The notes under the pieces are model-generated. The model was not told where the DNA came from. It saw nothing but the letters and a program-made list of their open reading frames with translations, and did no database searches. A program made the translations under genes and the position numbers. Shown piece after piece: positions 1-64,000 of a DNA stretch of 64,000 bases. The first letter of the stretch is position 1. Each line of letters begins with the position of its first letter. The stretch comes from Phycisphaeraceae bacterium. Lineage in GTDB: Bacteria; Planctomycetota; Phycisphaerae; Phycisphaerales; Phycisphaeraceae. The stretch lies in the NCBI GenBank assembly GCA_020849625.1, contig JADLFV010000097.1, forward strand, positions 1-64,000. The letters are read 5' to 3'.

Positions 1-139
1 GGCTCTATGGGGCCTCGGCGAAACTGGCCTTCCCCCCCGGAAGTGATTCACTGCGCAAGCGGTGCGTCACGAAGTGGTGTCGCCTTGCTGCGCGCGTGGC
101 GGGTCTGGGCCGATCGGATCCGTCACGGCGCGGCGGGGT

Positions 140-267
140 GATTTTTGATTTAGCGGCTTTGGCCGCTGTTGAGGCCGTGCGAATTGCGATTTTCGATTTG
201 CGAATGTTTGCGTGCAGGTCGCATGATGTCTTCCAATCGCAAATCACAAATCGAAAATCAAAAATCC
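140..267. repeat. Heptamer-type inverted repeat (AATCAAA-like family)
   Basis: GATTTTCGATTTGCGA (188-203) vs TCACAAATCGAAAATC (244-259), 15/16 complementary; flanking AATCAAAAATC units. Confidence 0.8.
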
Positions 268-285
268 AATGCTACACTGTTTCCC

Positions 286-1857
286 ATGACCGCATTGACC
301 GCTGCCATCATGGTTCGTTCGCTGGAGCAGGCCCTGGCGGAAGCTGCCATCGCTGCTGAGAACGGGGCTGACCTGATTGAGCTGCGCATCGACGGCTTCA
401 CCGATGACCTGAAGCAACTGGCGACGCTGGTGCAGCGCTGCCCGCTGCCGTGCATCATCACCTGCCGCAGCGCGGAGGAAGGCGGCGAGTTTGACGGCGA
501 CGAGCAGACGCGCATCGCCGCCCTGGAGCATGCTGCCATCGGCCCGCGACAGCCGGCCTACATCGACCTGGAACTGGCCACGCATCAGCGCAGCGCCAAC
601 CTGCGCCAGAAGATCGCCCTGATCGTGCAGCACGATGATCAGCAGCGCCCCGTGGATACACGGTTGATTCTCTCCGCGCATGATTTCCGGGGGCGGCCCA
701 ACGATCTGCTGCAGAAGTTCGAGGCCATGGCCAAAACGCCGCATTGTCGAATCATCAAGGTCGCCTGGCTCGCCCGCTCGCTGCGCGACAACATCGAAGC
801 CTTCGAGCTGATCGAGCAGCGCTGCAAACCCACCATCGCTCTGTGCATGGGCGAGTTCGGTTTGCCTTCGCGCGTGCTGGCCAAGAAGTTCGACGCCCTG
901 CTCACCTTCGCCGCGGTCAAGGACGGCCTGGGCACCGCCATCGGGCAACCCACCATTCACGAACTGAAAAAACTCTACCGCTGGGACGCCATTCAACGCG
1001 ACACGAAGGTGTACGGCGTCATTGGCGATCCAGTCGGTCACTCGCGCTCGCCGCACATTCACAATGCCGGCTTCACCGCCACCGGCTACAACGGCGTCTA
1101 TCTGCCCCTGCGCATTCCCCCAGAATATGAGCATTTCAAAGCCACCGCGGGCGCGTGGTTGGATTACAAGCCTCTGGACTTCCGGGGGGCGTCGGTGACC
1201 ATTCCGCACAAGCACAACCTGCTGAAGTTCGTCAAGGAATGCGGAGGCGAAGTCGAGCAACTCAGCGACCGCATCGGGGCTGCCAACACATTGGCCGTGC
1301 GCGAGGACGGCTCGCTGTATGCCTGCAACACCGACTACGCGGCAGCGCTGGATGTGGTGTGCGCGAAGATGGAGATTGCGCGCGAGCAGTTGCGCGGCAA
1401 GCGGGTGTTCGTGTTCGGAGCCGGCGGCGTGGGACGCGCGGTGGTGGCGGGGTATTCGCATTATGGTGCGCAAATCCGCTTGAGCGACATCGACGCGGCG
1501 CGCGTGGCGCAGCTGGCCGAAGAGTTCGCCGGGCCGCAGTATCAGGTCAAGCCTGCCGCGAGCGCGGACCTGCGAAGCGAGCCAGCTGACATCATCATCA
1601 ACTGTTCGCCGCTGGGCATGCACCCGCACGAGCAGTCCTGTGCCATCGAGCAGTGGCCGGACTGGGCGGGCGAAAACACGGTGGTGTTCGACATGGTTTA
1701 CAACCCGCTGCTGACGCGCCTGCTGCGCGAAGCGGCCGCGCGCGGCTGCGCCACGGTGAGCGGGCTGGAGATGTTCCTGCACCAGGCGGCGGCCCAGTTC
1801 AAGCTGTGGACCAATCTGCCAGCGCCGTTGGACGTGTTCCGCAAAGCGATGGGTTAG
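286..1857 (+). CDS. aroDE: Bifunctional 3-dehydroquinate dehydratase (type I) / shikimate dehydrogenase fusion
   Basis: N-terminal type I DHQase-like sequence (DLIELRIDGF, CIITCRSAEEGGEF, RIIKVAW) followed by shikimate DH motifs (YGVIGDPVGHSRSPHIHNAGF, GASVTIPHK, FGAGGVGRAVV). The ORF opens at 169; ATG 286 preferred because the upstream part is repeat sequence. Confidence 0.93.
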   Translation: MTALTAAIMVRSLEQALAEAAIAAENGADLIELRIDGFTDDLKQLATLVQRCPLPCIITCRSAEEGGEFDGDEQTRIAALEHAAIGPRQPAYIDLELATHQRSANLRQKIALIVQHDDQQRPVDTRLILSAHDFRGRPNDLLQKFEAMAKTPHCRIIKVAWLARSLRDNIEAFELIEQRCKPTIALCMGEFGLPSRVLAKKFDALLTFAAVKDGLGTAIGQPTIHELKKLYRWDAIQRDTKVYGVIGDPVGHSRSPHIHNAGFTATGYNGVYLPLRIPPEYEHFKATAGAWLDYKPLDFRGASVTIPHKHNLLKFVKECGGEVEQLSDRIGAANTLAVREDGSLYACNTDYAAALDVVCAKMEIAREQLRGKRVFVFGAGGVGRAVVAGYSHYGAQIRLSDIDAARVAQLAEEFAGPQYQVKPAASADLRSEPADIIINCSPLGMHPHEQSCAIEQWPDWAGENTVVFDMVYNPLLTRLLREAAARGCATVSGLEMFLHQAAAQFKLWTNLPAPLDVFRKAMG

Positions 1858-2264
1858 ACGCGACTTTCAAACGCTGCGATGTGATGGCGAATCACCGGCG
1901 GCGCTTTGGGACTATCTGACACGAACTCCACCGCGATCACATCGTAGCGCACGCGCAGGGCGGTCATGCGTTGAGCGCGCAGCACCTGGGCACTGAGTGC
2001 GGTGATCTTGCGCTGTTTCAGTGCGGTCACGTGCACTTCCGGGGGCAGATCGCTGCCGGCAGTGCCGGCTTTGACTTCCACGAAGACCAGGACATTGCGA
2101 TCATCACGCGGCTGCGCGATCAGGTCGATTTCGCCGTAACGGTTGCGCACGTTGCGGGCGAGAATGCGGTAACCGCGGCGCTTGAGGAAGCGGGCGGCGA
2201 CGCGTTCGCCGCTGGGGCCGCTGCGGCGGCGGGCGGCGAGCCAGCGCTGGAGGCGGCTGATCAT
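1854..2264 (-). CDS. YraN family (UPF0102) endonuclease-like protein
   Basis: GERVAARFLKRRGYRILARNVRNRYGEIDLIAQ...VFVEVKA: UPF0102 signature. Confidence 0.9.
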   Translation of the reverse strand: MISRLQRWLAARRRSGPSGERVAARFLKRRGYRILARNVRNRYGEIDLIAQPRDDRNVLVFVEVKAGTAGSDLPPEVHVTALKQRKITALSAQVLRAQRMTALRVRYDVIAVEFVSDSPKAPPVIRHHIAAFESRV

Positions 2265-3535
2265 TGAGCGCGGCTGAGGGTGGCGGGGTTGTAGCGGGCT
2301 TCGGCGATGGCGTAGAGACGAGTGATCATCAGCTCGGGCAACGTGTAACTACCCTGTTCCATGACCTTCTGGCGGAAGCGCTGACTGAGGATGCGGAACT
2401 GCTGCTCGCGCAGGATCTGTTCGATCTTCAGCTGGGCATCCTTGAGCGATTGGGCGGGCGGCTGGTCGATCGACTCGATGCTGACGAACCAGGTGGTGTC
2501 GCCATCGACGATAGGCCCGGCATACTGGCCGGCCGGCAACACGTCGATGATCTTGTTGAGCGGCTCACTGGCCAGGGGACTTTGCCCGACGATTTCCATC
2601 TTGCCGCCTTCGGCCGGCTTGAAGGCGTTAAGCTCGGAGGAAGCCAGGTCGGCGAAACTGCGGCTGGCGCCGGCCAGATCGGCGGCGATCTGTTGGGCGG
2701 CCTGCGGATCGCGGGTGCTGATCAGCCGCAGCACGCGCCTGGGCGGCGGATTGAAATCCTGCGGGTGTTCCTGGTAGTAGCGCTCGATGTCGCGGCGAGT
2801 GACGTTGATCAGCGGAAACAGCTTGAAGCGCAGGTATCGCTGCACGAGCAAGTTGGAGCGATATTCTTCGACAGCCTCGTCCAAGCTGAGGCCACGCTTC
2901 TCGCGCAAAGAGCGTTCGGCGACGGCAGCCGAGCCGCGGCCGTGGAGTCGCAGCAATTCCTGGCGGTGCTCCGCCACCATGAAGGCCAGACCCTGCTGCT
3001 CCTGCTCGTCGAGGTCGCGGACGGCTTCGCCCAGCAACAGGGCGTTCTGCACCACCTCGTTGACGCGCAGGGCGATGGCGTTGACGGCCGGGCTTCGGAA
3101 GGCCATGCCGGGGTGCTGGAGGCCGATCTGGGTCAATTGCTCGTGGATGGGATCGAAGATGGTGCGGGTGTAGATGGCCCGGCCGTTGACCTGACCGACC
3201 ATGCCGTCGAGCACGAAGACGTCGCCCCCGGAAGTGGAGGTAGCGGGCTCGTTAGCGGAAGTGGTACTGGCGGAAGAGACGGCCGATGAAGCGGCCTCCG
3301 CCGGGGTGGGAGGAACCACGGGTGTCTGGGGCAAGGGGGAAGTTTCGACGGGCAAGCTTGTGGAAGCGCCTTGCACAACTGCTACACTGCCGGAGTTGCT
3401 GCCGGGGGGGGCGGGGGTGATTTCCACGTCGCTCGACAGGTCAGACTGTGAACGGCAGGCGGGCAGCATGAGCAGGCTCAAGCTCAGGCCCAGGCACAGT
3501 TGCAGAATTGCGAATCGTTTCGGATTCATGCTCAT
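2261..3535 (-). CDS. SurA/PpiC-type peptidylprolyl isomerase, probable lipoprotein
   Basis: Signal/lipobox-like LSLSLLMLPACRS; parvulin-like region (RRVLRLISTRDPQAAQQIAADL...FADLA); VNGRAIYTR N-domain. Confidence 0.75.
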   Translation of the reverse strand: MSMNPKRFAILQLCLGLSLSLLMLPACRSQSDLSSDVEITPAPPGSNSGSVAVVQGASTSLPVETSPLPQTPVVPPTPAEAASSAVSSASTTSANEPATSTSGGDVFVLDGMVGQVNGRAIYTRTIFDPIHEQLTQIGLQHPGMAFRSPAVNAIALRVNEVVQNALLLGEAVRDLDEQEQQGLAFMVAEHRQELLRLHGRGSAAVAERSLREKRGLSLDEAVEEYRSNLLVQRYLRFKLFPLINVTRRDIERYYQEHPQDFNPPPRRVLRLISTRDPQAAQQIAADLAGASRSFADLASSELNAFKPAEGGKMEIVGQSPLASEPLNKIIDVLPAGQYAGPIVDGDTTWFVSIESIDQPPAQSLKDAQLKIEQILREQQFRILSQRFRQKVMEQGSYTLPELMITRLYAIAEARYNPATLSRAQ

Positions 3536-3710
3536 GAGTGTACGGCTGGTCATCTTATCGGGCAAAGAGGTGCCGGGACTGCGATTTTGTAAATTGTTAT
3601 AATTCTCGTTATCTTTCGCATCGCGCAGCTTCCGGTGCGCGAGCGGGCTATCGTGCAATCCAAACAGCAAGCTTGCGTCACGCCCTGGCGTGACTGATCA
3701 CGGCCGAGGC

Positions 3711-4412
3711 ATGGCAGAGCACAAACGTAGCGATTTCGTCTTCCCACCCTGGGCGAACTATCTGTTACCGCTGCTGATTGTCGCTGTGCTCGGCGGCGCG
3801 CTGTATGCCCCCATCATCGTCGGCTACGGTTTCTCGCCCAAGGCCACCACCGTCGGCTACCAGCCAAAGCAGCCCGTGCCTTATTCCCACGCCATGCACG
3901 CCGGGCAGCTCGGCATCGACTGCCGCTTTTGCCACACCACCGTCGAAAACAACACCTACGCGGCCATCCCCAACACCCAGATCTGCATGAGTTGCCACAG
4001 CCCGCAGGAGGCCGGCAACGGTATCCGCAAGAACAGTGAAAAGCTTCAGCCGCTGTTCGACAGTTACGAGTCCGGCCTGCCCGTGGAGTGGATCAAGGTC
4101 CACGATCTGCCCGACTACGTCTATTTCAATCACTCCGCCCACGTCAACAAGGGCATCGGCTGCGCCAGTTGCCACGGCCGCATCGACAAGATGGAAGAGG
4201 TTTACCTGGATCAGCCGCTGTCCATGAGCTGGTGCCTGGACTGCCACCGGGCGCCGCAGAAGCATCTGCGGCCCGCGGAGCAGATCACCAACATGAGTTG
4301 GACCGCCGCCGACGAAGGCAAGGACCAACTCACCCTCGGGGCCGAGTTGAAGGACTTTTACAACATCCACGACAGCACGTACATGACCAGTTGCTCGACG
4401 TGCCACCGATAG
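3711..4412 (+). CDS. actA: Alternative complex III pentaheme cytochrome c subunit (ActA-like)
   Basis: Five CxxCH motifs (CRFCH, CMSCH, CASCH, CLDCH, CSTCH), N-terminal TM anchor, directly upstream of ActB. Confidence 0.9.
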   Translation: MAEHKRSDFVFPPWANYLLPLLIVAVLGGALYAPIIVGYGFSPKATTVGYQPKQPVPYSHAMHAGQLGIDCRFCHTTVENNTYAAIPNTQICMSCHSPQEAGNGIRKNSEKLQPLFDSYESGLPVEWIKVHDLPDYVYFNHSAHVNKGIGCASCHGRIDKMEEVYLDQPLSMSWCLDCHRAPQKHLRPAEQITNMSWTAADEGKDQLTLGAELKDFYNIHDSTYMTSCSTCHR

Positions 4413-4423
4413 TTGACGATGCC

Positions 4424-7400
4424 ATGACCCGCAAACCTCACCAGAGAGAATACTGGCGCAGCCTCAGCGAGTTGGCGGACGATCCGCGCCTGCTGGAAGC
4501 GATCAATGACGAGTTTGACGGGTACGATCCGCAGGAATTCACCGGGGTTTCGCGGCGTTCCTTCGTCAAACTCATGGCTGCATCCATGGCCCTGGCGGGG
4601 ATCAGTCTCACTGGTTGTCGGCGTTGGCCGCAGCAGAAAATCGCGCCTTACACCTTGCGGCCGGCCGGGCGCGAACCCAACACGCGGCAGCAGTACGCCA
4701 CCATGCTCGCCCGCAGCGGCATCGCACACAGCCTGCTGGTGAGCACCTTCGAGGGCCGGCCCATCAAGGTCGAAGGCAATCCGCAGCACCCGATCGCACA
4801 GGGCAGGACCGACGCACTGGCACAGGCTTCGATCCTCGAACTGTACGATCCGTTCCGCAGTCGCGGGCTCGAACACCAGGATGAACGCGCCACCTGGGCT
4901 GACTTCGCCGACTGGCTCAAGCAGCGCATGCAGCAGCGCGGCCGGGGTGTCGCGGTGCTGTGCGAAGCCAATGACAGCCCGGCCCTGGCGGCGATCCGCA
5001 GAAAGCTGGACCAGGATTCGCCGGATTTGAACTGGTACACCTGGGATCCGCTGCACCGCGACAACGCCACGGCCGGCTCACGGGCGGCGTTCGGCAAAAC
5101 GCTGCGACCGCAATATCACCTGGACAAAGCGAAAGTCATCGTCTCGCTCGATGCCGACCTGCTGGGCGCGACCGATCCCGCCATGCTCCGTCACGCCCGT
5201 GACTGGGCGGCCGGGCGACGCTCCGCGGATAGCGACGGCCAGATGAATCGCCTGTACGTGGCCGAGTCGAGCCTGACACTCACCGGCAGCGTGGCGGACG
5301 AACGTCACCCAGCCACGTTGGCGCAAATCATTGAACTCACACAGGCAATCAAAAGCACAGTTGATTCGAATTTTGAATTTCGATTTTCAGAATTTGGCCT
5401 TCATTTAGTGGGAGATATGAATATTCATCACGGCGAATCGCTGGTGATTGCCGGCGAATCGCTGCCGCCGCAGGTTCATCACCTGGTCTGGCAGATCAAT
5501 CACGCCCTGGGCGCGATCGGCAACACGGTGACGCTGACCACTGAGCCGGACTACGAGCTGCCGTACACCCAGCAGATCGCCGACCTGGTCAGCAAGATCA
5601 ACGGCAACCTGGTGGACACGCTGATCATCATCGGCGGCAACCCGGTGTATGACGCGCCGGCCGACCTGGACTTCGCGGCTGCACTGGGCAAGCTGAAGCA
5701 AAGCGCTCACCTGAGCCTGTATCCCAACGAAACTTCCGCGCTGTGCACGTGGCGTCTGCCGCGGGCGCATGATTTCGAGGCCTGGGGTGACGGCCGCTCG
5801 TGGGACGGCGTGCACTGTCTGCGCCAGCCGCTGATTTATCCACTGTTTGACGGGCGAAGCGAAATTCAACTGGCTGCCATGCTGACTGGTGATGCGGAAC
5901 CCGACGGCGAGAAGCTGGTCAAAGAGGCGCTGACCGAGGATGACGCTGCATGGCGGTCATGCGTGCGGGCTGGTTTTGTTGAAGGTTCGCAGGCCAAAGC
6001 GGTGGACACCGGGCCGCGCGCCGATGCGATCGTACTGCCGCCGTCAGCGAAGACTGAAGGTTTCGAGCTGCACTTTGCAGGCGACATCAGCGTGTATGAC
6101 GGCCGCCATGCCGCCAACGCCTGGATGCAGGAAACGCCCGATCCGCTGAGCAAGCTGACCTGGGACAATGCGGCGCTGCTGAACATCGCCGACGCCCGCA
6201 AACTGGGCATCGAACAGGGCGACGTGCTGAAAATTTCCGTCGGCCAAGCGTCCATCGAGATCGCGGCCTACCTGATGCCGGGCCAGGCGGCGGGCACCAT
6301 CACGCTGCCTTTGGGTTACGGCCGCAAGGTGGCCGGTGAAGTGGGCGCCGACGTGGGTTTCGACGTCTATCCGCTGCGCGACACGGCCGGGCAGGCGGTG
6401 GCCCACGGCGCCAAGGTCGAAAACACGCACCGCCGCTACAAACTGGCCATGACCAGCGAACATTACCTGATCGACGGCATCGGGGCCCGCGCCACGCGAC
6501 AGCGCCTCGGTGAGCCGCATCAGTCGGGGTTGCTGCTGAAGGAAACCACGCTCGATGAATATCGCCGCGATCCGCACTTCGCCGAGCGCGGTGAACACGG
6601 CGACGTGCACCTGCAGATGTTTGAAGCTCCCAGCCAGTTCAACGATCCGCACGCCTGGGGCATGAGCATCGACCTGAACGCCTGCACCGGCTGCGGGGCG
6701 TGCGTGGTGGCCTGCCAGAGCGAGAACAACATCCCGGTGGTGGGCAAAGACCAGGTGCTGATGCACCGCCAGATGCAGTGGCTGCGCATCGATCGCTACT
6801 TCAAGACCGACGAAAAAGACGAGCACGCGGAAAACCCCGAAGTGGTGCACATGCCCATGATGTGCCAGCAGTGCGAGAACGCGCCCTGCGAGCAGGTCTG
6901 CCCGGTGGGCGCGACCACGCACGATGCCGAGGGGCTGAACGTGATGGTCTATAACCGCTGCATCGGCACGCGCTATTGCTCGAACAACTGCCCCTACAAA
7001 GTGCGGCGGTTCAACTATTTCGACTTCCACAGCAAGCCGGTGCGCGGCCTGGCCAAGCCCTGGCTGGGCATACCCGATCAGCAGCAGTTGGTGCAGGTCG
7101 ATCAGATCAAGCGGCTGCTCTTCAACCCCGACGTGACCGTGCGCATGCGCGGCGTGATGGAGAAGTGCACCTACTGCGTGCAGCGCATCGCCGCCGCCAA
7201 GACTGAGCATCGCATTGAAGCGGTGAAGGCCGGCGATCACAAACATCGCGTGCTGCCCGAAGGCGCCGTGCAGACCGCCTGCCAGCAGGTTTGCCCCACG
7301 CAGGCGATCACCTTCGGCAACTTGAACGACCCCAAGGCGAAAGTGACGCAACAGCACAAGACCCCGCGGGCCTACGGCGTGCTGGCGGAGATGAATACGC

Positions 7401-7447
7401 GGCCGCGGACGAAGTATCTGGCCCTGGTGAGGAATCCGAACATATAG
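4424..7447 (+). CDS. actB: Alternative complex III molybdopterin-like / Fe-S subunit (ActB-like)
   Basis: Tat-like [23 protein letters not shown]-terminal 4Fe-4S clusters ([57 protein letters not shown]). Confidence 0.93.
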
Positions 7448-7495
7448 CCCCGGCCTTGCCCGGGGAAGGAGAACCCCCGGCAAGTCGGGGGCTAT
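7444..7495. repeat. Two-hairpin element with ATAGC/GCTAT outer stem between actB and actC
   Basis: Hairpins CCCGGccttgCCCGGG (7449-7464) and CCCCGgcaagtCGGGG (7475-7490) between ATAGC (7444-7448) and GCTAT (7491-7495). Confidence 0.8.
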
Positions 7496-7507
7496 TTGAA
7501 CTGAGAC

Positions 7508-8986
7508 ATGACCACCCTTGACCTGCAATACGACACGCCTGCCAATCCGGGCAACCTGACGGATGATCCCCGTCAGCGCGCTCCGCTGGTCACCGGCGAC
7601 AATGACTTCACCAGCGTCACCAACAAGGTGGCGCGGCTGGCGGAGAAGTGGCCGGACCTGTGGTGGTGGGTGGCGTTCTTCATCGCCCTGAACCTGTTCG
7701 GTCTGCTGCAGGTGCTGATCGGGTACCTGGTGCTGACCGGCGTGGGCGTGTGGGGCAACAACCAGCCCGTGTCGTGGGGCTTCCCCATCATCAACTTCGT
7801 GTTCTGGGTCGGCATTGGTCACGCCGGCACGCTCATCAGCGCGATCCTTTACCTGTTCCGCCAGAACTGGCGCACGGGCATCAACCGTTTCGCCGAGGCG
7901 ATGACGATTTTCGCGGTCATGTGCGCCGGCATGTTCCCGGGCATCCACGTGGGTCGGCCATGGCTTGCGTACTGGTTGTTTCCGATTCCCAACCAGATGG
8001 ACGCCTGGCCGCAGTTCCGTTCCCCGCTGCTGTGGGACGTGTTTGCGGTGGGCACCTATGCCACGGTATCACTGCTGTTCTGGTACGTGGGCATGGTGCC
8101 GGACCTGGCGACGCTGCGCGACCGGGCGACCAATCGCCTGTCGCAGATCGCCTACGGCATCCTGTCGCTGGGCTGGTGCGGCTCATCGCGGCACTGGCAT
8201 CGCTTCGAGCGGGCGTACCTGATCCTGGCCGCGCTGGCGACGCCGCTGGTGCTTTCGGTGCACTCGGTGGTGTCGTTCGACTTCGCGGTGGCGCAGCTTC
8301 CGGGCTGGCACTCGACGATCTTCCCGCCCTACTTCGTGGCCGGCGCCATCTACGGCGGTTTCGCCATGGTGATCACGCTGGCGGTCCCGGCCCGCAAGCT
8401 GTTCGGGCTTGAAGAGATCATCACCGAGCGTCACATCGACAACGCCTGCCGCGTCATGCTGGGCACGGGCATGATCGTGTTCTACGCCTACAGCACAGAG
8501 TTTTTCATCGCCTGGTACAGCGGCGAGCATTACGAGCGGTTCGTGTTCCTGAATCGCGCCACCGGGCCGTACGCCTGGGCCTTCTGGACGATGATCTTCT
8601 GCAACCTGATCGGGCCGCAGGTGCTGTGGTTCCGCCAGGCCCGCCATCACTGGCTGGGGGTGATGTTCGCGGCCATGTGCGTGAACGTGGGCATGTGGTT
8701 CGAGCGGTTTGTGATCGTGATCACCAGTCTGCACCGCGATTTCCTGCCCTCGAGTTGGGCAATGTTCCACCCCACCTGGGTGGACTTGGGGATGCTGGCC
8801 GGTTCGTTTGGACTGTTTTTCACCTTCTTCCTGCTGTTCTGCAAGTTCCTGCCGGTGATCGCCATGGCGGAAGTCAAGACGGTCATGCCGCAGGCTCATG
8901 CTCACAGCGGCGAGCACGGTGAAGCGCTGCCGGGTGAAGACGCGGCTGACTATCGGCCGGACCCGCACTGGGTGGAGAGACGCTGA
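7508..8986 (+). CDS. actC: Alternative complex III NrfD-like quinol subunit (ActC-like)
   Basis: Multi-TM NrfD/PsrC-like protein ([24 protein letters not shown]) in Act gene order. Confidence 0.9.
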
Positions 8987-8989
8987 GCC

Positions 8990-9571
8990 ATGGCCGATGA
9001 AGCAAAAATCTTCGGTGTCTGCGGCGAGTTTGACGACGTGACCGCCGCCGTGCGCGCCGCCCGCGCCGTGCGCGAAGCCGGTTACACGCGCTTCGATGTC
9101 TATTCGCCGTTCCCCATCCACGGCATCGACAGCGCCATGGGCATCCGCCCCACCATCCTGCCCTGGATCGTGCTGGCCTGCGGGCTCACCGGCTGCCTCA
9201 CGGGACTGGGCCTGGCGATCTACACCATGGCGCCCCCCCCGGAATTCACAATTCCGTCACCGTGGGGGCCGATCCCGGGGTATCCGCTGCTGATCTCCGG
9301 CAAACCGCTGCTGAGTCTGCCGGCCTTCATTCCGATCGTGTTCGAGCTGACGATCCTGTTCTCGGCCTTCGGCGCGGTGTTCGGCATGTTGCTGCTGAAT
9401 CGCCTGCCGATGCTCTATCGCCCGCTGTTCCGACAGGGCGGATTCAAGCGGGTGACGCAGGATCGCATCGTGATCGCCATCGAGGCGATCGATCCGCAAT
9501 TTGATGAAATGGAAGTGACCGCGTTTTTAAGCGCCCAGGGCGCCGCGGATGTGCAGACGGTGGATAAATAG
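8990..9571 (+). CDS. actD: Alternative complex III DUF3341 subunit (ActD-like)
   Basis: YTRFDVYSPFPIHGIDSAMG; two TM segments; Act gene order. Confidence 0.88.
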   Translation: MADEAKIFGVCGEFDDVTAAVRAARAVREAGYTRFDVYSPFPIHGIDSAMGIRPTILPWIVLACGLTGCLTGLGLAIYTMAPPPEFTIPSPWGPIPGYPLLISGKPLLSLPAFIPIVFELTILFSAFGAVFGMLLLNRLPMLYRPLFRQGGFKRVTQDRIVIAIEAIDPQFDEMEVTAFLSAQGAADVQTVDK

Positions 9572-9574
9572 GCC

Positions 9575-10363
9575 ATGCTGATCGAATCGATCAAAGACAC
9601 GCTGCGCGACCTGCGCCTGCCCCGGCCGCCCTTTTGGATGGTGGCGGCAGCGGTGGTGTTCGTCACCGCGTCGTGGATACCGTTGGCGCTGATCGCCCGG
9701 GCCCGGGTGACGCGCAGCGCCGATCTGCCGGTGCACATTTTCCTGGACATGGACAAGCAGCCGAAGTTCAAGGCCCAGCAGCCCTCGCCGATCTTCGCCG
9801 ACGGCCGATCCATGCGCCCGGTGATCCCCGGCACCGTGCCTTATGGCGAAATCCTCGACGATCCGCACTACACGCAGGGTTACACGCTGACCACCGACAC
9901 CGATAGCAAGCCCAAGGCTGAATACTTCCAGGGGTTCCCGCAGCGGGTGACGGTCGATCAAGCGCTGCTACAGCGCGGCCGGCGTCAGTTCGACATCATG
10001 TGCTCGGCCTGCCACGGCTACGACGGGCGCGGCAAGGGCATGGTCAACCAGCGGGCCATGGAGCTGATGGCAGCCTCGGCTCTCAACTCGGCGCTGCCCA
10101 AGACGCAGTGGACGGCCGCGGCGGATCTGGCGGCTGTCGATCCGCAGACAGGCAAGCTGAAGTTCGGCAGCGAGCTTTATCCCGAGGGCCTGTTGTTCAA
10201 CACGCTGACCCACGGCCGGGGCAACATGCCGCCGCTGGGCGTGCAGATTCCCATCGCCGACCGCTGGGCGATCGTAGCCTACGTGCGGGCGCTGCAGGCG
10301 TCGCAGGTGGTGCCCGTAGACCAGTTGAGCGAAGACCAGAAACGGATGTTGGAGAACCGCTGA
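9575..10363 (+). CDS. actE: Alternative complex III monoheme cytochrome c (ActE-like)
   Basis: Single CSACHG heme motif, N-terminal TM, GRGNMPPLGVQIP. Confidence 0.88.
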   Translation: MLIESIKDTLRDLRLPRPPFWMVAAAVVFVTASWIPLALIARARVTRSADLPVHIFLDMDKQPKFKAQQPSPIFADGRSMRPVIPGTVPYGEILDDPHYTQGYTLTTDTDSKPKAEYFQGFPQRVTVDQALLQRGRRQFDIMCSACHGYDGRGKGMVNQRAMELMAASALNSALPKTQWTAAADLAAVDPQTGKLKFGSELYPEGLLFNTLTHGRGNMPPLGVQIPIADRWAIVAYVRALQASQVVPVDQLSEDQKRMLENR

Positions 10364-10365
10364 CG

Positions 10366-11754
10366 ATGTCGCAGCACGCCACCACAACTTTGCCCGAGCA
10401 CGAGATGCAGCCGCTGGGCGACCGCGCCCGCCGCTGGTCGCTGCGCCTGGCGGTGGTGGGCGCGGCGGGACTGATCGCAGGCTTCATCGCGGCCATGATC
10501 ATGCCCGGCGAGGGCACGGGGCTGCAGCGATTCGCCTTCAGTTACCTCACCGGCTTCGCCTTCGCCCTGAGCATCGGTCTGGGCAGTCTGCTGCTGGTGC
10601 TGACGACGCACCTGTTCCGGGCCGGCTGGGTGATCGTGGTGCGGCGGGTGATCGAGTGTCACGCGGCGGCGGTGAGCGTGCTGAGCGTGCTGCTGATTCC
10701 GCTGCTGATTTACGTCTTCAGCGGCAGCGGCTGGCCTTATCCGTGGGCCGCCGCCGTCGTACCCAGGCACGGCGAGCCTGGCGTCCATGTTGAGCCGGGC
10801 CACGATGAGCAAAGTGTGCACGATGTGGCGGCGGAAATTCGAAATTCGAAATTCGAAATTCGAAATTCTGATTACGGTGATCCCGCGGCGGCCACGGCGT
10901 CCATGATGGATCACATGATCCACGTCAAGCGGCCGTTTTTGAACGCCGGGGTGTTCACGCTGCTGTGGACGGCGTGCTTCGCCTGCTGGTCGATCCTGGG
11001 CGTGTGGTATCTGCGCAGCTCGGCGGCACAGGACCGAAGCGGTGATCCGCACCTGACCAACCAGCGCGAAAAGTTCGCGCCGCTGGGCACGCTGCTGTTC
11101 GCAGCCACGCTCACGCTGGCGGCTTTCATCGGGCTGATGAGCCTGGACCCCACGTGGTATTCGACCATGTTCGGCGTGTACTACTTCTCCGGCAGCATGA
11201 TCGGGGCCCTGGCGACGATCATCCTGGTGCTGATGGTCCTGCAGAACGCAGGCGTCATCAGCAGCGTCAACATCGAGCACTACCACGACCTGGGCAAACT
11301 GCTGTTCGCCTTCGTGGTCTTCTGGGCGTACATCGCTTACAGCCAGTACATGCTGATCTGGTATGCCGCGATCCCCGTCGAGCAGCCGTGGACGATCGTC
11401 CGCGGCCTGAGCACGGTGCATCACAACGGGTTCAGCTATTTCGCCCTGTTCATGCTGTTCGGACACTTTGTGCTGCCGTTCCTGTTCCTGCTGAGCCGGC
11501 ATGTGAAGCGGCATCGCGTGATGCTGGCGATCGGCGCGGCCTGGATGCTGTTCATGCACGGCGCGGACGTGTTCTGGCTGGTGCTGCCGCCGTATCAGCA
11601 CGAGACGTTCCCGCTGCCGCTGCCGGAGATTCTGTGCATGATCGGGGCGACGGCGGTGCTGCTGGCGGGCGCAGCCCGCTACGCGGCCGGGGTAAGCGTG
11701 GTGGCCTATGGCGATCCACGGTTGAAGGATTCGTTGAACTTCAGGAACTACTAG
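10366..11754 (+). CDS. actF: Alternative complex III quinol subunit 2 (ActF-like), with an internal heptamer-encoded EIRNSKF repeat
   Basis: Multi-TM ActF-like (YSTMFGVYYFSGSMIGALATI, FWAYIAYSQYMLIWYAAIP). Confidence 0.88.
   Translation: MSQHATTTLPEHEMQPLGDRARRWSLRLAVVGAAGLIAGFIAAMIMPGEGTGLQRFAFSYLTGFAFALSIGLGSLLLVLTTHLFRAGWVIVVRRVIECHAAAVSVLSVLLIPLLIYVFSGSGWPYPWAAAVVPRHGEPGVHVEPGHDEQSVHDVAAEIRNSKFEIRNSDYGDPAAATASMMDHMIHVKRPFLNAGVFTLLWTACFACWSILGVWYLRSSAAQDRSGDPHLTNQREKFAPLGTLLFAATLTLAAFIGLMSLDPTWYSTMFGVYYFSGSMIGALATIILVLMVLQNAGVISSVNIEHYHDLGKLLFAFVVFWAYIAYSQYMLIWYAAIPVEQPWTIVRGLSTVHHNGFSYFALFMLFGHFVLPFLFLLSRHVKRHRVMLAIGAAWMLFMHGADVFWLVLPPYQHETFPLPLPEILCMIGATAVLLAGAARYAAGVSVVAYGDPRLKDSLNFRNY
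10834..10868 (+). repeat. Five perfect tandem GAAATTC heptamers inside actF
   Basis: GAAATTC x5, translated as EIRNSKFEIRNS. Confidence 0.95.
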
Positions 11755-11766
11755 GAATCCGCGGAC

Positions 11767-12072
11767 ATGAGCGAAAAAAGCGGCACATTTTCGCAGGGCA
11801 TCAACGTCGCGGCCCTCGTCCTGATCCTGCTGGTGGGTGCTGTCGCCACCTATGTGACGGTGGTGGGCGTGCAGGCCTATTATGAGGCCGCTGTGCTGCG
11901 CGAGCAGCAGACCAAACTGATCCAGCCCCTGTACCAGCCGCTGATCGACTTGAAGGAAAGTCAGATCAGTAACCTCACCACCGTGGGCTGGGTGCAAAAG
12001 GAAACCGGCCTGGCCCGCGTGCCCATTGAAGAGGGCATGCAGAAAGTGATCGAAAAGTACGGCAAGCCATGA
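11767..12072 (+). CDS. Small single-TM protein of the ActA-F/cox operon, unknown function
   Basis: 101 aa, one N-terminal TM; stop overlaps the SCO1 start (12069). Confidence 0.7.
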   Translation: MSEKSGTFSQGINVAALVLILLVGAVATYVTVVGVQAYYEAAVLREQQTKLIQPLYQPLIDLKESQISNLTTVGWVQKETGLARVPIEEGMQKVIEKYGKP

Positions 12073-12962
12073 GTCGAAGCGTCCCCGTCATCCTGATCGC
12101 GTGTCTGGTTGCACCGGCTTTGGCTGAGCAGTCCCAGATGTCGCCGCAGCGCCGGGCTGAGATGGAAAAGCGCCTGGACCAGATGCCGGCCGAGGTGCGC
12201 GATGTCTATATCGATGAGCATGCCGGCGATAGCATCCCGCTGGACCTTGCCTTCCGCGACACCAATGGCGATGCGGTCAGGCTCAGCGACTACATCGACG
12301 GCTCGATGCCGGTCATTCTCACGCTCAACTATTACCGCTGCCCGCGCCTGTGCGACCTGCTGCTCAACGGCGCCGCCAGGCTGGCTGACGAGATGGACCT
12401 GACCCCCGGAAGTGATTACCGCATCGTGACGGTGGGCTTCGACCCTGCTGAGACGCCCGCCCTGGCCCGGCTCAAAAAGGCCAACCTGCTCAACACCCTC
12501 AGCGACAAGAACAAGCAAGCGGTCGGACCAGCCTGGGCGTTTCTGACCGGTGAGCAGCCGGCCATTGACGCCCTGACCGACGCGACCGGCTTCAAATACA
12601 AGTGGCTGGAAGATCAGAAACAGTACGCTCACCCCACCGCTCTGATCGTGCTGTCGCCGCAGGGCAAGATCACGCGCTACATCTACGGCACGGACTTCCG
12701 CGATCGTTTGTCCACCGTGCGCCTGTCACTGGTGGAAGCCAGCGAGGGCAAAGTGGGCTCGCCGCTGGATTTCTTCCTGCTGTCCTGCTTCCATTACAGC
12801 CCCAGCGACGGCAAATACACCGCCACCGTCATGGGGATCATGCGCCTGGGCGGGGCGCTAACCGTGCTGCTGATCGTGTTCGGCATCGCCCTGCTGCTGC
12901 TGCGCGAATTTTTGCATCGCCGCCGCCCCCGGAAGAATGAGATGGGGGGATTGACTACATGA
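12069..12962 (+). CDS. SCO1/SenC family copper chaperone, C-terminal TM
   Basis: LNYYRCPRLCDLLLNG (CxxxC), VTVGFDPAETP, conserved late His region, C-terminal TM. Confidence 0.92.
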   Translation: MSRSVPVILIACLVAPALAEQSQMSPQRRAEMEKRLDQMPAEVRDVYIDEHAGDSIPLDLAFRDTNGDAVRLSDYIDGSMPVILTLNYYRCPRLCDLLLNGAARLADEMDLTPGSDYRIVTVGFDPAETPALARLKKANLLNTLSDKNKQAVGPAWAFLTGEQPAIDALTDATGFKYKWLEDQKQYAHPTALIVLSPQGKITRYIYGTDFRDRLSTVRLSLVEASEGKVGSPLDFFLLSCFHYSPSDGKYTATVMGIMRLGGALTVLLIVFGIALLLLREFLHRRRPRKNEMGGLTT

Positions 12963-13945
12963 TGAATCTGCTTGCCCAAACGCAATGGTGGAACTGGCTG
13001 CCGGAGAAAGGCTCGACTTTCACGCAGTGGGTCGATCCGCTTTTCTATTTCGAGCTGATCCTGTCGGTGGTGCTGTTCGTGGGCATCGGCGGGTGCATGT
13101 TCTACTTTGCCTGGAAGTACCATCACAAGAACCGCGAGGACCATCCGCACGGATCGCACCACAACAACACGCTGGAGATCGTCTGGTCGGTCATTCCGCT
13201 GGGCATCGTGATGTTCATCTTCGTCTGGGGCTTTCGCGGCATGATGGACATGACCCAGCCGCAGGCCTATTCGACGGAGATCGTGGTCACCGCCAGCCGC
13301 TGGAACTGGCAGTTCAGCTATCCCAACGGGGCGCAGTCGTCGATGCAGGACGGTCTGACGGTGCCGGTGAATCAGCCGATCCGCATCGTGCTCAAGACAC
13401 CGCTGACGGACGTGATCCACAGCTTCTACGTGCCGGCCTTCCGCATCAAGAAGGATGCCGTGCCCGGGCGCTACAACGAAACCTGGTTCAAGGCCACGCA
13501 GACCGGCGAGTACCCGATTTACTGTGCCGAGTATTGCGGGCAACAGCACTCGCAGATGCGCTCGAAGGTGCGCGTGGTCAGCGAGGATGAGTACTACGCT
13601 TTCCTGGCTGACGCTGCCAACTTCCTGGACAACGATCCGCCGGCGGTGGCGGGCCAAAAGGTGTTCGCGATCAAGGGCTGCGCCACCTGCCACTCGGTGG
13701 AAGGCAAGCCCGGCACCGGCCCGCCGCTGAATGACGTCTTCGCCAGCAAGGTGACGCTCACCGACGGCAGCCAGGTGGACGCGGACGAGAATTACATCAT
13801 GAACTCGGTGAAGAACCCCTCGTCGCAGATCGTGGCGGGGTTCCAGGACCAGATGACCGTGCTGGACGTCAGCGAAAAGGAGCTGGACGCGTTGATTGCG
13901 TATCTGAAGTCGATCAGCAAGCATTACGTGGGAAATAAGGAGTAG
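12959..13945 (+). CDS. coxB: Cytochrome c oxidase subunit II with fused cytochrome c domain (caa3 type)
   Basis: CuA motif CAEYCGQQHSQM; C-terminal CATCHS heme motif. Confidence 0.95.
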   Translation: MMNLLAQTQWWNWLPEKGSTFTQWVDPLFYFELILSVVLFVGIGGCMFYFAWKYHHKNREDHPHGSHHNNTLEIVWSVIPLGIVMFIFVWGFRGMMDMTQPQAYSTEIVVTASRWNWQFSYPNGAQSSMQDGLTVPVNQPIRIVLKTPLTDVIHSFYVPAFRIKKDAVPGRYNETWFKATQTGEYPIYCAEYCGQQHSQMRSKVRVVSEDEYYAFLADAANFLDNDPPAVAGQKVFAIKGCATCHSVEGKPGTGPPLNDVFASKVTLTDGSQVDADENYIMNSVKNPSSQIVAGFQDQMTVLDVSEKELDALIAYLKSISKHYVGNKE

Positions 13946-13994
13946 AGCCGCGAGCGTCAACGAGCGAGAAACCGCTCCCTCACGGCCGCGGCTC
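13945..13994. repeat. Intergenic inverted repeat between coxB and coxA
   Basis: GAGCCGCG (13945-13952) / CGCGGCTC (13987-13994), with inner GAGCG/CGCTC. Confidence 0.8.
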
Positions 13995-14011
13995 CGTTAG
14001 AAACGAAAACC

Positions 14012-15829
<1,818 letters not shown>

Positions 15830-15919
15830 CGAATGTTCGATTGTTCCAAGGACGAAACCTGGCCGCAATTTGCGTCATTCGTCATTCGAATTTAGACCCC
15901 CACCCCTACACCACACGCC

Positions 15920-17080
15920 ATGAACCAAGACGACGCACACAACCCGCATCTCGCCCACCACTTCGACTCCATGACTCAGCAGTTCGAGTCGAGCAAGCTG
16001 GGCATGTGGCTGTTCCTGGCCACCGAAGTGCTGATGTTCGGCGGCCTGTTCATGGCTTACGCCATCTACCGGGCCAACAATCCCGACGTTTACATGTTCG
16101 CTCACCAGGCCCTTGACACCCGCCTGGGCGCGATCAACACGGCTGTGCTGCTGGCCAGCAGTTTCACCATGGCCTGGGCCGTGCGCGCAGCGCAGATGAG
16201 TCAGCGGAGGCTGATCATGGTCCTGCTGGGGCTGACCCTGCTGGGCGGGGCTGGGTTCATGGTGATTAAAACCGTCGAATACAGCGGCAAATACGCCCAT
16301 CACCTGTGGATCGGCCCGGTCAACGCCTTCTACTACGAGGCGGGCTTTATCAACAAAGACACCACGTTGACCTCCGCTGAGTACTACGTCTCTTCGCATG
16401 GCTCACCAGCGCACGAAACACCCGATGCGGCGCACAAATCGACGGCGCACGAGACGACGGAAGCTGCCGCTCCCAGCGAGGGCGAGGTGGTGCTCGATGC
16501 GCATGCCGCGGCGCCGGCTCCCGCATCACCCGTGGCGGCGGGCGTCGATCACTCCAGCATTCAACTGGCTGCCCTGGGGCCCACCGGCGTGGCGCACGTG
16601 GTCATCGCCGAGCCGCGGCAGGTCGGCGTGGCCCAGCATCAGTATCCGAAGTTCGAGCAGATGTCGTCCAACGATCGCCGCCGCGTGCACCTGTTCTTCG
16701 ACATCTACTACCTGATGACCGGGCTGCACGGGCTGCACGTACTGGTGGGCATGGCCATCATCTGGGTGCTGCTGCACAAGGCGGCCGACTCGCTGACCCG
16801 GGCCTGGACGCCGTCGTTCGCATTGCTGATCGCGGGCGGATACTTTTTGTTTTTAGGTTCGCACCTGGGCCTGCGCTGGCCGCTGGTGCTGGGCATCGTG
16901 CTGCTGCTGATCGCCGCGGTCGTCGGCTTCATGCGCCACGCCAAGGCCGCCGCCGACGTGGTCAGGCCCGGAGCCTACAGCAGACAGTTCTTCGATCCCG
17001 TCGAGATCGGCGGCCTCTACTGGCACCTGGTTGACCTGATCTGGATCTTCCTCTTCCCGCTGCTTTACCTGATTCGATAG
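15920..17080 (+). CDS. coxC: Cytochrome c oxidase subunit III with a long soluble insertion
   Basis: KLGMWLFLATEVLMFGGLFMAYAIYR; FFDIYYLMTGLHGLHVLVG; ~120 aa Ala/Pro/His-rich insertion between helices. Confidence 0.93.
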   Translation: MNQDDAHNPHLAHHFDSMTQQFESSKLGMWLFLATEVLMFGGLFMAYAIYRANNPDVYMFAHQALDTRLGAINTAVLLASSFTMAWAVRAAQMSQRRLIMVLLGLTLLGGAGFMVIKTVEYSGKYAHHLWIGPVNAFYYEAGFINKDTTLTSAEYYVSSHGSPAHETPDAAHKSTAHETTEAAAPSEGEVVLDAHAAAPAPASPVAAGVDHSSIQLAALGPTGVAHVVIAEPRQVGVAQHQYPKFEQMSSNDRRRVHLFFDIYYLMTGLHGLHVLVGMAIIWVLLHKAADSLTRAWTPSFALLIAGGYFLFLGSHLGLRWPLVLGIVLLLIAAVVGFMRHAKAAADVVRPGAYSRQFFDPVEIGGLYWHLVDLIWIFLFPLLYLIR

Positions 17081-17084
17081 GAAA

Positions 17085-17104
17085 AAGGCAACCGCGGTTG
17101 CCTT
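17085..17104. repeat. Perfect 20-nt palindrome between coxC and coxD
   Basis: AAGGCAACCGCGGTTGCCTT, 13 nt before the coxD ATG. Confidence 0.9.
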
Positions 17105-17117
17105 GAATTGACTTACC

Positions 17118-17471
17118 ATGAGCGATACCACCCATGCCGATACCCACGTCGTCCACGCCCATATCAGTCCGCTCTGGCAACTGGCGGGCATCCTGATCGC
17201 CCTGTTGCTCCTGACCGTGGCCACGGTGGCCGTGTCGTACGCCAATCTCGGCAATCTCAGCATCCTGGTCGCCCTGCTGATCGCCGCGGTCAAGGGCACG
17301 CTGGTGGTCCTCTACTTCATGCACCTGCGCTACGATGCCCCCTTCAATGCCTTGGTTTTCAGCATGGCCTTGCTGTTCGTGGCCCTGATGATCGGCTTCA
17401 CGCTCATCGACAGCAGACAGTATCAGCCCAATCTCACCCCGCCCCCCGCCGTCGGCAATGTCCCGGAATGA
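17118..17471 (+). CDS. coxD: Prokaryotic cytochrome c oxidase subunit IV
   Basis: Three TM protein with AAVKGTLVVLYFMHLRYD motif. Confidence 0.88.
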   Translation: MSDTTHADTHVVHAHISPLWQLAGILIALLLLTVATVAVSYANLGNLSILVALLIAAVKGTLVVLYFMHLRYDAPFNALVFSMALLFVALMIGFTLIDSRQYQPNLTPPPAVGNVPE

Positions 17472-18120
17472 CAACGCGGCGGAGGCCGGTTCACCGGCCG
17501 TCAGGAGTTCAACCATGCTCGACGATCGGCAACAGGAACTTCCACCTCGTGGCTACACCTTCGGCATGTGGCTGTTCCTGGCCGCACTGGGCATGCTCTT
17601 TGCCGCGTCGATGGTCGGCTACACGCTCATCCGCCTGCGCCTGGCCAATCCGCCGGTCGATTCCCAGATCGTGCCCGTGCCGCGCGGCCAGTTGCATCCG
17701 CCCATGCTGCTGATGCTCAGCACCGCCCTGATCCTCTGCTCCAGCTTGACCATCCATGCGGCTGTCAGCGCCCTGAAACGTGATCTGCTGGACAAGTTCC
17801 GCAAGGGCCTGGCCGCCACGCTCGTGCTGGCTAGCGGCTTTGTCGCTGTGCAGGTCCCGGCCATGATCATGCTGCTCGGCCGCCATCACGAACTGAGCAA
17901 GGAGAGCAACTACCTGTTCGGCTTCGCCTTCGCCCTGATCCTGCTGCACGCCCTGCACGTGCTGGGCGGGTTGATCCCGCTCGTGGTGATTCACGCCAAG
18001 GCGCGACGCAGGGCCTACGATGCCCAGCACGACGGCCCGCCGCGCAGTCTCGCCTACTACTGGCACTTCCTCGATGCCGTGTGGCTGATCATGTTCAGCA
18101 TGTTCCTGCTGCTGATGTGA
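17458..18120 (+). CDS. Second heme-copper oxidase subunit III-like protein
   Basis: TFGMWLFLAALGMLFAASMVGYTLIRLR...ALHVLGGLIPLVVIHAKA...YYWHFLDAVWLIMF. Start may be 17515. Confidence 0.82.
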   Translation: MSRNDNAAEAGSPAVRSSTMLDDRQQELPPRGYTFGMWLFLAALGMLFAASMVGYTLIRLRLANPPVDSQIVPVPRGQLHPPMLLMLSTALILCSSLTIHAAVSALKRDLLDKFRKGLAATLVLASGFVAVQVPAMIMLLGRHHELSKESNYLFGFAFALILLHALHVLGGLIPLVVIHAKARRRAYDAQHDGPPRSLAYYWHFLDAVWLIMFSMFLLLM

Positions 18121-18193
18121 TCGGCGGCGGCAGAACGTGTGTGAAAAGCCACACGATGATGGTCCAACGCCCGCCAACTCCTGTTGCCGGGTG

Positions 18194-18217
18194 GCCCACC
18201 CACGGGAGTGGGTGGGC
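18194..18217. terminator. Hairpin between convergent genes (cox operon / MFS gene)
   Basis: GCCCACCCA-cgggag-TGGGTGGGC, 9-bp perfect stem. Confidence 0.6.
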
Positions 18218-18262
18218 TTGGGGGCGCACCTATTCATGGCCCGCCACTTCTCACAGGCAATG

Positions 18263-19669
18263 TCAGTCCGCGACGTTGCGGGACAGGCGGCCGCTGTCGA
18301 GTTGGCGTTTGAGGTTCTGGTAGCCGATCTCGGCGACGACGGACAGGGCGACGGTGATCAGGAACACGTGCGGGCCGATGCCGGCGAACCCGGGCAGCAG
18401 GCCGGCCCCGCGCCAGCCTTCCATCAGATAGATGGCCAGGTAAGCGGCGAACAGTCCGCGCACGCCGGTGAGCATGATGTGGATGCCCATGTACACCGCC
18501 ACCAGGCGGCGGTTGGCGAAGTCATTGTGCCCCAGGTTCCAGGCCAGGGTGCCGCCCGCGTTGATGATGCCCACCACGATCTGCGGCAGCCACACCAGCA
18601 GCAGACCGGCCGGTCCCAGCATGGCACAGATCCAATACAGGACCTGAAGCAGAATCCAGTAGAGACTGTGCCGCGAGCGGAACTGGGCGATGTGAACCTG
18701 ATCGAAATACCTTGCCCAGTACGGCAGCACCAGCATCATCACCACCATGGGCAGCGTCACCAGCAGCAGCATCGACAACAGGAACGCGTAATCCCGGTAC
18801 GGTGGGCGTTCGGTCCAGTCGATCACCAGCTTGGCGATGGCGGCATCGCCCATGAGGTTGGCCACGCCGCCGACGAACTGCCAGAGCTGGTATTCACGGT
18901 AAAAACGGTCGCGGCGCAACACGTTCCAGAAGTGGGTGGATGACTCGGGCGTGGCTTTGTTGTCGAACTCATAGACGGGCGCGGCGTCGCCGTGCGGCGT
19001 GGGTCGGGCCGCCGGCTGACGCTCGAAGTCCAACAACTCCTTCTCCCGACGCACCCGCACCCGGGAAAAGGAGATGACCCCGACGGCGGCCAAGGCCGCT
19101 GCCAGCGGATAGATCACGCGGAACAGTTCCACGCGGTAGTCCAGCAGCGGAGCCGTGACCAGCGGCGCCACCGACATAATCAGGCTCGACACCATGGCCA
19201 GCCGCCCCGTGATCTGTCCACGGACGGCCCGGGGGTAGTTGTGCCGCCAGACCGTGCTGCGAATGGTCACCAGACCGGCCAGCAGGCAGCGGACCGTCAG
19301 CATCATGGCCACCAGCAGCGTCCCCCCGTAGCGTGAGGCTTGGTGGTTGGGCAGCACGGCCACCGCCGCGATCAACAGCAGCATGATGCTCTGAAGCGTG
19401 GTGATAAAACCGACCTTCGGCCGGCCACGCGCCAGCATGGCCCACAACATGCTGGTGATGTTAGCCAGCACAGGACCGGCCATGATGGTGGCGAAGCCGA
19501 AGTCCCCCACGTCGAACACCTTGCGGGCCAGCACCGCCACCACGCGCCCCTCGACCATGGCCATGGCCAGCGGCATCGCCATCGCGGTCACCAGCTCCAG
19601 TGAGTAGCTGGGACGGGTCATCAGCGGCTGATGGATCGGGCGGTAGGAGTCAATCAGGCGGTTAAACAT
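18263..19669 (-). CDS. MFS-like multi-TM transporter
   Basis: ~12 hydrophobic segments; MFS-like arrangement, convergent to the cox operon. Confidence 0.65.
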   Translation of the reverse strand: MFNRLIDSYRPIHQPLMTRPSYSLELVTAMAMPLAMAMVEGRVVAVLARKVFDVGDFGFATIMAGPVLANITSMLWAMLARGRPKVGFITTLQSIMLLLIAAVAVLPNHQASRYGGTLLVAMMLTVRCLLAGLVTIRSTVWRHNYPRAVRGQITGRLAMVSSLIMSVAPLVTAPLLDYRVELFRVIYPLAAALAAVGVISFSRVRVRREKELLDFERQPAARPTPHGDAAPVYEFDNKATPESSTHFWNVLRRDRFYREYQLWQFVGGVANLMGDAAIAKLVIDWTERPPYRDYAFLLSMLLLVTLPMVVMMLVLPYWARYFDQVHIAQFRSRHSLYWILLQVLYWICAMLGPAGLLLVWLPQIVVGIINAGGTLAWNLGHNDFANRRLVAVYMGIHIMLTGVRGLFAAYLAIYLMEGWRGAGLLPGFAGIGPHVFLITVALSVVAEIGYQNLKRQLDSGRLSRNVAD

Positions 19670-19761
19670 CGGATAGGGGCCACATCATAGTGAAACGGCG
19701 GCGATTGTCGAAATACGCGGCAGCAGGCATCCCCCAAGACGCCCGACCACGCAAAAAACCA

Positions 19762-19777
19762 TGCAACTTTTGTTGCA
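19762..19777. promoter_or_regulatory. Operator-like inverted repeat upstream of the thuA-like gene
   Basis: TGCAAC-TTTT-GTTGCA in the divergent intergenic region. Confidence 0.4.
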
Positions 19778-19883
19778 AAAATATCACCCGCGCCACCCGT
19801 GACGGACTGGCCCGTATCGGGTATGTTTCACTTGGCCAGACCGGCTGGTTCTACCCGCCTACCGATTCAAGAGGGAATGTTCT

Positions 19884-20648
19884 ATGTCAACGGCTCCCAT
19901 CCGCGTCACCGTGTGGCACGAATACGTGCACGAAAAAAATAAACCCGCAGTCGCCAAGATGTATCCCCACGGCATGCACGTGGTCATGAAGCAGGCCATC
20001 GAGCAGACCCTCGGCAACCTGGCAGTCGTCCGCACCGCCACCCTGGAGGAGCCGGAGCACGGCCTGACCGAGCAGGTGCTGGCGGAAACCGACGTGCTCA
20101 CCTGGTGGGGCCACACCGCCCACAAGCGCGTCGAGGACGCCATCGTCGATCGCGTCCACCAGCGCGTGCTCGAAGGCATGGGCCTGGTCGTGCTGCACTC
20201 CGGCCACTACTCCAAGATTTTCAAAAAACTCATGGGCACCGGCTGCGGACTCAAGTGGCGCGAGGTCGGCGAACGCGAACGACTCTGGTGCGTCAACCCC
20301 GGCCACCCCATCGCTGCCGGCATGGCAAAGGACTACTTCGAGCTCGAACACACCGAAATGTACGGCGAACTGTTCGACATCCCCACGCCCGATGAATTGA
20401 TCTTCATCAGTTGGTTCGAGGGCGGCGATGTGTTCCGCAGCGGCTGCGTGTGGACCCGCGGTCGGGGCAAGGTCTTTTACTTCCGGCCCGGCCACGAAAC
20501 ATATCCGATCTACTACGACGAAAACGTCCGCCGCGTGCTGGGCAACGGCGTCAAGTACGTCGCGCCCGTTACCGGAAGGTCACCCTATTCGCTCGAAGCG
20601 CCGCAGATCAAAGTGCCGCTGTCGCCGATTCCGACGCGCGGTGTTTAG
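19884..20648 (+). CDS. ThuA-like (trehalose utilisation) protein
   Basis: [70 protein letters not shown]. Confidence 0.88.
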
Positions 20649-20693
20649 CGGGCGAGCTTGCTCGCCCAACGCGGAGCAAGCTCCGCGGCTAAA
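20644..20693. repeat. Two-hairpin element with TTTAGC/GCTAAA outer stem between convergent genes
   Basis: GGGCGAG-cttg-CTCGCCC (20650-20667) and GCGGAG-caag-CTCCGC (20671-20686) enclosed by TTTAGC (20644-20649) and GCTAAA (20688-20693). Confidence 0.88.
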
Positions 20694-21771
20694 CAGTCAG
20701 TGGATACCGATACTCCCGGGCCGTGCGATACAGCGCCAGAATGTTTTCCACCGGCACGTCCGGCTGCACGGCGTTGGAAGCGGCCGCGATGTAGCCGCCC
20801 TGTTCGCCCAGCACTTCGATCAGACGCACCACCTGCCGCTCGATCTGCTCGACCGTGCCGAAGGGCATCAGGTGCTGCGTATCGACCCCGCCGTAGAAGC
20901 TGATGCGTCCGCCGAAACGGTCACGCAGGTTCTCCGGCTCCATGTCCGCGGTGCCCGGCTGAATCGGGTCCAGCAGGTCGATGCCGATCTCGATCAGGTC
21001 TTCGATGACCGGGACGACGTTGCCATCCGTGTGATAGCGCGTGCGCAGGCCCATCCGCTTGAACGGCTCAACCAGCCGGCGATGCTGCGCCTTGATGCGA
21101 TCGCGCCAGACCTGCGGCGAGAACATCATGCCCGTCTGCATGCCGATGTCGCTGGCGGTCCACACGATGTCGATGCCGCCCTCGGCCGCGTCCACGGCCC
21201 GGTGAAACAGCTCCAGGTGGTAATCGACCACCTTTTTCAGCAGCAGGTCGGCGATCTCGGGCACATCGATCAGGTCCATCAGAAAGCGCTCGAAGCCGCG
21301 CATGGCCCAAGCGGTCTCCAGAAAAGGACCGGCGGAAAAGACAATGGCGTAACGTTGATCTTCGTTGAACGCGTCGATCTGCTGCTTGAAATGATCGACG
21401 CTGAGCCAGTCCTGCCGCGGCCAGGCGTGGGCCTCGATGTCACGCATGCTTTGAGCCTCGGCCAAAGGATGATGCACGATCTCGTAGTAGGTGCAGTAAT
21501 CGTTGGACACCGGCTTCCAGCCGACGCCCCACATGTCGGTGCCGCTGGCGGTGTTGTAACCCATCGCCCCGCAGAACTGTGACGGCCCGACGTACTTCGC
21601 CCCCACGTAACGCATGTCCGCGCCCAGGTGACGCAGCAGCGCCTCGCGCGAGTCCAGCCCCAGGTGCGCCAGCAGCTTGCGATCCGTCTCCGGCGTCCCG
21701 TAGTAATTCAGCGGCGGCCGATCCGGCACCCGATGATCCAACGCCGCCATGACTCGCTCATAGGAATCCAT
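20689..21771 (-). CDS. Uroporphyrinogen decarboxylase (URO-D) family protein
   Basis: DSYERVMAALDHRVPDRPPLNYYGTPE...YHTDGNVVPVIEDLIEIGIDLLDPIQP...ISFYGGVDTQ. Confidence 0.88.
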   Translation of the reverse strand: MDSYERVMAALDHRVPDRPPLNYYGTPETDRKLLAHLGLDSREALLRHLGADMRYVGAKYVGPSQFCGAMGYNTASGTDMWGVGWKPVSNDYCTYYEIVHHPLAEAQSMRDIEAHAWPRQDWLSVDHFKQQIDAFNEDQRYAIVFSAGPFLETAWAMRGFERFLMDLIDVPEIADLLLKKVVDYHLELFHRAVDAAEGGIDIVWTASDIGMQTGMMFSPQVWRDRIKAQHRRLVEPFKRMGLRTRYHTDGNVVPVIEDLIEIGIDLLDPIQPGTADMEPENLRDRFGGRISFYGGVDTQHLMPFGTVEQIERQVVRLIEVLGEQGGYIAAASNAVQPDVPVENILALYRTAREYRYPLTV

Positions 21772-21820
21772 GCATCAGCCCCTCGAGGATCACTGCCACA
21801 CGTTGGTGGCGCTTCGTCCG

Positions 21821-21870
21821 TTTAGCCTCCGCGGCCACGCGGAGAGCCCGGCCAGGCGGCCGGGGCTAAA
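21821..21870. repeat. Two-hairpin element with TTTAGC/GCTAAA outer stem
   Basis: CTCCGC-ggccac-GCGGAG (21827-21844) and CCCGGCC-aggc-GGCCGGG (21847-21864) enclosed by TTTAGC (21821-21826) and GCTAAA (21865-21870). Confidence 0.88.
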
Positions 21871-21878
21871 CGCAATTT

Positions 21879-22655
21879 TTATATCCTGTTGGCCGCTTCC
21901 CATTCAGCTTTCAATTTCGCGGCATAGGCCTTTTTGCGTTCTTCATCGTATTTGGCCCGTTTGCCGTAATAGACCATCCCCAGGGCCCAGCGGCAGCGCG
22001 GGCTGCGGTTGGCTTCGGCGCGGTGGATGCACAGGCCGCTGTGGGCGATCATGTCGCCGACCTGCACCGGGGCGGCCACTTCCTGACGCAGATCGTCGTC
22101 GCCGAAGTCCAGCAGTCCCAGCGAGAAGCCGAACTGTTTACTCGGGCCGTGCGGGCGCATGCCCAGCTTGTGCGAGCCGGGCACGTAGCGCACACAGCCG
22201 TTGTCTTCATCGACCGCATCCATCGGCAGCCAGAAGGTGGTGCCGGCGTCGATCGGATCGATCATCCAGTAGTAGCTGTCCTGGTGCGGCGGCGTGGGAC
22301 TGCCCACGCGGGCGGGCTTGGAAAAGAGCATCATGTTCTGCGGCACTGGATCATCGCCCAGCACGTCGGCCGCCACCGACATCAGCTTGTCACCCCACAG
22401 CAGGTCGCGCATCAGCGGGTTGTACCACGACAGCTTCTCGAGGCGAAACAATGTGCTCGGGTCAGCCTTGTCCTCATAGAACGCGGCATCGGCGGGCAGG
22501 CGCGGCAGCTCGCGGCTGATGTAACGATCCAGCTCCTGACGCAGAATCTGAATCTCCGTCACGTCAAACAGACTGCCGATGACGGCAAAGCCGTCGCGCT
22601 GGAAGTGCTCGGCGGCGTCCCGCCGGGTGCAGGTCGAAGCACAGGCGGTGGTCAT
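21879..22655 (-). CDS. Phytanoyl-CoA dioxygenase (PhyH) family protein
   Basis: FQRDGFAVIGSLFDVTEI...PPHQDSYYWMID...NGCVRYVPGSHKLG...HSGLCIHRAEANRSPRCRWALGMVYY. Confidence 0.9.
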   Translation of the reverse strand: MTTACASTCTRRDAAEHFQRDGFAVIGSLFDVTEIQILRQELDRYISRELPRLPADAAFYEDKADPSTLFRLEKLSWYNPLMRDLLWGDKLMSVAADVLGDDPVPQNMMLFSKPARVGSPTPPHQDSYYWMIDPIDAGTTFWLPMDAVDEDNGCVRYVPGSHKLGMRPHGPSKQFGFSLGLLDFGDDDLRQEVAAPVQVGDMIAHSGLCIHRAEANRSPRCRWALGMVYYGKRAKYDEERKKAYAAKLKAEWEAANRI

Positions 22656-22767
22656 GGGGCGACTCCGTAAATTGTTATTTATGACTTTCCAATGTTCTCT
22701 TTTTACGATAATATACAGATCAGAATCGTTGTAAATTGAATAAAGTGATGTTTCGTTGCGGAAAGCG

Positions 22768-23583
22768 ATGACGGGCCTGCGATTGAAAATGAGTGCTTAC
22801 GGGCAGTTCGACGGCCGCGTCGCGGTGGGGCCGGTCTGCTGGGCATGGTTCGACCTGTTCTGGGTGCACAGCGGGCGGGTGAACCTGCGGGTGATGGGTG
22901 AGTCGCCGGTAACGCTACAGCGTGGGCAGGGGATGTTGATCTATCCGCACACGCCGTTCGAGGGCGAAGCGGAGTCGCGCGTGGTCCGGGCCTCGGTGCA
23001 GCACTTCGAGTTGACGGCGGGCGTGGCTGCGGCGCGACTGCCAGCGCCGTTGCGGCGACTGCGGGGCAAGAGTCGCGGCTGCGAGCAGCATACGCCGGGC
23101 GATATCGAGTGGTTCGAGGAAATGCTCGATCACGCGGTGCAACTGTCGCTGTTGCCGGTGAGTCCGCTGGTCGATGACCTGCGTGCGGCGCAACTGGTGT
23201 TGTTGCTGGGACACCTTGAGTTGCATCATCTGCCCGCGGCGCCGGCCGGCCCGCCGCAGAGTGAGCTGGGCCAACTGCTGGAGCAGATTCGTCTGCATCC
23301 GCAGCGGCCGTGGTCCCTGGCGGAGATGGCTGGCAGTTTGAACCTGTCGGTCAGCCACTTCCGCGCAATGTTTCGCCAACGGGTCGGCGTGTCACCGGGG
23401 CGCTACCGTCAGCAGATGCGACTGCGTGAGGCGGCCCGGCTGCTGCGGGACACGGATGAGCCGATCAAGAGCATTGCCGGCAAGCTCAGCTTCAGCGATC
23501 TGCCGCACTTTCATCGCCAGTTCAAGGCTGAGCACGGCCAGACGCCGCGGCGTTATCGGGCCCAGCGTTCGCCCCGAGCCTGA
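22768..23583 (+). CDS. AraC-family transcriptional regulator
   Basis: C-terminal double HTH (WSLAEMAGSLNLSVSHFRAMFRQRVGVSPGRYRQQMRLREAARLLRDTDEPIKSIAGKLSFSDLPHFHRQFKAEHGQTPRRYR). A TTG start at 22756 is also possible. Confidence 0.93.
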   Translation: MTGLRLKMSAYGQFDGRVAVGPVCWAWFDLFWVHSGRVNLRVMGESPVTLQRGQGMLIYPHTPFEGEAESRVVRASVQHFELTAGVAAARLPAPLRRLRGKSRGCEQHTPGDIEWFEEMLDHAVQLSLLPVSPLVDDLRAAQLVLLLGHLELHHLPAAPAGPPQSELGQLLEQIRLHPQRPWSLAEMAGSLNLSVSHFRAMFRQRVGVSPGRYRQQMRLREAARLLRDTDEPIKSIAGKLSFSDLPHFHRQFKAEHGQTPRRYRAQRSPRA

Positions 23584-23922
23584 GCCGGCAGGCATGGCGA
23601 TGCCGCTGCATCGCAATCGACGTAAACCCTGCTCGCCAAGGGAATAGCAACCCGGGCACGGCGCTATATAAAATCATTCCAATAAATAACTTACGAATAT
23701 ATCGCTGCTGACCAAATAAGCCGTGAAATCCCGTAATTTCCATAGTAATCCGGGCTGGATTGAGGTATATTTTTGTATGTATCGCTGAGTGGATTCCTTC
23801 AGCGAATGGGTGTGGTGTCAACGTGATGCCAAACTGACCACGCACGGAGGCGACTCGAGGGTGTGCGGCTGCCGGATGGTGGATCATCGGTAACCGCAAT
23901 TTCTTCCGGCAGGAGAAATCCG

Positions 23923-25185
23923 ATGCAACGAAGATGGCAGCACCGTGGTGCGATCATCCTTTTGGTGATCGCGTGCATGATCGTGTCGGCAGCGGAGGCG
24001 CAAACCACGCTGTTCAACGGCGTCACCGTGCCGGGGGTGGTCATCACGCACTCGCCCAAATCCAGCGGCAAGTACATCGGTTCGCCTTCTATCGCCATTT
24101 TGCCTGATGGCTCGTATGTCGCCTCGCACGACTTCTTTGGGCCCAACTCCGGTGAAAACAGCCAGGGCGTCAGCGAAGTCTATCGCTCCACCGATCAGGG
24201 CCAGACCTGGTCGCTGGCCAGTCATCTCGTCGGCCAATACTGGTCCGGCCTGTTCGTGCACGACAACGATCTCTACATCTGCGGCACCAGCAAGAGCAAC
24301 GGCAACCTGGTCATTCGACGCTCCACCGACGGCGGCTTCACCTGGACCACGCCCGCCAGCAGCAGCACCGGCCTGCTCAAGACCGCCACCGGCACGCTCG
24401 GCTATCACACCTCATCCATGCAACTGGTCGAGGCTGACGGCCGCCTGTGGCGCGGCTTCGAGACACGCAACCCTTCCAACTCCAATGCCATCAACGTCGG
24501 CGTGATGAGCATTCCCCTGGGCGCCGATCTGCTCGATACCGCCAACTGGACTTTCAGCAACACTATTCTCCGCCAGACCAGTTGGTTGGCCGGCAACAGC
24601 TTCACCGCCTGGCGCGAAGGCGGCATGGTGGTCGATCGCAACGGCAACGTCGTCAACATGGTCCGCGTCGATCTGCCCACCGGCTACAGCCCTGAGTACG
24701 CCGCCATGGTCCGCGTGCAGAACGCCAGCACCATCACTTTTGATTCCGGGAGCGACCTGGTCCAGTTCCCCGGCGGAGCCAAGAAGTTCACCGTCCGCTA
24801 CAACGCCACCACTGACAAATACTGGACGGTCTCCAGCATCGTCAACAACGACAACTACGTCTCCAACCGCACGCCCGGCGCCATTCGCAACATTATGGCC
24901 CTGATGTCCTCGGACAATCTAGACAGTTGGACGGTCGAGCAGATTATCGTGCAGGACCTGTCGGACGTGGCCAAGATCGGCTTTCAGTACATGGACTGGG
25001 TGTTCGACGGCTCCGACATCGTCATCGCTTCGCGCACCGCTTATCCCGACGGGCTGGGCGGCGCCAACACCTATCACGACGCCAACTTCCTGACTTTCCA
25101 TCGCGTGGTGGGCGTGGTGCCCGAGCCGAGTGTAGCAATGCTTCTGGCGCCGACGCTATTAGCCCTGGTGTCGCGTCGTGGATGA
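23923..25185 (+). CDS. Array copy 1: secreted Asp-box (BNR/sialidase-fold) protein, PEP-CTERM
   Basis: Signal peptide; YRSTDQGQTW and RRSTDGGFTW Asp boxes; VVPEPSVAMLLAPTLLALVSRRG tail; RBS AGGAGA. Confidence 0.9.
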   Translation: MQRRWQHRGAIILLVIACMIVSAAEAQTTLFNGVTVPGVVITHSPKSSGKYIGSPSIAILPDGSYVASHDFFGPNSGENSQGVSEVYRSTDQGQTWSLASHLVGQYWSGLFVHDNDLYICGTSKSNGNLVIRRSTDGGFTWTTPASSSTGLLKTATGTLGYHTSSMQLVEADGRLWRGFETRNPSNSNAINVGVMSIPLGADLLDTANWTFSNTILRQTSWLAGNSFTAWREGGMVVDRNGNVVNMVRVDLPTGYSPEYAAMVRVQNASTITFDSGSDLVQFPGGAKKFTVRYNATTDKYWTVSSIVNNDNYVSNRTPGAIRNIMALMSSDNLDSWTVEQIIVQDLSDVAKIGFQYMDWVFDGSDIVIASRTAYPDGLGGANTYHDANFLTFHRVVGVVPEPSVAMLLAPTLLALVSRRG

Positions 25186-25220
25186 GACTGGGCAGTCGAA
25201 TGATTTGGAGATTGCAGAAC

Positions 25221-26450
25221 ATGAATTTTTCACGTTTCATCCTCAGCAGTCTGGTCAGTCTCGCCTTCGCGGTGGCCAGCTATGCGCAGACCACGCTGTT
25301 CAACGGCGTCGAGGTGCCGGGTGTGGTGATCGCCCATTCGCCGGCGTCCACCGCTCGTTACCTGGGTACGCCATCCATCGTCATCATGCCCAACGGCGAT
25401 TACGTGGCCAAATGCGACAAATGGGGCACGAGTCTCGTCTATCGCTCCACAGACCTGGGCAGCACATGGAGCCAGATCAGTTCCGTCGAAAACCATATGT
25501 GGTCCAATCTCTTCGTCCACAACGATGAGTTGTACCTATGCGGCACAAGCACGGGTTACGGCAACCTGATCATCCGCAAATCCACCGACGGCGGCGTGAC
25601 CTGGACCACGCCCAACAGCGCGGCAACCGGCCTGCTCCGCGCCGCGGGAACGTATGGCTATCACACATCCTCCATGCCCATGGCCATCGCCGACGGCCGC
25701 ATCTGGCGGGCCTATGAGGACGACGGCTCCGGTGGCGGGTGGCCTTACCACTTCCGCGCGTACCTGATGAGCGCACCGATCGACAGCGACCTGCTCAATG
25801 CAGCCAACTGGACCCACACCAATGCCCTGCCCAGCAACACCACCTGGCTGCCCGGCGATGGCTTTAACGGCTGGCTGGAGGGCAATGCCGTAGTCGATCG
25901 CGATGGCAACGTGGTGAACTTCCTGCGCGTGGACGTCGATCCCGGCGACGCGGAGAAGGCGGCCATCGTCCACGCCACGAGCACGACCAACATCACGTTC
26001 AACCCGGCCACCGATATCGTAGACATGCCCGGTGGGGCCAAGAAGTTCAACATCCGCTACCACGAAGACACCGACAAATACTGGGCGGTCGCCAGCATCG
26101 TCAACCAAGACAATTACTCGCCTACAACGTCGCCCAACTTGATCCGCAACACGGCGGCGGTGCTCAGCAGCAACGACCTGTATCACTGGGACGTGGAACG
26201 GATTGTGATTCAGGACCTGTCAGACGTGACCAAGATCGCCTTCGCGTATCTCGACTGGCAGTTCGACGGGGACGACATCATCGCAGTCTCGCGCACCAGT
26301 TATCCCGACGGCCTGGGCGGGGCCAACAGTTGGCACAACGCCAACTTCTTCACCTTCCATCGCTTCGAGGCGATTGTGCCCGAACCGGGAGCCGCCATGC
26401 TGCTGGCGCCCGCTGCCATGCTGGGATTGTTGCGACGCAAACGAAACTGA
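25221..26450 (+). CDS. Array copy 2: Asp-box (sialidase-fold) protein, PEP-CTERM
   Basis: MNFSRFILSSLVSLAFAVASYAQTTLFNG; YRSTDLGSTW, RKSTDGGVTW; VPEPGAAMLLAPAAMLGLLRRKRN. Confidence 0.9.
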   Translation: MNFSRFILSSLVSLAFAVASYAQTTLFNGVEVPGVVIAHSPASTARYLGTPSIVIMPNGDYVAKCDKWGTSLVYRSTDLGSTWSQISSVENHMWSNLFVHNDELYLCGTSTGYGNLIIRKSTDGGVTWTTPNSAATGLLRAAGTYGYHTSSMPMAIADGRIWRAYEDDGSGGGWPYHFRAYLMSAPIDSDLLNAANWTHTNALPSNTTWLPGDGFNGWLEGNAVVDRDGNVVNFLRVDVDPGDAEKAAIVHATSTTNITFNPATDIVDMPGGAKKFNIRYHEDTDKYWAVASIVNQDNYSPTTSPNLIRNTAAVLSSNDLYHWDVERIVIQDLSDVTKIAFAYLDWQFDGDDIIAVSRTSYPDGLGGANSWHNANFFTFHRFEAIVPEPGAAMLLAPAAMLGLLRRKRN

Positions 26451-26485
26451 TCCCGGATTCACTTTATTTTGCCTCGGAGTGAGAC

Positions 26486-27985
26486 ATGATCCGTTCACTA
26501 TGCCGACTGTTGACGGCTGCCCTGCCTGCTGTGGTGCTGTTCGGTCAACCCGCGTTATCGCAGGCGCAGACGACGTTGTTCAACGGCGTCACCGTGCCCG
26601 GCGTGGTCATCACGCACTCGCCCAAATCCAGCGGCAAATACATCGGTTCGCCTTCCATCGCCATCCTGCCTGACGGCTCGTATGTCGCCTCGCATGATTT
26701 CTTCGGGCCCAACGGCGGGCAGGACGGCCTCGGCTTGACGCAAGTGTTTCGTTCCACCGATCAGGGGCAGACCTGGTCTTTGGCCAGTTCCATTGTCGGC
26801 CAAACCTGGGCCGGCCTGTTCGTCCACCACGATGACCTGTACATCCTCGGCGCCAGCAAAGGCTATGGCAATCTCGTCATTCAGAAGTCCACCGATGGCG
26901 GCTACACCTGGACCACCCCCAGCGATGCGGCCAGCGGGCTGCTCCGCGCCGCGGGGACGTACGGCTATCACACCGCCACGGTGCCCGTGGTGATTCACAA
27001 CGGGCGCATCTGGCGGGCGTATGAAGACAACGGGTCTGGCGGCGGTTGGCCCTACCATTTTCGTGCCTACACGATGAGCGCACCGATTGACAGCGATCTG
27101 CTCGATGCTTCCAACTGGGCCCACACCAATTACCTGCCCACCAGCACCAGTTGGCTGCCCGACAGCGGATTCAACGGCTGGCTGGAGGGCAATGCCGTGG
27201 TCGATCGCGACGGCAACATGGTCAATGTGCTGCGCGTGGATGTCGATGGCGGCGACCCGGAGAAAGCTGCCATCGTCAGCGTCGCCAATCCTTACTACGC
27301 CAGCTTCGATCCGGTCACCAGCATCATCGACATGCCCGGAGGGGCCAAGAAGTTCACCATCCGCTACAGCCCCGCCGCTGACAAGTACCTGACCGTGGCC
27401 AGCATCGTCAACGAAGACAACTACTCCGCCACCCGCCTGCCCGGGCAGATCCGCAACATCATGGCGATGATGTCCTCGGACGATCTGACTTCGTGGACCG
27501 TCGAGCAGATCATCGTGCAGGACCTGTCCGACGTGACCAAGATCGGCTTCCAGTACATGGACTGGCAGTTTGACGGTTCCGACATCGTCATTGCCTCGCG
27601 CACCGCCTATCCCGACGGGCTGGGCGGCGCTAACAACTATCACGATGCCAACTTTCTGACCTTCCATCGCGTCAGCTACAGCGACCTGCTCACGCCCGGC
27701 GACGCCAACGCCGACGGCAAAGTCAACCTGGCTGATCTGCAGATCCTCGGCGACAACTGGCTGAGCGGTGGAGCCGACTGGGACCTGGCGGACTTCAACG
27801 GCGACGGCGTCGTGAACTTGGCCGACCTGCAGATCATCGGTGATAACTGGGGCTTCGGCACGACGCCGGATGTCAGCTTCGATCAGGCGATGCAACAAAG
27901 CGGGCTGACTCTCCCCGAGCCGGGCGCGTTGAGCCTGTTGGCGATGGCTGTTTCCGGGCTGATCCTACGCCGCAAACGGCATTGA
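26486..27985 (+). CDS. Array copy 3: Asp-box protein with dockerin-like repeats, PEP-CTERM
   Basis: FRSTDQGQTW, QKSTDGGYTW; GDANADGKVNLADLQILGDNW...DFNGDGVVNLADLQIIGDNW; LPEPGALSLLAMAVSGLILRRKRH. Confidence 0.9.
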   Translation: MIRSLCRLLTAALPAVVLFGQPALSQAQTTLFNGVTVPGVVITHSPKSSGKYIGSPSIAILPDGSYVASHDFFGPNGGQDGLGLTQVFRSTDQGQTWSLASSIVGQTWAGLFVHHDDLYILGASKGYGNLVIQKSTDGGYTWTTPSDAASGLLRAAGTYGYHTATVPVVIHNGRIWRAYEDNGSGGGWPYHFRAYTMSAPIDSDLLDASNWAHTNYLPTSTSWLPDSGFNGWLEGNAVVDRDGNMVNVLRVDVDGGDPEKAAIVSVANPYYASFDPVTSIIDMPGGAKKFTIRYSPAADKYLTVASIVNEDNYSATRLPGQIRNIMAMMSSDDLTSWTVEQIIVQDLSDVTKIGFQYMDWQFDGSDIVIASRTAYPDGLGGANNYHDANFLTFHRVSYSDLLTPGDANADGKVNLADLQILGDNWLSGGADWDLADFNGDGVVNLADLQIIGDNWGFGTTPDVSFDQAMQQSGLTLPEPGALSLLAMAVSGLILRRKRH

Positions 27986-28036
27986 AAGATCAAACGTCGG
28001 CCTCGGCCGGCCCACCCTCGCATCCAGGAGGCAACC

Positions 28037-29290
28037 ATGACCCGTTGGCACCTCGCATCTCTTGCAACTGCCGCGCTCACAGTTGCCCTGCTGAGCGCAC
28101 CGCAACACCTGCACGCCCAGACCACCATCTTCAACGGCGTCGAAGTGCCCGGCGTCGTCGTGGCGCACATCGCCGCGTCCAACAACTACAAATACAACTC
28201 GCCCACCATCACCATCATGCCCGACGGCTCGTACGTCGCTGCACACGACGTCACCGGCACCAACGCCCCCAATCCCCGGCCCACCTACGTCTATCGCTCC
28301 ACCGACCAGGGCGAAACCTGGTCCAAGATCAGCACCATCAGCGGATTGATCTGGGCCAATCTCTTCGTTTACCAGGACGACCTCTACATCCTGGGCGTCA
28401 ACAACGGCAGCCTGGTCATTCGCAAGTCCACCGACGGCGGCGTCAACTGGACCAACCCCACCACTGCCACCAACGGTCTGCTCGGTGTCGGCACCGCTGC
28501 CGCCCAGTATCACACCGCGCCCATGCAGGTGGTTGAGTACGACGGCCGACTGTGGCGCGGCATCGAAACACGGCCGACCAGCAACGCCAACGCCATCAGC
28601 GCCGGCGTCATGAGCATCCCACTGGGCGCCGACCTGCTCAACGCTTCCAACTGGACGTTCACCAACCGCATTCTCAGCCAGTCCAACTGGCTTGCAGGCG
28701 ATGCCTTCAGCTCCTGGCGCGAGGGCGGCGTGGTGATCGATCCCGACGGCAACCTGGTCAACATGATCCGTGTCGATCTGACCACAGGCTACATGCCTGA
28801 GAAGGCTGCCATCATGCGCGTGCAGGACCAGAACACCATCACCTTTGACTCGGCCAACGACATTGTGGACCTGCCCGGCGGATCCAAGATGTTCGTCGTC
28901 CGTTACAGCGAAAAAACCGACAGCTACTGGACCATCGCCAGCATCGTGGACAGCGAGAATTACCTGTCCTTCCTGCCGCCCGGCTCGATCCGCAACAAGC
29001 TGGCCCTGCTGGAATCCAATGACCTGCGCAACTGGAACGTCGATCGCATCATCATCAAGGACCTGTCCGACGTCTTCTACATCGGGTTCCAGTACGTGGA
29101 CTGGCAGTTCGACGGCGACGACATCATCGCCCTCTGCCGCACCGCGTATCCCGACGGCCTGGGCGGCGCGTTGAACTATCACGACGCTAACTTCATCACC
29201 TTCCACCGCCTCGAAGGCGTGGTGCCCGAGCCGGCCGCGCTGATCCTACTGGCACCGGCGGCGCTGGCGATGCTGAAGCGTCGTCGCTGA
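28037..29290 (+). CDS. Array copy 4: Asp-box (sialidase-fold) protein, PEP-CTERM
   Basis: YRSTDQGETW, RKSTDGGVNW; VVPEPAALILLAPAALAMLKRRR. Confidence 0.9.
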   Translation: MTRWHLASLATAALTVALLSAPQHLHAQTTIFNGVEVPGVVVAHIAASNNYKYNSPTITIMPDGSYVAAHDVTGTNAPNPRPTYVYRSTDQGETWSKISTISGLIWANLFVYQDDLYILGVNNGSLVIRKSTDGGVNWTNPTTATNGLLGVGTAAAQYHTAPMQVVEYDGRLWRGIETRPTSNANAISAGVMSIPLGADLLNASNWTFTNRILSQSNWLAGDAFSSWREGGVVIDPDGNLVNMIRVDLTTGYMPEKAAIMRVQDQNTITFDSANDIVDLPGGSKMFVVRYSEKTDSYWTIASIVDSENYLSFLPPGSIRNKLALLESNDLRNWNVDRIIIKDLSDVFYIGFQYVDWQFDGDDIIALCRTAYPDGLGGALNYHDANFITFHRLEGVVPEPAALILLAPAALAMLKRRR

Positions 29291-29318
29291 ACCAATCAAT
29301 CTTCATCGAGTACGAAAC

Positions 29319-32225
29319 ATGAACCTGTCACGCATTATCCTCAGCACATGGATCAGCCTCTGCTTCGTCACCGCAGGTCAAGGGCAGACCACGCTGCTCA
29401 ACGGCTTCGAGGTGCCGGGGGCGATCGTCAATCATCTGCCCAAATCAACGGGGCTTTATCTGGGTTCGCCGTCGATCGTCGTCATGCCGGACGGCTCGTA
29501 CGTCGTCTCCCACGATCTGTTCGGTCCCAATTCGACGCAGCCCACCGTCGGGCAGAGCTCGGTCTTTCGCTCAACCGATGGCGGGCAGACGTGGACGCAC
29601 CAGTCCGATGTCAGCGGCGCGTTCTGGTCCATGTTGTTTGAATACGAAGGTGATCTGTACTTCACGGGCCCCTATGCAGGGCCGGGCAACTGGGTGATTC
29701 GCAAGTCCACGGACTACGGCCAGACCTGGACCACGCCGACGAATTCGACCAATGGTCTGCTGGTCACAGGAAGTTTCGGCGCTTCGCCCTCGCGCATCGA
29801 AATTTTCGGCGGGCGCATCTGGGCCCCAGTCAATGCCGGGCCGCGCGCCATTTCAGCGCCGGTGGGGTCCGACCTGCTCAACGCTGCCAACTGGACCCTC
29901 AGCGAAGCTGTGCCCGAAGAGTTTGAGTGGTTCAACGAGAACATCGTCTGGACCGAGGCCCAGGTGGTCGCCTCGCCGCAGACCGGGCTGGTGATGATGC
30001 CCAAGATCAGGGACCACGCTGTCACCACGCTCCTGCGGGCCAACCCGGCGACTGGCCAACTCACGTTCGACGACCAGAATGACTTTGTCGATCTGCCCGG
30101 CGCGGAGAAAAAATTCGGCGCGACGTATGATCCGGTTTCGCAGAAGTTCTATGTCCTGAGCAACGCGGTGCTGCCGGAAGAGGCAAGCTTGGGTTTGCCG
30201 AATACCATCCGGACCACCGCGGCCATCATCACCTCCAAGGATCTGTACCACTGGGACGTGGAGAAGCTGTTTCTCTACACCCCCAATGTGACCACTGAGG
30301 CTTTCCAGTACCTCAACTTCGCCATCGACAGCGACGACCTGGCGGTGATCTCGCGCACCGCGTATGCCGACGGCCTGGGCGGGGCGCACAATTATCACGA
30401 CTCCAACATGATCACCTTCCACCGCGTGGAAGACTTCCGCAACGTCACGAGCAAGCAGGTGCTGGTAGCCGATACGCTGCACAATCAGGTACTACGTTAC
30501 GAGGTAACGCAGACCGACTTCTGGGCGCCGCTGGGCAAGTTTGAGCTTGGATCAACCTTCGCCGGAGCGGCACTCACCAAACCTCTGGGGCTGGCCCAGG
30601 ACGCGGCAGGCAATGTCTATGTCGGTGAGCAGGATGACGGCGGACGCATTCTGCGCTTCGATGCCATGGGCAACTTCCTCGACGTGATAGCCACGGAAGG
30701 GATCGACTTCACCGGCAGGCCCGAAGCGCTGACCATGGGGCCGGACGGCAACCTTTACATGTCCGTTGCCTTCGGGACCACCGGCTCGGACAAGATTTAC
30801 AAGATTGATTTGATTGATGATTCAATCTCACTGTTCGTGGACACCAATTTCGTAGGCGGCACGCTGGACAACCCGCGCGGCATCGCTTTCGGATCGGACG
30901 GCAATCTGTACGTCGCTGATCGGCAAAACGGCGTGGTGCGCAAGTTCAGCGGGGTGAATGGTTCCTTCCTGGGCAATCTTTTCACCGCTGTCCAGCCGGA
31001 GGCGCTGACCTGGGATCAGTTGCAACAGAAGTTCCTAGCCAGCACCCGCAACGGCAGCGACACCGACCTGCACCTGCTGGCTCTCAATGGTTCGAGCAGC
31101 AAGCTGTACGATCCGGCTGACATCGGCCCGACACTGGGCATCATCGACATCGACGGCGATATCTACTGGACCGACTACAACAACGATCGCATTTACAAAC
31201 TCAAGGGCCTGAACCAGAAGGTCAGCAGCGTTTCCAGCAGGCTTGACGGCCCCGGCCAACTCCTGCACCTGGCCTTGGCCCCGGCCGGCGAGCGGGCCTG
31301 GCTGATGAGCGGATCGGCTGACTGGAGCGAACTGACCAACTGGTTCTACTGGGGACGACCCGACACCAACTATGAAGTAGCTTTCTTCGGCACCTCCGCC
31401 AATGCCGCCAGCACCATCACCCAGAACAAGGCGCTGACACTCAAAGGTCTGCGCTTCCGCAACACCAACGCCTACACGATTGCCGGCACGGGCAGCCTCA
31501 CTATTGAAGCTGACATCGGCCACGGCGTCATCGACGTGCAACTGGGCATGCACGAAATCCAGAACAACCTCCTGCTCAACAGAGACACCGACGCCACCCT
31601 CGGCTTCGGCACCCTCACCCTCAGCGGACAGGTTGATCTTAACGGCCATACGCTCTACATCACAGGCCCCGGCACCATCAACGTCACCGGCACGCTGCTG
31701 ATGAACGACGGCGCACTGGGCTTCACCCTGGCCGGCTCCACCATTCCTTCGTTGAACGTCGCGGGTCATTTGAGCCTCGATGGCTCACTGGTCCTGCTGT
31801 TGGCGCCCGGCTTCACGCCGCAGTATGGCGACACCTTCAACATCCTGGGCGCGGCTATCCTGACCGGTGAGTTCGACGCCATCGACGGCGTCATCGTCGA
31901 TGAAGACACGGCATTGGCGGTCAGGCACTACGTCAACTCGGTGACGGTCACCATCGCCCTGCCCGGCGACGCCAACCTAGACGGCGTGATCAATCTCTCC
32001 GACCTGCAGATCCTCGGCGATCACTGGCAGAGCAGCACCGCCAACTGGGTCGATGCCGACTTCAACGGCGATCGCATGGTGAACCTGGCCGACCTGCAAG
32101 TGCTGGGCGATCACTGGAATGCAAGTGTCGGTGATTTTGCAGCGCTGACCGCTGACATTCCTGAGCCGACTGTGGCGATGGTGTTTGGGCCGATGGCGGG
32201 CGTGTTCCTGATGCGCCGCCGGTGA
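29319..32225 (+). CDS. Array copy 5: Asp-box propeller + NHL-like propeller + beta-strand domain + dockerin-like repeats + PEP-CTERM
   Basis: FRSTDGGQTW, RKSTDYGQTW; VLVADTLHNQVLRYE...GRILRFDAMGNF (NHL-like); GDANLDGVINLSDLQILGDHW; IPEPTVAMVFGPMAGVFLMRRR. Confidence 0.88.
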   Translation: MNLSRIILSTWISLCFVTAGQGQTTLLNGFEVPGAIVNHLPKSTGLYLGSPSIVVMPDGSYVVSHDLFGPNSTQPTVGQSSVFRSTDGGQTWTHQSDVSGAFWSMLFEYEGDLYFTGPYAGPGNWVIRKSTDYGQTWTTPTNSTNGLLVTGSFGASPSRIEIFGGRIWAPVNAGPRAISAPVGSDLLNAANWTLSEAVPEEFEWFNENIVWTEAQVVASPQTGLVMMPKIRDHAVTTLLRANPATGQLTFDDQNDFVDLPGAEKKFGATYDPVSQKFYVLSNAVLPEEASLGLPNTIRTTAAIITSKDLYHWDVEKLFLYTPNVTTEAFQYLNFAIDSDDLAVISRTAYADGLGGAHNYHDSNMITFHRVEDFRNVTSKQVLVADTLHNQVLRYEVTQTDFWAPLGKFELGSTFAGAALTKPLGLAQDAAGNVYVGEQDDGGRILRFDAMGNFLDVIATEGIDFTGRPEALTMGPDGNLYMSVAFGTTGSDKIYKIDLIDDSISLFVDTNFVGGTLDNPRGIAFGSDGNLYVADRQNGVVRKFSGVNGSFLGNLFTAVQPEALTWDQLQQKFLASTRNGSDTDLHLLALNGSSSKLYDPADIGPTLGIIDIDGDIYWTDYNNDRIYKLKGLNQKVSSVSSRLDGPGQLLHLALAPAGERAWLMSGSADWSELTNWFYWGRPDTNYEVAFFGTSANAASTITQNKALTLKGLRFRNTNAYTIAGTGSLTIEADIGHGVIDVQLGMHEIQNNLLLNRDTDATLGFGTLTLSGQVDLNGHTLYITGPGTINVTGTLLMNDGALGFTLAGSTIPSLNVAGHLSLDGSLVLLLAPGFTPQYGDTFNILGAAILTGEFDAIDGVIVDEDTALAVRHYVNSVTVTIALPGDANLDGVINLSDLQILGDHWQSSTANWVDADFNGDRMVNLADLQVLGDHWNASVGDFAALTADIPEPTVAMVFGPMAGVFLMRRR

Positions 32226-32256
32226 ATGCGTTGTATGGAAAGATGATTTGCTAAAT

Positions 32257-33501
32257 ATGAATGCGTCACGCCTCATTCTCAGCACTTTGATCAGCGTCAC
32301 CTTCGCAGTCGCAGGTGAAGGCCAGACCACGCTGTTCAACGGCGTCGAGGTTCCCGGCGTCGTCATCGATCACGTGCCGCAGTCCACCGGCCGCCATTAC
32401 GCTTCGCCCACTATCGCCATTCTGCCCGACTGCTCCTATGTCGCGGCCCACGATATTTCCGGTAAAAAAGGCTCACCCGACACCGTCGTCTTTCGCTCCA
32501 CCGATCGCGGCTTGACCTGGACTCAGATCAGCACCATCCATAATCAGTTCTGGTCCAACCTCTTCGTCCATCGCGGTGATCTTTACATCATCGGGCCCAG
32601 CAACGGGCACGGTGATCTGTACATCCGCCGCTCAACCGATGGCGGCCAAACATGGACTACGCCCACCAGCGCGGAGGACGGCATCATCCGTACCAAATCT
32701 GGCAAAAAAGGCTTTCACACCGGCCCGATGCCCATGCTCATCGCCCACGGCCGCATCTGGCGAGCTGTCGAAGACAATGCCGCGCCGGGCAAATGGCCCG
32801 AGATGTATCGGGCGGGTATGATCAGCGCCCCGGTTGACAGCGATCTGCTCCAGGCTGCAAGCTGGACGCAAAGCAACATGCTGCCGCCCAATCCCGACTG
32901 GCTTCCTTACAAGGGTTTTCTGGGCTGGCTGGAAGGCAATGCGGTGCTCGATCGCAGCGATCAGGTCGTCAACGTGCTGCGCGTGGACGTCGGCTTTGGC
33001 AAGCCCGAGGTGGCAGCCATCGCACGCATGCAGTCGCCCGAACGCATCAGCTTCGATCCGCAAAATGACATCATCCCCATGCCCGGCGGGGCCAAGAAAT
33101 TCAACATCCGCTACCACGAAGGCACCGACGCCTACTGGACGTTGGCCAACATCGTCAACGAGCAAAACTACACGCCTGTTCTGCCGCCGCGATGGATTCG
33201 CAACATGCTGGCTGTGCTGCGCAGCGATAATCTGAAGCACTGGACGGTCGAGAAGATCGTGCTCAAGGACCTGTCCGACGTGCGCCACATCGGCTTTCAT
33301 TACGTGGACTGGCAGTTCGACGGCCGCGACATGATCGGCGTGGCCCGCACCGCGTTCCCTGATGGTGAAGGCGGCGCGTCCGACTATCACAACGCCAACT
33401 TCTTCAATTTCTATCGCTTCGAAAACGTCATCCCCGAACCGTCCGCCACGGCCCTGATCCAGGAAAACCGCAACCAATTGACTGGAGAGCAAAACCCATG
33501 A
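32257..33501 (+). CDS. Array copy 6: Asp-box protein with truncated PEP-CTERM (no TM/Arg cluster)
   Basis: FRSTDRGLTW, RRSTDGGQTW; ends VIPEPSATALIQENRNQLTGEQNP; stop overlaps next ATG (ATGA). Confidence 0.87.
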   Translation: MNASRLILSTLISVTFAVAGEGQTTLFNGVEVPGVVIDHVPQSTGRHYASPTIAILPDCSYVAAHDISGKKGSPDTVVFRSTDRGLTWTQISTIHNQFWSNLFVHRGDLYIIGPSNGHGDLYIRRSTDGGQTWTTPTSAEDGIIRTKSGKKGFHTGPMPMLIAHGRIWRAVEDNAAPGKWPEMYRAGMISAPVDSDLLQAASWTQSNMLPPNPDWLPYKGFLGWLEGNAVLDRSDQVVNVLRVDVGFGKPEVAAIARMQSPERISFDPQNDIIPMPGGAKKFNIRYHEGTDAYWTLANIVNEQNYTPVLPPRWIRNMLAVLRSDNLKHWTVEKIVLKDLSDVRHIGFHYVDWQFDGRDMIGVARTAFPDGEGGASDYHNANFFNFYRFENVIPEPSATALIQENRNQLTGEQNP

Positions 33502-34715
33502 ATCCTGCACAGTTCCTTCACATCGCGCTGCTTGGTCTGACGATTCCCTTCACTGTCGAAGGTCAGACCACGCTGTTCAATGGCGTGACGGTGCCCGGCG
33601 TGGTCATCGCCCACGAGCCGCCGACCATCAAATGCTTTATTGGTTCACCCTCCATCGCTATCCTGCCCAACGGCGACTACGTCGCCTCGCACGACCTTTT
33701 CGGGCGCGACAGCGGCTCCGAGACCGACGACAACATCAGCCGGGTCTATCGCTCCACGGATCGCGGTCAGACCTGGTCCCTTGCCGCCACGCTCCGTGGT
33801 CAGCACTGGTCCAACCTCTTCGTTCTCGACGGCGCGCTCTACATCCTCGGCCCGTCCAAGCACCACGGCGACATGGTCATCCGTCGCTCCACGGATGGCG
33901 GCATCACCTGGACTGAGCCGACTGATTCCAAGTCCGGCCGGTTGCGATCCACCGGCGATGCGTTCGGTTTCCACACCTCCTCCGTGCCCGTGGTCATACA
34001 CGCCGGCCGCATCTGGCGTGCCTATGAAAAACACGGCGGCGGCGAAAAATGGCCGCACGGCTACCAGGCGGTGGTCATGAGCGCTGCGATCGACAGCGAT
34101 CTGCTCAACGCTGACAGTTGGACACACACCAACACGCTTTCGCACAACAGCGACTGGCTGCCTGACAGCGGGTTCGGCGGCTGGCTCGAAGGCAACGTCG
34201 TGGTCGATCCTGACGGCAACATCGTCAACGTCCTCCGCGTCCAGGTCAGTGAAGGTCAACCTGAGTGGGTCGCCATCGCCCGCGTCCACGGAACAGAGAG
34301 CCTGACCTTCGACCCGGTCAACGACTTGATCCCCTTCAACGGCGGGTCCAAGAAATTCAACATCCGCTTCCACGAGGGCTCGGGCAAATACTGGTCGCTG
34401 GTCAATCTCATCAACGAGCAGAACCATAATCCTGAAATGATGCCCGCCCGCATTCGCAACATCGTCGCCCTGGTGTCGTCGAGCGACCTGCGGCAGTGGG
34501 CTGTGGATCGCATCGTGATTCAGGACCTGTCCGACGTGAAGAAGATCGGCTTTCAATACCTCGACTGGCTGCCCGACGGCGCCGACATCATCGCTGTCAG
34601 CCGCACTGCTTACCCCGACGGCAGCGGCGAAGCTGACAACTATCACAACGCCAACTTCCTCACCTTCCACCGCATCCCCGGCGTATTCCAAAGCGAGCAA
34701 ACACCATCACCATGA
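33498..34715 (+). CDS. Array copy 7: Asp-box protein without PEP-CTERM
   Basis: YRSTDRGQTW, RRSTDGGITW; ends FHRIPGVFQSEQTPSP; ATGA overlaps at both ends. Confidence 0.87.
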   Translation: MNPAQFLHIALLGLTIPFTVEGQTTLFNGVTVPGVVIAHEPPTIKCFIGSPSIAILPNGDYVASHDLFGRDSGSETDDNISRVYRSTDRGQTWSLAATLRGQHWSNLFVLDGALYILGPSKHHGDMVIRRSTDGGITWTEPTDSKSGRLRSTGDAFGFHTSSVPVVIHAGRIWRAYEKHGGGEKWPHGYQAVVMSAAIDSDLLNADSWTHTNTLSHNSDWLPDSGFGGWLEGNVVVDPDGNIVNVLRVQVSEGQPEWVAIARVHGTESLTFDPVNDLIPFNGGSKKFNIRFHEGSGKYWSLVNLINEQNHNPEMMPARIRNIVALVSSSDLRQWAVDRIVIQDLSDVKKIGFQYLDWLPDGADIIAVSRTAYPDGSGEADNYHNANFLTFHRIPGVFQSEQTPSP

Positions 34716-36052
34716 TCCGGCGCGCTCCCACGCTTGTGGCGGTTGTCGGGCTGCTTTTCGCCGCCGTCGATCAATCCATCCTCGCCCAGACCACGCTGTT
34801 CAATGGCGTGGAAGTGCCGGGCGTCGTGATCGCACATTCCCCGGCCTCCACCGGGCATTACCTGGCGTCGCCTTCCATCGTTATCATGCCCAACGGTGAT
34901 TATGTCGCCTCGCACAACGTCTCCGGCACGGGCAATCCATACACCCGCGTCTATCGCTCCACGGACCGCGGCCAGAGCTGGAACCAGATCAGCACCATCA
35001 CATTTCAGACCTGGGCCAATCTGTTCCTTCACGACCACGACCTTTATATCCTGGGCACCAGCAAGAGTCTGGGCAACCTGGTCATCCGCCGCTCCACGGA
35101 CGGCGGGGTGACCTGGACAACGCCCACCAGCGCGGCCACGGGTTTGTTGAAGACACTGACGAGCAGCTATGCCTATCACACCGCACCGGTGCCGGTGGTG
35201 GTGGCCGACGGCCGCATCTGGCGCGCGTATGAAGACAATGGCGGCAGCGGCGAATGGGCCTACTACCATCGCATCGCCGTGATGAGCGCCCCGGTGGACA
35301 GCGATCTTCTCAATGCCGCCAACTGGACGCACACCAACCTGCTGACCAGCAACACCGCCTGGCTGCCGAGCAACGGTTTCCAGGGCTGGCTGGAAGGCAA
35401 TGCCGTGGTGGATCGTGAGGGGAAGGTCGTCAACGTGCTGCGGGTGGACGTCGGGCGGGGCAAGCCCGAAGTCGCTGCCATCGCCCGCGTGCAGGACACT
35501 TCCACCCTGACCTTCGATGCCGCCCACGACATCGTCCCCATGCCCGGCGGCGCCAAGAAGTTCACCATCCGCTACCACGAAGGCAGCGACGCCTATTGGA
35601 CGCTGGCCAGCATCGTTAACGATGACAATTACATCGCCAGGGATTACCCGCGCTGGATCCGCAACACGCTGGCCCTGTTGCGCAGTGACGACCTGAGGAA
35701 CTGGACGGTCGAGCGAATCGTGCTCCAGGATTTGACCGACGTGGACCACATCGGGTTCCACTATGTCGATTGGCAATTCGACGGCAACGACATCGTGGCT
35801 GTGTCACGCACCGCCTATCCCGACGGTTTGGGTGGGGCTCACAATTACCATGACGCCAACTTCTTCACCTTCCACCGCGTGGTGGGGGTGGTTCCCGAGC
35901 CGGGGGTCGCCGCCTGGCTTGTGATTTTTTCGCTCCTTGGAATGATTCGACGCAACCGGGAGTCCTGGCGGTCGTATGGGCCCGGGGGGCGTTGTGTCTG
36001 TCAGCCTGAGCCGTCATCCGCTCTCTCCCACCACAGTGAGATCAAGACATGA
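34712..36052 (+). CDS. Array copy 8: Asp-box protein with PEP-CTERM followed by a ~30 aa tail
   Basis: YRSTDRGQSW, RRSTDGGVTW; VVPEPGVAAWLVIFSLLGMIRRNRE then SWRSYGPGGRCVCQPEPSSALSHHSEIKT. Confidence 0.87.
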   Translation: MIRRAPTLVAVVGLLFAAVDQSILAQTTLFNGVEVPGVVIAHSPASTGHYLASPSIVIMPNGDYVASHNVSGTGNPYTRVYRSTDRGQSWNQISTITFQTWANLFLHDHDLYILGTSKSLGNLVIRRSTDGGVTWTTPTSAATGLLKTLTSSYAYHTAPVPVVVADGRIWRAYEDNGGSGEWAYYHRIAVMSAPVDSDLLNAANWTHTNLLTSNTAWLPSNGFQGWLEGNAVVDREGKVVNVLRVDVGRGKPEVAAIARVQDTSTLTFDAAHDIVPMPGGAKKFTIRYHEGSDAYWTLASIVNDDNYIARDYPRWIRNTLALLRSDDLRNWTVERIVLQDLTDVDHIGFHYVDWQFDGNDIVAVSRTAYPDGLGGAHNYHDANFFTFHRVVGVVPEPGVAAWLVIFSLLGMIRRNRESWRSYGPGGRCVCQPEPSSALSHHSEIKT

Positions 36053-39036
36053 AGCCGCGAAATTCGTTCGGTTTGCACGCTGTTGTACTATGCTGGGTCT
36101 TCGCATGGATTGCGGGCCTGTCCCAGGCCCAGATCACCGAATTCAACGGCGTCGAGGTGCCGGGGGTGGTCATCGCCCACATCGCCGCCTCCAACGATTA
36201 CAAATACAACTCGCCCTCCATCGTCATCATGCCCAACGGCGACTACGTCGCCGCTCACGACGTCACCGGCAACAATGCGCCGACGCCCAACCCCACCTAC
36301 GTTTATCGCTCCACCGATCAGGGCCTGACCTGGACCAAGGTCAGCACCGTCAGCAACCTGATCTGGGCCAACCTCTATGTGCATAACGGCGACCTGTACC
36401 TGATGGGTCGTAACGGGTCCGGCTTTTACATCCGCAAGTCCACCGATGCCGGCTCTACCTGGACCAACCCCACCTCCAGCACCACGGGCATGATCTCAAA
36501 CATTCCTGGCAGCACTTTCCATACAGCGCCCGTGGCGATGGTCGAATACAACGGTCGCCTGTGGCGCAGCATCGAGACGCGCGCCAGTGGTGTCAGCGGA
36601 TCGAGTGCCGGCGTGATGAGCGCTCCGATCGGCTCCGACCTTCTCAATGCCGCCAACTGGACATTCAGCAATCGCATCCTCAACCAGGAAAGTTGGCTCC
36701 CCGACAACCATTTCGAAGACTGGATCGAAGGCAACGTGGTCATCGATCGCAACGGTCAACTGGTCAACATCATGCGCGTGGGTGTTCCGCGCGGCGATGA
36801 TGAAGTGGCCGCCATCATGCGCGTGCAGAACCCAACGACCATCACTTTCGATTCCGGGGGTGACATCATTGACTTCAACGGCGGGGCCAAGAAGTTCACC
36901 ATCCGCTACGACCCGGTCAGCGACCGCTACTGGTCCCTGGCCAATATCATCACGCCTTACAACACCGATGTCACCATCCTGCCCAGCTCGCACCGTGACA
37001 TCCTCGCCCTGGTGCAGTCGCGCGACATGCGCAACTGGGACGTCGAGCGAATCGTGGTGCAGGACCTTTCGGATCAGGACAACATCGGTTTTCAGTACGT
37101 GGACTGGCAGTTCGATGGCGACGACCTGATCGCTGCCTCGCGCACCGCCTATCCCGACGGCTTGGGCGGGGCCATCCGCTTCCACGATGCCAACTTCTTC
37201 ACCTTCCATCGCATCGAAAACTACGCCACCACCCGCCCCACCCAAGCCCTGGTCGCGGACACCAACAACAACCAGGTCATGCGCTACGAGTTGACCGAGA
37301 CCAACCTGTGGATGCCCGTGGGCAAGTTCCAGTTGGGCAACACCTTCGCCGGGGCCGCCCTCATCAAGCCCATGGGCCTGGCCAAGAATGACGACGGCGA
37401 CGTGTTCATCGGCGAGCAGACCGACGGCGGACGCATCCTGCGCTTCGATTCGGCCGGCAACTTCCTCAACGTCGTGGCCAAAGAAGGTGTGAACTTCACC
37501 GGCCAGCCCGAGGGCCTGACTATGGGGCCCGACGGCATGCTCTACATGTCCGTCGCCTTCGGCACCAATCCTGCTGACAAGATCTATCGCATCGATCCGG
37601 CCAGCGGCGCCACCACACTCTTCATCGACACCACCTTCACCGGCGGCACGCTGGAAAACCCCCGCGCCATCGCCTTCGGCGACGACGGGAACCTTTACGT
37701 GGCCGACCGCGAAGGCGACGTTTTCCGCCGCTTCGACGGCACCACCGGCGCGTTCCTGGGCAACCTCTACTCCGGCAATTCGCCCGAGGGTCTGACCTGG
37801 GATCAGTTCCAGAACAAGCTCATCGCCACCTACCGCGATGACGGAGCCGCCAACATCGTCGAACTGGGCACCAGCGGCGGCGCCAACACGGTGTACAACC
37901 TCTCCAACATCGGCCGGGCCCTTGGCATCGTCGTCATCGACGGCCAGACCTACTGGTCCGACTGGGACAACAACAAAATCTACAAGCTCAAAGACACCAA
38001 CCAGATCGCCACCAGCGTCAGCGGACTCAACCGCCCCGGCCATCTGCTGCAGGTCGATCCCATGCCTATCGGAGAACGCTCCTGGACCAACACCAGCGCC
38101 AGCAACTGGCGCGACTGGGACAACTGGACCTACTGGAGCCGGCCCGACACCAGCGACGAGATCGCGGTCTTCGGCAGTGCCGCCGGCGTCACCACCTATG
38201 CCTACATCAACGCCGGCGAAAACTTCACCGTCAAGGGCCTGCGTTTCCGTAACAGCCAGCGCTACATCATCGACGGCGACGGCGCCCTGACCCTGGAAGC
38301 CTACTCCGGCCGCTGCTCCATCGACGTGCTCGATGGCAGCCAGTGGATCCGCGTCAACACCACGCTCAACGACGCCACCGACGTCACCGTCAACGATGCG
38401 GCCGACGAACTGAGCTTCCGCGATACGGTCGATCTCAACGGCAATGAACTGGTCAAGCGCGGGGCCGGCAAGCTGACCTTCAACGCGGGACTGGTCATGC
38501 ACGGCGGCAAGCTGGTGACCGACGGCCTGAGCCCCATCACCTTCAACACCGCCAGCACCGGCCTGCACACGCTCGACGGCGGCATCGAATTCCGCCCCGA
38601 TGAAAACACGCCCCTGGAATTCGGCGAAAGCTTCGACCTGATCGACGGCCAGCAGTACTTCGGCGGCCAGTTCTTCAACGCCCTCGTGCTGCCCACGCTC
38701 GACCCGGCCCTGAAATGGGCCGGCAACAACTTCTTTATCGACGGCATCATCACCATCGTCGCCTCCGTGGCCGCTGACGCCAACCTCGACGGCGTGGTCA
38801 ACCTCAGCGATCTGCAGATTCTTGGCGACAACTGGCAATCCGCCTCCGCCGACTGGACCACCGGCGACTTCACCGGCGATGGCATCGTCAACCTGGCCGA
38901 CCTTCAGGTCCTCGGCGATCACTGGGGCGACATCGCTACGGACTTGGCTGAACTGGCTGTGACCATTCCTGAACCGGCCGGCGCGTTACTGATCAGTGTG
39001 GGTGTTGTGTGGGTGCTGTTCCGTCGGCGCGACTGA
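36049..39036 (+). CDS. Array copy 9: Asp-box propeller + NHL-like propeller + beta-strand domain + dockerin-like repeats + PEP-CTERM
   Basis: YRSTDQGLTW, RKSTDAGSTW; ALVADTNNNQVMRYE...; DANLDGVVNLSDLQILGDNW; IPEPAGALLISVGVVWVLFRRRD. Confidence 0.88.
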   Translation: MKPRNSFGLHAVVLCWVFAWIAGLSQAQITEFNGVEVPGVVIAHIAASNDYKYNSPSIVIMPNGDYVAAHDVTGNNAPTPNPTYVYRSTDQGLTWTKVSTVSNLIWANLYVHNGDLYLMGRNGSGFYIRKSTDAGSTWTNPTSSTTGMISNIPGSTFHTAPVAMVEYNGRLWRSIETRASGVSGSSAGVMSAPIGSDLLNAANWTFSNRILNQESWLPDNHFEDWIEGNVVIDRNGQLVNIMRVGVPRGDDEVAAIMRVQNPTTITFDSGGDIIDFNGGAKKFTIRYDPVSDRYWSLANIITPYNTDVTILPSSHRDILALVQSRDMRNWDVERIVVQDLSDQDNIGFQYVDWQFDGDDLIAASRTAYPDGLGGAIRFHDANFFTFHRIENYATTRPTQALVADTNNNQVMRYELTETNLWMPVGKFQLGNTFAGAALIKPMGLAKNDDGDVFIGEQTDGGRILRFDSAGNFLNVVAKEGVNFTGQPEGLTMGPDGMLYMSVAFGTNPADKIYRIDPASGATTLFIDTTFTGGTLENPRAIAFGDDGNLYVADREGDVFRRFDGTTGAFLGNLYSGNSPEGLTWDQFQNKLIATYRDDGAANIVELGTSGGANTVYNLSNIGRALGIVVIDGQTYWSDWDNNKIYKLKDTNQIATSVSGLNRPGHLLQVDPMPIGERSWTNTSASNWRDWDNWTYWSRPDTSDEIAVFGSAAGVTTYAYINAGENFTVKGLRFRNSQRYIIDGDGALTLEAYSGRCSIDVLDGSQWIRVNTTLNDATDVTVNDAADELSFRDTVDLNGNELVKRGAGKLTFNAGLVMHGGKLVTDGLSPITFNTASTGLHTLDGGIEFRPDENTPLEFGESFDLIDGQQYFGGQFFNALVLPTLDPALKWAGNNFFIDGIITIVASVAADANLDGVVNLSDLQILGDNWQSASADWTTGDFTGDGIVNLADLQVLGDHWGDIATDLAELAVTIPEPAGALLISVGVVWVLFRRRD

Positions 39037-39061
39037 ATGTCGCTTTGACAGGTGCTCGAAC

Positions 39062-41275
39062 ATGCGCTATTCCGTTTCTTGTGTGGGCAGTCTGTGCCTG
39101 TGTCTGTGCCTGCTGACGCTGTCCTTTCCCGCAGATGCTCAGGATTTCTCCGTCGTGCCCGGCGTGGTGATCAACTACGAGGAATCGCCCGCCTACTACT
39201 TCGACGGCAACGGCACCCGCGTGTTCACCGAGCCGCGCGTGTTCCTGGCCACACCCTCCATCACCATCATGCCCAACGGCGACTACATCGTCTCCCATGA
39301 TTACTTCAGCTCCGGCACCAACGAAGACACCGTCAAAGTCTTCCGTTCCACCGACAAAGGCCAGACCTGGACCTATCAATCCACGGTTATGGACGCCTTC
39401 TGGTGCACCATCTTCGAACACAACGGCGACCTCTATCTCATGGGCGATCGCCAGGGCGGCAGCAACGGCGACATCCTCATCCGCAAATCCACCGACTACG
39501 GCGTCACCTGGACCAATCCCGTCGATGCCAACAGCGGATTTCTGCGCGACGGCGACTACGGCGGCACCGCCAACACACCGACCATCTATGACGGCCGCAT
39601 CTGGATTGCGGAGCACAACCGCCTGATGTCTGCACCGGTCGATTCCAACCTGCTGCTAGCCAGTTCATGGACGCTGTCCAACACGCTCACGGCCGGCAGC
39701 GGCGAGGCCCAGGTCGTGGCGTCACCGCAGACCGGCGTGGTCATGCTGCCCGTGGTCGGCAATCAGGATTACACCTACCTCATCCGCGCCACGGCCAACC
39801 CCGCGGTCATCAGCAGCCCCCCCAGCAGCGAACACATCTCTCTGCCCGGGGCCGGCAAGAAGTTCGCCGCACAATATGACCCGGTTTCCGAGAAGTTCTA
39901 CGTGCTCGACAATCCCGTGCTGCCAGTCCACGAGGGCATCACCGGCTCAGGGCTCACCCGCACCACCGCGGCCATGTTCTCTTCCAAAGACCTGGTCAAC
40001 TGGGACATGGAGAAAATTTTCCTGTTCACTCCTAACGTCGATGGCGAGTTCGGCGAAGGATTCCAGTACTTCAACTTCGCCATCGATGGCGACGACATGG
40101 CGGTCGCTTCCCGCACCGCCATTGCTATCCCCGGCGAAAACCCACCGCCCCGCGGCCACGACTCCAACCTCATCACCTTCCACGTCATCGATCACTTCCG
40201 CACTGCCTCGCCCGATCAATACCTGATGGTGGATACTGCCGGCAACCAGGTGCTGCGCTTCGAGACGACGCAACACGAAGATGCGCCATTGGGCAAATTC
40301 ACTCTGGGCACCACTTTCGCAGGCTCGGCGCTGAACCAACCTGACGGCGTAGGCCAGGCTGCCAACGGCGATGTGTACATCCGCGAACAAGGCGGGCGCA
40401 TCCTGCGCTTCGATACCCTGGGCAACTTCATCGAAACGGTCGTCTCATCGCCCGTGGCGTTCAGTTCGCAACTGGCCATCCAGCAGGCAGCGTCCGGCGA
40501 ACGAACCTGGCAGGCTTCCAGCACGGGCGACTGGTTCGATGCGGACAACTGGTACTACTGGTGCCGGCCCGACACAAACGATGAAGTCGCCAACTTCGGC
40601 TCCGCCGTCGCCGCGGACACCGCCATCAGCATGAACCAGTCTTTCACCATGAAAGGTCTGCGCTTCCGCAGCGCCAGGAAATACAGCATCGTCGGCACCG
40701 GCAACATCACCCTCACCGCCTCCAATGGCCACGGCCTCCTGGATGTGCAGCAGGGCCAACACACGGTCATCGTCCCCGTCCTGCTCAACAGCGACGTGGA
40801 CGCCTTCATTGCTGATTCATCTGTGCTGCAATTCAAGAAGAAGGTTGACCTCGATGGACGCAAGATGTACATCCGCGGGCAGGGCCGGCTGTGGGTTTAC
40901 GATCAGTTCATCATGCACGGTGGCACGCTCGTCCTCGACGGGCTGAAGCCTTTCAACGTGGGTAACACCTCCAGTCTCGTCCTTGATGGGGATCTCCAGT
41001 TCGCGCCAGACGCCAGCCTGTCGCTTGCTTTGGGAGAAAGTTTCGAACTGCTCAATGGTGTCGCTTACGTTGCTGATCCGTTCGATCACCTCATACTGCC
41101 GTCACTGCCCGACGGGCTGAGTTGGGACACCTCCACCCTGTACGTCAATGGCATGGTGACAATCATCCCAGAACCGGCCGCGATGCTGCTCGTGCTGCCG
41201 ACGACCGCACTGGTGCTGAGCCGCCGCCGCTCGGGTAACACGTTTTTTGATCACATCAAGCACTCGCATTTTTAA
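39062..41275 (+). CDS. Array copy 10: divergent Asp-box protein with contracted NHL region, beta-strand domain, PEP-CTERM
   Basis: FRSTDKGQTW, RKSTDYGVTW; lacks QTTLFNG leader; IIPEPAAMLLVLPTTALVLSRRRSG. Confidence 0.87.
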   Translation: MRYSVSCVGSLCLCLCLLTLSFPADAQDFSVVPGVVINYEESPAYYFDGNGTRVFTEPRVFLATPSITIMPNGDYIVSHDYFSSGTNEDTVKVFRSTDKGQTWTYQSTVMDAFWCTIFEHNGDLYLMGDRQGGSNGDILIRKSTDYGVTWTNPVDANSGFLRDGDYGGTANTPTIYDGRIWIAEHNRLMSAPVDSNLLLASSWTLSNTLTAGSGEAQVVASPQTGVVMLPVVGNQDYTYLIRATANPAVISSPPSSEHISLPGAGKKFAAQYDPVSEKFYVLDNPVLPVHEGITGSGLTRTTAAMFSSKDLVNWDMEKIFLFTPNVDGEFGEGFQYFNFAIDGDDMAVASRTAIAIPGENPPPRGHDSNLITFHVIDHFRTASPDQYLMVDTAGNQVLRFETTQHEDAPLGKFTLGTTFAGSALNQPDGVGQAANGDVYIREQGGRILRFDTLGNFIETVVSSPVAFSSQLAIQQAASGERTWQASSTGDWFDADNWYYWCRPDTNDEVANFGSAVAADTAISMNQSFTMKGLRFRSARKYSIVGTGNITLTASNGHGLLDVQQGQHTVIVPVLLNSDVDAFIADSSVLQFKKKVDLDGRKMYIRGQGRLWVYDQFIMHGGTLVLDGLKPFNVGNTSSLVLDGDLQFAPDASLSLALGESFELLNGVAYVADPFDHLILPSLPDGLSWDTSTLYVNGMVTIIPEPAAMLLVLPTTALVLSRRRSGNTFFDHIKHSHF

Positions 41276-41398
41276 CGCTTCTTGTATCACTGGCCGGATG
41301 GCACCATAGCTCAACCTCAGCGCAATAGCCGCGTCTGGTGAACCAGCCACGAGCCGGCCCGATGGACCGCAAGGGTCAGGCACGATAGTCTCTTGGCC

Positions 41399-41947
41399 AT
41401 GCCGATCCCTCGCCTAAGCATGGAACAGTCAGCGCTGCTGGTTGTGGATGTGCAGGAGAAACTATGGCCGCACATGCACAACGCCCAGGCGTTGCTGGAT
41501 CGCACCGGCGTGTTGATCAACGGCTTCGTCATGCTGAACCGTCCAATCATTGTGACCGAGCAGTATCGCAAGGGACTTGGCCTCACCGTGCCACCGCTGG
41601 CGGCGAAGCTGCATGGGGCGACGGTGTTTGAGAAACTGCGGTTCAGTGGTTGCATCGAACCCGTGCAGCAAGCGCTTGCTGATTGCGGCGCGTCCTGCGT
41701 GGTGGTCTGTGGGATCGAGGCGCACGTGTGTGTGCTGCAAACTTGCCTGGACTTGGCCGATGCCGGATTAACCACCGCGGTAGCGCTCGATGCAATCGGA
41801 TCAAGACGCGCGATAGATCAAACGGCCGCTGTAGATCGCATGATGCAGGCGGGCATCTTGCCCACGACCGCCGAGTCGGCCCTGCTGGAGTTGCTGCACG
41901 AGGCGGGAACCGAACGATTCCGGGCTATACTTCCACTGATCCGGTAG
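41399..41947 (+). CDS. Isochorismatase-family cysteine hydrolase
   Basis: SALLVVDVQEKLW, VTEQYRKGLG, VVVCGIEAHVCVLQTCLDL. Confidence 0.92.
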   Translation: MPIPRLSMEQSALLVVDVQEKLWPHMHNAQALLDRTGVLINGFVMLNRPIIVTEQYRKGLGLTVPPLAAKLHGATVFEKLRFSGCIEPVQQALADCGASCVVVCGIEAHVCVLQTCLDLADAGLTTAVALDAIGSRRAIDQTAAVDRMMQAGILPTTAESALLELLHEAGTERFRAILPLIR

Positions 41948-42051
41948 CCGACGGCTGTTACGGGTCCAGAGCAGCACTGGACGGGCAGCTTTCTGGCGTG
42001 AAACAGGAACGGAGTTGACCGGTTACTCTGACCCCATTCCGCTGGGCCTGT

Positions 42052-42663
42052 TCACCCGACCAGGTTCGCCTTGCTGCCGAAACGCCTGCTGAATACGAAT
42101 TGATCCAGCGGTTTGCGTGTGCGCGGCGCGGTTTCGCCTTCCTGAAATTGCTCGGGCAGTCGCGCGATCTCCGCTTCGCCGCCGGGATAGCCGATGGCGA
42201 TGGCGCTGAATGGCTCGTGCGTGTCGGGTATCTGATACGTGTGGCGGACCTGCTCCAGGTTGACGCCTGCCATCTGATGCACCATCAGCCCCAGCGCGGT
42301 GGCCTGAATGCAGATATTGCCATCGGCCAGTCCAAGGTCATGCTCGCGGCAGCGGTTGGGTTTGCCGTTTTTTGCAAACGTTTTTCTCACGACGGTCAGG
42401 ATCAGCACCGGGGCGTGTTTGGCCCACTGCTGATTGGCTTCCACCAGGCAACTGAGGGCCAGGCCGTGCTCTTGCGGGTTGTCTCTGGTCGCCACGATGT
42501 ACGACCACGGTTGCTCGTTGAAGCTGGAGGCTGCCCAGCGCGCCGCTTCGAACACCTGTTGAAGCAACTCGGGGGGAACCGGACGATCGGAGAACGCCCG
42601 CGGGCTCCAGCGATTGCGGATCAACTCGTGCACCGGGTGCTGTGTATTGGCTGGTTTATTCAC
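42052..42663 (-). CDS. Nitroreductase family protein
   Basis: IRNRWSPRAFSDRPVPPELLQQVFEAARWAASSFNEQPWSYIVATR; AIGYPGGEAEIARLPEQF. Confidence 0.93.
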   Translation of the reverse strand: MNKPANTQHPVHELIRNRWSPRAFSDRPVPPELLQQVFEAARWAASSFNEQPWSYIVATRDNPQEHGLALSCLVEANQQWAKHAPVLILTVVRKTFAKNGKPNRCREHDLGLADGNICIQATALGLMVHQMAGVNLEQVRHTYQIPDTHEPFSAIAIGYPGGEAEIARLPEQFQEGETAPRTRKPLDQFVFSRRFGSKANLVG

Positions 42664-43915
42664 TTGCAGGCTCCTTGTTCATATTGCGATACCGATTCAC
42701 CAGGCACCAATCGCGCAGCATTTCAATCTGTCGATCAACCTCCTGCGGATCGGCGGTCATGTCGATCTGCGGCGCATCCTGCGGCAGAAAACGGCCCGCC
42801 ACGCGCCACCATTGCCGCCGGACCAGCAGGTCCGCCAGGTCCGCCGGCACAACTCCCCGCGGATTCAACAGTTCATCCAGGGCCGAATATTCCCCTTTGA
42901 ACAACATCGCCAGCAGTATCGTCGTCCGCGGCAGATCGCCCCGCAGCAACAGCGCCTGCGGATCGATCGGCACGCCCCATCCGCCCATCCACAATCCCAA
43001 TCGCTGCACCACGCGCACCGTATACACATCCTCGACCGACTCGCGCGCGAAAAGCAACTTCTGATCGTAGCCGGTCAATCCCGACAGAATCGCCCCCGAC
43101 ATCTTCCCATCATCATCCAGATCGACGATCAGCTCGTGAACCAGTTGCTTCAACTGCGATTCATCCAACAGATCCAGCGCCAGCACGCACGCCACGTCCC
43201 GGGCCGGGGAGTCCGACGAGGACAGCACGGCATAAAGATCCTCGCGCGAAATTTGCAATATCGGCACAACCGGCGGCGCGGGCGGCGGCTTGTTCTGCAG
43301 CAGATTGCGGATGACACGGGCGTGCTCGGCGATGGTCGTCTGCTCATCGTCGCACAATTGATCCAGGGCATCGCCGTAAACCTCCGGCCGCGCCGCAGTG
43401 CCGGCAATCATCGCCAGACTCACCAGGGCATTGTAGCGCACCTCATCATCGTCATCAGTGGCCAACTCGATCAGCCATTGCCCAAGCTGCGGATCATCAG
43501 CCAGATCGGGCAGATCGGCCAACGCCTGAGCGGCGCTGATGCGGGCCTCGGGCGAAGTGCTGCGTGCCCGCAGCCCGATGCGGCGCAGATAGGGATCATC
43601 CCCCACCACGTCCCGCCGCCACAACCCCGCCCCGTCCAGGCCGGCCGCAAGCTCAGCGAAGCGATCGTCCTCTTCCACGTGCAACCGTACGACCAGGCTG
43701 CGTATGGTGCGCTGATCGCTGAGGGCATGGCCGGCCAGGTATTGCAGCGCCCGCAGTCGCGCGGCTGTATCGTCGCCGTCGAGTGCATGCACCGCCCGCC
43801 AGCGTTGCCAGTGCGGCCGCAGCTTGTATGCCGCGGGCACGGCCGCGCTGAGCATCAGCAGCAGGCCCAGCGTCCACCAGCCCAGGTATCGACGTCGGCG
43901 CGCGGCGGCGGTCAT
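42656..43915 (-). CDS. Membrane-anchored HEAT-repeat-like protein
   Basis: N-terminal TM, alpha-helical repeats (ARISAAQALADLPDLADDPQLGQWLIELATDDDDEVRYNALVSLAMIAG). Upstream ORF extension is repeat-derived. Confidence 0.65.
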   Translation of the reverse strand: MTAAARRRRYLGWWTLGLLLMLSAAVPAAYKLRPHWQRWRAVHALDGDDTAARLRALQYLAGHALSDQRTIRSLVVRLHVEEDDRFAELAAGLDGAGLWRRDVVGDDPYLRRIGLRARSTSPEARISAAQALADLPDLADDPQLGQWLIELATDDDDEVRYNALVSLAMIAGTAARPEVYGDALDQLCDDEQTTIAEHARVIRNLLQNKPPPAPPVVPILQISREDLYAVLSSSDSPARDVACVLALDLLDESQLKQLVHELIVDLDDDGKMSGAILSGLTGYDQKLLFARESVEDVYTVRVVQRLGLWMGGWGVPIDPQALLLRGDLPRTTILLAMLFKGEYSALDELLNPRGVVPADLADLLVRRQWWRVAGRFLPQDAPQIDMTADPQEVDRQIEMLRDWCLVNRYRNMNKEPASE

Positions 43916-43945
43916 GGGCTCATCATATCCGCCGCTGAAGCCGCG

Positions 43946-44063
43946 GAAACTCGAATGACGAAATTCGAATGACGATATGTTGTCGGCTGACGTCGCCATG
44001 AGGAGTTTCGTCATTCGTCATTCGGACATTAATTCGTCATTCGAATTTCGTCATTCAAGTTTC
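43946..44063. repeat. Heptamer inverted repeat (GAATGAC/GAAATTC family)
   Basis: Left GAAACTC GAATGAC GAAATTC GAATGAC (43946-43973); right complement 44036-44063, 27/28; extra GTCATTC units 44010-44023. Confidence 0.93.
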
Positions 44064-44086
44064 TCCCCCGGCTATAATCGTCCATC

Positions 44087-45355
44087 ATGCTCCCGTCCTC
44101 TGCGGCCATCCTGTGCCTGCTGCTGACCGGTCAGATCACGCAGAAGCCGCCGGCTGCGCGGCAGCCCTGGCAGGGCGAGGTGGGCGGCGAGTACCTCAAG
44201 CTGGTCGATCCACAGCCGAGCGATGAACTGTATCCGGTGAACGTGAACAACTACTGGGGCCTGATGAATCGCCGGGGACAACTGTTGGCCGAGCCGCGCT
44301 ACGACTGGACAGACTATTCCTACGACGGCATCTGTCGCGTGGTGGATGCAGGTCGCACCGGTTTTATCAAGGGCAACGGTTCACTGTTTCTCGATCAGTC
44401 CTGGCGTTACGCGGATCGCTTCTGTGAAGGCTTCGCGGTGGTGAGCGACGGCGAGCATTTCGGAATCATCGACCGGCGAGGCCAGTGGGTCGCCAAGCCG
44501 GAATTGGACGGTGCCCTGCGTTTCAGCGAAGGTCTGGCTGCGGTGATGGTTAGGGGGCGCTGCGGTTTCCTCGACGTGCGCGGGCAGTTGGTGATCCCGT
44601 TGACCTACGCCCAGGTGCGCTCCTTTCACAATGGATTCGCGTCCGTGCGCCTGCCGGATGAGAACGGCAGCAGCGGCGCGCGGGGTTACATCGATCAGCG
44701 CGGCCGCTGGGCCCTGCGTGATGACCGCGGCGAACTGGCGGAACTGGGTGATTTCTACGACGGCCTGGCGAAAGTGCGCATAGGCGAAAAATGGGGTTAC
44801 CTCGATCAGCGGATGAAGCCGCAGATTCCACCGACGTTCGAAGCCGCCCGCGACTTCATCAACGGCAAGGCGGCGGTGCGCCTCGATGGTAAATGGGGCT
44901 ACATCGACCGGCGGGGCCAGATCATTGTGCAGCCGCGCTACGAAGCTGCCGACGATTTCGATCAGACGCTGGCCCTGGTGCGGCGCGACGGCTTGTGGGG
45001 ATACGTCGATGCCGGCGGGCGCGAGCAGATCGAGCCGCAGTACGCCGAGGCCCGGCCGTTCCTGCGCGATCTGGCCGCGGTGAAGATCGATGCCGGCTGG
45101 GGCTACATTGACGCCGGCGGCGCCTGGGTGTTGGACCCGCGTGTGGCGCTGAATGGTTTCGTCGATCTGCGAGCCAGTGAAACCGCAGCCATCGTATCCG
45201 ATCCGCGCGACAGGCTGATCAGCAACCGCATCTACAACATGCCGCCCCACCGCGATCCACGGCCCGCGCCCTATCCGCCGGAGCACGAGTACGAACCCAT
45301 CCTGCCCGCCAGCGCGGGAAATTCGAATGACTCAATTCGAATGACAAATCAATGA
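44087..45355 (+). CDS. WG-repeat (KWG) protein, secreted
   Basis: Tandem WG repeats (KWGYLDQRMKPQIPPTFEAARDFINGKAAVRLDGKWGYIDRRGQIIVQPRYEAADDF). Confidence 0.92.
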   Translation: MLPSSAAILCLLLTGQITQKPPAARQPWQGEVGGEYLKLVDPQPSDELYPVNVNNYWGLMNRRGQLLAEPRYDWTDYSYDGICRVVDAGRTGFIKGNGSLFLDQSWRYADRFCEGFAVVSDGEHFGIIDRRGQWVAKPELDGALRFSEGLAAVMVRGRCGFLDVRGQLVIPLTYAQVRSFHNGFASVRLPDENGSSGARGYIDQRGRWALRDDRGELAELGDFYDGLAKVRIGEKWGYLDQRMKPQIPPTFEAARDFINGKAAVRLDGKWGYIDRRGQIIVQPRYEAADDFDQTLALVRRDGLWGYVDAGGREQIEPQYAEARPFLRDLAAVKIDAGWGYIDAGGAWVLDPRVALNGFVDLRASETAAIVSDPRDRLISNRIYNMPPHRDPRPAPYPPEHEYEPILPASAGNSNDSIRMTNQ

Positions 45356-45430
45356 CGAATACACAAATGCTCGAATGACGAAACTTGGCGCATTCGGCAT
45401 TCGGACATTATTTCGTCATTCGAATTTCCC
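45316..45430. repeat. Heptamer inverted repeat between convergent WG-repeat gene and ald
   Basis: GGGAAATTCGAATGAC (45316-45331) perfectly complementary to GTCATTCGAATTTCCC (45415-45430). Confidence 0.93.
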
Positions 45431-46528
45431 CTCCAACCGGTCGGTCATGTTCCATGCTTCAGCCACGGCCCGGTTGGTCAGCTTGCCGTCGCGCATGTTC
45501 AGGGCGCTGCGGAAGACGGGATCATCGGTCAGCAGTTGATCCAGCTTGTGGGACGCCAGCTTCAGCACGTAGGGTTGCGTGGCGTGGCAGAGGGCCTGCG
45601 TGCTGGTGCGGCCGACGGCGCCGGGCATATTGGTGACGCCGTAATGCACAACGCCTTCGACGACGTAGGTGGGATTTTCGTGCGTGGTGGGCTTGATCGT
45701 CTCGACGCAGCCGCCCTGATCGACGCCCACGTCCACGATGACCGAGCCGTTCTTCATGATCTTAAGCGTGTCGCGATCGATGAGCACCGGCGTGCGGGCC
45801 CCGGGAATCAGCACCGCGCCGATCACCAGGTCCGCCATCGCGGCATGCTCGCGCACGGCATGAGGATCGCAATAGACCGTGTGTACGTTGGACGGCATCA
45901 CCGCTGCCAGGTGGCGCAGGCGATCGAGGTTGATGTCCATGATGACCACGTTGGCGCCAAGGCCGGCCGCCATGCGGGCTGCGTTGGCGCCGACCACGCC
46001 CGCGCCCAGGATCAGCACGTTGCCCGGCTCCACGCCCGCCACGCCGCCCAGCAGAATGCCCCGGCCCATCATGGGTTTTTCAAGATATTTGGCGCCTTCC
46101 TGCACGCTCATGCGACCGGCCACCTCGCTCATCGGCGTCAGCAGCGGCAGTGTTCCCTGCTGGTCGGTCAGCGTTTCGTAGGCCACCGCCGTGATGCGGG
46201 CCTTCAGACAGCTTTCCGTCAGCACACGCGATGCGGCGAAGTGGAAATAAGTGAATACCACCTGCCCCGGGCGCAACATGGCGATTTCCACCGGCTGCGG
46301 CTCCTTCACTTTCACGATCAGATCGGCAGCCTCGAACAACTTCCGCGGGTCGTCGAGAATTTCAGCCCCGGCGGCGCGATACTGCTCATCCTCGTAACCG
46401 CTGCCGCGCCCGGCTTCGTGCTGCACCAACACGCGATGGCCCGCCCGCACCAGCAGCTCCACGCCTACCGGCAGCATGGCAATGCGATACTCGTGACTTT
46501 TGACTTCACGGGGAATGCCAATGATCAC
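45416..46528 (-). CDS. ald: Alanine dehydrogenase
   Basis: IIGIPREVKSHEYRIAMLPVGVELL, QHEAGRGSGYEDEQY, GAGVVGANAARMAAGLGANVVIMDIN. GTG start with AAGGAG upstream. Confidence 0.95.
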   Translation of the reverse strand: MIIGIPREVKSHEYRIAMLPVGVELLVRAGHRVLVQHEAGRGSGYEDEQYRAAGAEILDDPRKLFEAADLIVKVKEPQPVEIAMLRPGQVVFTYFHFAASRVLTESCLKARITAVAYETLTDQQGTLPLLTPMSEVAGRMSVQEGAKYLEKPMMGRGILLGGVAGVEPGNVLILGAGVVGANAARMAAGLGANVVIMDINLDRLRHLAAVMPSNVHTVYCDPHAVREHAAMADLVIGAVLIPGARTPVLIDRDTLKIMKNGSVIVDVGVDQGGCVETIKPTTHENPTYVVEGVVHYGVTNMPGAVGRTSTQALCHATQPYVLKLASHKLDQLLTDDPVFRSALNMRDGKLTNRAVAEAWNMTDRLEGKFE

Positions 46529-46530
46529 GG

Positions 46531-47727
46531 TCAGCTCCTTGTGAACGGGCAATTTCCATCATCAGCGTCTACTTCCTCGGGCAGCGTCTCGACGACCAGC
46601 CGCGCGATGGCCAGCACCGCCAGCACGCCGATGACATACAGGGCGTGACCTTCCACGAAGGCGATGAATGCCATGGGCAGGCTCATGCCCACCGCGAACA
46701 GGTACGTGCGCAGGCGCGGCTTATACTGCACAGGCCGCCGCGTGGGGATCATCATCATCAGCACGTAGGCTGGGAAAAACGTGCCGTAGAGCATCAGCAG
46801 CACGCGATAGACCATCTGCGACACGTTCATGTCGAAACCTTCGAGCTTCTGCGGATAGTGCATCAGCAGCAGCAGTCCGATCAGCAGAAACAGCGGCAGC
46901 GGCAGCACGATGCGTCCCAGCGGCACCTGTTCGATCTGCTGCACGCGCTCCAGGTGCAGGGCGGCGGTGAAGGCGGATTGCATGATGACGTGTCCGCCGA
47001 TGACCCAGCGCACGAGGCCATGATCCAGCGGACTGATGCCATCACGCAAAGCGATGGCGCCCAGCCCGGCATACGCCAGCGAGAACACGATCATGGCCGC
47101 GAAGATGACCACGAACCCCAGCACGAACGCCAGGCGCGGATGCGGCGCGTTCTGGCAGGCGTAGTGGAAGGTAAGGTCCAAATATGGACAGAGTAGAAAA
47201 CCGAACGCAGCGGCCGGGATAAACGCGTACAGTCCCATGCGGCCCAGGCGCGGTTCGAGCATGGGCGAGCGCCAGACATCGACCCAGGCGTCGGCATGGA
47301 AAGCGAACCATGCGAAAGCCGCCAGCGAAATGAAGCTGACCGCCAATGCGGCCGCCCCCAGCCAGGAACGCGCCCGCACCAGCAGCATGAACAGGGCATA
47401 AGCCGCGAGCATGCAACCGACCGCGAGCGGCAGCGGCCAGCACAGCAGTTCCACCAGCGCCCAGGGCAGAACGATGATCTGGAAGGCCACGGTGACGCGC
47501 GAGAAACCCAGACAGGCCACGGCATGACGCACGCTGAGCACGGCACTGCGCTGGCGGTTGAGCACGAATCCGAACGCCGCGGCCCCCAGCACGTTGGGAA
47601 TCGCAAACACCAGCCAGCCGGCCGGGCCGTAATCGCGCAGCAGCAGCACCGGCAGCAGCATGCCGATGACCCAGGTCCACGACGAACCGAGGTAGCAGGC
47701 CCAGACAAAGCTGCGAACCAAGCGCAT
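46531..47727 (-). CDS. Multi-TM membrane protein, unknown function
   Basis: Long ORF with ~10 hydrophobic segments immediately upstream of ald. Confidence 0.65.
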   Translation of the reverse strand: MRLVRSFVWACYLGSSWTWVIGMLLPVLLLRDYGPAGWLVFAIPNVLGAAAFGFVLNRQRSAVLSVRHAVACLGFSRVTVAFQIIVLPWALVELLCWPLPLAVGCMLAAYALFMLLVRARSWLGAAALAVSFISLAAFAWFAFHADAWVDVWRSPMLEPRLGRMGLYAFIPAAAFGFLLCPYLDLTFHYACQNAPHPRLAFVLGFVVIFAAMIVFSLAYAGLGAIALRDGISPLDHGLVRWVIGGHVIMQSAFTAALHLERVQQIEQVPLGRIVLPLPLFLLIGLLLLMHYPQKLEGFDMNVSQMVYRVLLMLYGTFFPAYVLMMMIPTRRPVQYKPRLRTYLFAVGMSLPMAFIAFVEGHALYVIGVLAVLAIARLVVETLPEEVDADDGNCPFTRS

Positions 47728-47940
47728 GGCAAGAGTTTACGCGAAGCCCGCACCGCAAGCCCGCACGCCGGTCCCGCAGCCGCCGAACCGGCACGCCCGA
47801 TGCATTATTGAGTCCTTTTTTTGCATCATTTGGTTTTTGGCATCAGCGACTGTTCCGGCAATGACAAACCCACGATAGGATGATTGGACCGTCCACCCCG
47901 ACCGGGGAAATCACCCACCGGCATTCCAAGGAACCTTCGT

Positions 47941-49050
47941 ATGAGTCGTCAGCTATTTCTCGATCTGGCCCGATCAGGTCTGGCCATGCCCATCGGCACG
48001 GACCTGCTGCTGCACGAGCAGCCGGACGCGGAAGCGGTGCTGCTGGACGGTGATCGGTTGGGCAAGCTGACCGCCGCCGCCGCCGCGCGCTACGGGACGA
48101 TGCTGGCCGTGCCGCTGATGGACCTGCGCATCGAGAAGCAGGCCATCGGCCGAGCCCTGGGCATGGCGGAGATGGACATCGAGACGATGATGATCAGCCA
48201 GCCGTTGAGCGTCGAGCGGATCGCGGCCGCGGATCGCTACCTGATCGAGTCGCCGACGCCGCGCATGTGGGCTACCGAGCAGGCGATCCGATACGTGGCC
48301 GAGCACACGGAGCTGTTGCCGATCGGCATGTGCATCGGGCCGTTCTCGCTGACGGTGAAGCTGCTGGCCGACCCGATCATGCCGGTGTACAGCCTGGCCG
48401 CGGGCGCCATGGCCGAGGACGATCCGGAGGTAGCGCTGCTGCTGTCGGTGATGGATCTGTCGCGGCGGGTGGTGCTGACGTACGTGCGGCGGCAGATCGC
48501 AGCCGGTGCCAGGGCGATGTTCATCTGCGAGCCGGCCGCCAACGTGGTGTTCCTCTCACCCAGGCAGATGGCCGACCACCCCGCCGACCGTCCCGACGCG
48601 CTGGACCGCTGCGTGATGCAGCCGCTGCACATGCTGGCGGAACTGCTCAGGGAAGCGCAGGTCGATATGCTGCTGCACGACTGCGGCGAACTGTGCGACC
48701 AGATCGTCCGCCGACTGGGCCACGACATTCACCCGGCCGTGCTGAGCCTGGGCAGCCCCCGGAAGTTGTGGGAGGACGCCAGACTGGTGCCCGATGACGT
48801 GGTGCTTTACGGCAATCTGCCCAGCAAGCGTTTCTACAGCGACCAGGACCTGCCGGTGGCACAGGTGCAGGCGATGATCGATGAGCTGCGCTCGAAGATG
48901 GCGGTCACGGGTCAGCCCTACATCCTGGGCACGGAATGCGACGTGCTGCACGTGCCGCAGTTCGCGCAGACGATCCGCGACAAGGTGTCGCTGCTGACAA
49001 AAGCGCAAAAGCGCCCGGCGCCCAGCGGCTGCGGCTGCGGCGGACACTGA
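47941..49050 (+). CDS. URO-D/methyltransferase (MtaA/CmuA-like) family protein
   Basis: LARSGLAMPIGTDLLLHEQPD...GMCIGPFSLTVKLLADPI...LLHDCGELCDQIVRRL...YGNLPSKRFYSD. Confidence 0.75.
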   Translation: MSRQLFLDLARSGLAMPIGTDLLLHEQPDAEAVLLDGDRLGKLTAAAAARYGTMLAVPLMDLRIEKQAIGRALGMAEMDIETMMISQPLSVERIAAADRYLIESPTPRMWATEQAIRYVAEHTELLPIGMCIGPFSLTVKLLADPIMPVYSLAAGAMAEDDPEVALLLSVMDLSRRVVLTYVRRQIAAGARAMFICEPAANVVFLSPRQMADHPADRPDALDRCVMQPLHMLAELLREAQVDMLLHDCGELCDQIVRRLGHDIHPAVLSLGSPRKLWEDARLVPDDVVLYGNLPSKRFYSDQDLPVAQVQAMIDELRSKMAVTGQPYILGTECDVLHVPQFAQTIRDKVSLLTKAQKRPAPSGCGCGGH

Positions 49051-49059
49051 AACCGATCC

Positions 49060-49195
49060 ATGCGCCACGAAGGCGCGAAGGACACGAAGAGAAATTGATG
49101 CAACGCGCAGGCGTTCGGCCCTCACCCCAGCCCTCTCCCGAGGGGAGAGGGGGGTCAGAGTCAAACCCTGATTCTTCTTTGTGATCTTCGTGCCT
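49060..49195. repeat. Composite intergenic inverted repeat (GCCACGAAGGCACGAAGGA-type arms) enclosing a CTCACCCCAGCCCTCTCCCGAGGGGAGAGGG hairpin
   Basis: Left GCGCCACGAAGGCGCGAAGGACACGAAGAGAA; right TCTTCTTTGTGATCTTCGTGCCTTCGTGGCC; inner CTCTCCC/GGGGAGAG hairpin. Confidence 0.8.
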
Positions 49196-49213
49196 TCGTG
49201 GCCAATCCGTCTT

Positions 49214-49972
49214 TCACCTGGGCAGATTGCGGGCCATGCGGCGGCGGGCGCGCTGGCGCACCAGTTGCTTGGGCGTCACGTGGAAGGTGGCGGTGCAGAT
49301 GCCCACGCGGCGCTCGCGCTGGCCCTTGGCCTGCACCATCTGCACCACGGTCATATCCACGGTGATGTTGAACTCACCACCCTGTTTGACCAGGGCTGCC
49401 AGGTCCTCCCGCGGCTCGATGCGATAGACCGCCGGGCCGTGACAGGGCACGAGGAACTTGTAGCCCAACTGCTTGCAGACCACGGTGTAGTTGCCGCCGC
49501 ACTTCTCGAACACGAACATGCCCCCGGCCACTTCGGCGTTGCCCAGCAGGGCGCCGCCGGCCATGGCGTTGTACCAGTTGCGGTTGAAGCGGCGGAACGG
49601 CAGCACGGCGCTGAAAGTGCTCTCGCTGCCCTTGTGGAAGGTGATGCCGGAGCGGAACGCCAGCGGCAGCCAGATCCAGGAGCAGACGCGATGCCAGAAG
49701 TTGTTGCGGGTTGACAACCTGCTGATCGCCTCTTCCATCTTCTGCATCTGGCGGGCGAAGAAAGGCGTTTTTAATTTTTGAGTTTTGATTGAAGATTTTT
49801 GATTATTAATCGCGGCAGCGGGGGCGCTGCTGCCAGCGGCTGTGTTGGCGCTTCTGTTTCCACTTCCGGGGGCGCTTCCGGGGGGCAGCGGAGGCAGATC
49901 GATGCGGGGCGGATGGCGCAGAGCTTCGGTCGGCTCGGGCAAAGCGGCAATGATGGAATCCGCTGTGCTCAT
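49214..49972 (-). CDS. DUF4442 / YiiD-like hotdog-fold protein, N-terminal low-complexity extension
   Basis: NFWHRVCSWIWLPLAFRSGITF...RFNRNWYNAMAGGALLGNAEVAGGMFVFEKCG. The N-terminus contains heptamer-encoded INNQKSSIKTQKLKT. Confidence 0.75.
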   Translation of the reverse strand: MSTADSIIAALPEPTEALRHPPRIDLPPLPPGSAPGSGNRSANTAAGSSAPAAAINNQKSSIKTQKLKTPFFARQMQKMEEAISRLSTRNNFWHRVCSWIWLPLAFRSGITFHKGSESTFSAVLPFRRFNRNWYNAMAGGALLGNAEVAGGMFVFEKCGGNYTVVCKQLGYKFLVPCHGPAVYRIEPREDLAALVKQGGEFNITVDMTVVQMVQAKGQRERRVGICTATFHVTPKQLVRQRARRRMARNLPR

Positions 49973-50010
49973 GGCAACGTCACCTGTCCCCTGCTGTCCG
50001 ACTCTCAGAC

Positions 50011-50310
50011 CTACGTGCGGTAGGGATTGGTCGGCTCATAATCCAGGCCTTCATCCTCTTCGTCATCCGCGGGGAACTTCCGGGGGCCTGTTTCTTGATC
50101 GTCCAGATCGTCTTTTTCCTCCTGCCAGGCCACCTGAATGGCCTCCAGAATCTGCTCGTTGGGTTTCTGGCCAGGCACAGGCTCGAATCCGTCCAAGTCG
50201 CGCACCATCTGACGCAGATCCGTGAAGTTTACATCCAACGGGTCCAGATCGGGATAAGCCTCGATCAGGGCCAAGGCGATGTCTTCGAAATCGGTCCAGG
50301 AAAAAGGCAT
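50011..50310 (-). CDS. iscX: IscX-like Fe-S assembly protein with acidic C-terminal tail
   Basis: FSWTDFEDIALALIEAYPDLDPLDVNFTDLRQMVRDLDGF...NEQILEAIQVAWQEE. Confidence 0.85.
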   Translation of the reverse strand: MPFSWTDFEDIALALIEAYPDLDPLDVNFTDLRQMVRDLDGFEPVPGQKPNEQILEAIQVAWQEEKDDLDDQETGPRKFPADDEEDEGLDYEPTNPYRT

Positions 50311-50418
50311 GGGAATCGGGGATCGGGGTTCGGGTATCGGGTTTCGGGTTTCGTAAGGCATCACAGCCACGGATCCATTCTAGACCCGAATCCCGATACC
50401 CGAAACCCGAAACCAGAC
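50311..50418. repeat. Heptamer inverted repeat (GGGTTTC family) between iscX and dnaN
   Basis: GGGGTTCGGGTATCGGGTTTCGGG (50325-50348) vs CCCGAATCCCGATACCCGAAACCC (50385-50408), 22/24. Confidence 0.9.
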
Positions 50419-50420
50419 TT

Positions 50421-51521
50421 TTACTGCAAATTCACAGGCATCACCACGTACAGGAAATTGCTCCCGCTCCGCAGCACGCCGGGCTTATTGGCTGCCTTCA
50501 TCTCCAGCAGCACGTCGTTGGCGTCCACCACCTTCAGGGCGTCCAGCAGGTAGCCGGGGTTGAAGCCGATCTCCAGCTCGTCGCCGCTGTAGTCAGCCAA
50601 CTCGACGCGGACTTCCGCTTCGCCCATCTCCGGGGCACGGCTGGACAGCACCAGGCCGCTCTTGCCGAACGCCATGCGCACGCCTTTGGATTCCTCGTTG
50701 GTCAGCAACGCGGCGCGGCGGACACCGCTGATGAACACATCGGTAGCCAGCGTCGCCTTCTTGTCGCCGTCCTTGGGGATCACGTCCTTGTAGGGCGGGA
50801 AATTGCCTTCCACCAGGTTGCTGGTGAGCACCGCGGCTTCGGTGCTGAAGTGGATCTGGTTCTCGGCGATCTGCACCATCACCACCTGCTCGGCATCGCT
50901 GAACAGTCGCAGCAACAGGTTGAGGGCCTTGCTGGGCACGATGGCGTTGCGGGCTTCGCCCTTTTTGGCTTTGCATGAACCCTTGGCCATGGCCAGGCGG
51001 TGGCCGTCGGTGGCGACCACGGTCAGCTTGTTGCTGTCGCGCTCGATGAGCACGCCGTTGATGGCGTAACGCGAGTTCTCCCGCGCGGTGGCGAACAGCG
51101 TCATGGCGATGATGCGGTGCAGTTCACCGGCCGGGACTTCAAAGTCCGCTTCGCCCTTGATCTCGGGGATGGGCGGGAAATCGCCCACCGGCTGGCCGAA
51201 GACTTTGAACTTCGAGTCAGCAGCGACCACGTGGGTTACGTCACCCTCGGTTTCGATGGTAAGCGTGGGATCCTGCGATTCGCTGACGATCTGGCGCAGC
51301 TTCTCAGCCGGTACCAGGGCCTCCCCGGGCTCCTGCACGTCCACCCGCGGGCTGGTCAGGCGCAGGGCCACCTCGGTGTCGGTCCCGGCCAGGGTCAACT
51401 GTGCTTCAGCCGCGGTGATTTTGACGCACTGCAACGCCGGTTTGGGCGTCCTGGCTGCGACCACCCCACCGACCAGATTCAGAGATTCGAGCAACGCGCC
51501 GCGATCGCAGATGACTTTCAT
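50421..51521 (-). CDS. dnaN: DNA polymerase III beta sliding clamp
   Basis: MKVICDRGALLESLNLVGGVVAARTPKPALQCVKI...VATDGHRLA...FLYVVMPVNLQ. Confidence 0.95.
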   Translation of the reverse strand: MKVICDRGALLESLNLVGGVVAARTPKPALQCVKITAAEAQLTLAGTDTEVALRLTSPRVDVQEPGEALVPAEKLRQIVSESQDPTLTIETEGDVTHVVAADSKFKVFGQPVGDFPPIPEIKGEADFEVPAGELHRIIAMTLFATARENSRYAINGVLIERDSNKLTVVATDGHRLAMAKGSCKAKKGEARNAIVPSKALNLLLRLFSDAEQVVMVQIAENQIHFSTEAAVLTSNLVEGNFPPYKDVIPKDGDKKATLATDVFISGVRRAALLTNEESKGVRMAFGKSGLVLSSRAPEMGEAEVRVELADYSGDELEIGFNPGYLLDALKVVDANDVLLEMKAANKPGVLRSGSNFLYVVMPVNLQ

Positions 51522-51595
51522 GGTTTTCCCTCGTTTTTCGGACTGCCCAAGGTACCGCGTTCAGGGGGGGTAGTCCAGTGGGGGGTGGGGGCAGC

Positions 51596-51689
51596 GGAGA
51601 CAAGGGGACAAGGAGACAAGGGGATCGTAGCCCCAGGCGCCCTGCGCGCCATCTCCTTGTCTCCTTGTCTCCTTGTCCCCTTGTCTGCC
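51596..51689. repeat. Octamer inverted repeat (ACAAGGRG family) in the dnaN-rpmI divergent region
   Basis: AGACAAGGGGACAAGGAGACAA (51598-51619) perfectly complementary to TTGTCTCCTTGTCCCCTTGTCT (51665-51686). Confidence 0.92.
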
Positions 51690-51756
51690 TGTTTCCCGGC
51701 CTTGCTCCACTCTGGCCGACCGATTACAATGCCCGACTCGCTGAAAAGGGACCGCT

Positions 51757-51966
51757 ATGCCCAAGCTCAAGAGTCATAAAGGCCTGCTCAAACGGATCAA
51801 AGTCACTGCCACCGGCAAGGTCAAGACCAAGAAGTCCTCGACCGGCCACCTCAAGAGCAACAAGAACGGCGACAAGATCCGCCTGATCCGTGAGGATCAC
51901 TACGTCAAAGGTGACGACATCAAGCGCTTCGAGCGCATGTTGCACCGCCGGCTGAAGGCCGGATGA
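51757..51966 (+). CDS. rpmI: 50S ribosomal protein L35
   Basis: MPKLKSHKGLLKRIKVTATGKVKTKKSSTGHL. Confidence 0.95.
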   Translation: MPKLKSHKGLLKRIKVTATGKVKTKKSSTGHLKSNKNGDKIRLIREDHYVKGDDIKRFERMLHRRLKAG

Positions 51967-51973
51967 GGATCTC

Positions 51974-52053
51974 TGATGTCTGATTGCTGATTGCTGACGT
52001 TAAGGCCCCGGATCGCTTGCCTTTTCACGTCAGAGATCAGCAATCAGACATCA
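51974..52053. repeat. Heptamer inverted repeat (TGATTGC family) between rpmI and rplT
   Basis: TGATGTCTGATTGCTGATTGCTGACGT (51974-52000) vs 52027-52053, 25/27 complementary, 26-nt loop. Confidence 0.93.
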
Positions 52054-52139
52054 GCCATTAACTTGCGTGCCGGGAACCAAGCAAGGCGACCTTTTCCCCC
52101 ACCGCCTTCCCCGTTCACGCCCAATACGGGAGTTTTCCC

Positions 52140-52487
52140 ATGCCTCGTGCCCGCAAAGGCGCCGCTCGGCGTCAGGCCAAGACCCGCTGGTTCAAGAAAG
52201 CCAAAGGCAATCGCGGCGCTCGCCGCACGCAGTGGCGCAAGGTCAAGGAGGCGGTCGTCCGGGCCGGCGTTTATCAGTACGCCCACCGCCGCCTGGTCAA
52301 GCGCGACTATCGCCGCCTGTGGATCGCCCGCATCACCGCCGCCTGCCGGGCCCGCGGCACGCGCTACAGCGCCCTGATAGCCGGGCTCAAGGCTGCCAAC
52401 ATCGACCTGAACCGCAAGATGCTCTCGGAGATCGCCATCGCCGATCCGGTGACCTTCGACAAACTCGTCGCCCTGGCCAAGGGTTGA
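52140..52487 (+). CDS. rplT: 50S ribosomal protein L20
   Basis: MPRARKGAARRQAKTRWFKKAKGNRGARRTQWRKVKEAVVRAGVYQYAHRRLVKRDYRRLWIARI. Confidence 0.97.
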   Translation: MPRARKGAARRQAKTRWFKKAKGNRGARRTQWRKVKEAVVRAGVYQYAHRRLVKRDYRRLWIARITAACRARGTRYSALIAGLKAANIDLNRKMLSEIAIADPVTFDKLVALAKG

Positions 52488-52490
52488 ACC

Positions 52491-52576
52491 ATATAGCCCG
52501 GCCATCCTGGCCGGGTCTTGGTCCAGTGGGCGGCGCCGCGTTACGGGATGACCCGACCAGCATGGCCGGGCTATAG
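52491..52576. repeat. Large inverted repeat / two-hairpin element with TATAGC/GCTATA outer stem between rplT and LOG gene
   Basis: TATAGCCCGGCCAT (52492-52505) perfectly complementary to ATGGCCGGGCTATA (52562-52575); local alternative hairpin CCCGGCCA-tcc-TGGCCGGG. Confidence 0.88.
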
Positions 52577-52589
52577 GGTGGATGAGGCC

Positions 52590-53324
52590 ATGTCCGATCA
52601 GAACTCACAGCTGGGCAAGGAAACCTGGCGGCTGTTCCGCATTCTCTCGGAGTTTGTGGACGGCTTCGAGGTGATGAGCGAAGTCGGTCCCGCGGTCTCG
52701 GTCTTCGGCTCGGCTCGCACGCCTTCCAATGAACGCTACTACAAGCGGGCTGTCGAGTGCGGCCGGCTGATCGCGGAGAACGATCTGGCGGTCATCACCG
52801 GCGGCGGGCCCGGCATCATGGAGGCTGCCAACCGCGGCGCCTTCGAAGCCAAGGGCATGAGCATCGGGCTCAACATCGATCTGCCCATGGAGCAGAAGCC
52901 CAATCCCTACCAGACCCACGAAATGAAGTTCCGCTACTTCTTCGTGCGCAAGGTCATGTTCGTCAAGTACGCCTGCGGCTTCATCTGCTTCCCCGGCGGC
53001 TTCGGCACCATGGATGAGTTCTTCGAATCCGTCACGCTCATCCAGACGCTCAAGATCAATCCCTTCCCCGTCATCTGCATCGGCCGCGATTTCTGGACCG
53101 GCCTGGTCGATTGGTTCCGCCACACCATGGTCGAGCAATACAAGACCATCGAGGCGACCGACCTGGACCTGTTCCGCATCACCGACGACGTGGACGAAGC
53201 TGTCAGCATCATCACCCAGCGCCTGGACCGTGAATCCTGGGACGATCGCGTGGGCCATCCCATCCCCGAGCCCTACTACGAACACCCCCGCACCCGCATG
53301 CAAGCGCCCCAGGCTGAGGGCTAA
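52590..53324 (+). CDS. LOG family protein (TIGR00730-like)
   Basis: VSVFGSARTPSNERYYKRAVECGRLIAENDLAVITGGGPGIMEAANRGAFEAKG; CFPGGFGTMDEFFE. Confidence 0.94.
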   Translation: MSDQNSQLGKETWRLFRILSEFVDGFEVMSEVGPAVSVFGSARTPSNERYYKRAVECGRLIAENDLAVITGGGPGIMEAANRGAFEAKGMSIGLNIDLPMEQKPNPYQTHEMKFRYFFVRKVMFVKYACGFICFPGGFGTMDEFFESVTLIQTLKINPFPVICIGRDFWTGLVDWFRHTMVEQYKTIEATDLDLFRITDDVDEAVSIITQRLDRESWDDRVGHPIPEPYYEHPRTRMQAPQAEG

Positions 53325-53353
53325 GCGCAGCCAAGACCTGGAAAATAGGATGT

Positions 53354-53437
53354 CTGATGTTTGATTGCTGATTGCTGATGTAGGACTGATCATTGACAAC
53401 AGGTGTTTGACATCAGCAATCAGCAATCAGACATCAG
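53354..53437. repeat. Heptamer inverted repeat (TGATTGC family) between LOG and histidine kinase genes
   Basis: CTGATGTTTGATTGCTGATTGCTGATGT (53354-53381) vs 53410-53437, 27/28 complementary. Confidence 0.93.
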
Positions 53438-53448
53438 CAATCACGAAC

Positions 53449-54297
53449 ATGATGTGGGAGCTGTTCATCGGATTGTCGTTAGGCGTGGCCCTGGCGATTC
53501 CCCTGGCGCTGGTCTGGGCTCGCCGCACCGAGCGCCGCGTGCGCCAACTGGAAGCCCGCGCCCGCGCGGCTGAACGCCTCGCTGCCCTAGGCTCCATGAC
53601 CGGCGGCCTGGCCCACGAAATCAAAAACCCCCTGTCCACCATTGGCCTGAACGTGCAACTGCTCCAGGAGGACTTATCGCAACTATCTGAAGACCTTCCG
53701 GGGGTCGGGCGCATGCAGCGACGTGGCGATTCACTTCGCCGTGAGACACAGCGCCTGCGCGAGATTCTCGAGGACTTCCTGCGTTATGCCGGGCGCATGC
53801 CGCTGGACCGCGAACCGTTGGACGTCAATCGCCTGGTGGACGAGTTGATCGACTTCTTTGAGCCGCAGGCAGCCGAGGCTGGCGCTCGTCTGCGCACGCA
53901 ACTGGCCGCAGGTCCGCTCAACGCCACGCTTGACGGCAACCTGATCAAGCAGGCCCTGCTCAACCTGCTGATCAACGCCACGCAGGCCATGGCCGCCGCA
54001 CGGGACAAAAAGTCGCCCCACGGCGGCTGCGATGAGCTGATGATCCGCACCGAAGCGGTGAAGCCGGCCAATGCACCGGCCGTCCGTATCACCGTCACCG
54101 ACACCGGGCCCGGCATGACCCCGCAAGTGGTGGATCGTGTGTTCGAGCCCTACTACTCGACCAAGCCCGGGGGCACCGGCCTGGGACTGCCCACCAGCCG
54201 CCGCATCGCCGAGGAGCACGGCGGAACCCTTACCGTCCACAGCGAGCCCGGCCGCGGCACCTCCTTCGTTTTGACCCTGCCGACCGACGTGGACTGA
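53449..54297 (+). CDS. Membrane-anchored sensor histidine kinase
   Basis: GGLAHEIKNPLSTIGLNVQLL (H box), LLNLLINATQAM (N box), TDTGPGM, GGTGLGLPTSRRIAEEHGG. Confidence 0.95.
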   Translation: MMWELFIGLSLGVALAIPLALVWARRTERRVRQLEARARAAERLAALGSMTGGLAHEIKNPLSTIGLNVQLLQEDLSQLSEDLPGVGRMQRRGDSLRRETQRLREILEDFLRYAGRMPLDREPLDVNRLVDELIDFFEPQAAEAGARLRTQLAAGPLNATLDGNLIKQALLNLLINATQAMAAARDKKSPHGGCDELMIRTEAVKPANAPAVRITVTDTGPGMTPQVVDRVFEPYYSTKPGGTGLGLPTSRRIAEEHGGTLTVHSEPGRGTSFVLTLPTDVD

Positions 54298-54389
54298 ACT
54301 AATTCCAATCCCCGGCGTATCATCATGGAGCTGCCCCGGCAGACAAATACCCGTGTGGTAGCACACAAGATGATAAGGAGCAATGACTT

Positions 54390-56120
54390 ATGAATCGGAT
54401 TCGATGGTACGGCCCTTCCCTGTTGCTGATGGCGGCCCTGCTGGCGACGATGTGGCTGGGGCCGCAGGTCATGCGGCAGATCGCCTGGGCCCAGCAGGAC
54501 GCCAACATCGTCCTGGCACGCAACAGCCTCACCGACAACCCCACCCTCGCTGAGCTTTCCGACGCTTATCGCAAGGTCGCCGAAGCGGTCGAACCTTCGG
54601 TGGTTCACATCGAGGTGCTCAACAAGGTCCGCCGCCAGTCCCGTTCGGGCGGGCCGATGGGTCGCAATCCATTCGAAGGCACGCCCTTTGAAGACTACTT
54701 CCGTGACTTCGAATCGCCCCGTCAAACCCCGGCCCCGGCTCAACCGGACGAAGGCCCCGACTACGACCAGTATGATCCGGCCCGCCCCGAAGGCAACGGC
54801 TCCGGCTGGGTTTACGATGACCAGGGCCACATCGTCACCAATCGTCACGTCGTGGCCGGTGCCGACGAGATCCGCGTCACCTTCCACGACGGCGGCACCT
54901 ACGACGCCGAACTGATCAACGGTGACGAACTGACCGATATCGCGGTGCTCAAGGTCAAGCGCCCCCAGTTGCACTCAGCGGAACTGGCTGACGAGCAGGT
55001 CGAGCCGGGCGACATCGTCTTCGCCTTCGGTTCGCCATTCGGATTCAGCTTCTCCATGAGCCAGGGCATCGTCAGCGCCAAGGGCCGCGACATCGGCATC
55101 CTCTCGCGCCAGGGCGGATATGAGAACTTCATCCAGACCGATGCAGCCATCAACCCCGGCAACTCCGGCGGACCGTTGACCAACATCCGCGGCCAGGTCG
55201 TGGGCATGAACAGCGCCATCGCCACCCGCAGTCGCAATCCCTACGAGGCCGGCTGGATGGGCATCGGGTTCGCCATCCCCGTCGATATGATCCGCAATGT
55301 CGTCGATCAGATCATCGCCTCCGGCTCCGTCAGCCGCGGTTACCTCGGCGTGTACATCGACGACCTCAAGCCCGAGATGGCCAAGACTTTCGGCTACGAC
55401 GGCAAGGGCGTGTTGGTGGACAACGTCAGTGAAGACGGTCCCGCGGCCGGCAAACTCCAGCCCGGCGACATCATCACCGCCGTCAACGGCAAGACCATGG
55501 ATTCAACCAACCTGCTGCGCCGCTACGTCGCTGCGTTCCCGCCCGAAACCATTGTCAAGGTCACCGTGTTCCGGCCGTCCGACGAGGGCAAGGGCCAGAT
55601 CATGGACGTCGAGATCAAGCTCGGCAAACTGCCGTCCCCGGACCAGCTTGCCGGCGGCGGTGGAAGCCCCAGCGAAATGAAGCCGGGCGAATCGGACACG
55701 CCCACCGGCCAGGCCATGGACATGCTCCGCCGCTACGGCATCGAGGACGTGGGCACGTTCACGCAGGACATGGCCACACAGATCGGCGCCACCTTCCGCC
55801 CCGGCGTGCTGATCCAGGGCATCCGCAGCGCCTCCGCGGCCGCGCCTTTGCAGGTCGGCCGGCCCGTGTTGATCACCCGTGTCATGGGCGCCGACGTGGC
55901 CGACGTCGATCAACTGATGACCGAGCTGGCCAAACACAATGCCGCCGAGGGCGTCCGCGTCCGCATCGCCATCTGGGATGGTCGCGGCAAACAGTGGACT
56001 GAGCGCTTCTGGCTCATCCAGGCCCCCGCCAACGGAACCCCCGGAAGTGGTGAAAGCGACGAATCCCAGCAGCCGCAGGAACAGCAACAGGATCAGCCGC
56101 AGGTCGAGACGGTTCCCTGA
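54390..56120 (+). CDS. DegP/HtrA-type serine protease with PDZ domains
   Basis: GSGWVYDDQGHIVTNRHVVAGA, ELTDIAVLKV, TDAAINPGNSGGPLTN; RGYLGVYIDDLKPEMAKTFG PDZ. Confidence 0.95.
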   Translation: MNRIRWYGPSLLLMAALLATMWLGPQVMRQIAWAQQDANIVLARNSLTDNPTLAELSDAYRKVAEAVEPSVVHIEVLNKVRRQSRSGGPMGRNPFEGTPFEDYFRDFESPRQTPAPAQPDEGPDYDQYDPARPEGNGSGWVYDDQGHIVTNRHVVAGADEIRVTFHDGGTYDAELINGDELTDIAVLKVKRPQLHSAELADEQVEPGDIVFAFGSPFGFSFSMSQGIVSAKGRDIGILSRQGGYENFIQTDAAINPGNSGGPLTNIRGQVVGMNSAIATRSRNPYEAGWMGIGFAIPVDMIRNVVDQIIASGSVSRGYLGVYIDDLKPEMAKTFGYDGKGVLVDNVSEDGPAAGKLQPGDIITAVNGKTMDSTNLLRRYVAAFPPETIVKVTVFRPSDEGKGQIMDVEIKLGKLPSPDQLAGGGGSPSEMKPGESDTPTGQAMDMLRRYGIEDVGTFTQDMATQIGATFRPGVLIQGIRSASAAAPLQVGRPVLITRVMGADVADVDQLMTELAKHNAAEGVRVRIAIWDGRGKQWTERFWLIQAPANGTPGSGESDESQQPQEQQQDQPQVETVP

Positions 56121-56157
56121 TCCTGACCGCGCTGCCACACAGTGCGTTCTCTCCTCG

Positions 56158-56189
56158 AAGCCCACGGCCATTCGTCGTGGGCTTTTTTT
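56158..56189 (+). terminator. Rho-independent terminator after the degP-like gene
   Basis: AAGCCCACG (56158-56166) / CGTGGGCTT (56176-56184) stem followed by a T-run. Confidence 0.85.
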
Positions 56190-56203
56190 CTACAATTGCC
56201 GCC

Positions 56204-57310
56204 ATGCCTTCCGCGGCAGTCCCAGTCTCGCGCGATCACCTGCCCGTGCTCGATGGGTTGCGCGGGTTCGCGGCTCTGCTGGTGCTGTGGGGACATCTAC
56301 GACTCCAGACCGCCATTCCCGCCCTGCAGGCCTCGGGTTTCGGCGTGCAGGTGTTCTTCGTCCTTTCCGGTTTCCTGATCACCCGCATCCTGCTTTACAA
56401 CAAGCAGAACCATCTGGGCCTGGGTCGCTTCTACAAGCGTCGCGTCCTGCGCATCTTTCCGCCGTTTTATCTGATGCTGCTGTTATTCTGGCTTTGCTTT
56501 CGCAATCATGAAGGTCTGCTTTATGCCGCGACCTACACCTACAACTTCTCGGGGGTCAGCAATTTCCCCATCGATCACACCTGGACGCTCTGCGTCGAGG
56601 AGCACTACTACCTGCTTTGGCCGCTGATCGTTGCCCTGCTGCCGATGGCCTGGTCATGGCGTGCGGCAGTCCTGCTGGCGCTGCTGTCGGTGGCGTCCTA
56701 CATTGCGGTCAACGTCCACCTGGTGGTCAACACCGGGAAATGGGTGCCGGCGAACCTGGCCACCTGGACGCCGTTCCAGATCGTCGGACTGCTGGCCGGC
56801 TCAGCCCTGGCCTATCACCAGCACCGCATCGTCGGCCGCCGCTACGGCCAGGTGCTCGGCATCACGCTCATGATCAGTTCCATCGTGTTGTGCGAGACGA
56901 TCATCTTCTTCGGACACTGTTTTTCAATCGGCATGGAGACGCCCGCGGACACGCTGCGCGGCAACCTCTTCGCCGCCGGGCTGCTCGCTTTTCTGCTTTC
57001 GCGCAAGACGCCCGAACTGACCGCACTGTTCGAAATGAAATGGCTGCGCGGCGTCGGTCGCATCAGTTATGGCCTGTACCTCTACCATATGCCCATCTTT
57101 ATGCTCTTCGATCTCTGGCGCCCGCGACCGGGTCTTTCAACTCTGTTCAGCTTCCTGGCGGTCAGCCTCACCTTCCTGGCCGCTGCCGCGTCCTATCGCT
57201 GGTTTGAACGTCCGATCCTTGACGGCCGCTTGCCCTGGGCCCGTTCCATCCGCGCCAATCAGCCCGCTCCCAAGGCCCCGCCTTCGTCTATGCCCTCCGA
57301 TGGTTTATGA
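56204..57310 (+). CDS. Acyltransferase 3 family membrane protein
   Basis: [20 protein letters not shown]...[19 protein letters not shown]...[17 protein letters not shown]. Confidence 0.93.
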
Positions 57311-57317
57311 TGTGACC

Positions 57318-58328
57318 ATGCCTCTGCTGCAAGTCCGCAACCTCAAGACCTACTTCCCCGTCAAGCGCGGCCTGCTCAAAAGCACCGTCGGCTATGTCAA
57401 GGCGGTGGACGGTGTCAGCTTCCAGATCAACGACGGCGAAACGCTCGGACTGGTCGGAGAGTCCGGCTGCGGCAAATCGACCGTCGGCCGCGCTATCCTG
57501 CGACTGGTTCCCGCCACCGAAGGATCGGTCACCTTCGACGGCCAGGACGTGCTGGTTGCCAACCGCGATCAGATGCGCAAGCTTCGCCGACAGATGCAGA
57601 TCATCTTCCAGGACCCCGTCGGCTCGCTCAATCCGCGCATGACCGTCGGCAACATCATCGGCGAACCGATCAAGGTCCATCGCCTCGCTTCCGGTAGCGA
57701 ACTGCCCGACCGCGTGGCGACGCTGCTGAAAAAGGTCGGCCTGCAACCCGATCACGCCCGCCGCTATCCGCATGAATTCTCCGGCGGCCAGCGCCAGCGC
57801 ATCGGCATCGCCCGCGCTCTGGCCCTCGAGCCGCGCTTCATCGTCGCCGACGAGCCGATCAGTGCCCTGGACGTTTCCATTCAGAGCCAGGTGCTCAACC
57901 TGCTCAATGACTTGCAGGACGAATTCAAGCTCAGCTTCTTGTTCATCGCCCACAACCTGGCGGTGGTCGAGCACTTCTGCGATCGCGTGGCCGTGATGTA
58001 CCTCGGTCGCATCGTGGAACTGGCCGACCGCGAAACGATCTATCGCAATCCGCTGCACCCGTACACCAAGGCCTTGCTCAGTGCCGCCCCCACGCCCGAT
58101 CCGCATCGCCGCAAGCAGCGCATCATGCTGGCCGGCGAAGTGCCCAGCCCGATCGAACTGTTCGCTGATGCTGACAAAGCGAAAGTCACCGGCGACGAGC
58201 GGGCCGCGGTTCCTGTGGGCGCCGAAGAAGAAGGCATCACCGTCATCCGCCGCGCCGACCTGCTGGACCGCCCCCCGCTGGTGGAAGTCGAGCCGGGCCA
58301 TTACGTTTCGCGAAAAGTGCCAGCTTGA
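57318..58328 (+). CDS. Oligopeptide/dipeptide ABC transporter ATP-binding protein (OppF/DppF type)
   Basis: [52 protein letters not shown]-terminal [17 protein letters not shown]. Confidence 0.95.
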
Positions 58329-58353
58329 TGGATAATGGATAATCGGGGGACTT

Positions 58354-58758
58354 GTGCAAGCGCCCGAACTCAATCTCATCTTCGCCTGGTGCTGGCTCAG
58401 CGTGGGACTGCTGGCTGGGATGGTGGCGGGATTGTTCTTTCATCGTGACGACTGGATGGGCGGCTATGACAGTTGGCGGCGGCGCATGACGCGGCTGGGC
58501 CATGTCGCTTTCATCGGCACCGCACTGCTCAACTTTATGTTCGTTTTCACCGTGCGGGACTCGCAACTTCCCGACGCCGCGTTGCGCTGGGCGTCCTTTC
58601 TGCTGCTGATCGGGGCGATCGCCATGCCGACAGTTTGTTACGCATCCGCGTGGCGCAAACCGCTGCGGCATCTGTTTGCGGTTCCGGTTGTTTGTCTGGT
58701 TGGTGGCGTGACGGTGGTGGCGGTGACATTGGTGCTGAGATGGGTGAACGGCGGCTGA
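58354..58758 (+). CDS. Small four-TM membrane protein, unknown
   Basis: 134 aa with hydrophobic segments, colinear with flanking genes. Confidence 0.6.
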   Translation: MQAPELNLIFAWCWLSVGLLAGMVAGLFFHRDDWMGGYDSWRRRMTRLGHVAFIGTALLNFMFVFTVRDSQLPDAALRWASFLLLIGAIAMPTVCYASAWRKPLRHLFAVPVVCLVGGVTVVAVTLVLRWVNGG

Positions 58759-58794
58759 AGCTGCCTCCGCAAGGTCTTGTGAGAAGGGGTGTTT

Positions 58795-60117
58795 ATGAAA
58801 TTCGGCCTGATCGCCATGAGCGGCATCCGTGTCTGCGACAGCGAACTGCTGGCGCTGGGCCTGACCTTGCCCGGCTTTGTGGAGCGCAGCAAAACCATCG
58901 CCTCTCTGCCCAGCCTGGGCCTGCTCACATTGGCGGGCATGACACCGAAACAGCACGAGGTCTGTTACCGCGAGGTCGATCAGTTGCCGGGCGACAACAT
59001 GGAAGATTTCGACATGGTGGCCATCAGCACCTTCACCGCCCAGGCCCCGGAGGCTTACGAGCTGGCGGACCGCTATCGGGCGCAGGGCGTGCCCGTGGTG
59101 ATGGGGGGTCTGCACGTGACCTGCATGGCGGATGAAGCGCAAGAGCATTGCGATGCGGTGGTGCTGGGCCAGGGCGAGCCGGTATGGCTGGACGTGCTGG
59201 CCGATGCCGAGTGGGGTAAGCTGCAATCGATCTACGACGCGCGACAAATCACATTCGATCTGGCTGACGCGCCGATGCCCGCCTATGAACTGCTGGATGT
59301 CGATCGCTACAACCGCCTGACCGTGCAGGCCTCGCGCGGTTGTCCGTGGCGCTGCCAGTTCTGCGCCAGCTCCATCCTGCTGACTCCTCATTATCATCAG
59401 AAACCCGCTGAAAAAGTCCTGGCGGAAGTTGACCGCATCTGCGAGGTGTGGAAGCATCCGTTCATCGAGTTGACGGACGACAACGCCTTTGTCAATCGCC
59501 GCTACTGGAAGCAGCTCTTGCCGCGTCTGGCCGAGCGGCGGATCAAGTGGTTTGCCGAGACCGACATCTCCGTGGCGGAGGATGAGCAACTGCTGGGCCT
59601 GCTGCGCGAAGCAGGTTGCGCGGAGGTGTTGATCGGCCTGGAAAGCCCCAGCGGTGCGGGACTTAACGGGCTGGAGATGCACAAGAACTGGAAGCAGCAG
59701 ATGCAGCCGGACTACGAATCCGCCGTCCAGCGCATCCAATCGCACGGCATCCGCGTCAATGGCTGTTTCATTCTCGGCCTCGACGGCCAGCAGAGCGATG
59801 TCTTTGACCAGGTCTTCGAGATGGCGGACCGCCTGGCGTTGTATGACGTGCAGATCACGCTGCCCACGCCGTTCCCCGGCACAGCCTTGTATGAGCAACT
59901 GCATCGTGAAGGACGTTTGCTGGAGAATCGACCGTGGCGGCGCTGCACATTGTTTGACGTGACGTTTCAGCCGTGCGGCATGAGCGTCGAGGATTTGCGT
60001 CACGGATTTCACGACCTGTCACGCCGGCTCTACGGACAGCAGTTCACCGACGATCGCCGGCGGCGCTTCAATCAACAGTTGCGGACCATACTGCGAGACA
60101 AAAGGAGCCGAGCATGA
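58795..60117 (+). CDS. B12-binding-domain radical SAM protein
   Basis: PVVMGGLHVTCMADEAQEHCDAVVLGQGE; radical SAM CxxxCxxC as ASRGCPWRCQFCASSILL. Confidence 0.92.
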   Translation: MKFGLIAMSGIRVCDSELLALGLTLPGFVERSKTIASLPSLGLLTLAGMTPKQHEVCYREVDQLPGDNMEDFDMVAISTFTAQAPEAYELADRYRAQGVPVVMGGLHVTCMADEAQEHCDAVVLGQGEPVWLDVLADAEWGKLQSIYDARQITFDLADAPMPAYELLDVDRYNRLTVQASRGCPWRCQFCASSILLTPHYHQKPAEKVLAEVDRICEVWKHPFIELTDDNAFVNRRYWKQLLPRLAERRIKWFAETDISVAEDEQLLGLLREAGCAEVLIGLESPSGAGLNGLEMHKNWKQQMQPDYESAVQRIQSHGIRVNGCFILGLDGQQSDVFDQVFEMADRLALYDVQITLPTPFPGTALYEQLHREGRLLENRPWRRCTLFDVTFQPCGMSVEDLRHGFHDLSRRLYGQQFTDDRRRRFNQQLRTILRDKRSRA

Positions 60118-60524
60118 ACAACCGCTTTGTGCTGGTGCGTATTCTGATGACCCTGGCGGGTATTTACGACGGCACACTGGGTGTGGCCTTTGTGTTCTTC
60201 ACCGCCCGCACGTTCGATCTGATCCAGATGCCGCTGCCGGATCACTTGGGCTACGTGCAGTTCGCCGCCGCTTTGCTGATCGTGTTCGCTTTGATGTTCT
60301 TCGCCGTGGCGGCCAACCCGGTGCGCTACCTGGAGTTTGTGACAGCGGGCATGGGATTGAAAGTGTCATACATCGCGGTAGTCACTTACTACGGCCAGAC
60401 GCAGGGGGTACCGCCGGTGTGGCTCTGGTTCGCCGCGGCGGATGGGCTGTGGCTGCTGCTGTTTATCGTGATCCGGGCGGCCATCCCGCGCGCGGTGGCC
60501 GTGCGGCCGCACGTGCCGGTTTGA
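60114..60524 (+). CDS. Small multi-TM protein, unknown, ATGA-coupled to the radical SAM gene
   Basis: ATG 60114 overlaps the TGA of the preceding gene; four hydrophobic segments. Confidence 0.7.
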   Translation: MNNRFVLVRILMTLAGIYDGTLGVAFVFFTARTFDLIQMPLPDHLGYVQFAAALLIVFALMFFAVAANPVRYLEFVTAGMGLKVSYIAVVTYYGQTQGVPPVWLWFAAADGLWLLLFIVIRAAIPRAVAVRPHVPV

Positions 60525-60555
60525 CGTCCGCGCTTGAAACCCCGCTGCCTATTTC

Positions 60556-62094
60556 CTACTGCCTGCTCAGCCGATACAGCGTCAGTTGTTCGACGTTCTC
60601 CGGACGATGTCCACCGAACATCACGCTGGCCAGGTAACCGACGACGAACAGCACGAGGTGGCCGAAGAGTCCGATGAGGATCGGATTGAATTCGAAGTTG
60701 AAGCCCATGTCGAAGATGCGATGCGTCGGCTCGGTGCAGACGCCCCAGGAGGTAAACAGCAGGCAGGCGGCGATCCCGATGTAGCAGCCGCGACGGGTGG
60801 CGCGGGTGGTGAGGAAGCCCAGGTTGAACAGCCCGAGCACGCCGCCGGAGATGATGGCCGCGATGGTGACGCCGCGCTCCATGATGGAACTGGCGCCTTC
60901 GGTGGGAATCATGGCCAACCCGATCATGGCTGCAGCTGTACCGCAGGCGATGACCATCAGTCGGCCGAACAGCACGCGGGCCTTGTCCGACGATGAAGGC
61001 AAAAAGTTGACGAAGTAATCGGTGGTCAAGACGGTGGCCAGGCTGTTGAGGTCGGCGCTGATCGATGACATGGAAGCCGCCAACACGGCCGCCAGGATCA
61101 GCCCGATCACCCCGGCCGGCAGGTGATGCACGATGAAGTACGGCATCACATCGTCGGCCAGCCTGGGGCCGCTCTCACTGGACAGCGTGTAGTAACCGAA
61201 CAGGCAGGCGCCGATGAACATGAAGGTGAGATAGATCGGCACGCACATCGCGGCATTGACCATCACGCCCCGCCGGGCCTGCTGGTCGCTGCCGGCTATC
61301 AGGTAGCGCTGCACCATGTGCTGATCGCAGACGTAGCGCCGACTCCAGCCCACGGTGAACGCCAGCAGGAAGATCCATTGCGTGGTGTTCTGCGTGTCAA
61401 ACAAACTATTCCAGGACAGGTCGAACGAGCCAAGCGTGAACCGGCCCTGCTGCCAGGCTTCGCTGATCACCGCGCCGGGCGGGCCGACTTCCGTGGCGAA
61501 GATCAGGCGCAGCAGGATCAGGATCGCCCCGAAGATCAGCAGCACCCCCTGCGCCACATCGGTCCACACCACCGCTTCGATTCCGCCGATCATGGTGTAC
61601 GCGGCTGTGAAGGCGCCCAGGCTGAGGATGATCCAGTGCAGTTCCCAGCCGGTCATCAGCTTCAGGGGAATGGCGGTGGTCAGCAGGGTCACGCCCAGGT
61701 CGAAGATGCGGTCCGCCAGGAAGCCGATCGACGCATACATTCTTCCGCCCAGGCCGAAGCGCTGGCCGAGGTACTCGTACACGCTCATCTTCACCACGTG
61801 GCGATAGAAGGGAATGATGAAAATGCTGACGATCAGCAGCACCACCGGCAGGGTGAGGTGACCCAGCAGCAGGATCATGCCCTTCTGATAGACGGTGGCT
61901 GGATGCCCGACGAACGTGCCGCTGCCGATGAGCGTGGCCATCAGCGTGAACGCCACCACCCACGTCGGCAGTCGCCGCCCCGCCAGGAAGTAGCCTTCAC
62001 TGCTGCGTCCGCGGCGTGAGACATACAAGCCGATGCAGGCGATCACCGCCAGGTAAGCGATCAATACCAGGTAGTCGGCAACGTGCAGGTTCAT
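60556..62094 (-). CDS. Sodium:solute symporter family protein
   Basis: GRRLPTWVVAFTLMATLIGSGTFVGHPATVYQKG; SMSSISADLNSLATVLTTDYFVNF. Confidence 0.93.
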   Translation of the reverse strand: MNLHVADYLVLIAYLAVIACIGLYVSRRGRSSEGYFLAGRRLPTWVVAFTLMATLIGSGTFVGHPATVYQKGMILLLGHLTLPVVLLIVSIFIIPFYRHVVKMSVYEYLGQRFGLGGRMYASIGFLADRIFDLGVTLLTTAIPLKLMTGWELHWIILSLGAFTAAYTMIGGIEAVVWTDVAQGVLLIFGAILILLRLIFATEVGPPGAVISEAWQQGRFTLGSFDLSWNSLFDTQNTTQWIFLLAFTVGWSRRYVCDQHMVQRYLIAGSDQQARRGVMVNAAMCVPIYLTFMFIGACLFGYYTLSSESGPRLADDVMPYFIVHHLPAGVIGLILAAVLAASMSSISADLNSLATVLTTDYFVNFLPSSSDKARVLFGRLMVIACGTAAAMIGLAMIPTEGASSIMERGVTIAAIISGGVLGLFNLGFLTTRATRRGCYIGIAACLLFTSWGVCTEPTHRIFDMGFNFEFNPILIGLFGHLVLFVVGYLASVMFGGHRPENVEQLTLYRLSRQ

Positions 62095-63275
62095 GCGTTG
62101 GCTTTCAGGTGTATCGCTCGACCCAACAGTTCCCACAGCGAGGCTGGCCAGTGGTAACTGCCCGGCTTGAGCGTGATGCCGAACTTGCGCTCCTGCTCAA
62201 AGGCCAGGCGCACCACGCCGGGCGCCCATTCCCCGCTGACGCGAAAGGCCTGACCGCCCAGGGCATCCATCAAGGCCCCGGCCGTCGTGCCCCCGCTGAC
62301 CAGCACCTCGTCCAGCGCGTGCCGGCCGAGCACTTCGCTCACCACCCGGGCCAGCAGCGGCGCTAACTCTCCCGACTGCATCGCATCCGTCAGATACCGC
62401 GCCGGCGTTGTCACCACCACGCCGCCCCCGGAAGAAAGCGATTCGAGAATTTCATGGCGCCACGCTTCAATCCAACGCTCGCGCTGCGAATCGGTCCGCG
62501 GCAGGGGCAGCGGCATGCTGCGAACCGGTAATCCCAGGGCGCCAGCCCGTTCGGCGGCATGGCGGTCCGCCTCCGCGGTGCTCCCGCACAACATCAGACA
62601 CGAAGCGAACGGCCAACGCCGCTCCCCGCGCGGCATGCCCTGTTTCGTCCGCATCAGCAGCGTCTCGAAAAACTCGCTTCCCCCGGCCGGCAGCGTGCGA
62701 TCGTTCACCCACGTTGCCAGTTGCACCAGATGGCGATCGGTGCCCGCATCGGCGGTGATCAGACCGCTGCTCGGCGGCGGCTGGCCCACCGCCAGGTGCG
62801 TGACACGCTGCGGATCGTCGGGTGACAGACGTTCCCGGATGTCCGAAGTTTTCGCTGGATGATCCGGGTCGCGGCCAAACTCGCTTCGATGCAGCGGCAC
62901 GCCGCCGACGCTGTAGGTGCCTCGACTCACCACGCGCCCGCGCGATGGATTCTGCGGCACCAGCAGCACGCGCTGCAACCCCAGGGCCGCCTGCGCCGCT
63001 TCCAGCTCCGCCCGCACCGGTCCGCGCAGGACCGAGTCGGTTTTCTTGTAAATCCAATCGAAGCTGTTGACGGGACACTCCGCCAGCATTCGCCGGATGG
63101 TGTCACCGGCCGCCTGCGGATTGAGCCGGCGGGTGTCGCTGTCGATCACCAGCATCTGAGCGAAGATGGGCTGATAGTCGCGGCGCAGCAGCGCGGTGTC
63201 ATAGCCGTAACGTCGGCCGATGCCGGCGATCTCCGCCGCGCCGGTCAGATCGTCTGCGATGACCAGGATGGTCAT
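62091..63275 (-). CDS. Four-carbon acid sugar kinase (OtnK/DUF1537 type)
   Basis: MTILVIADDLTGAAEIAGIGRRYGYDTALL...KKTDSVLRGPVRAELEAAQAAL...VSGGTTAGALMDALG. Confidence 0.92.
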   Translation of the reverse strand: MTILVIADDLTGAAEIAGIGRRYGYDTALLRRDYQPIFAQMLVIDSDTRRLNPQAAGDTIRRMLAECPVNSFDWIYKKTDSVLRGPVRAELEAAQAALGLQRVLLVPQNPSRGRVVSRGTYSVGGVPLHRSEFGRDPDHPAKTSDIRERLSPDDPQRVTHLAVGQPPPSSGLITADAGTDRHLVQLATWVNDRTLPAGGSEFFETLLMRTKQGMPRGERRWPFASCLMLCGSTAEADRHAAERAGALGLPVRSMPLPLPRTDSQRERWIEAWRHEILESLSSGGGVVVTTPARYLTDAMQSGELAPLLARVVSEVLGRHALDEVLVSGGTTAGALMDALGGQAFRVSGEWAPGVVRLAFEQERKFGITLKPGSYHWPASLWELLGRAIHLKANA

Positions 63276-64000
63276 GTCGCGGCCGCTCCTTTGGCTAAAC
63301 GCGCCGCATAATCGATCGCTTCGATCATGCTCTGCTCACTGGCGATGCCGCGGCCGGCCAGATCAAAGGCGGTGCCGTGATCGACGCTGGTGCGGATGAT
63401 GGGCAGACCCAGGGTGATGTTGATGCCGCGGACCGAGTTCCATCTCTGCCGCTTGCCGTCGTAGTGGAAGCCCTGCAATTTCACGGGGATGTGTCCCTGG
63501 TCGTGATACATGGCCACGCACACATCATAAACCCCGGTGATGGCTCGCGGGTAAAACGTGTCGGGCGGGAAGGGGCCTTGCACGTCGTAGCCTTTCTGCC
63601 GGGCCTGCTCGATGGCGGGTTGGATGGCCAGTTCTTCCTCGTCGCCGAACAGGCCGCCGTCGCCGGCATGCGGGTTCAATCCCGCCACGCCGATCTTCGG
63701 TTGTGGCACGCCCAGGCGCTGCAGGGCCTCGTGGGCCAGATCGATCACCTCCAGCACGCGCCTGATCGTCACCGCATCGCAGGCTTTGCGCAGCGACACG
63801 TGCGTGGAAACATGCACCACGCGAAAATGACCCTCCGCCAGCATCATGGCGCAGCGCGGCGAGCCGGTGAAGTGAGCGAAGATTTCGGTGTGACCGGGAA
63901 AGTCGTGCCCGCCCAGGCGCAGGGCTTCCTTGTGCAGCGGGCCGGTGACCACGGCCGCGATCTGTCTTTTCATGGCTGCTTCAATGGCGGTGGTGACCGC
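63272..64000 (-). CDS. pdxA: PdxA / PdxA2 (4-hydroxythreonine-4-phosphate dehydrogenase family), truncated by the window edge
   Basis: VVTGPLHKEALRLGGHDFPGHTEIFA...VAGLNPHAGDGGLFGDEE...YHDQGHIPVKLQGFHYD...RTSVDHGTAFDLAGRG. Frame stays open past 63973. Confidence 0.92.
   Translation of the reverse strand, partial: AVTTAIEAAMKRQIAAVVTGPLHKEALRLGGHDFPGHTEIFAHFTGSPRCAMMLAEGHFRVVHVSTHVSLRKACDAVTIRRVLEVIDLAHEALQRLGVPQPKIGVAGLNPHAGDGGLFGDEEELAIQPAIEQARQKGYDVQGPFPPDTFYPRAITGVYDVCVAMYHDQGHIPVKLQGFHYDGKRQRWNSVRGINITLGLPIIRTSVDHGTAFDLAGRGIASEQSMIEAIDYAARLAKGAAAT

Follow-up and report, generated by a model that had tools for sequence, protein, structure and literature searches.

Mosaic propeller genes in a Phycisphaeraceae bacterium and the probable exchange of a two-blade segment among paralogs

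An array of propeller genes in a Phycisphaeraceae bacterium contains one member, copy 3, that resembles the first gene of the array at both ends and the second in its middle. The question is whether copy 3 is a patchwork of these two neighbours, as had been proposed in a sequence-only reading, or whether another copy has changed. The window is the whole stretch of DNA analysed, 64,000 nt of contig JADLFV010000097.1. Copy 3 had been placed correctly within it: the open reading frame runs from 26486 to 27985, starts with ATG and encodes 499 aa. Where three copies had been counted, ten were found between 23920 and 41275, all ten of them open reading frames; copies 1 to 5 lie head to tail and are followed by five more at 32248-41275. 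The array is laid out as follows.

22756-23583, + strand: AraC-family regulator, directly upstream of the array.
23923-25185, + strand: copy 1; flanks like copy 3, middle like copy 4; probable recipient of the strongest exchange.
24412-24777, + strand: middle tract of copy 1, equivalent to residues 164-286 of copy 3; resembles copies 4 and 9 and has indels in common with copy 4.
25218-26450, + strand: copy 2; contains the tract (25614-26036) that best matches the middle of copy 3.
26486-27985, + strand: copy 3; predicted hydrophobic helix, propeller read as six-bladed (residues ~29-400), dockerin type I (404-451), PEP-CTERM-like tail.
28037-29290, + strand: copy 4; contains a tract (28517-28882) that looks like a donor for the middle of copy 1.
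29319-32225, + strand: copy 5; propeller, NHL/ScyF-like second propeller, dockerin.
32248-33501, + strand: copy 6.
33498-34715, + strand: copy 7; overlaps copy 6 by 4 nt.
34712-36052, + strand: copy 8; overlaps copy 7 by 4 nt.
36049-39036, + strand: copy 9; overlaps copy 8 by 4 nt; NHL-like extension, dockerin; middle of the copy 1/4 type.
38996-41275, + strand: copy 10.

The 4-nt overlaps at each junction of copies 6 to 9 (33498-36052) suggest translational coupling within one operon, and from its position the AraC-family protein is a possible regulator of the array. Neither promoter-like nor terminator-like sites occurred in the array above chance. In copies 5 (29319-32225) and 9 (36049-39036) the common propeller is followed by a second, NHL/ScyF-like propeller and a dockerin.

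A search of the window's own draft assembly (154 contigs, 96% complete), in which copies were extracted region by region, found about 30 copies, many of them off the array on other contigs. Over its full length copy 3 is nearest to two of these, C144_6576 (69% aa identity) and C64_33902 (68%); copies 2 and 1 follow with 64% and 62%. As the nearest relatives of copy 3 are on other contigs, any test for mosaicism must take in all the paralogs.

Local similarity was read in 30-codon windows. Copy 3 is 0.72-0.93 identical to copy 1 in nucleotides over residues ~31-120 and close to copies 4, 1 and 2 over residues ~106-150. Over residues 136-285 its identity to copy 2, the closest copy for most of that range, is 0.69-0.87, against 0.42-0.70 for copy 1. 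Over residues 286-390 it is again similar to copy 1 (0.78-0.90), with the C64 copies equal or better over much of the range. Copy 1 behaves in a complementary way, its two ends being nearest to copy 3 and its residues 166-270 to copy 4. The proposed order, copy 1, copy 2, then copy 1 again, is thus borne out for residues 30-135, ~146-286 and 287-400 of copy 3, which correspond to three blocks.

26570-26890, + strand: block A of copy 3, residues 29-135, blades 1-2; like copy 1; the AU test rejects copy 2 with copy 3.
26921-27343, + strand: block B of copy 3, residues ~146-286, blades 3-4; like copy 2 and typical of the family; the AU test rejects copy 1 with copy 3.
27344-27685, + strand: block C of copy 3, residues 287-400, blades 5-6; in the clade of the C64 copies, C144_6576 and copy 1.

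A walk test with copy 3 as the child of copies 1 and 2 gave a maximum drop of 86 for the tract 146-286, and copy 1 with copies 3 and 4 as parents gave a drop of 69 for 165-286. With sites shuffled the null for copy 3 was 16.2 ± 4.4 (p≤5e-5, the resolution limit); null means overall were ~15-16 with sites shuffled and 17-21 with codons shuffled (~21 for copy 3). As a recombination-free control, 40 alignments were simulated on a single ML tree and all triplets were scored. The largest simulated drop was 44 and the largest z 8.3, whereas copy 3 showed a drop of 86 and z 11.7, and observed triplets reached z 10.7-15. In the real data 27 triplets exceeded z 7, against a simulated mean of 0.1. The mosaic pattern along copy 3 is real.

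These results were confirmed by block trees. ML trees for residues 29-135, 160-286 and 287-400 reject one another in both DNA and protein (AU p≤6e-4). Grouping copy 1 with copy 3 is rejected in the middle block (AU 1.6e-28 for DNA, 2.5e-5 for protein), is not rejected in block A and is only marginally rejected for the DNA of block C (0.046), a block in which the group also takes in the C64 copies. Copy 2 with copy 3 shows the reverse, being rejected in both flanks (AU 0.012 for DNA and 0.008 for protein in block A) and not in the middle; copy 1 with copy 4 is likewise rejected in blocks A and C and not in B. Indels follow the same blocks. Copies 1 and 4 both lack two residues in the 176-202 loop and both carry a one-residue insertion (TGY) near residue 256; copies 2 and 3 have neither change. 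The full-length 70-90 loop is present in copies 1 and 3 and missing from copy 2. Indels converge less readily than substitutions. A check of trees along the gene had been suggested together with the claim of recombination; the topology does change from block to block, every cross-block tree is rejected by the AU test, and the claim is strongly supported by these conflicts.

Could convergence or constraint at the amino-acid level mimic the block likeness on a single gene tree? Strictly synonymous sites (~55) gave no significant walk signal (p=0.74 and 0.48), and most differences in pS are also non-significant, as this explanation would have it, although saturation made the strictly synonymous tests uninformative. 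Against it, simulations on a single tree fall short of the observed walk values, the DNA trees conflict with AU p down to 1e-28 and below, third codon positions do carry the mosaic pattern (walk p=0.001 and 0.002), and the two C64 copies, which are twins, differ in a sharply local tract. Such mimicry is very unlikely. An assembly chimera of different copies, conceivable in a draft of 154 contigs, is more improbable still: identity within the tracts is only ~75-93%, too low for pieces of present-day copies, the longest exact matches are 35 nt (copies 1 and 3), 26 nt (2 and 3) and 18 nt (1 and 4), and no array copy is broken.

Which copy changed was judged from the block trees, among them trees with outgroups (FastTree). 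Blocks A and C both place copies 1 and 3 with C144_6576, and block C adds the two C64 copies to this group. In the middle block the large clade still holds copy 3, C144_6576 and the two C64 copies; only copy 1 has left it, for the clade of copies 4 and 9, C58 and C108_25688. The form of the middle in copy 3, WRA-ED...W...RA, is the consensus of paralogs and outgroups, remote paralogs included, and this middle is nearer than that of copy 1 to nearly every paralog, including the remote C115_3731, C108_24485 and C97_95702. The middle of copy 1 is probably the rarer, derived form that copy 4 also has. Because copy 3 carries the form of the family and outgroups and copy 1 the rarer, derived one, copy 1 is probably the recipient of the clearest event; the roles of recipient and donor are inferred.

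The original proposal, that copy 3 is a mosaic of copies 1 and 2, thus holds as regards the patchwork but probably not as regards its making, since the middle of copy 3 is ancestral, it is copy 1 that switches clade, and over its C-terminal third copy 3 is no further from the C64 copies than from copy 1. That copy 3 is itself the recombinant, with a copy 2 middle pasted into a copy 1 background, is still favoured by several results: the largest single walk drop is that of copy 3 with copies 1 and 2, DNA UFBoot support for copy 2 with copy 3 in block B is 90, and with copy 1 left out the triplet of copy 3, C64_33902 and copy 2 keeps z 8.3 over residues 101-278. However, leaving out copy 1 cuts the triplets with z>7 from 29 to 7, the ancestral type of the copy 3 middle points the other way, and over most of residues 271-360 the C64 copies are nearer to copy 3 than copy 1 is. 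In addition, the AU test does not reject a block B group of copy 3 and the C64 copies (0.09 for DNA, 0.24 for protein), which weakens the tie of copy 3 to copy 2 in particular. Recombination into copy 3 as the main event is consequently rather unlikely; a weaker additional signal that ties the middle of copy 2 to that of copy 3 does remain without copy 1.

The best explanation, to which we give a probability of roughly 0.78, is that paralogs of the ~30-copy expansion, probably secreted, PEP-CTERM-tailed propellers of the sialidase (BNR/Asp-box) superfamily, exchanged internal segments by ectopic recombination. Donor-like sequences for the exchanged tracts are present in the same genome. Exchange would have occurred repeatedly, by homologous recombination at short conserved stretches, in some cases inside the array and in others elsewhere in the genome. 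The main exchange would have brought a blade 3-4 segment like that of copies 4 and 9 into copy 1, leaving copy 3 with its older middle, and a second, weaker exchange or common ancestry may link the middles of copies 3 and 2. The mechanism would be general homologous recombination with no dedicated system, and its effect would be to recombine whole blades, with loops such as 176-192, among secreted carbohydrate-active or carbohydrate-binding proteins.

The breakpoints were mapped on a structural model, as had been suggested. The AlphaFold model, built with the ten array copies, has a mean pLDDT of 72.6; ten-residue means are mostly 72-96 over residues 31-400 and the tail is of low confidence. 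It predicts a sialidase-superfamily propeller that we read as six-bladed, the blades being assigned by our reading of the DSSP string. The strands of blades 3-4 span residues ~168-282, with linkers at ~154-168 and 282-290, so that in the model the main exchanged tracts (~164-286) have both ends in inter-blade linkers, a coincidence behind which stand few independent events. The downstream end adjoins the most conserved DNA of the gene, at residues 286-292 (94-99th percentile), where copies have exact runs of 9-17 nt in common; homologous recombination at short stretches of identity would be expected to use such sites. As for the suggested diversification of a central face, the exchanged unit is two whole blades and not surface loops alone.

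The age of the exchanges was estimated from pS. The median over pairs of the family is 0.54. Between copies 1 and 3, pS rises from 0.37 in the flanks to 0.53 in the middle (p=0.027); copies 1/4 and 3/2 show contrasts in the expected direction that are not significant, because synonymous sites are near saturation. For the same reason the exchanges among array copies are old, and the suggestion that recombination actively diversifies these genes finds no support in them, pS in shared blocks being 0.3-0.5 against the family median. Nor did recombination between neighbours stand out: the fraction with z>3 was 0.11 for adjacent pairs (9 pairs) and 0.21 for pairs on another contig (411 pairs), in a draft of unordered contigs.

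The youngest exchange seen is off the array. At C64 33902-36900 (L031 5903-8869) lie recent twin copies with a sharply bounded divergent tract. Their pS is 0.16, yet 30 of 150 nt differ within residues 284-333 and 63 of 948 outside them (p=1.6e-6); over residues 284-303 C64_33902 is 92% identical to copy 3. For these twins the contrast in divergence between the tract and the rest is clear.

This younger exchange, the large number of copies and the recurrence of tract ends near residues 160 and 286 might be taken as signs of a dedicated diversification system, through cassette conversion or programmed recombination, now acting on the array. The age of the array exchanges and the lack of any effect of adjacency argue against it, and each array copy is an open gene of full length, not a silent partial cassette; we give such a system very little credence.

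The domains of copy 3 were analysed with profiles. The hydrophobic helix predicted at its N-terminus is a probable signal peptide. Dockerin_1 scores 29.2 bits (cut-off 22.9), and the tail just misses TIGR02595 (15.9 against 16.0) and falls below PF07589 (14.9 against 20.7). Exosortase (EpsH) is encoded at C42 and C89, with a partial match at C114. Dockerin type I matches number 116 genome-wide, and no cohesin (PF00963), the partner of dockerin in cellulosomes, was matched in the 96% complete genome. The same combination of dockerin and PEP-CTERM-like tail occurs on many other proteins of the genome.

Foldseek matched the propeller to GH93 exo-arabinanases and GH33 sialidases (PDB 3a71, 8um0, 8t1y) with E 3e-12 to 5e-11, the best fold matches having 14-15% identity and TM 0.47-0.67, and the family profile retrieves sialidases in the PDB. 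Generic propeller matches were all that a viral fold library returned. Like these two enzyme families, the copies combine a predicted six-bladed propeller with Asp boxes, which in copy 3 are at residues 90-97 and 135-142. Pfam BNR_2 (PF13088) scores 17.9-22.3 bits in copies 1-4, below its gathering cut-off of 31.4, and has no match in copy 5. Four residues are invariant in the family (E234, Y357, R323 and R372). Unlike GH33 sialidases, the family lacks the arginine of the RIP motif, the sialidase site bearing the first arginine of the triad; the consensus at that position is GSPSI. Given the low identity, the BNR_2 scores under the cut-off and the missing RIP arginine, assignment as a GH33 sialidase was set aside.

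Other copies adjoin sulfatases, sodium:solute symporters and a sugar kinase, and these neighbours hint that the loci may serve in the use of sulfated polysaccharides. The sulfatases beside other propeller copies are at L034 8241-9743 and L042 11523-13055. More distant relatives of the propeller family, outside the trees, lie at L034 10081-12564 and L041 12203-13300.

Of 300 other genomes of the order, just 5 have a relative at E≤1e-20, with 1-2 copies each, so the expansion is lineage-specific as far as sampled. No genome of a close strain was found, the next relatives being ~46-51% identical with 1-2 copies; relatives in the named collection are mostly planctomycete MAGs. A few remote copies of this genome fall among the outgroup sequences in rooted trees.

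The trans-sialidase superfamily is a mosaic paralogous family shaped by ectopic recombination, and it shares with the present family the sialidase-superfamily fold predicted here. The RHS family of Trypanosoma cruzi is described as another (PMC7563717). Both, like the present family, are large lineage-specific sets with exchanged internal segments; here, in contrast, the host is a bacterium, the exchanged unit matches two propeller blades, and nothing points to an antigenic role or to activity at present. PEP-CTERM proteins are also described as having undergone lineage-specific expansions, with an expanding C-terminal module (PMC1569441). The present case resembles these as a paralogous expansion in one lineage with exosortase present, and differs in that it is the propeller that is mosaic. 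In the literature searched, the coverage of which was incomplete, exchange of blades was not reported for planctomycete PEP-CTERM propellers. The process is known; the family and the blade-pair unit are new.

A wider reading, speculative and on balance doubtful, is that blade pairs 1-2, 3-4 and 5-6 form a repertoire swapped among the ~30 secreted propellers genome-wide, that tract ends in linkers are kept by selection for folding, and that new glycan specificities arise by recombination. If whole-blade swaps are real, they would show how sialidase-superfamily propellers acquire new abilities in binding or catalysis; they would also make it misleading to describe this family by one gene tree or to name orthologs in it. 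With ~30 related genes and natural mosaics among them, this genome also offers material for testing the role of blades 3-4 in specificity.
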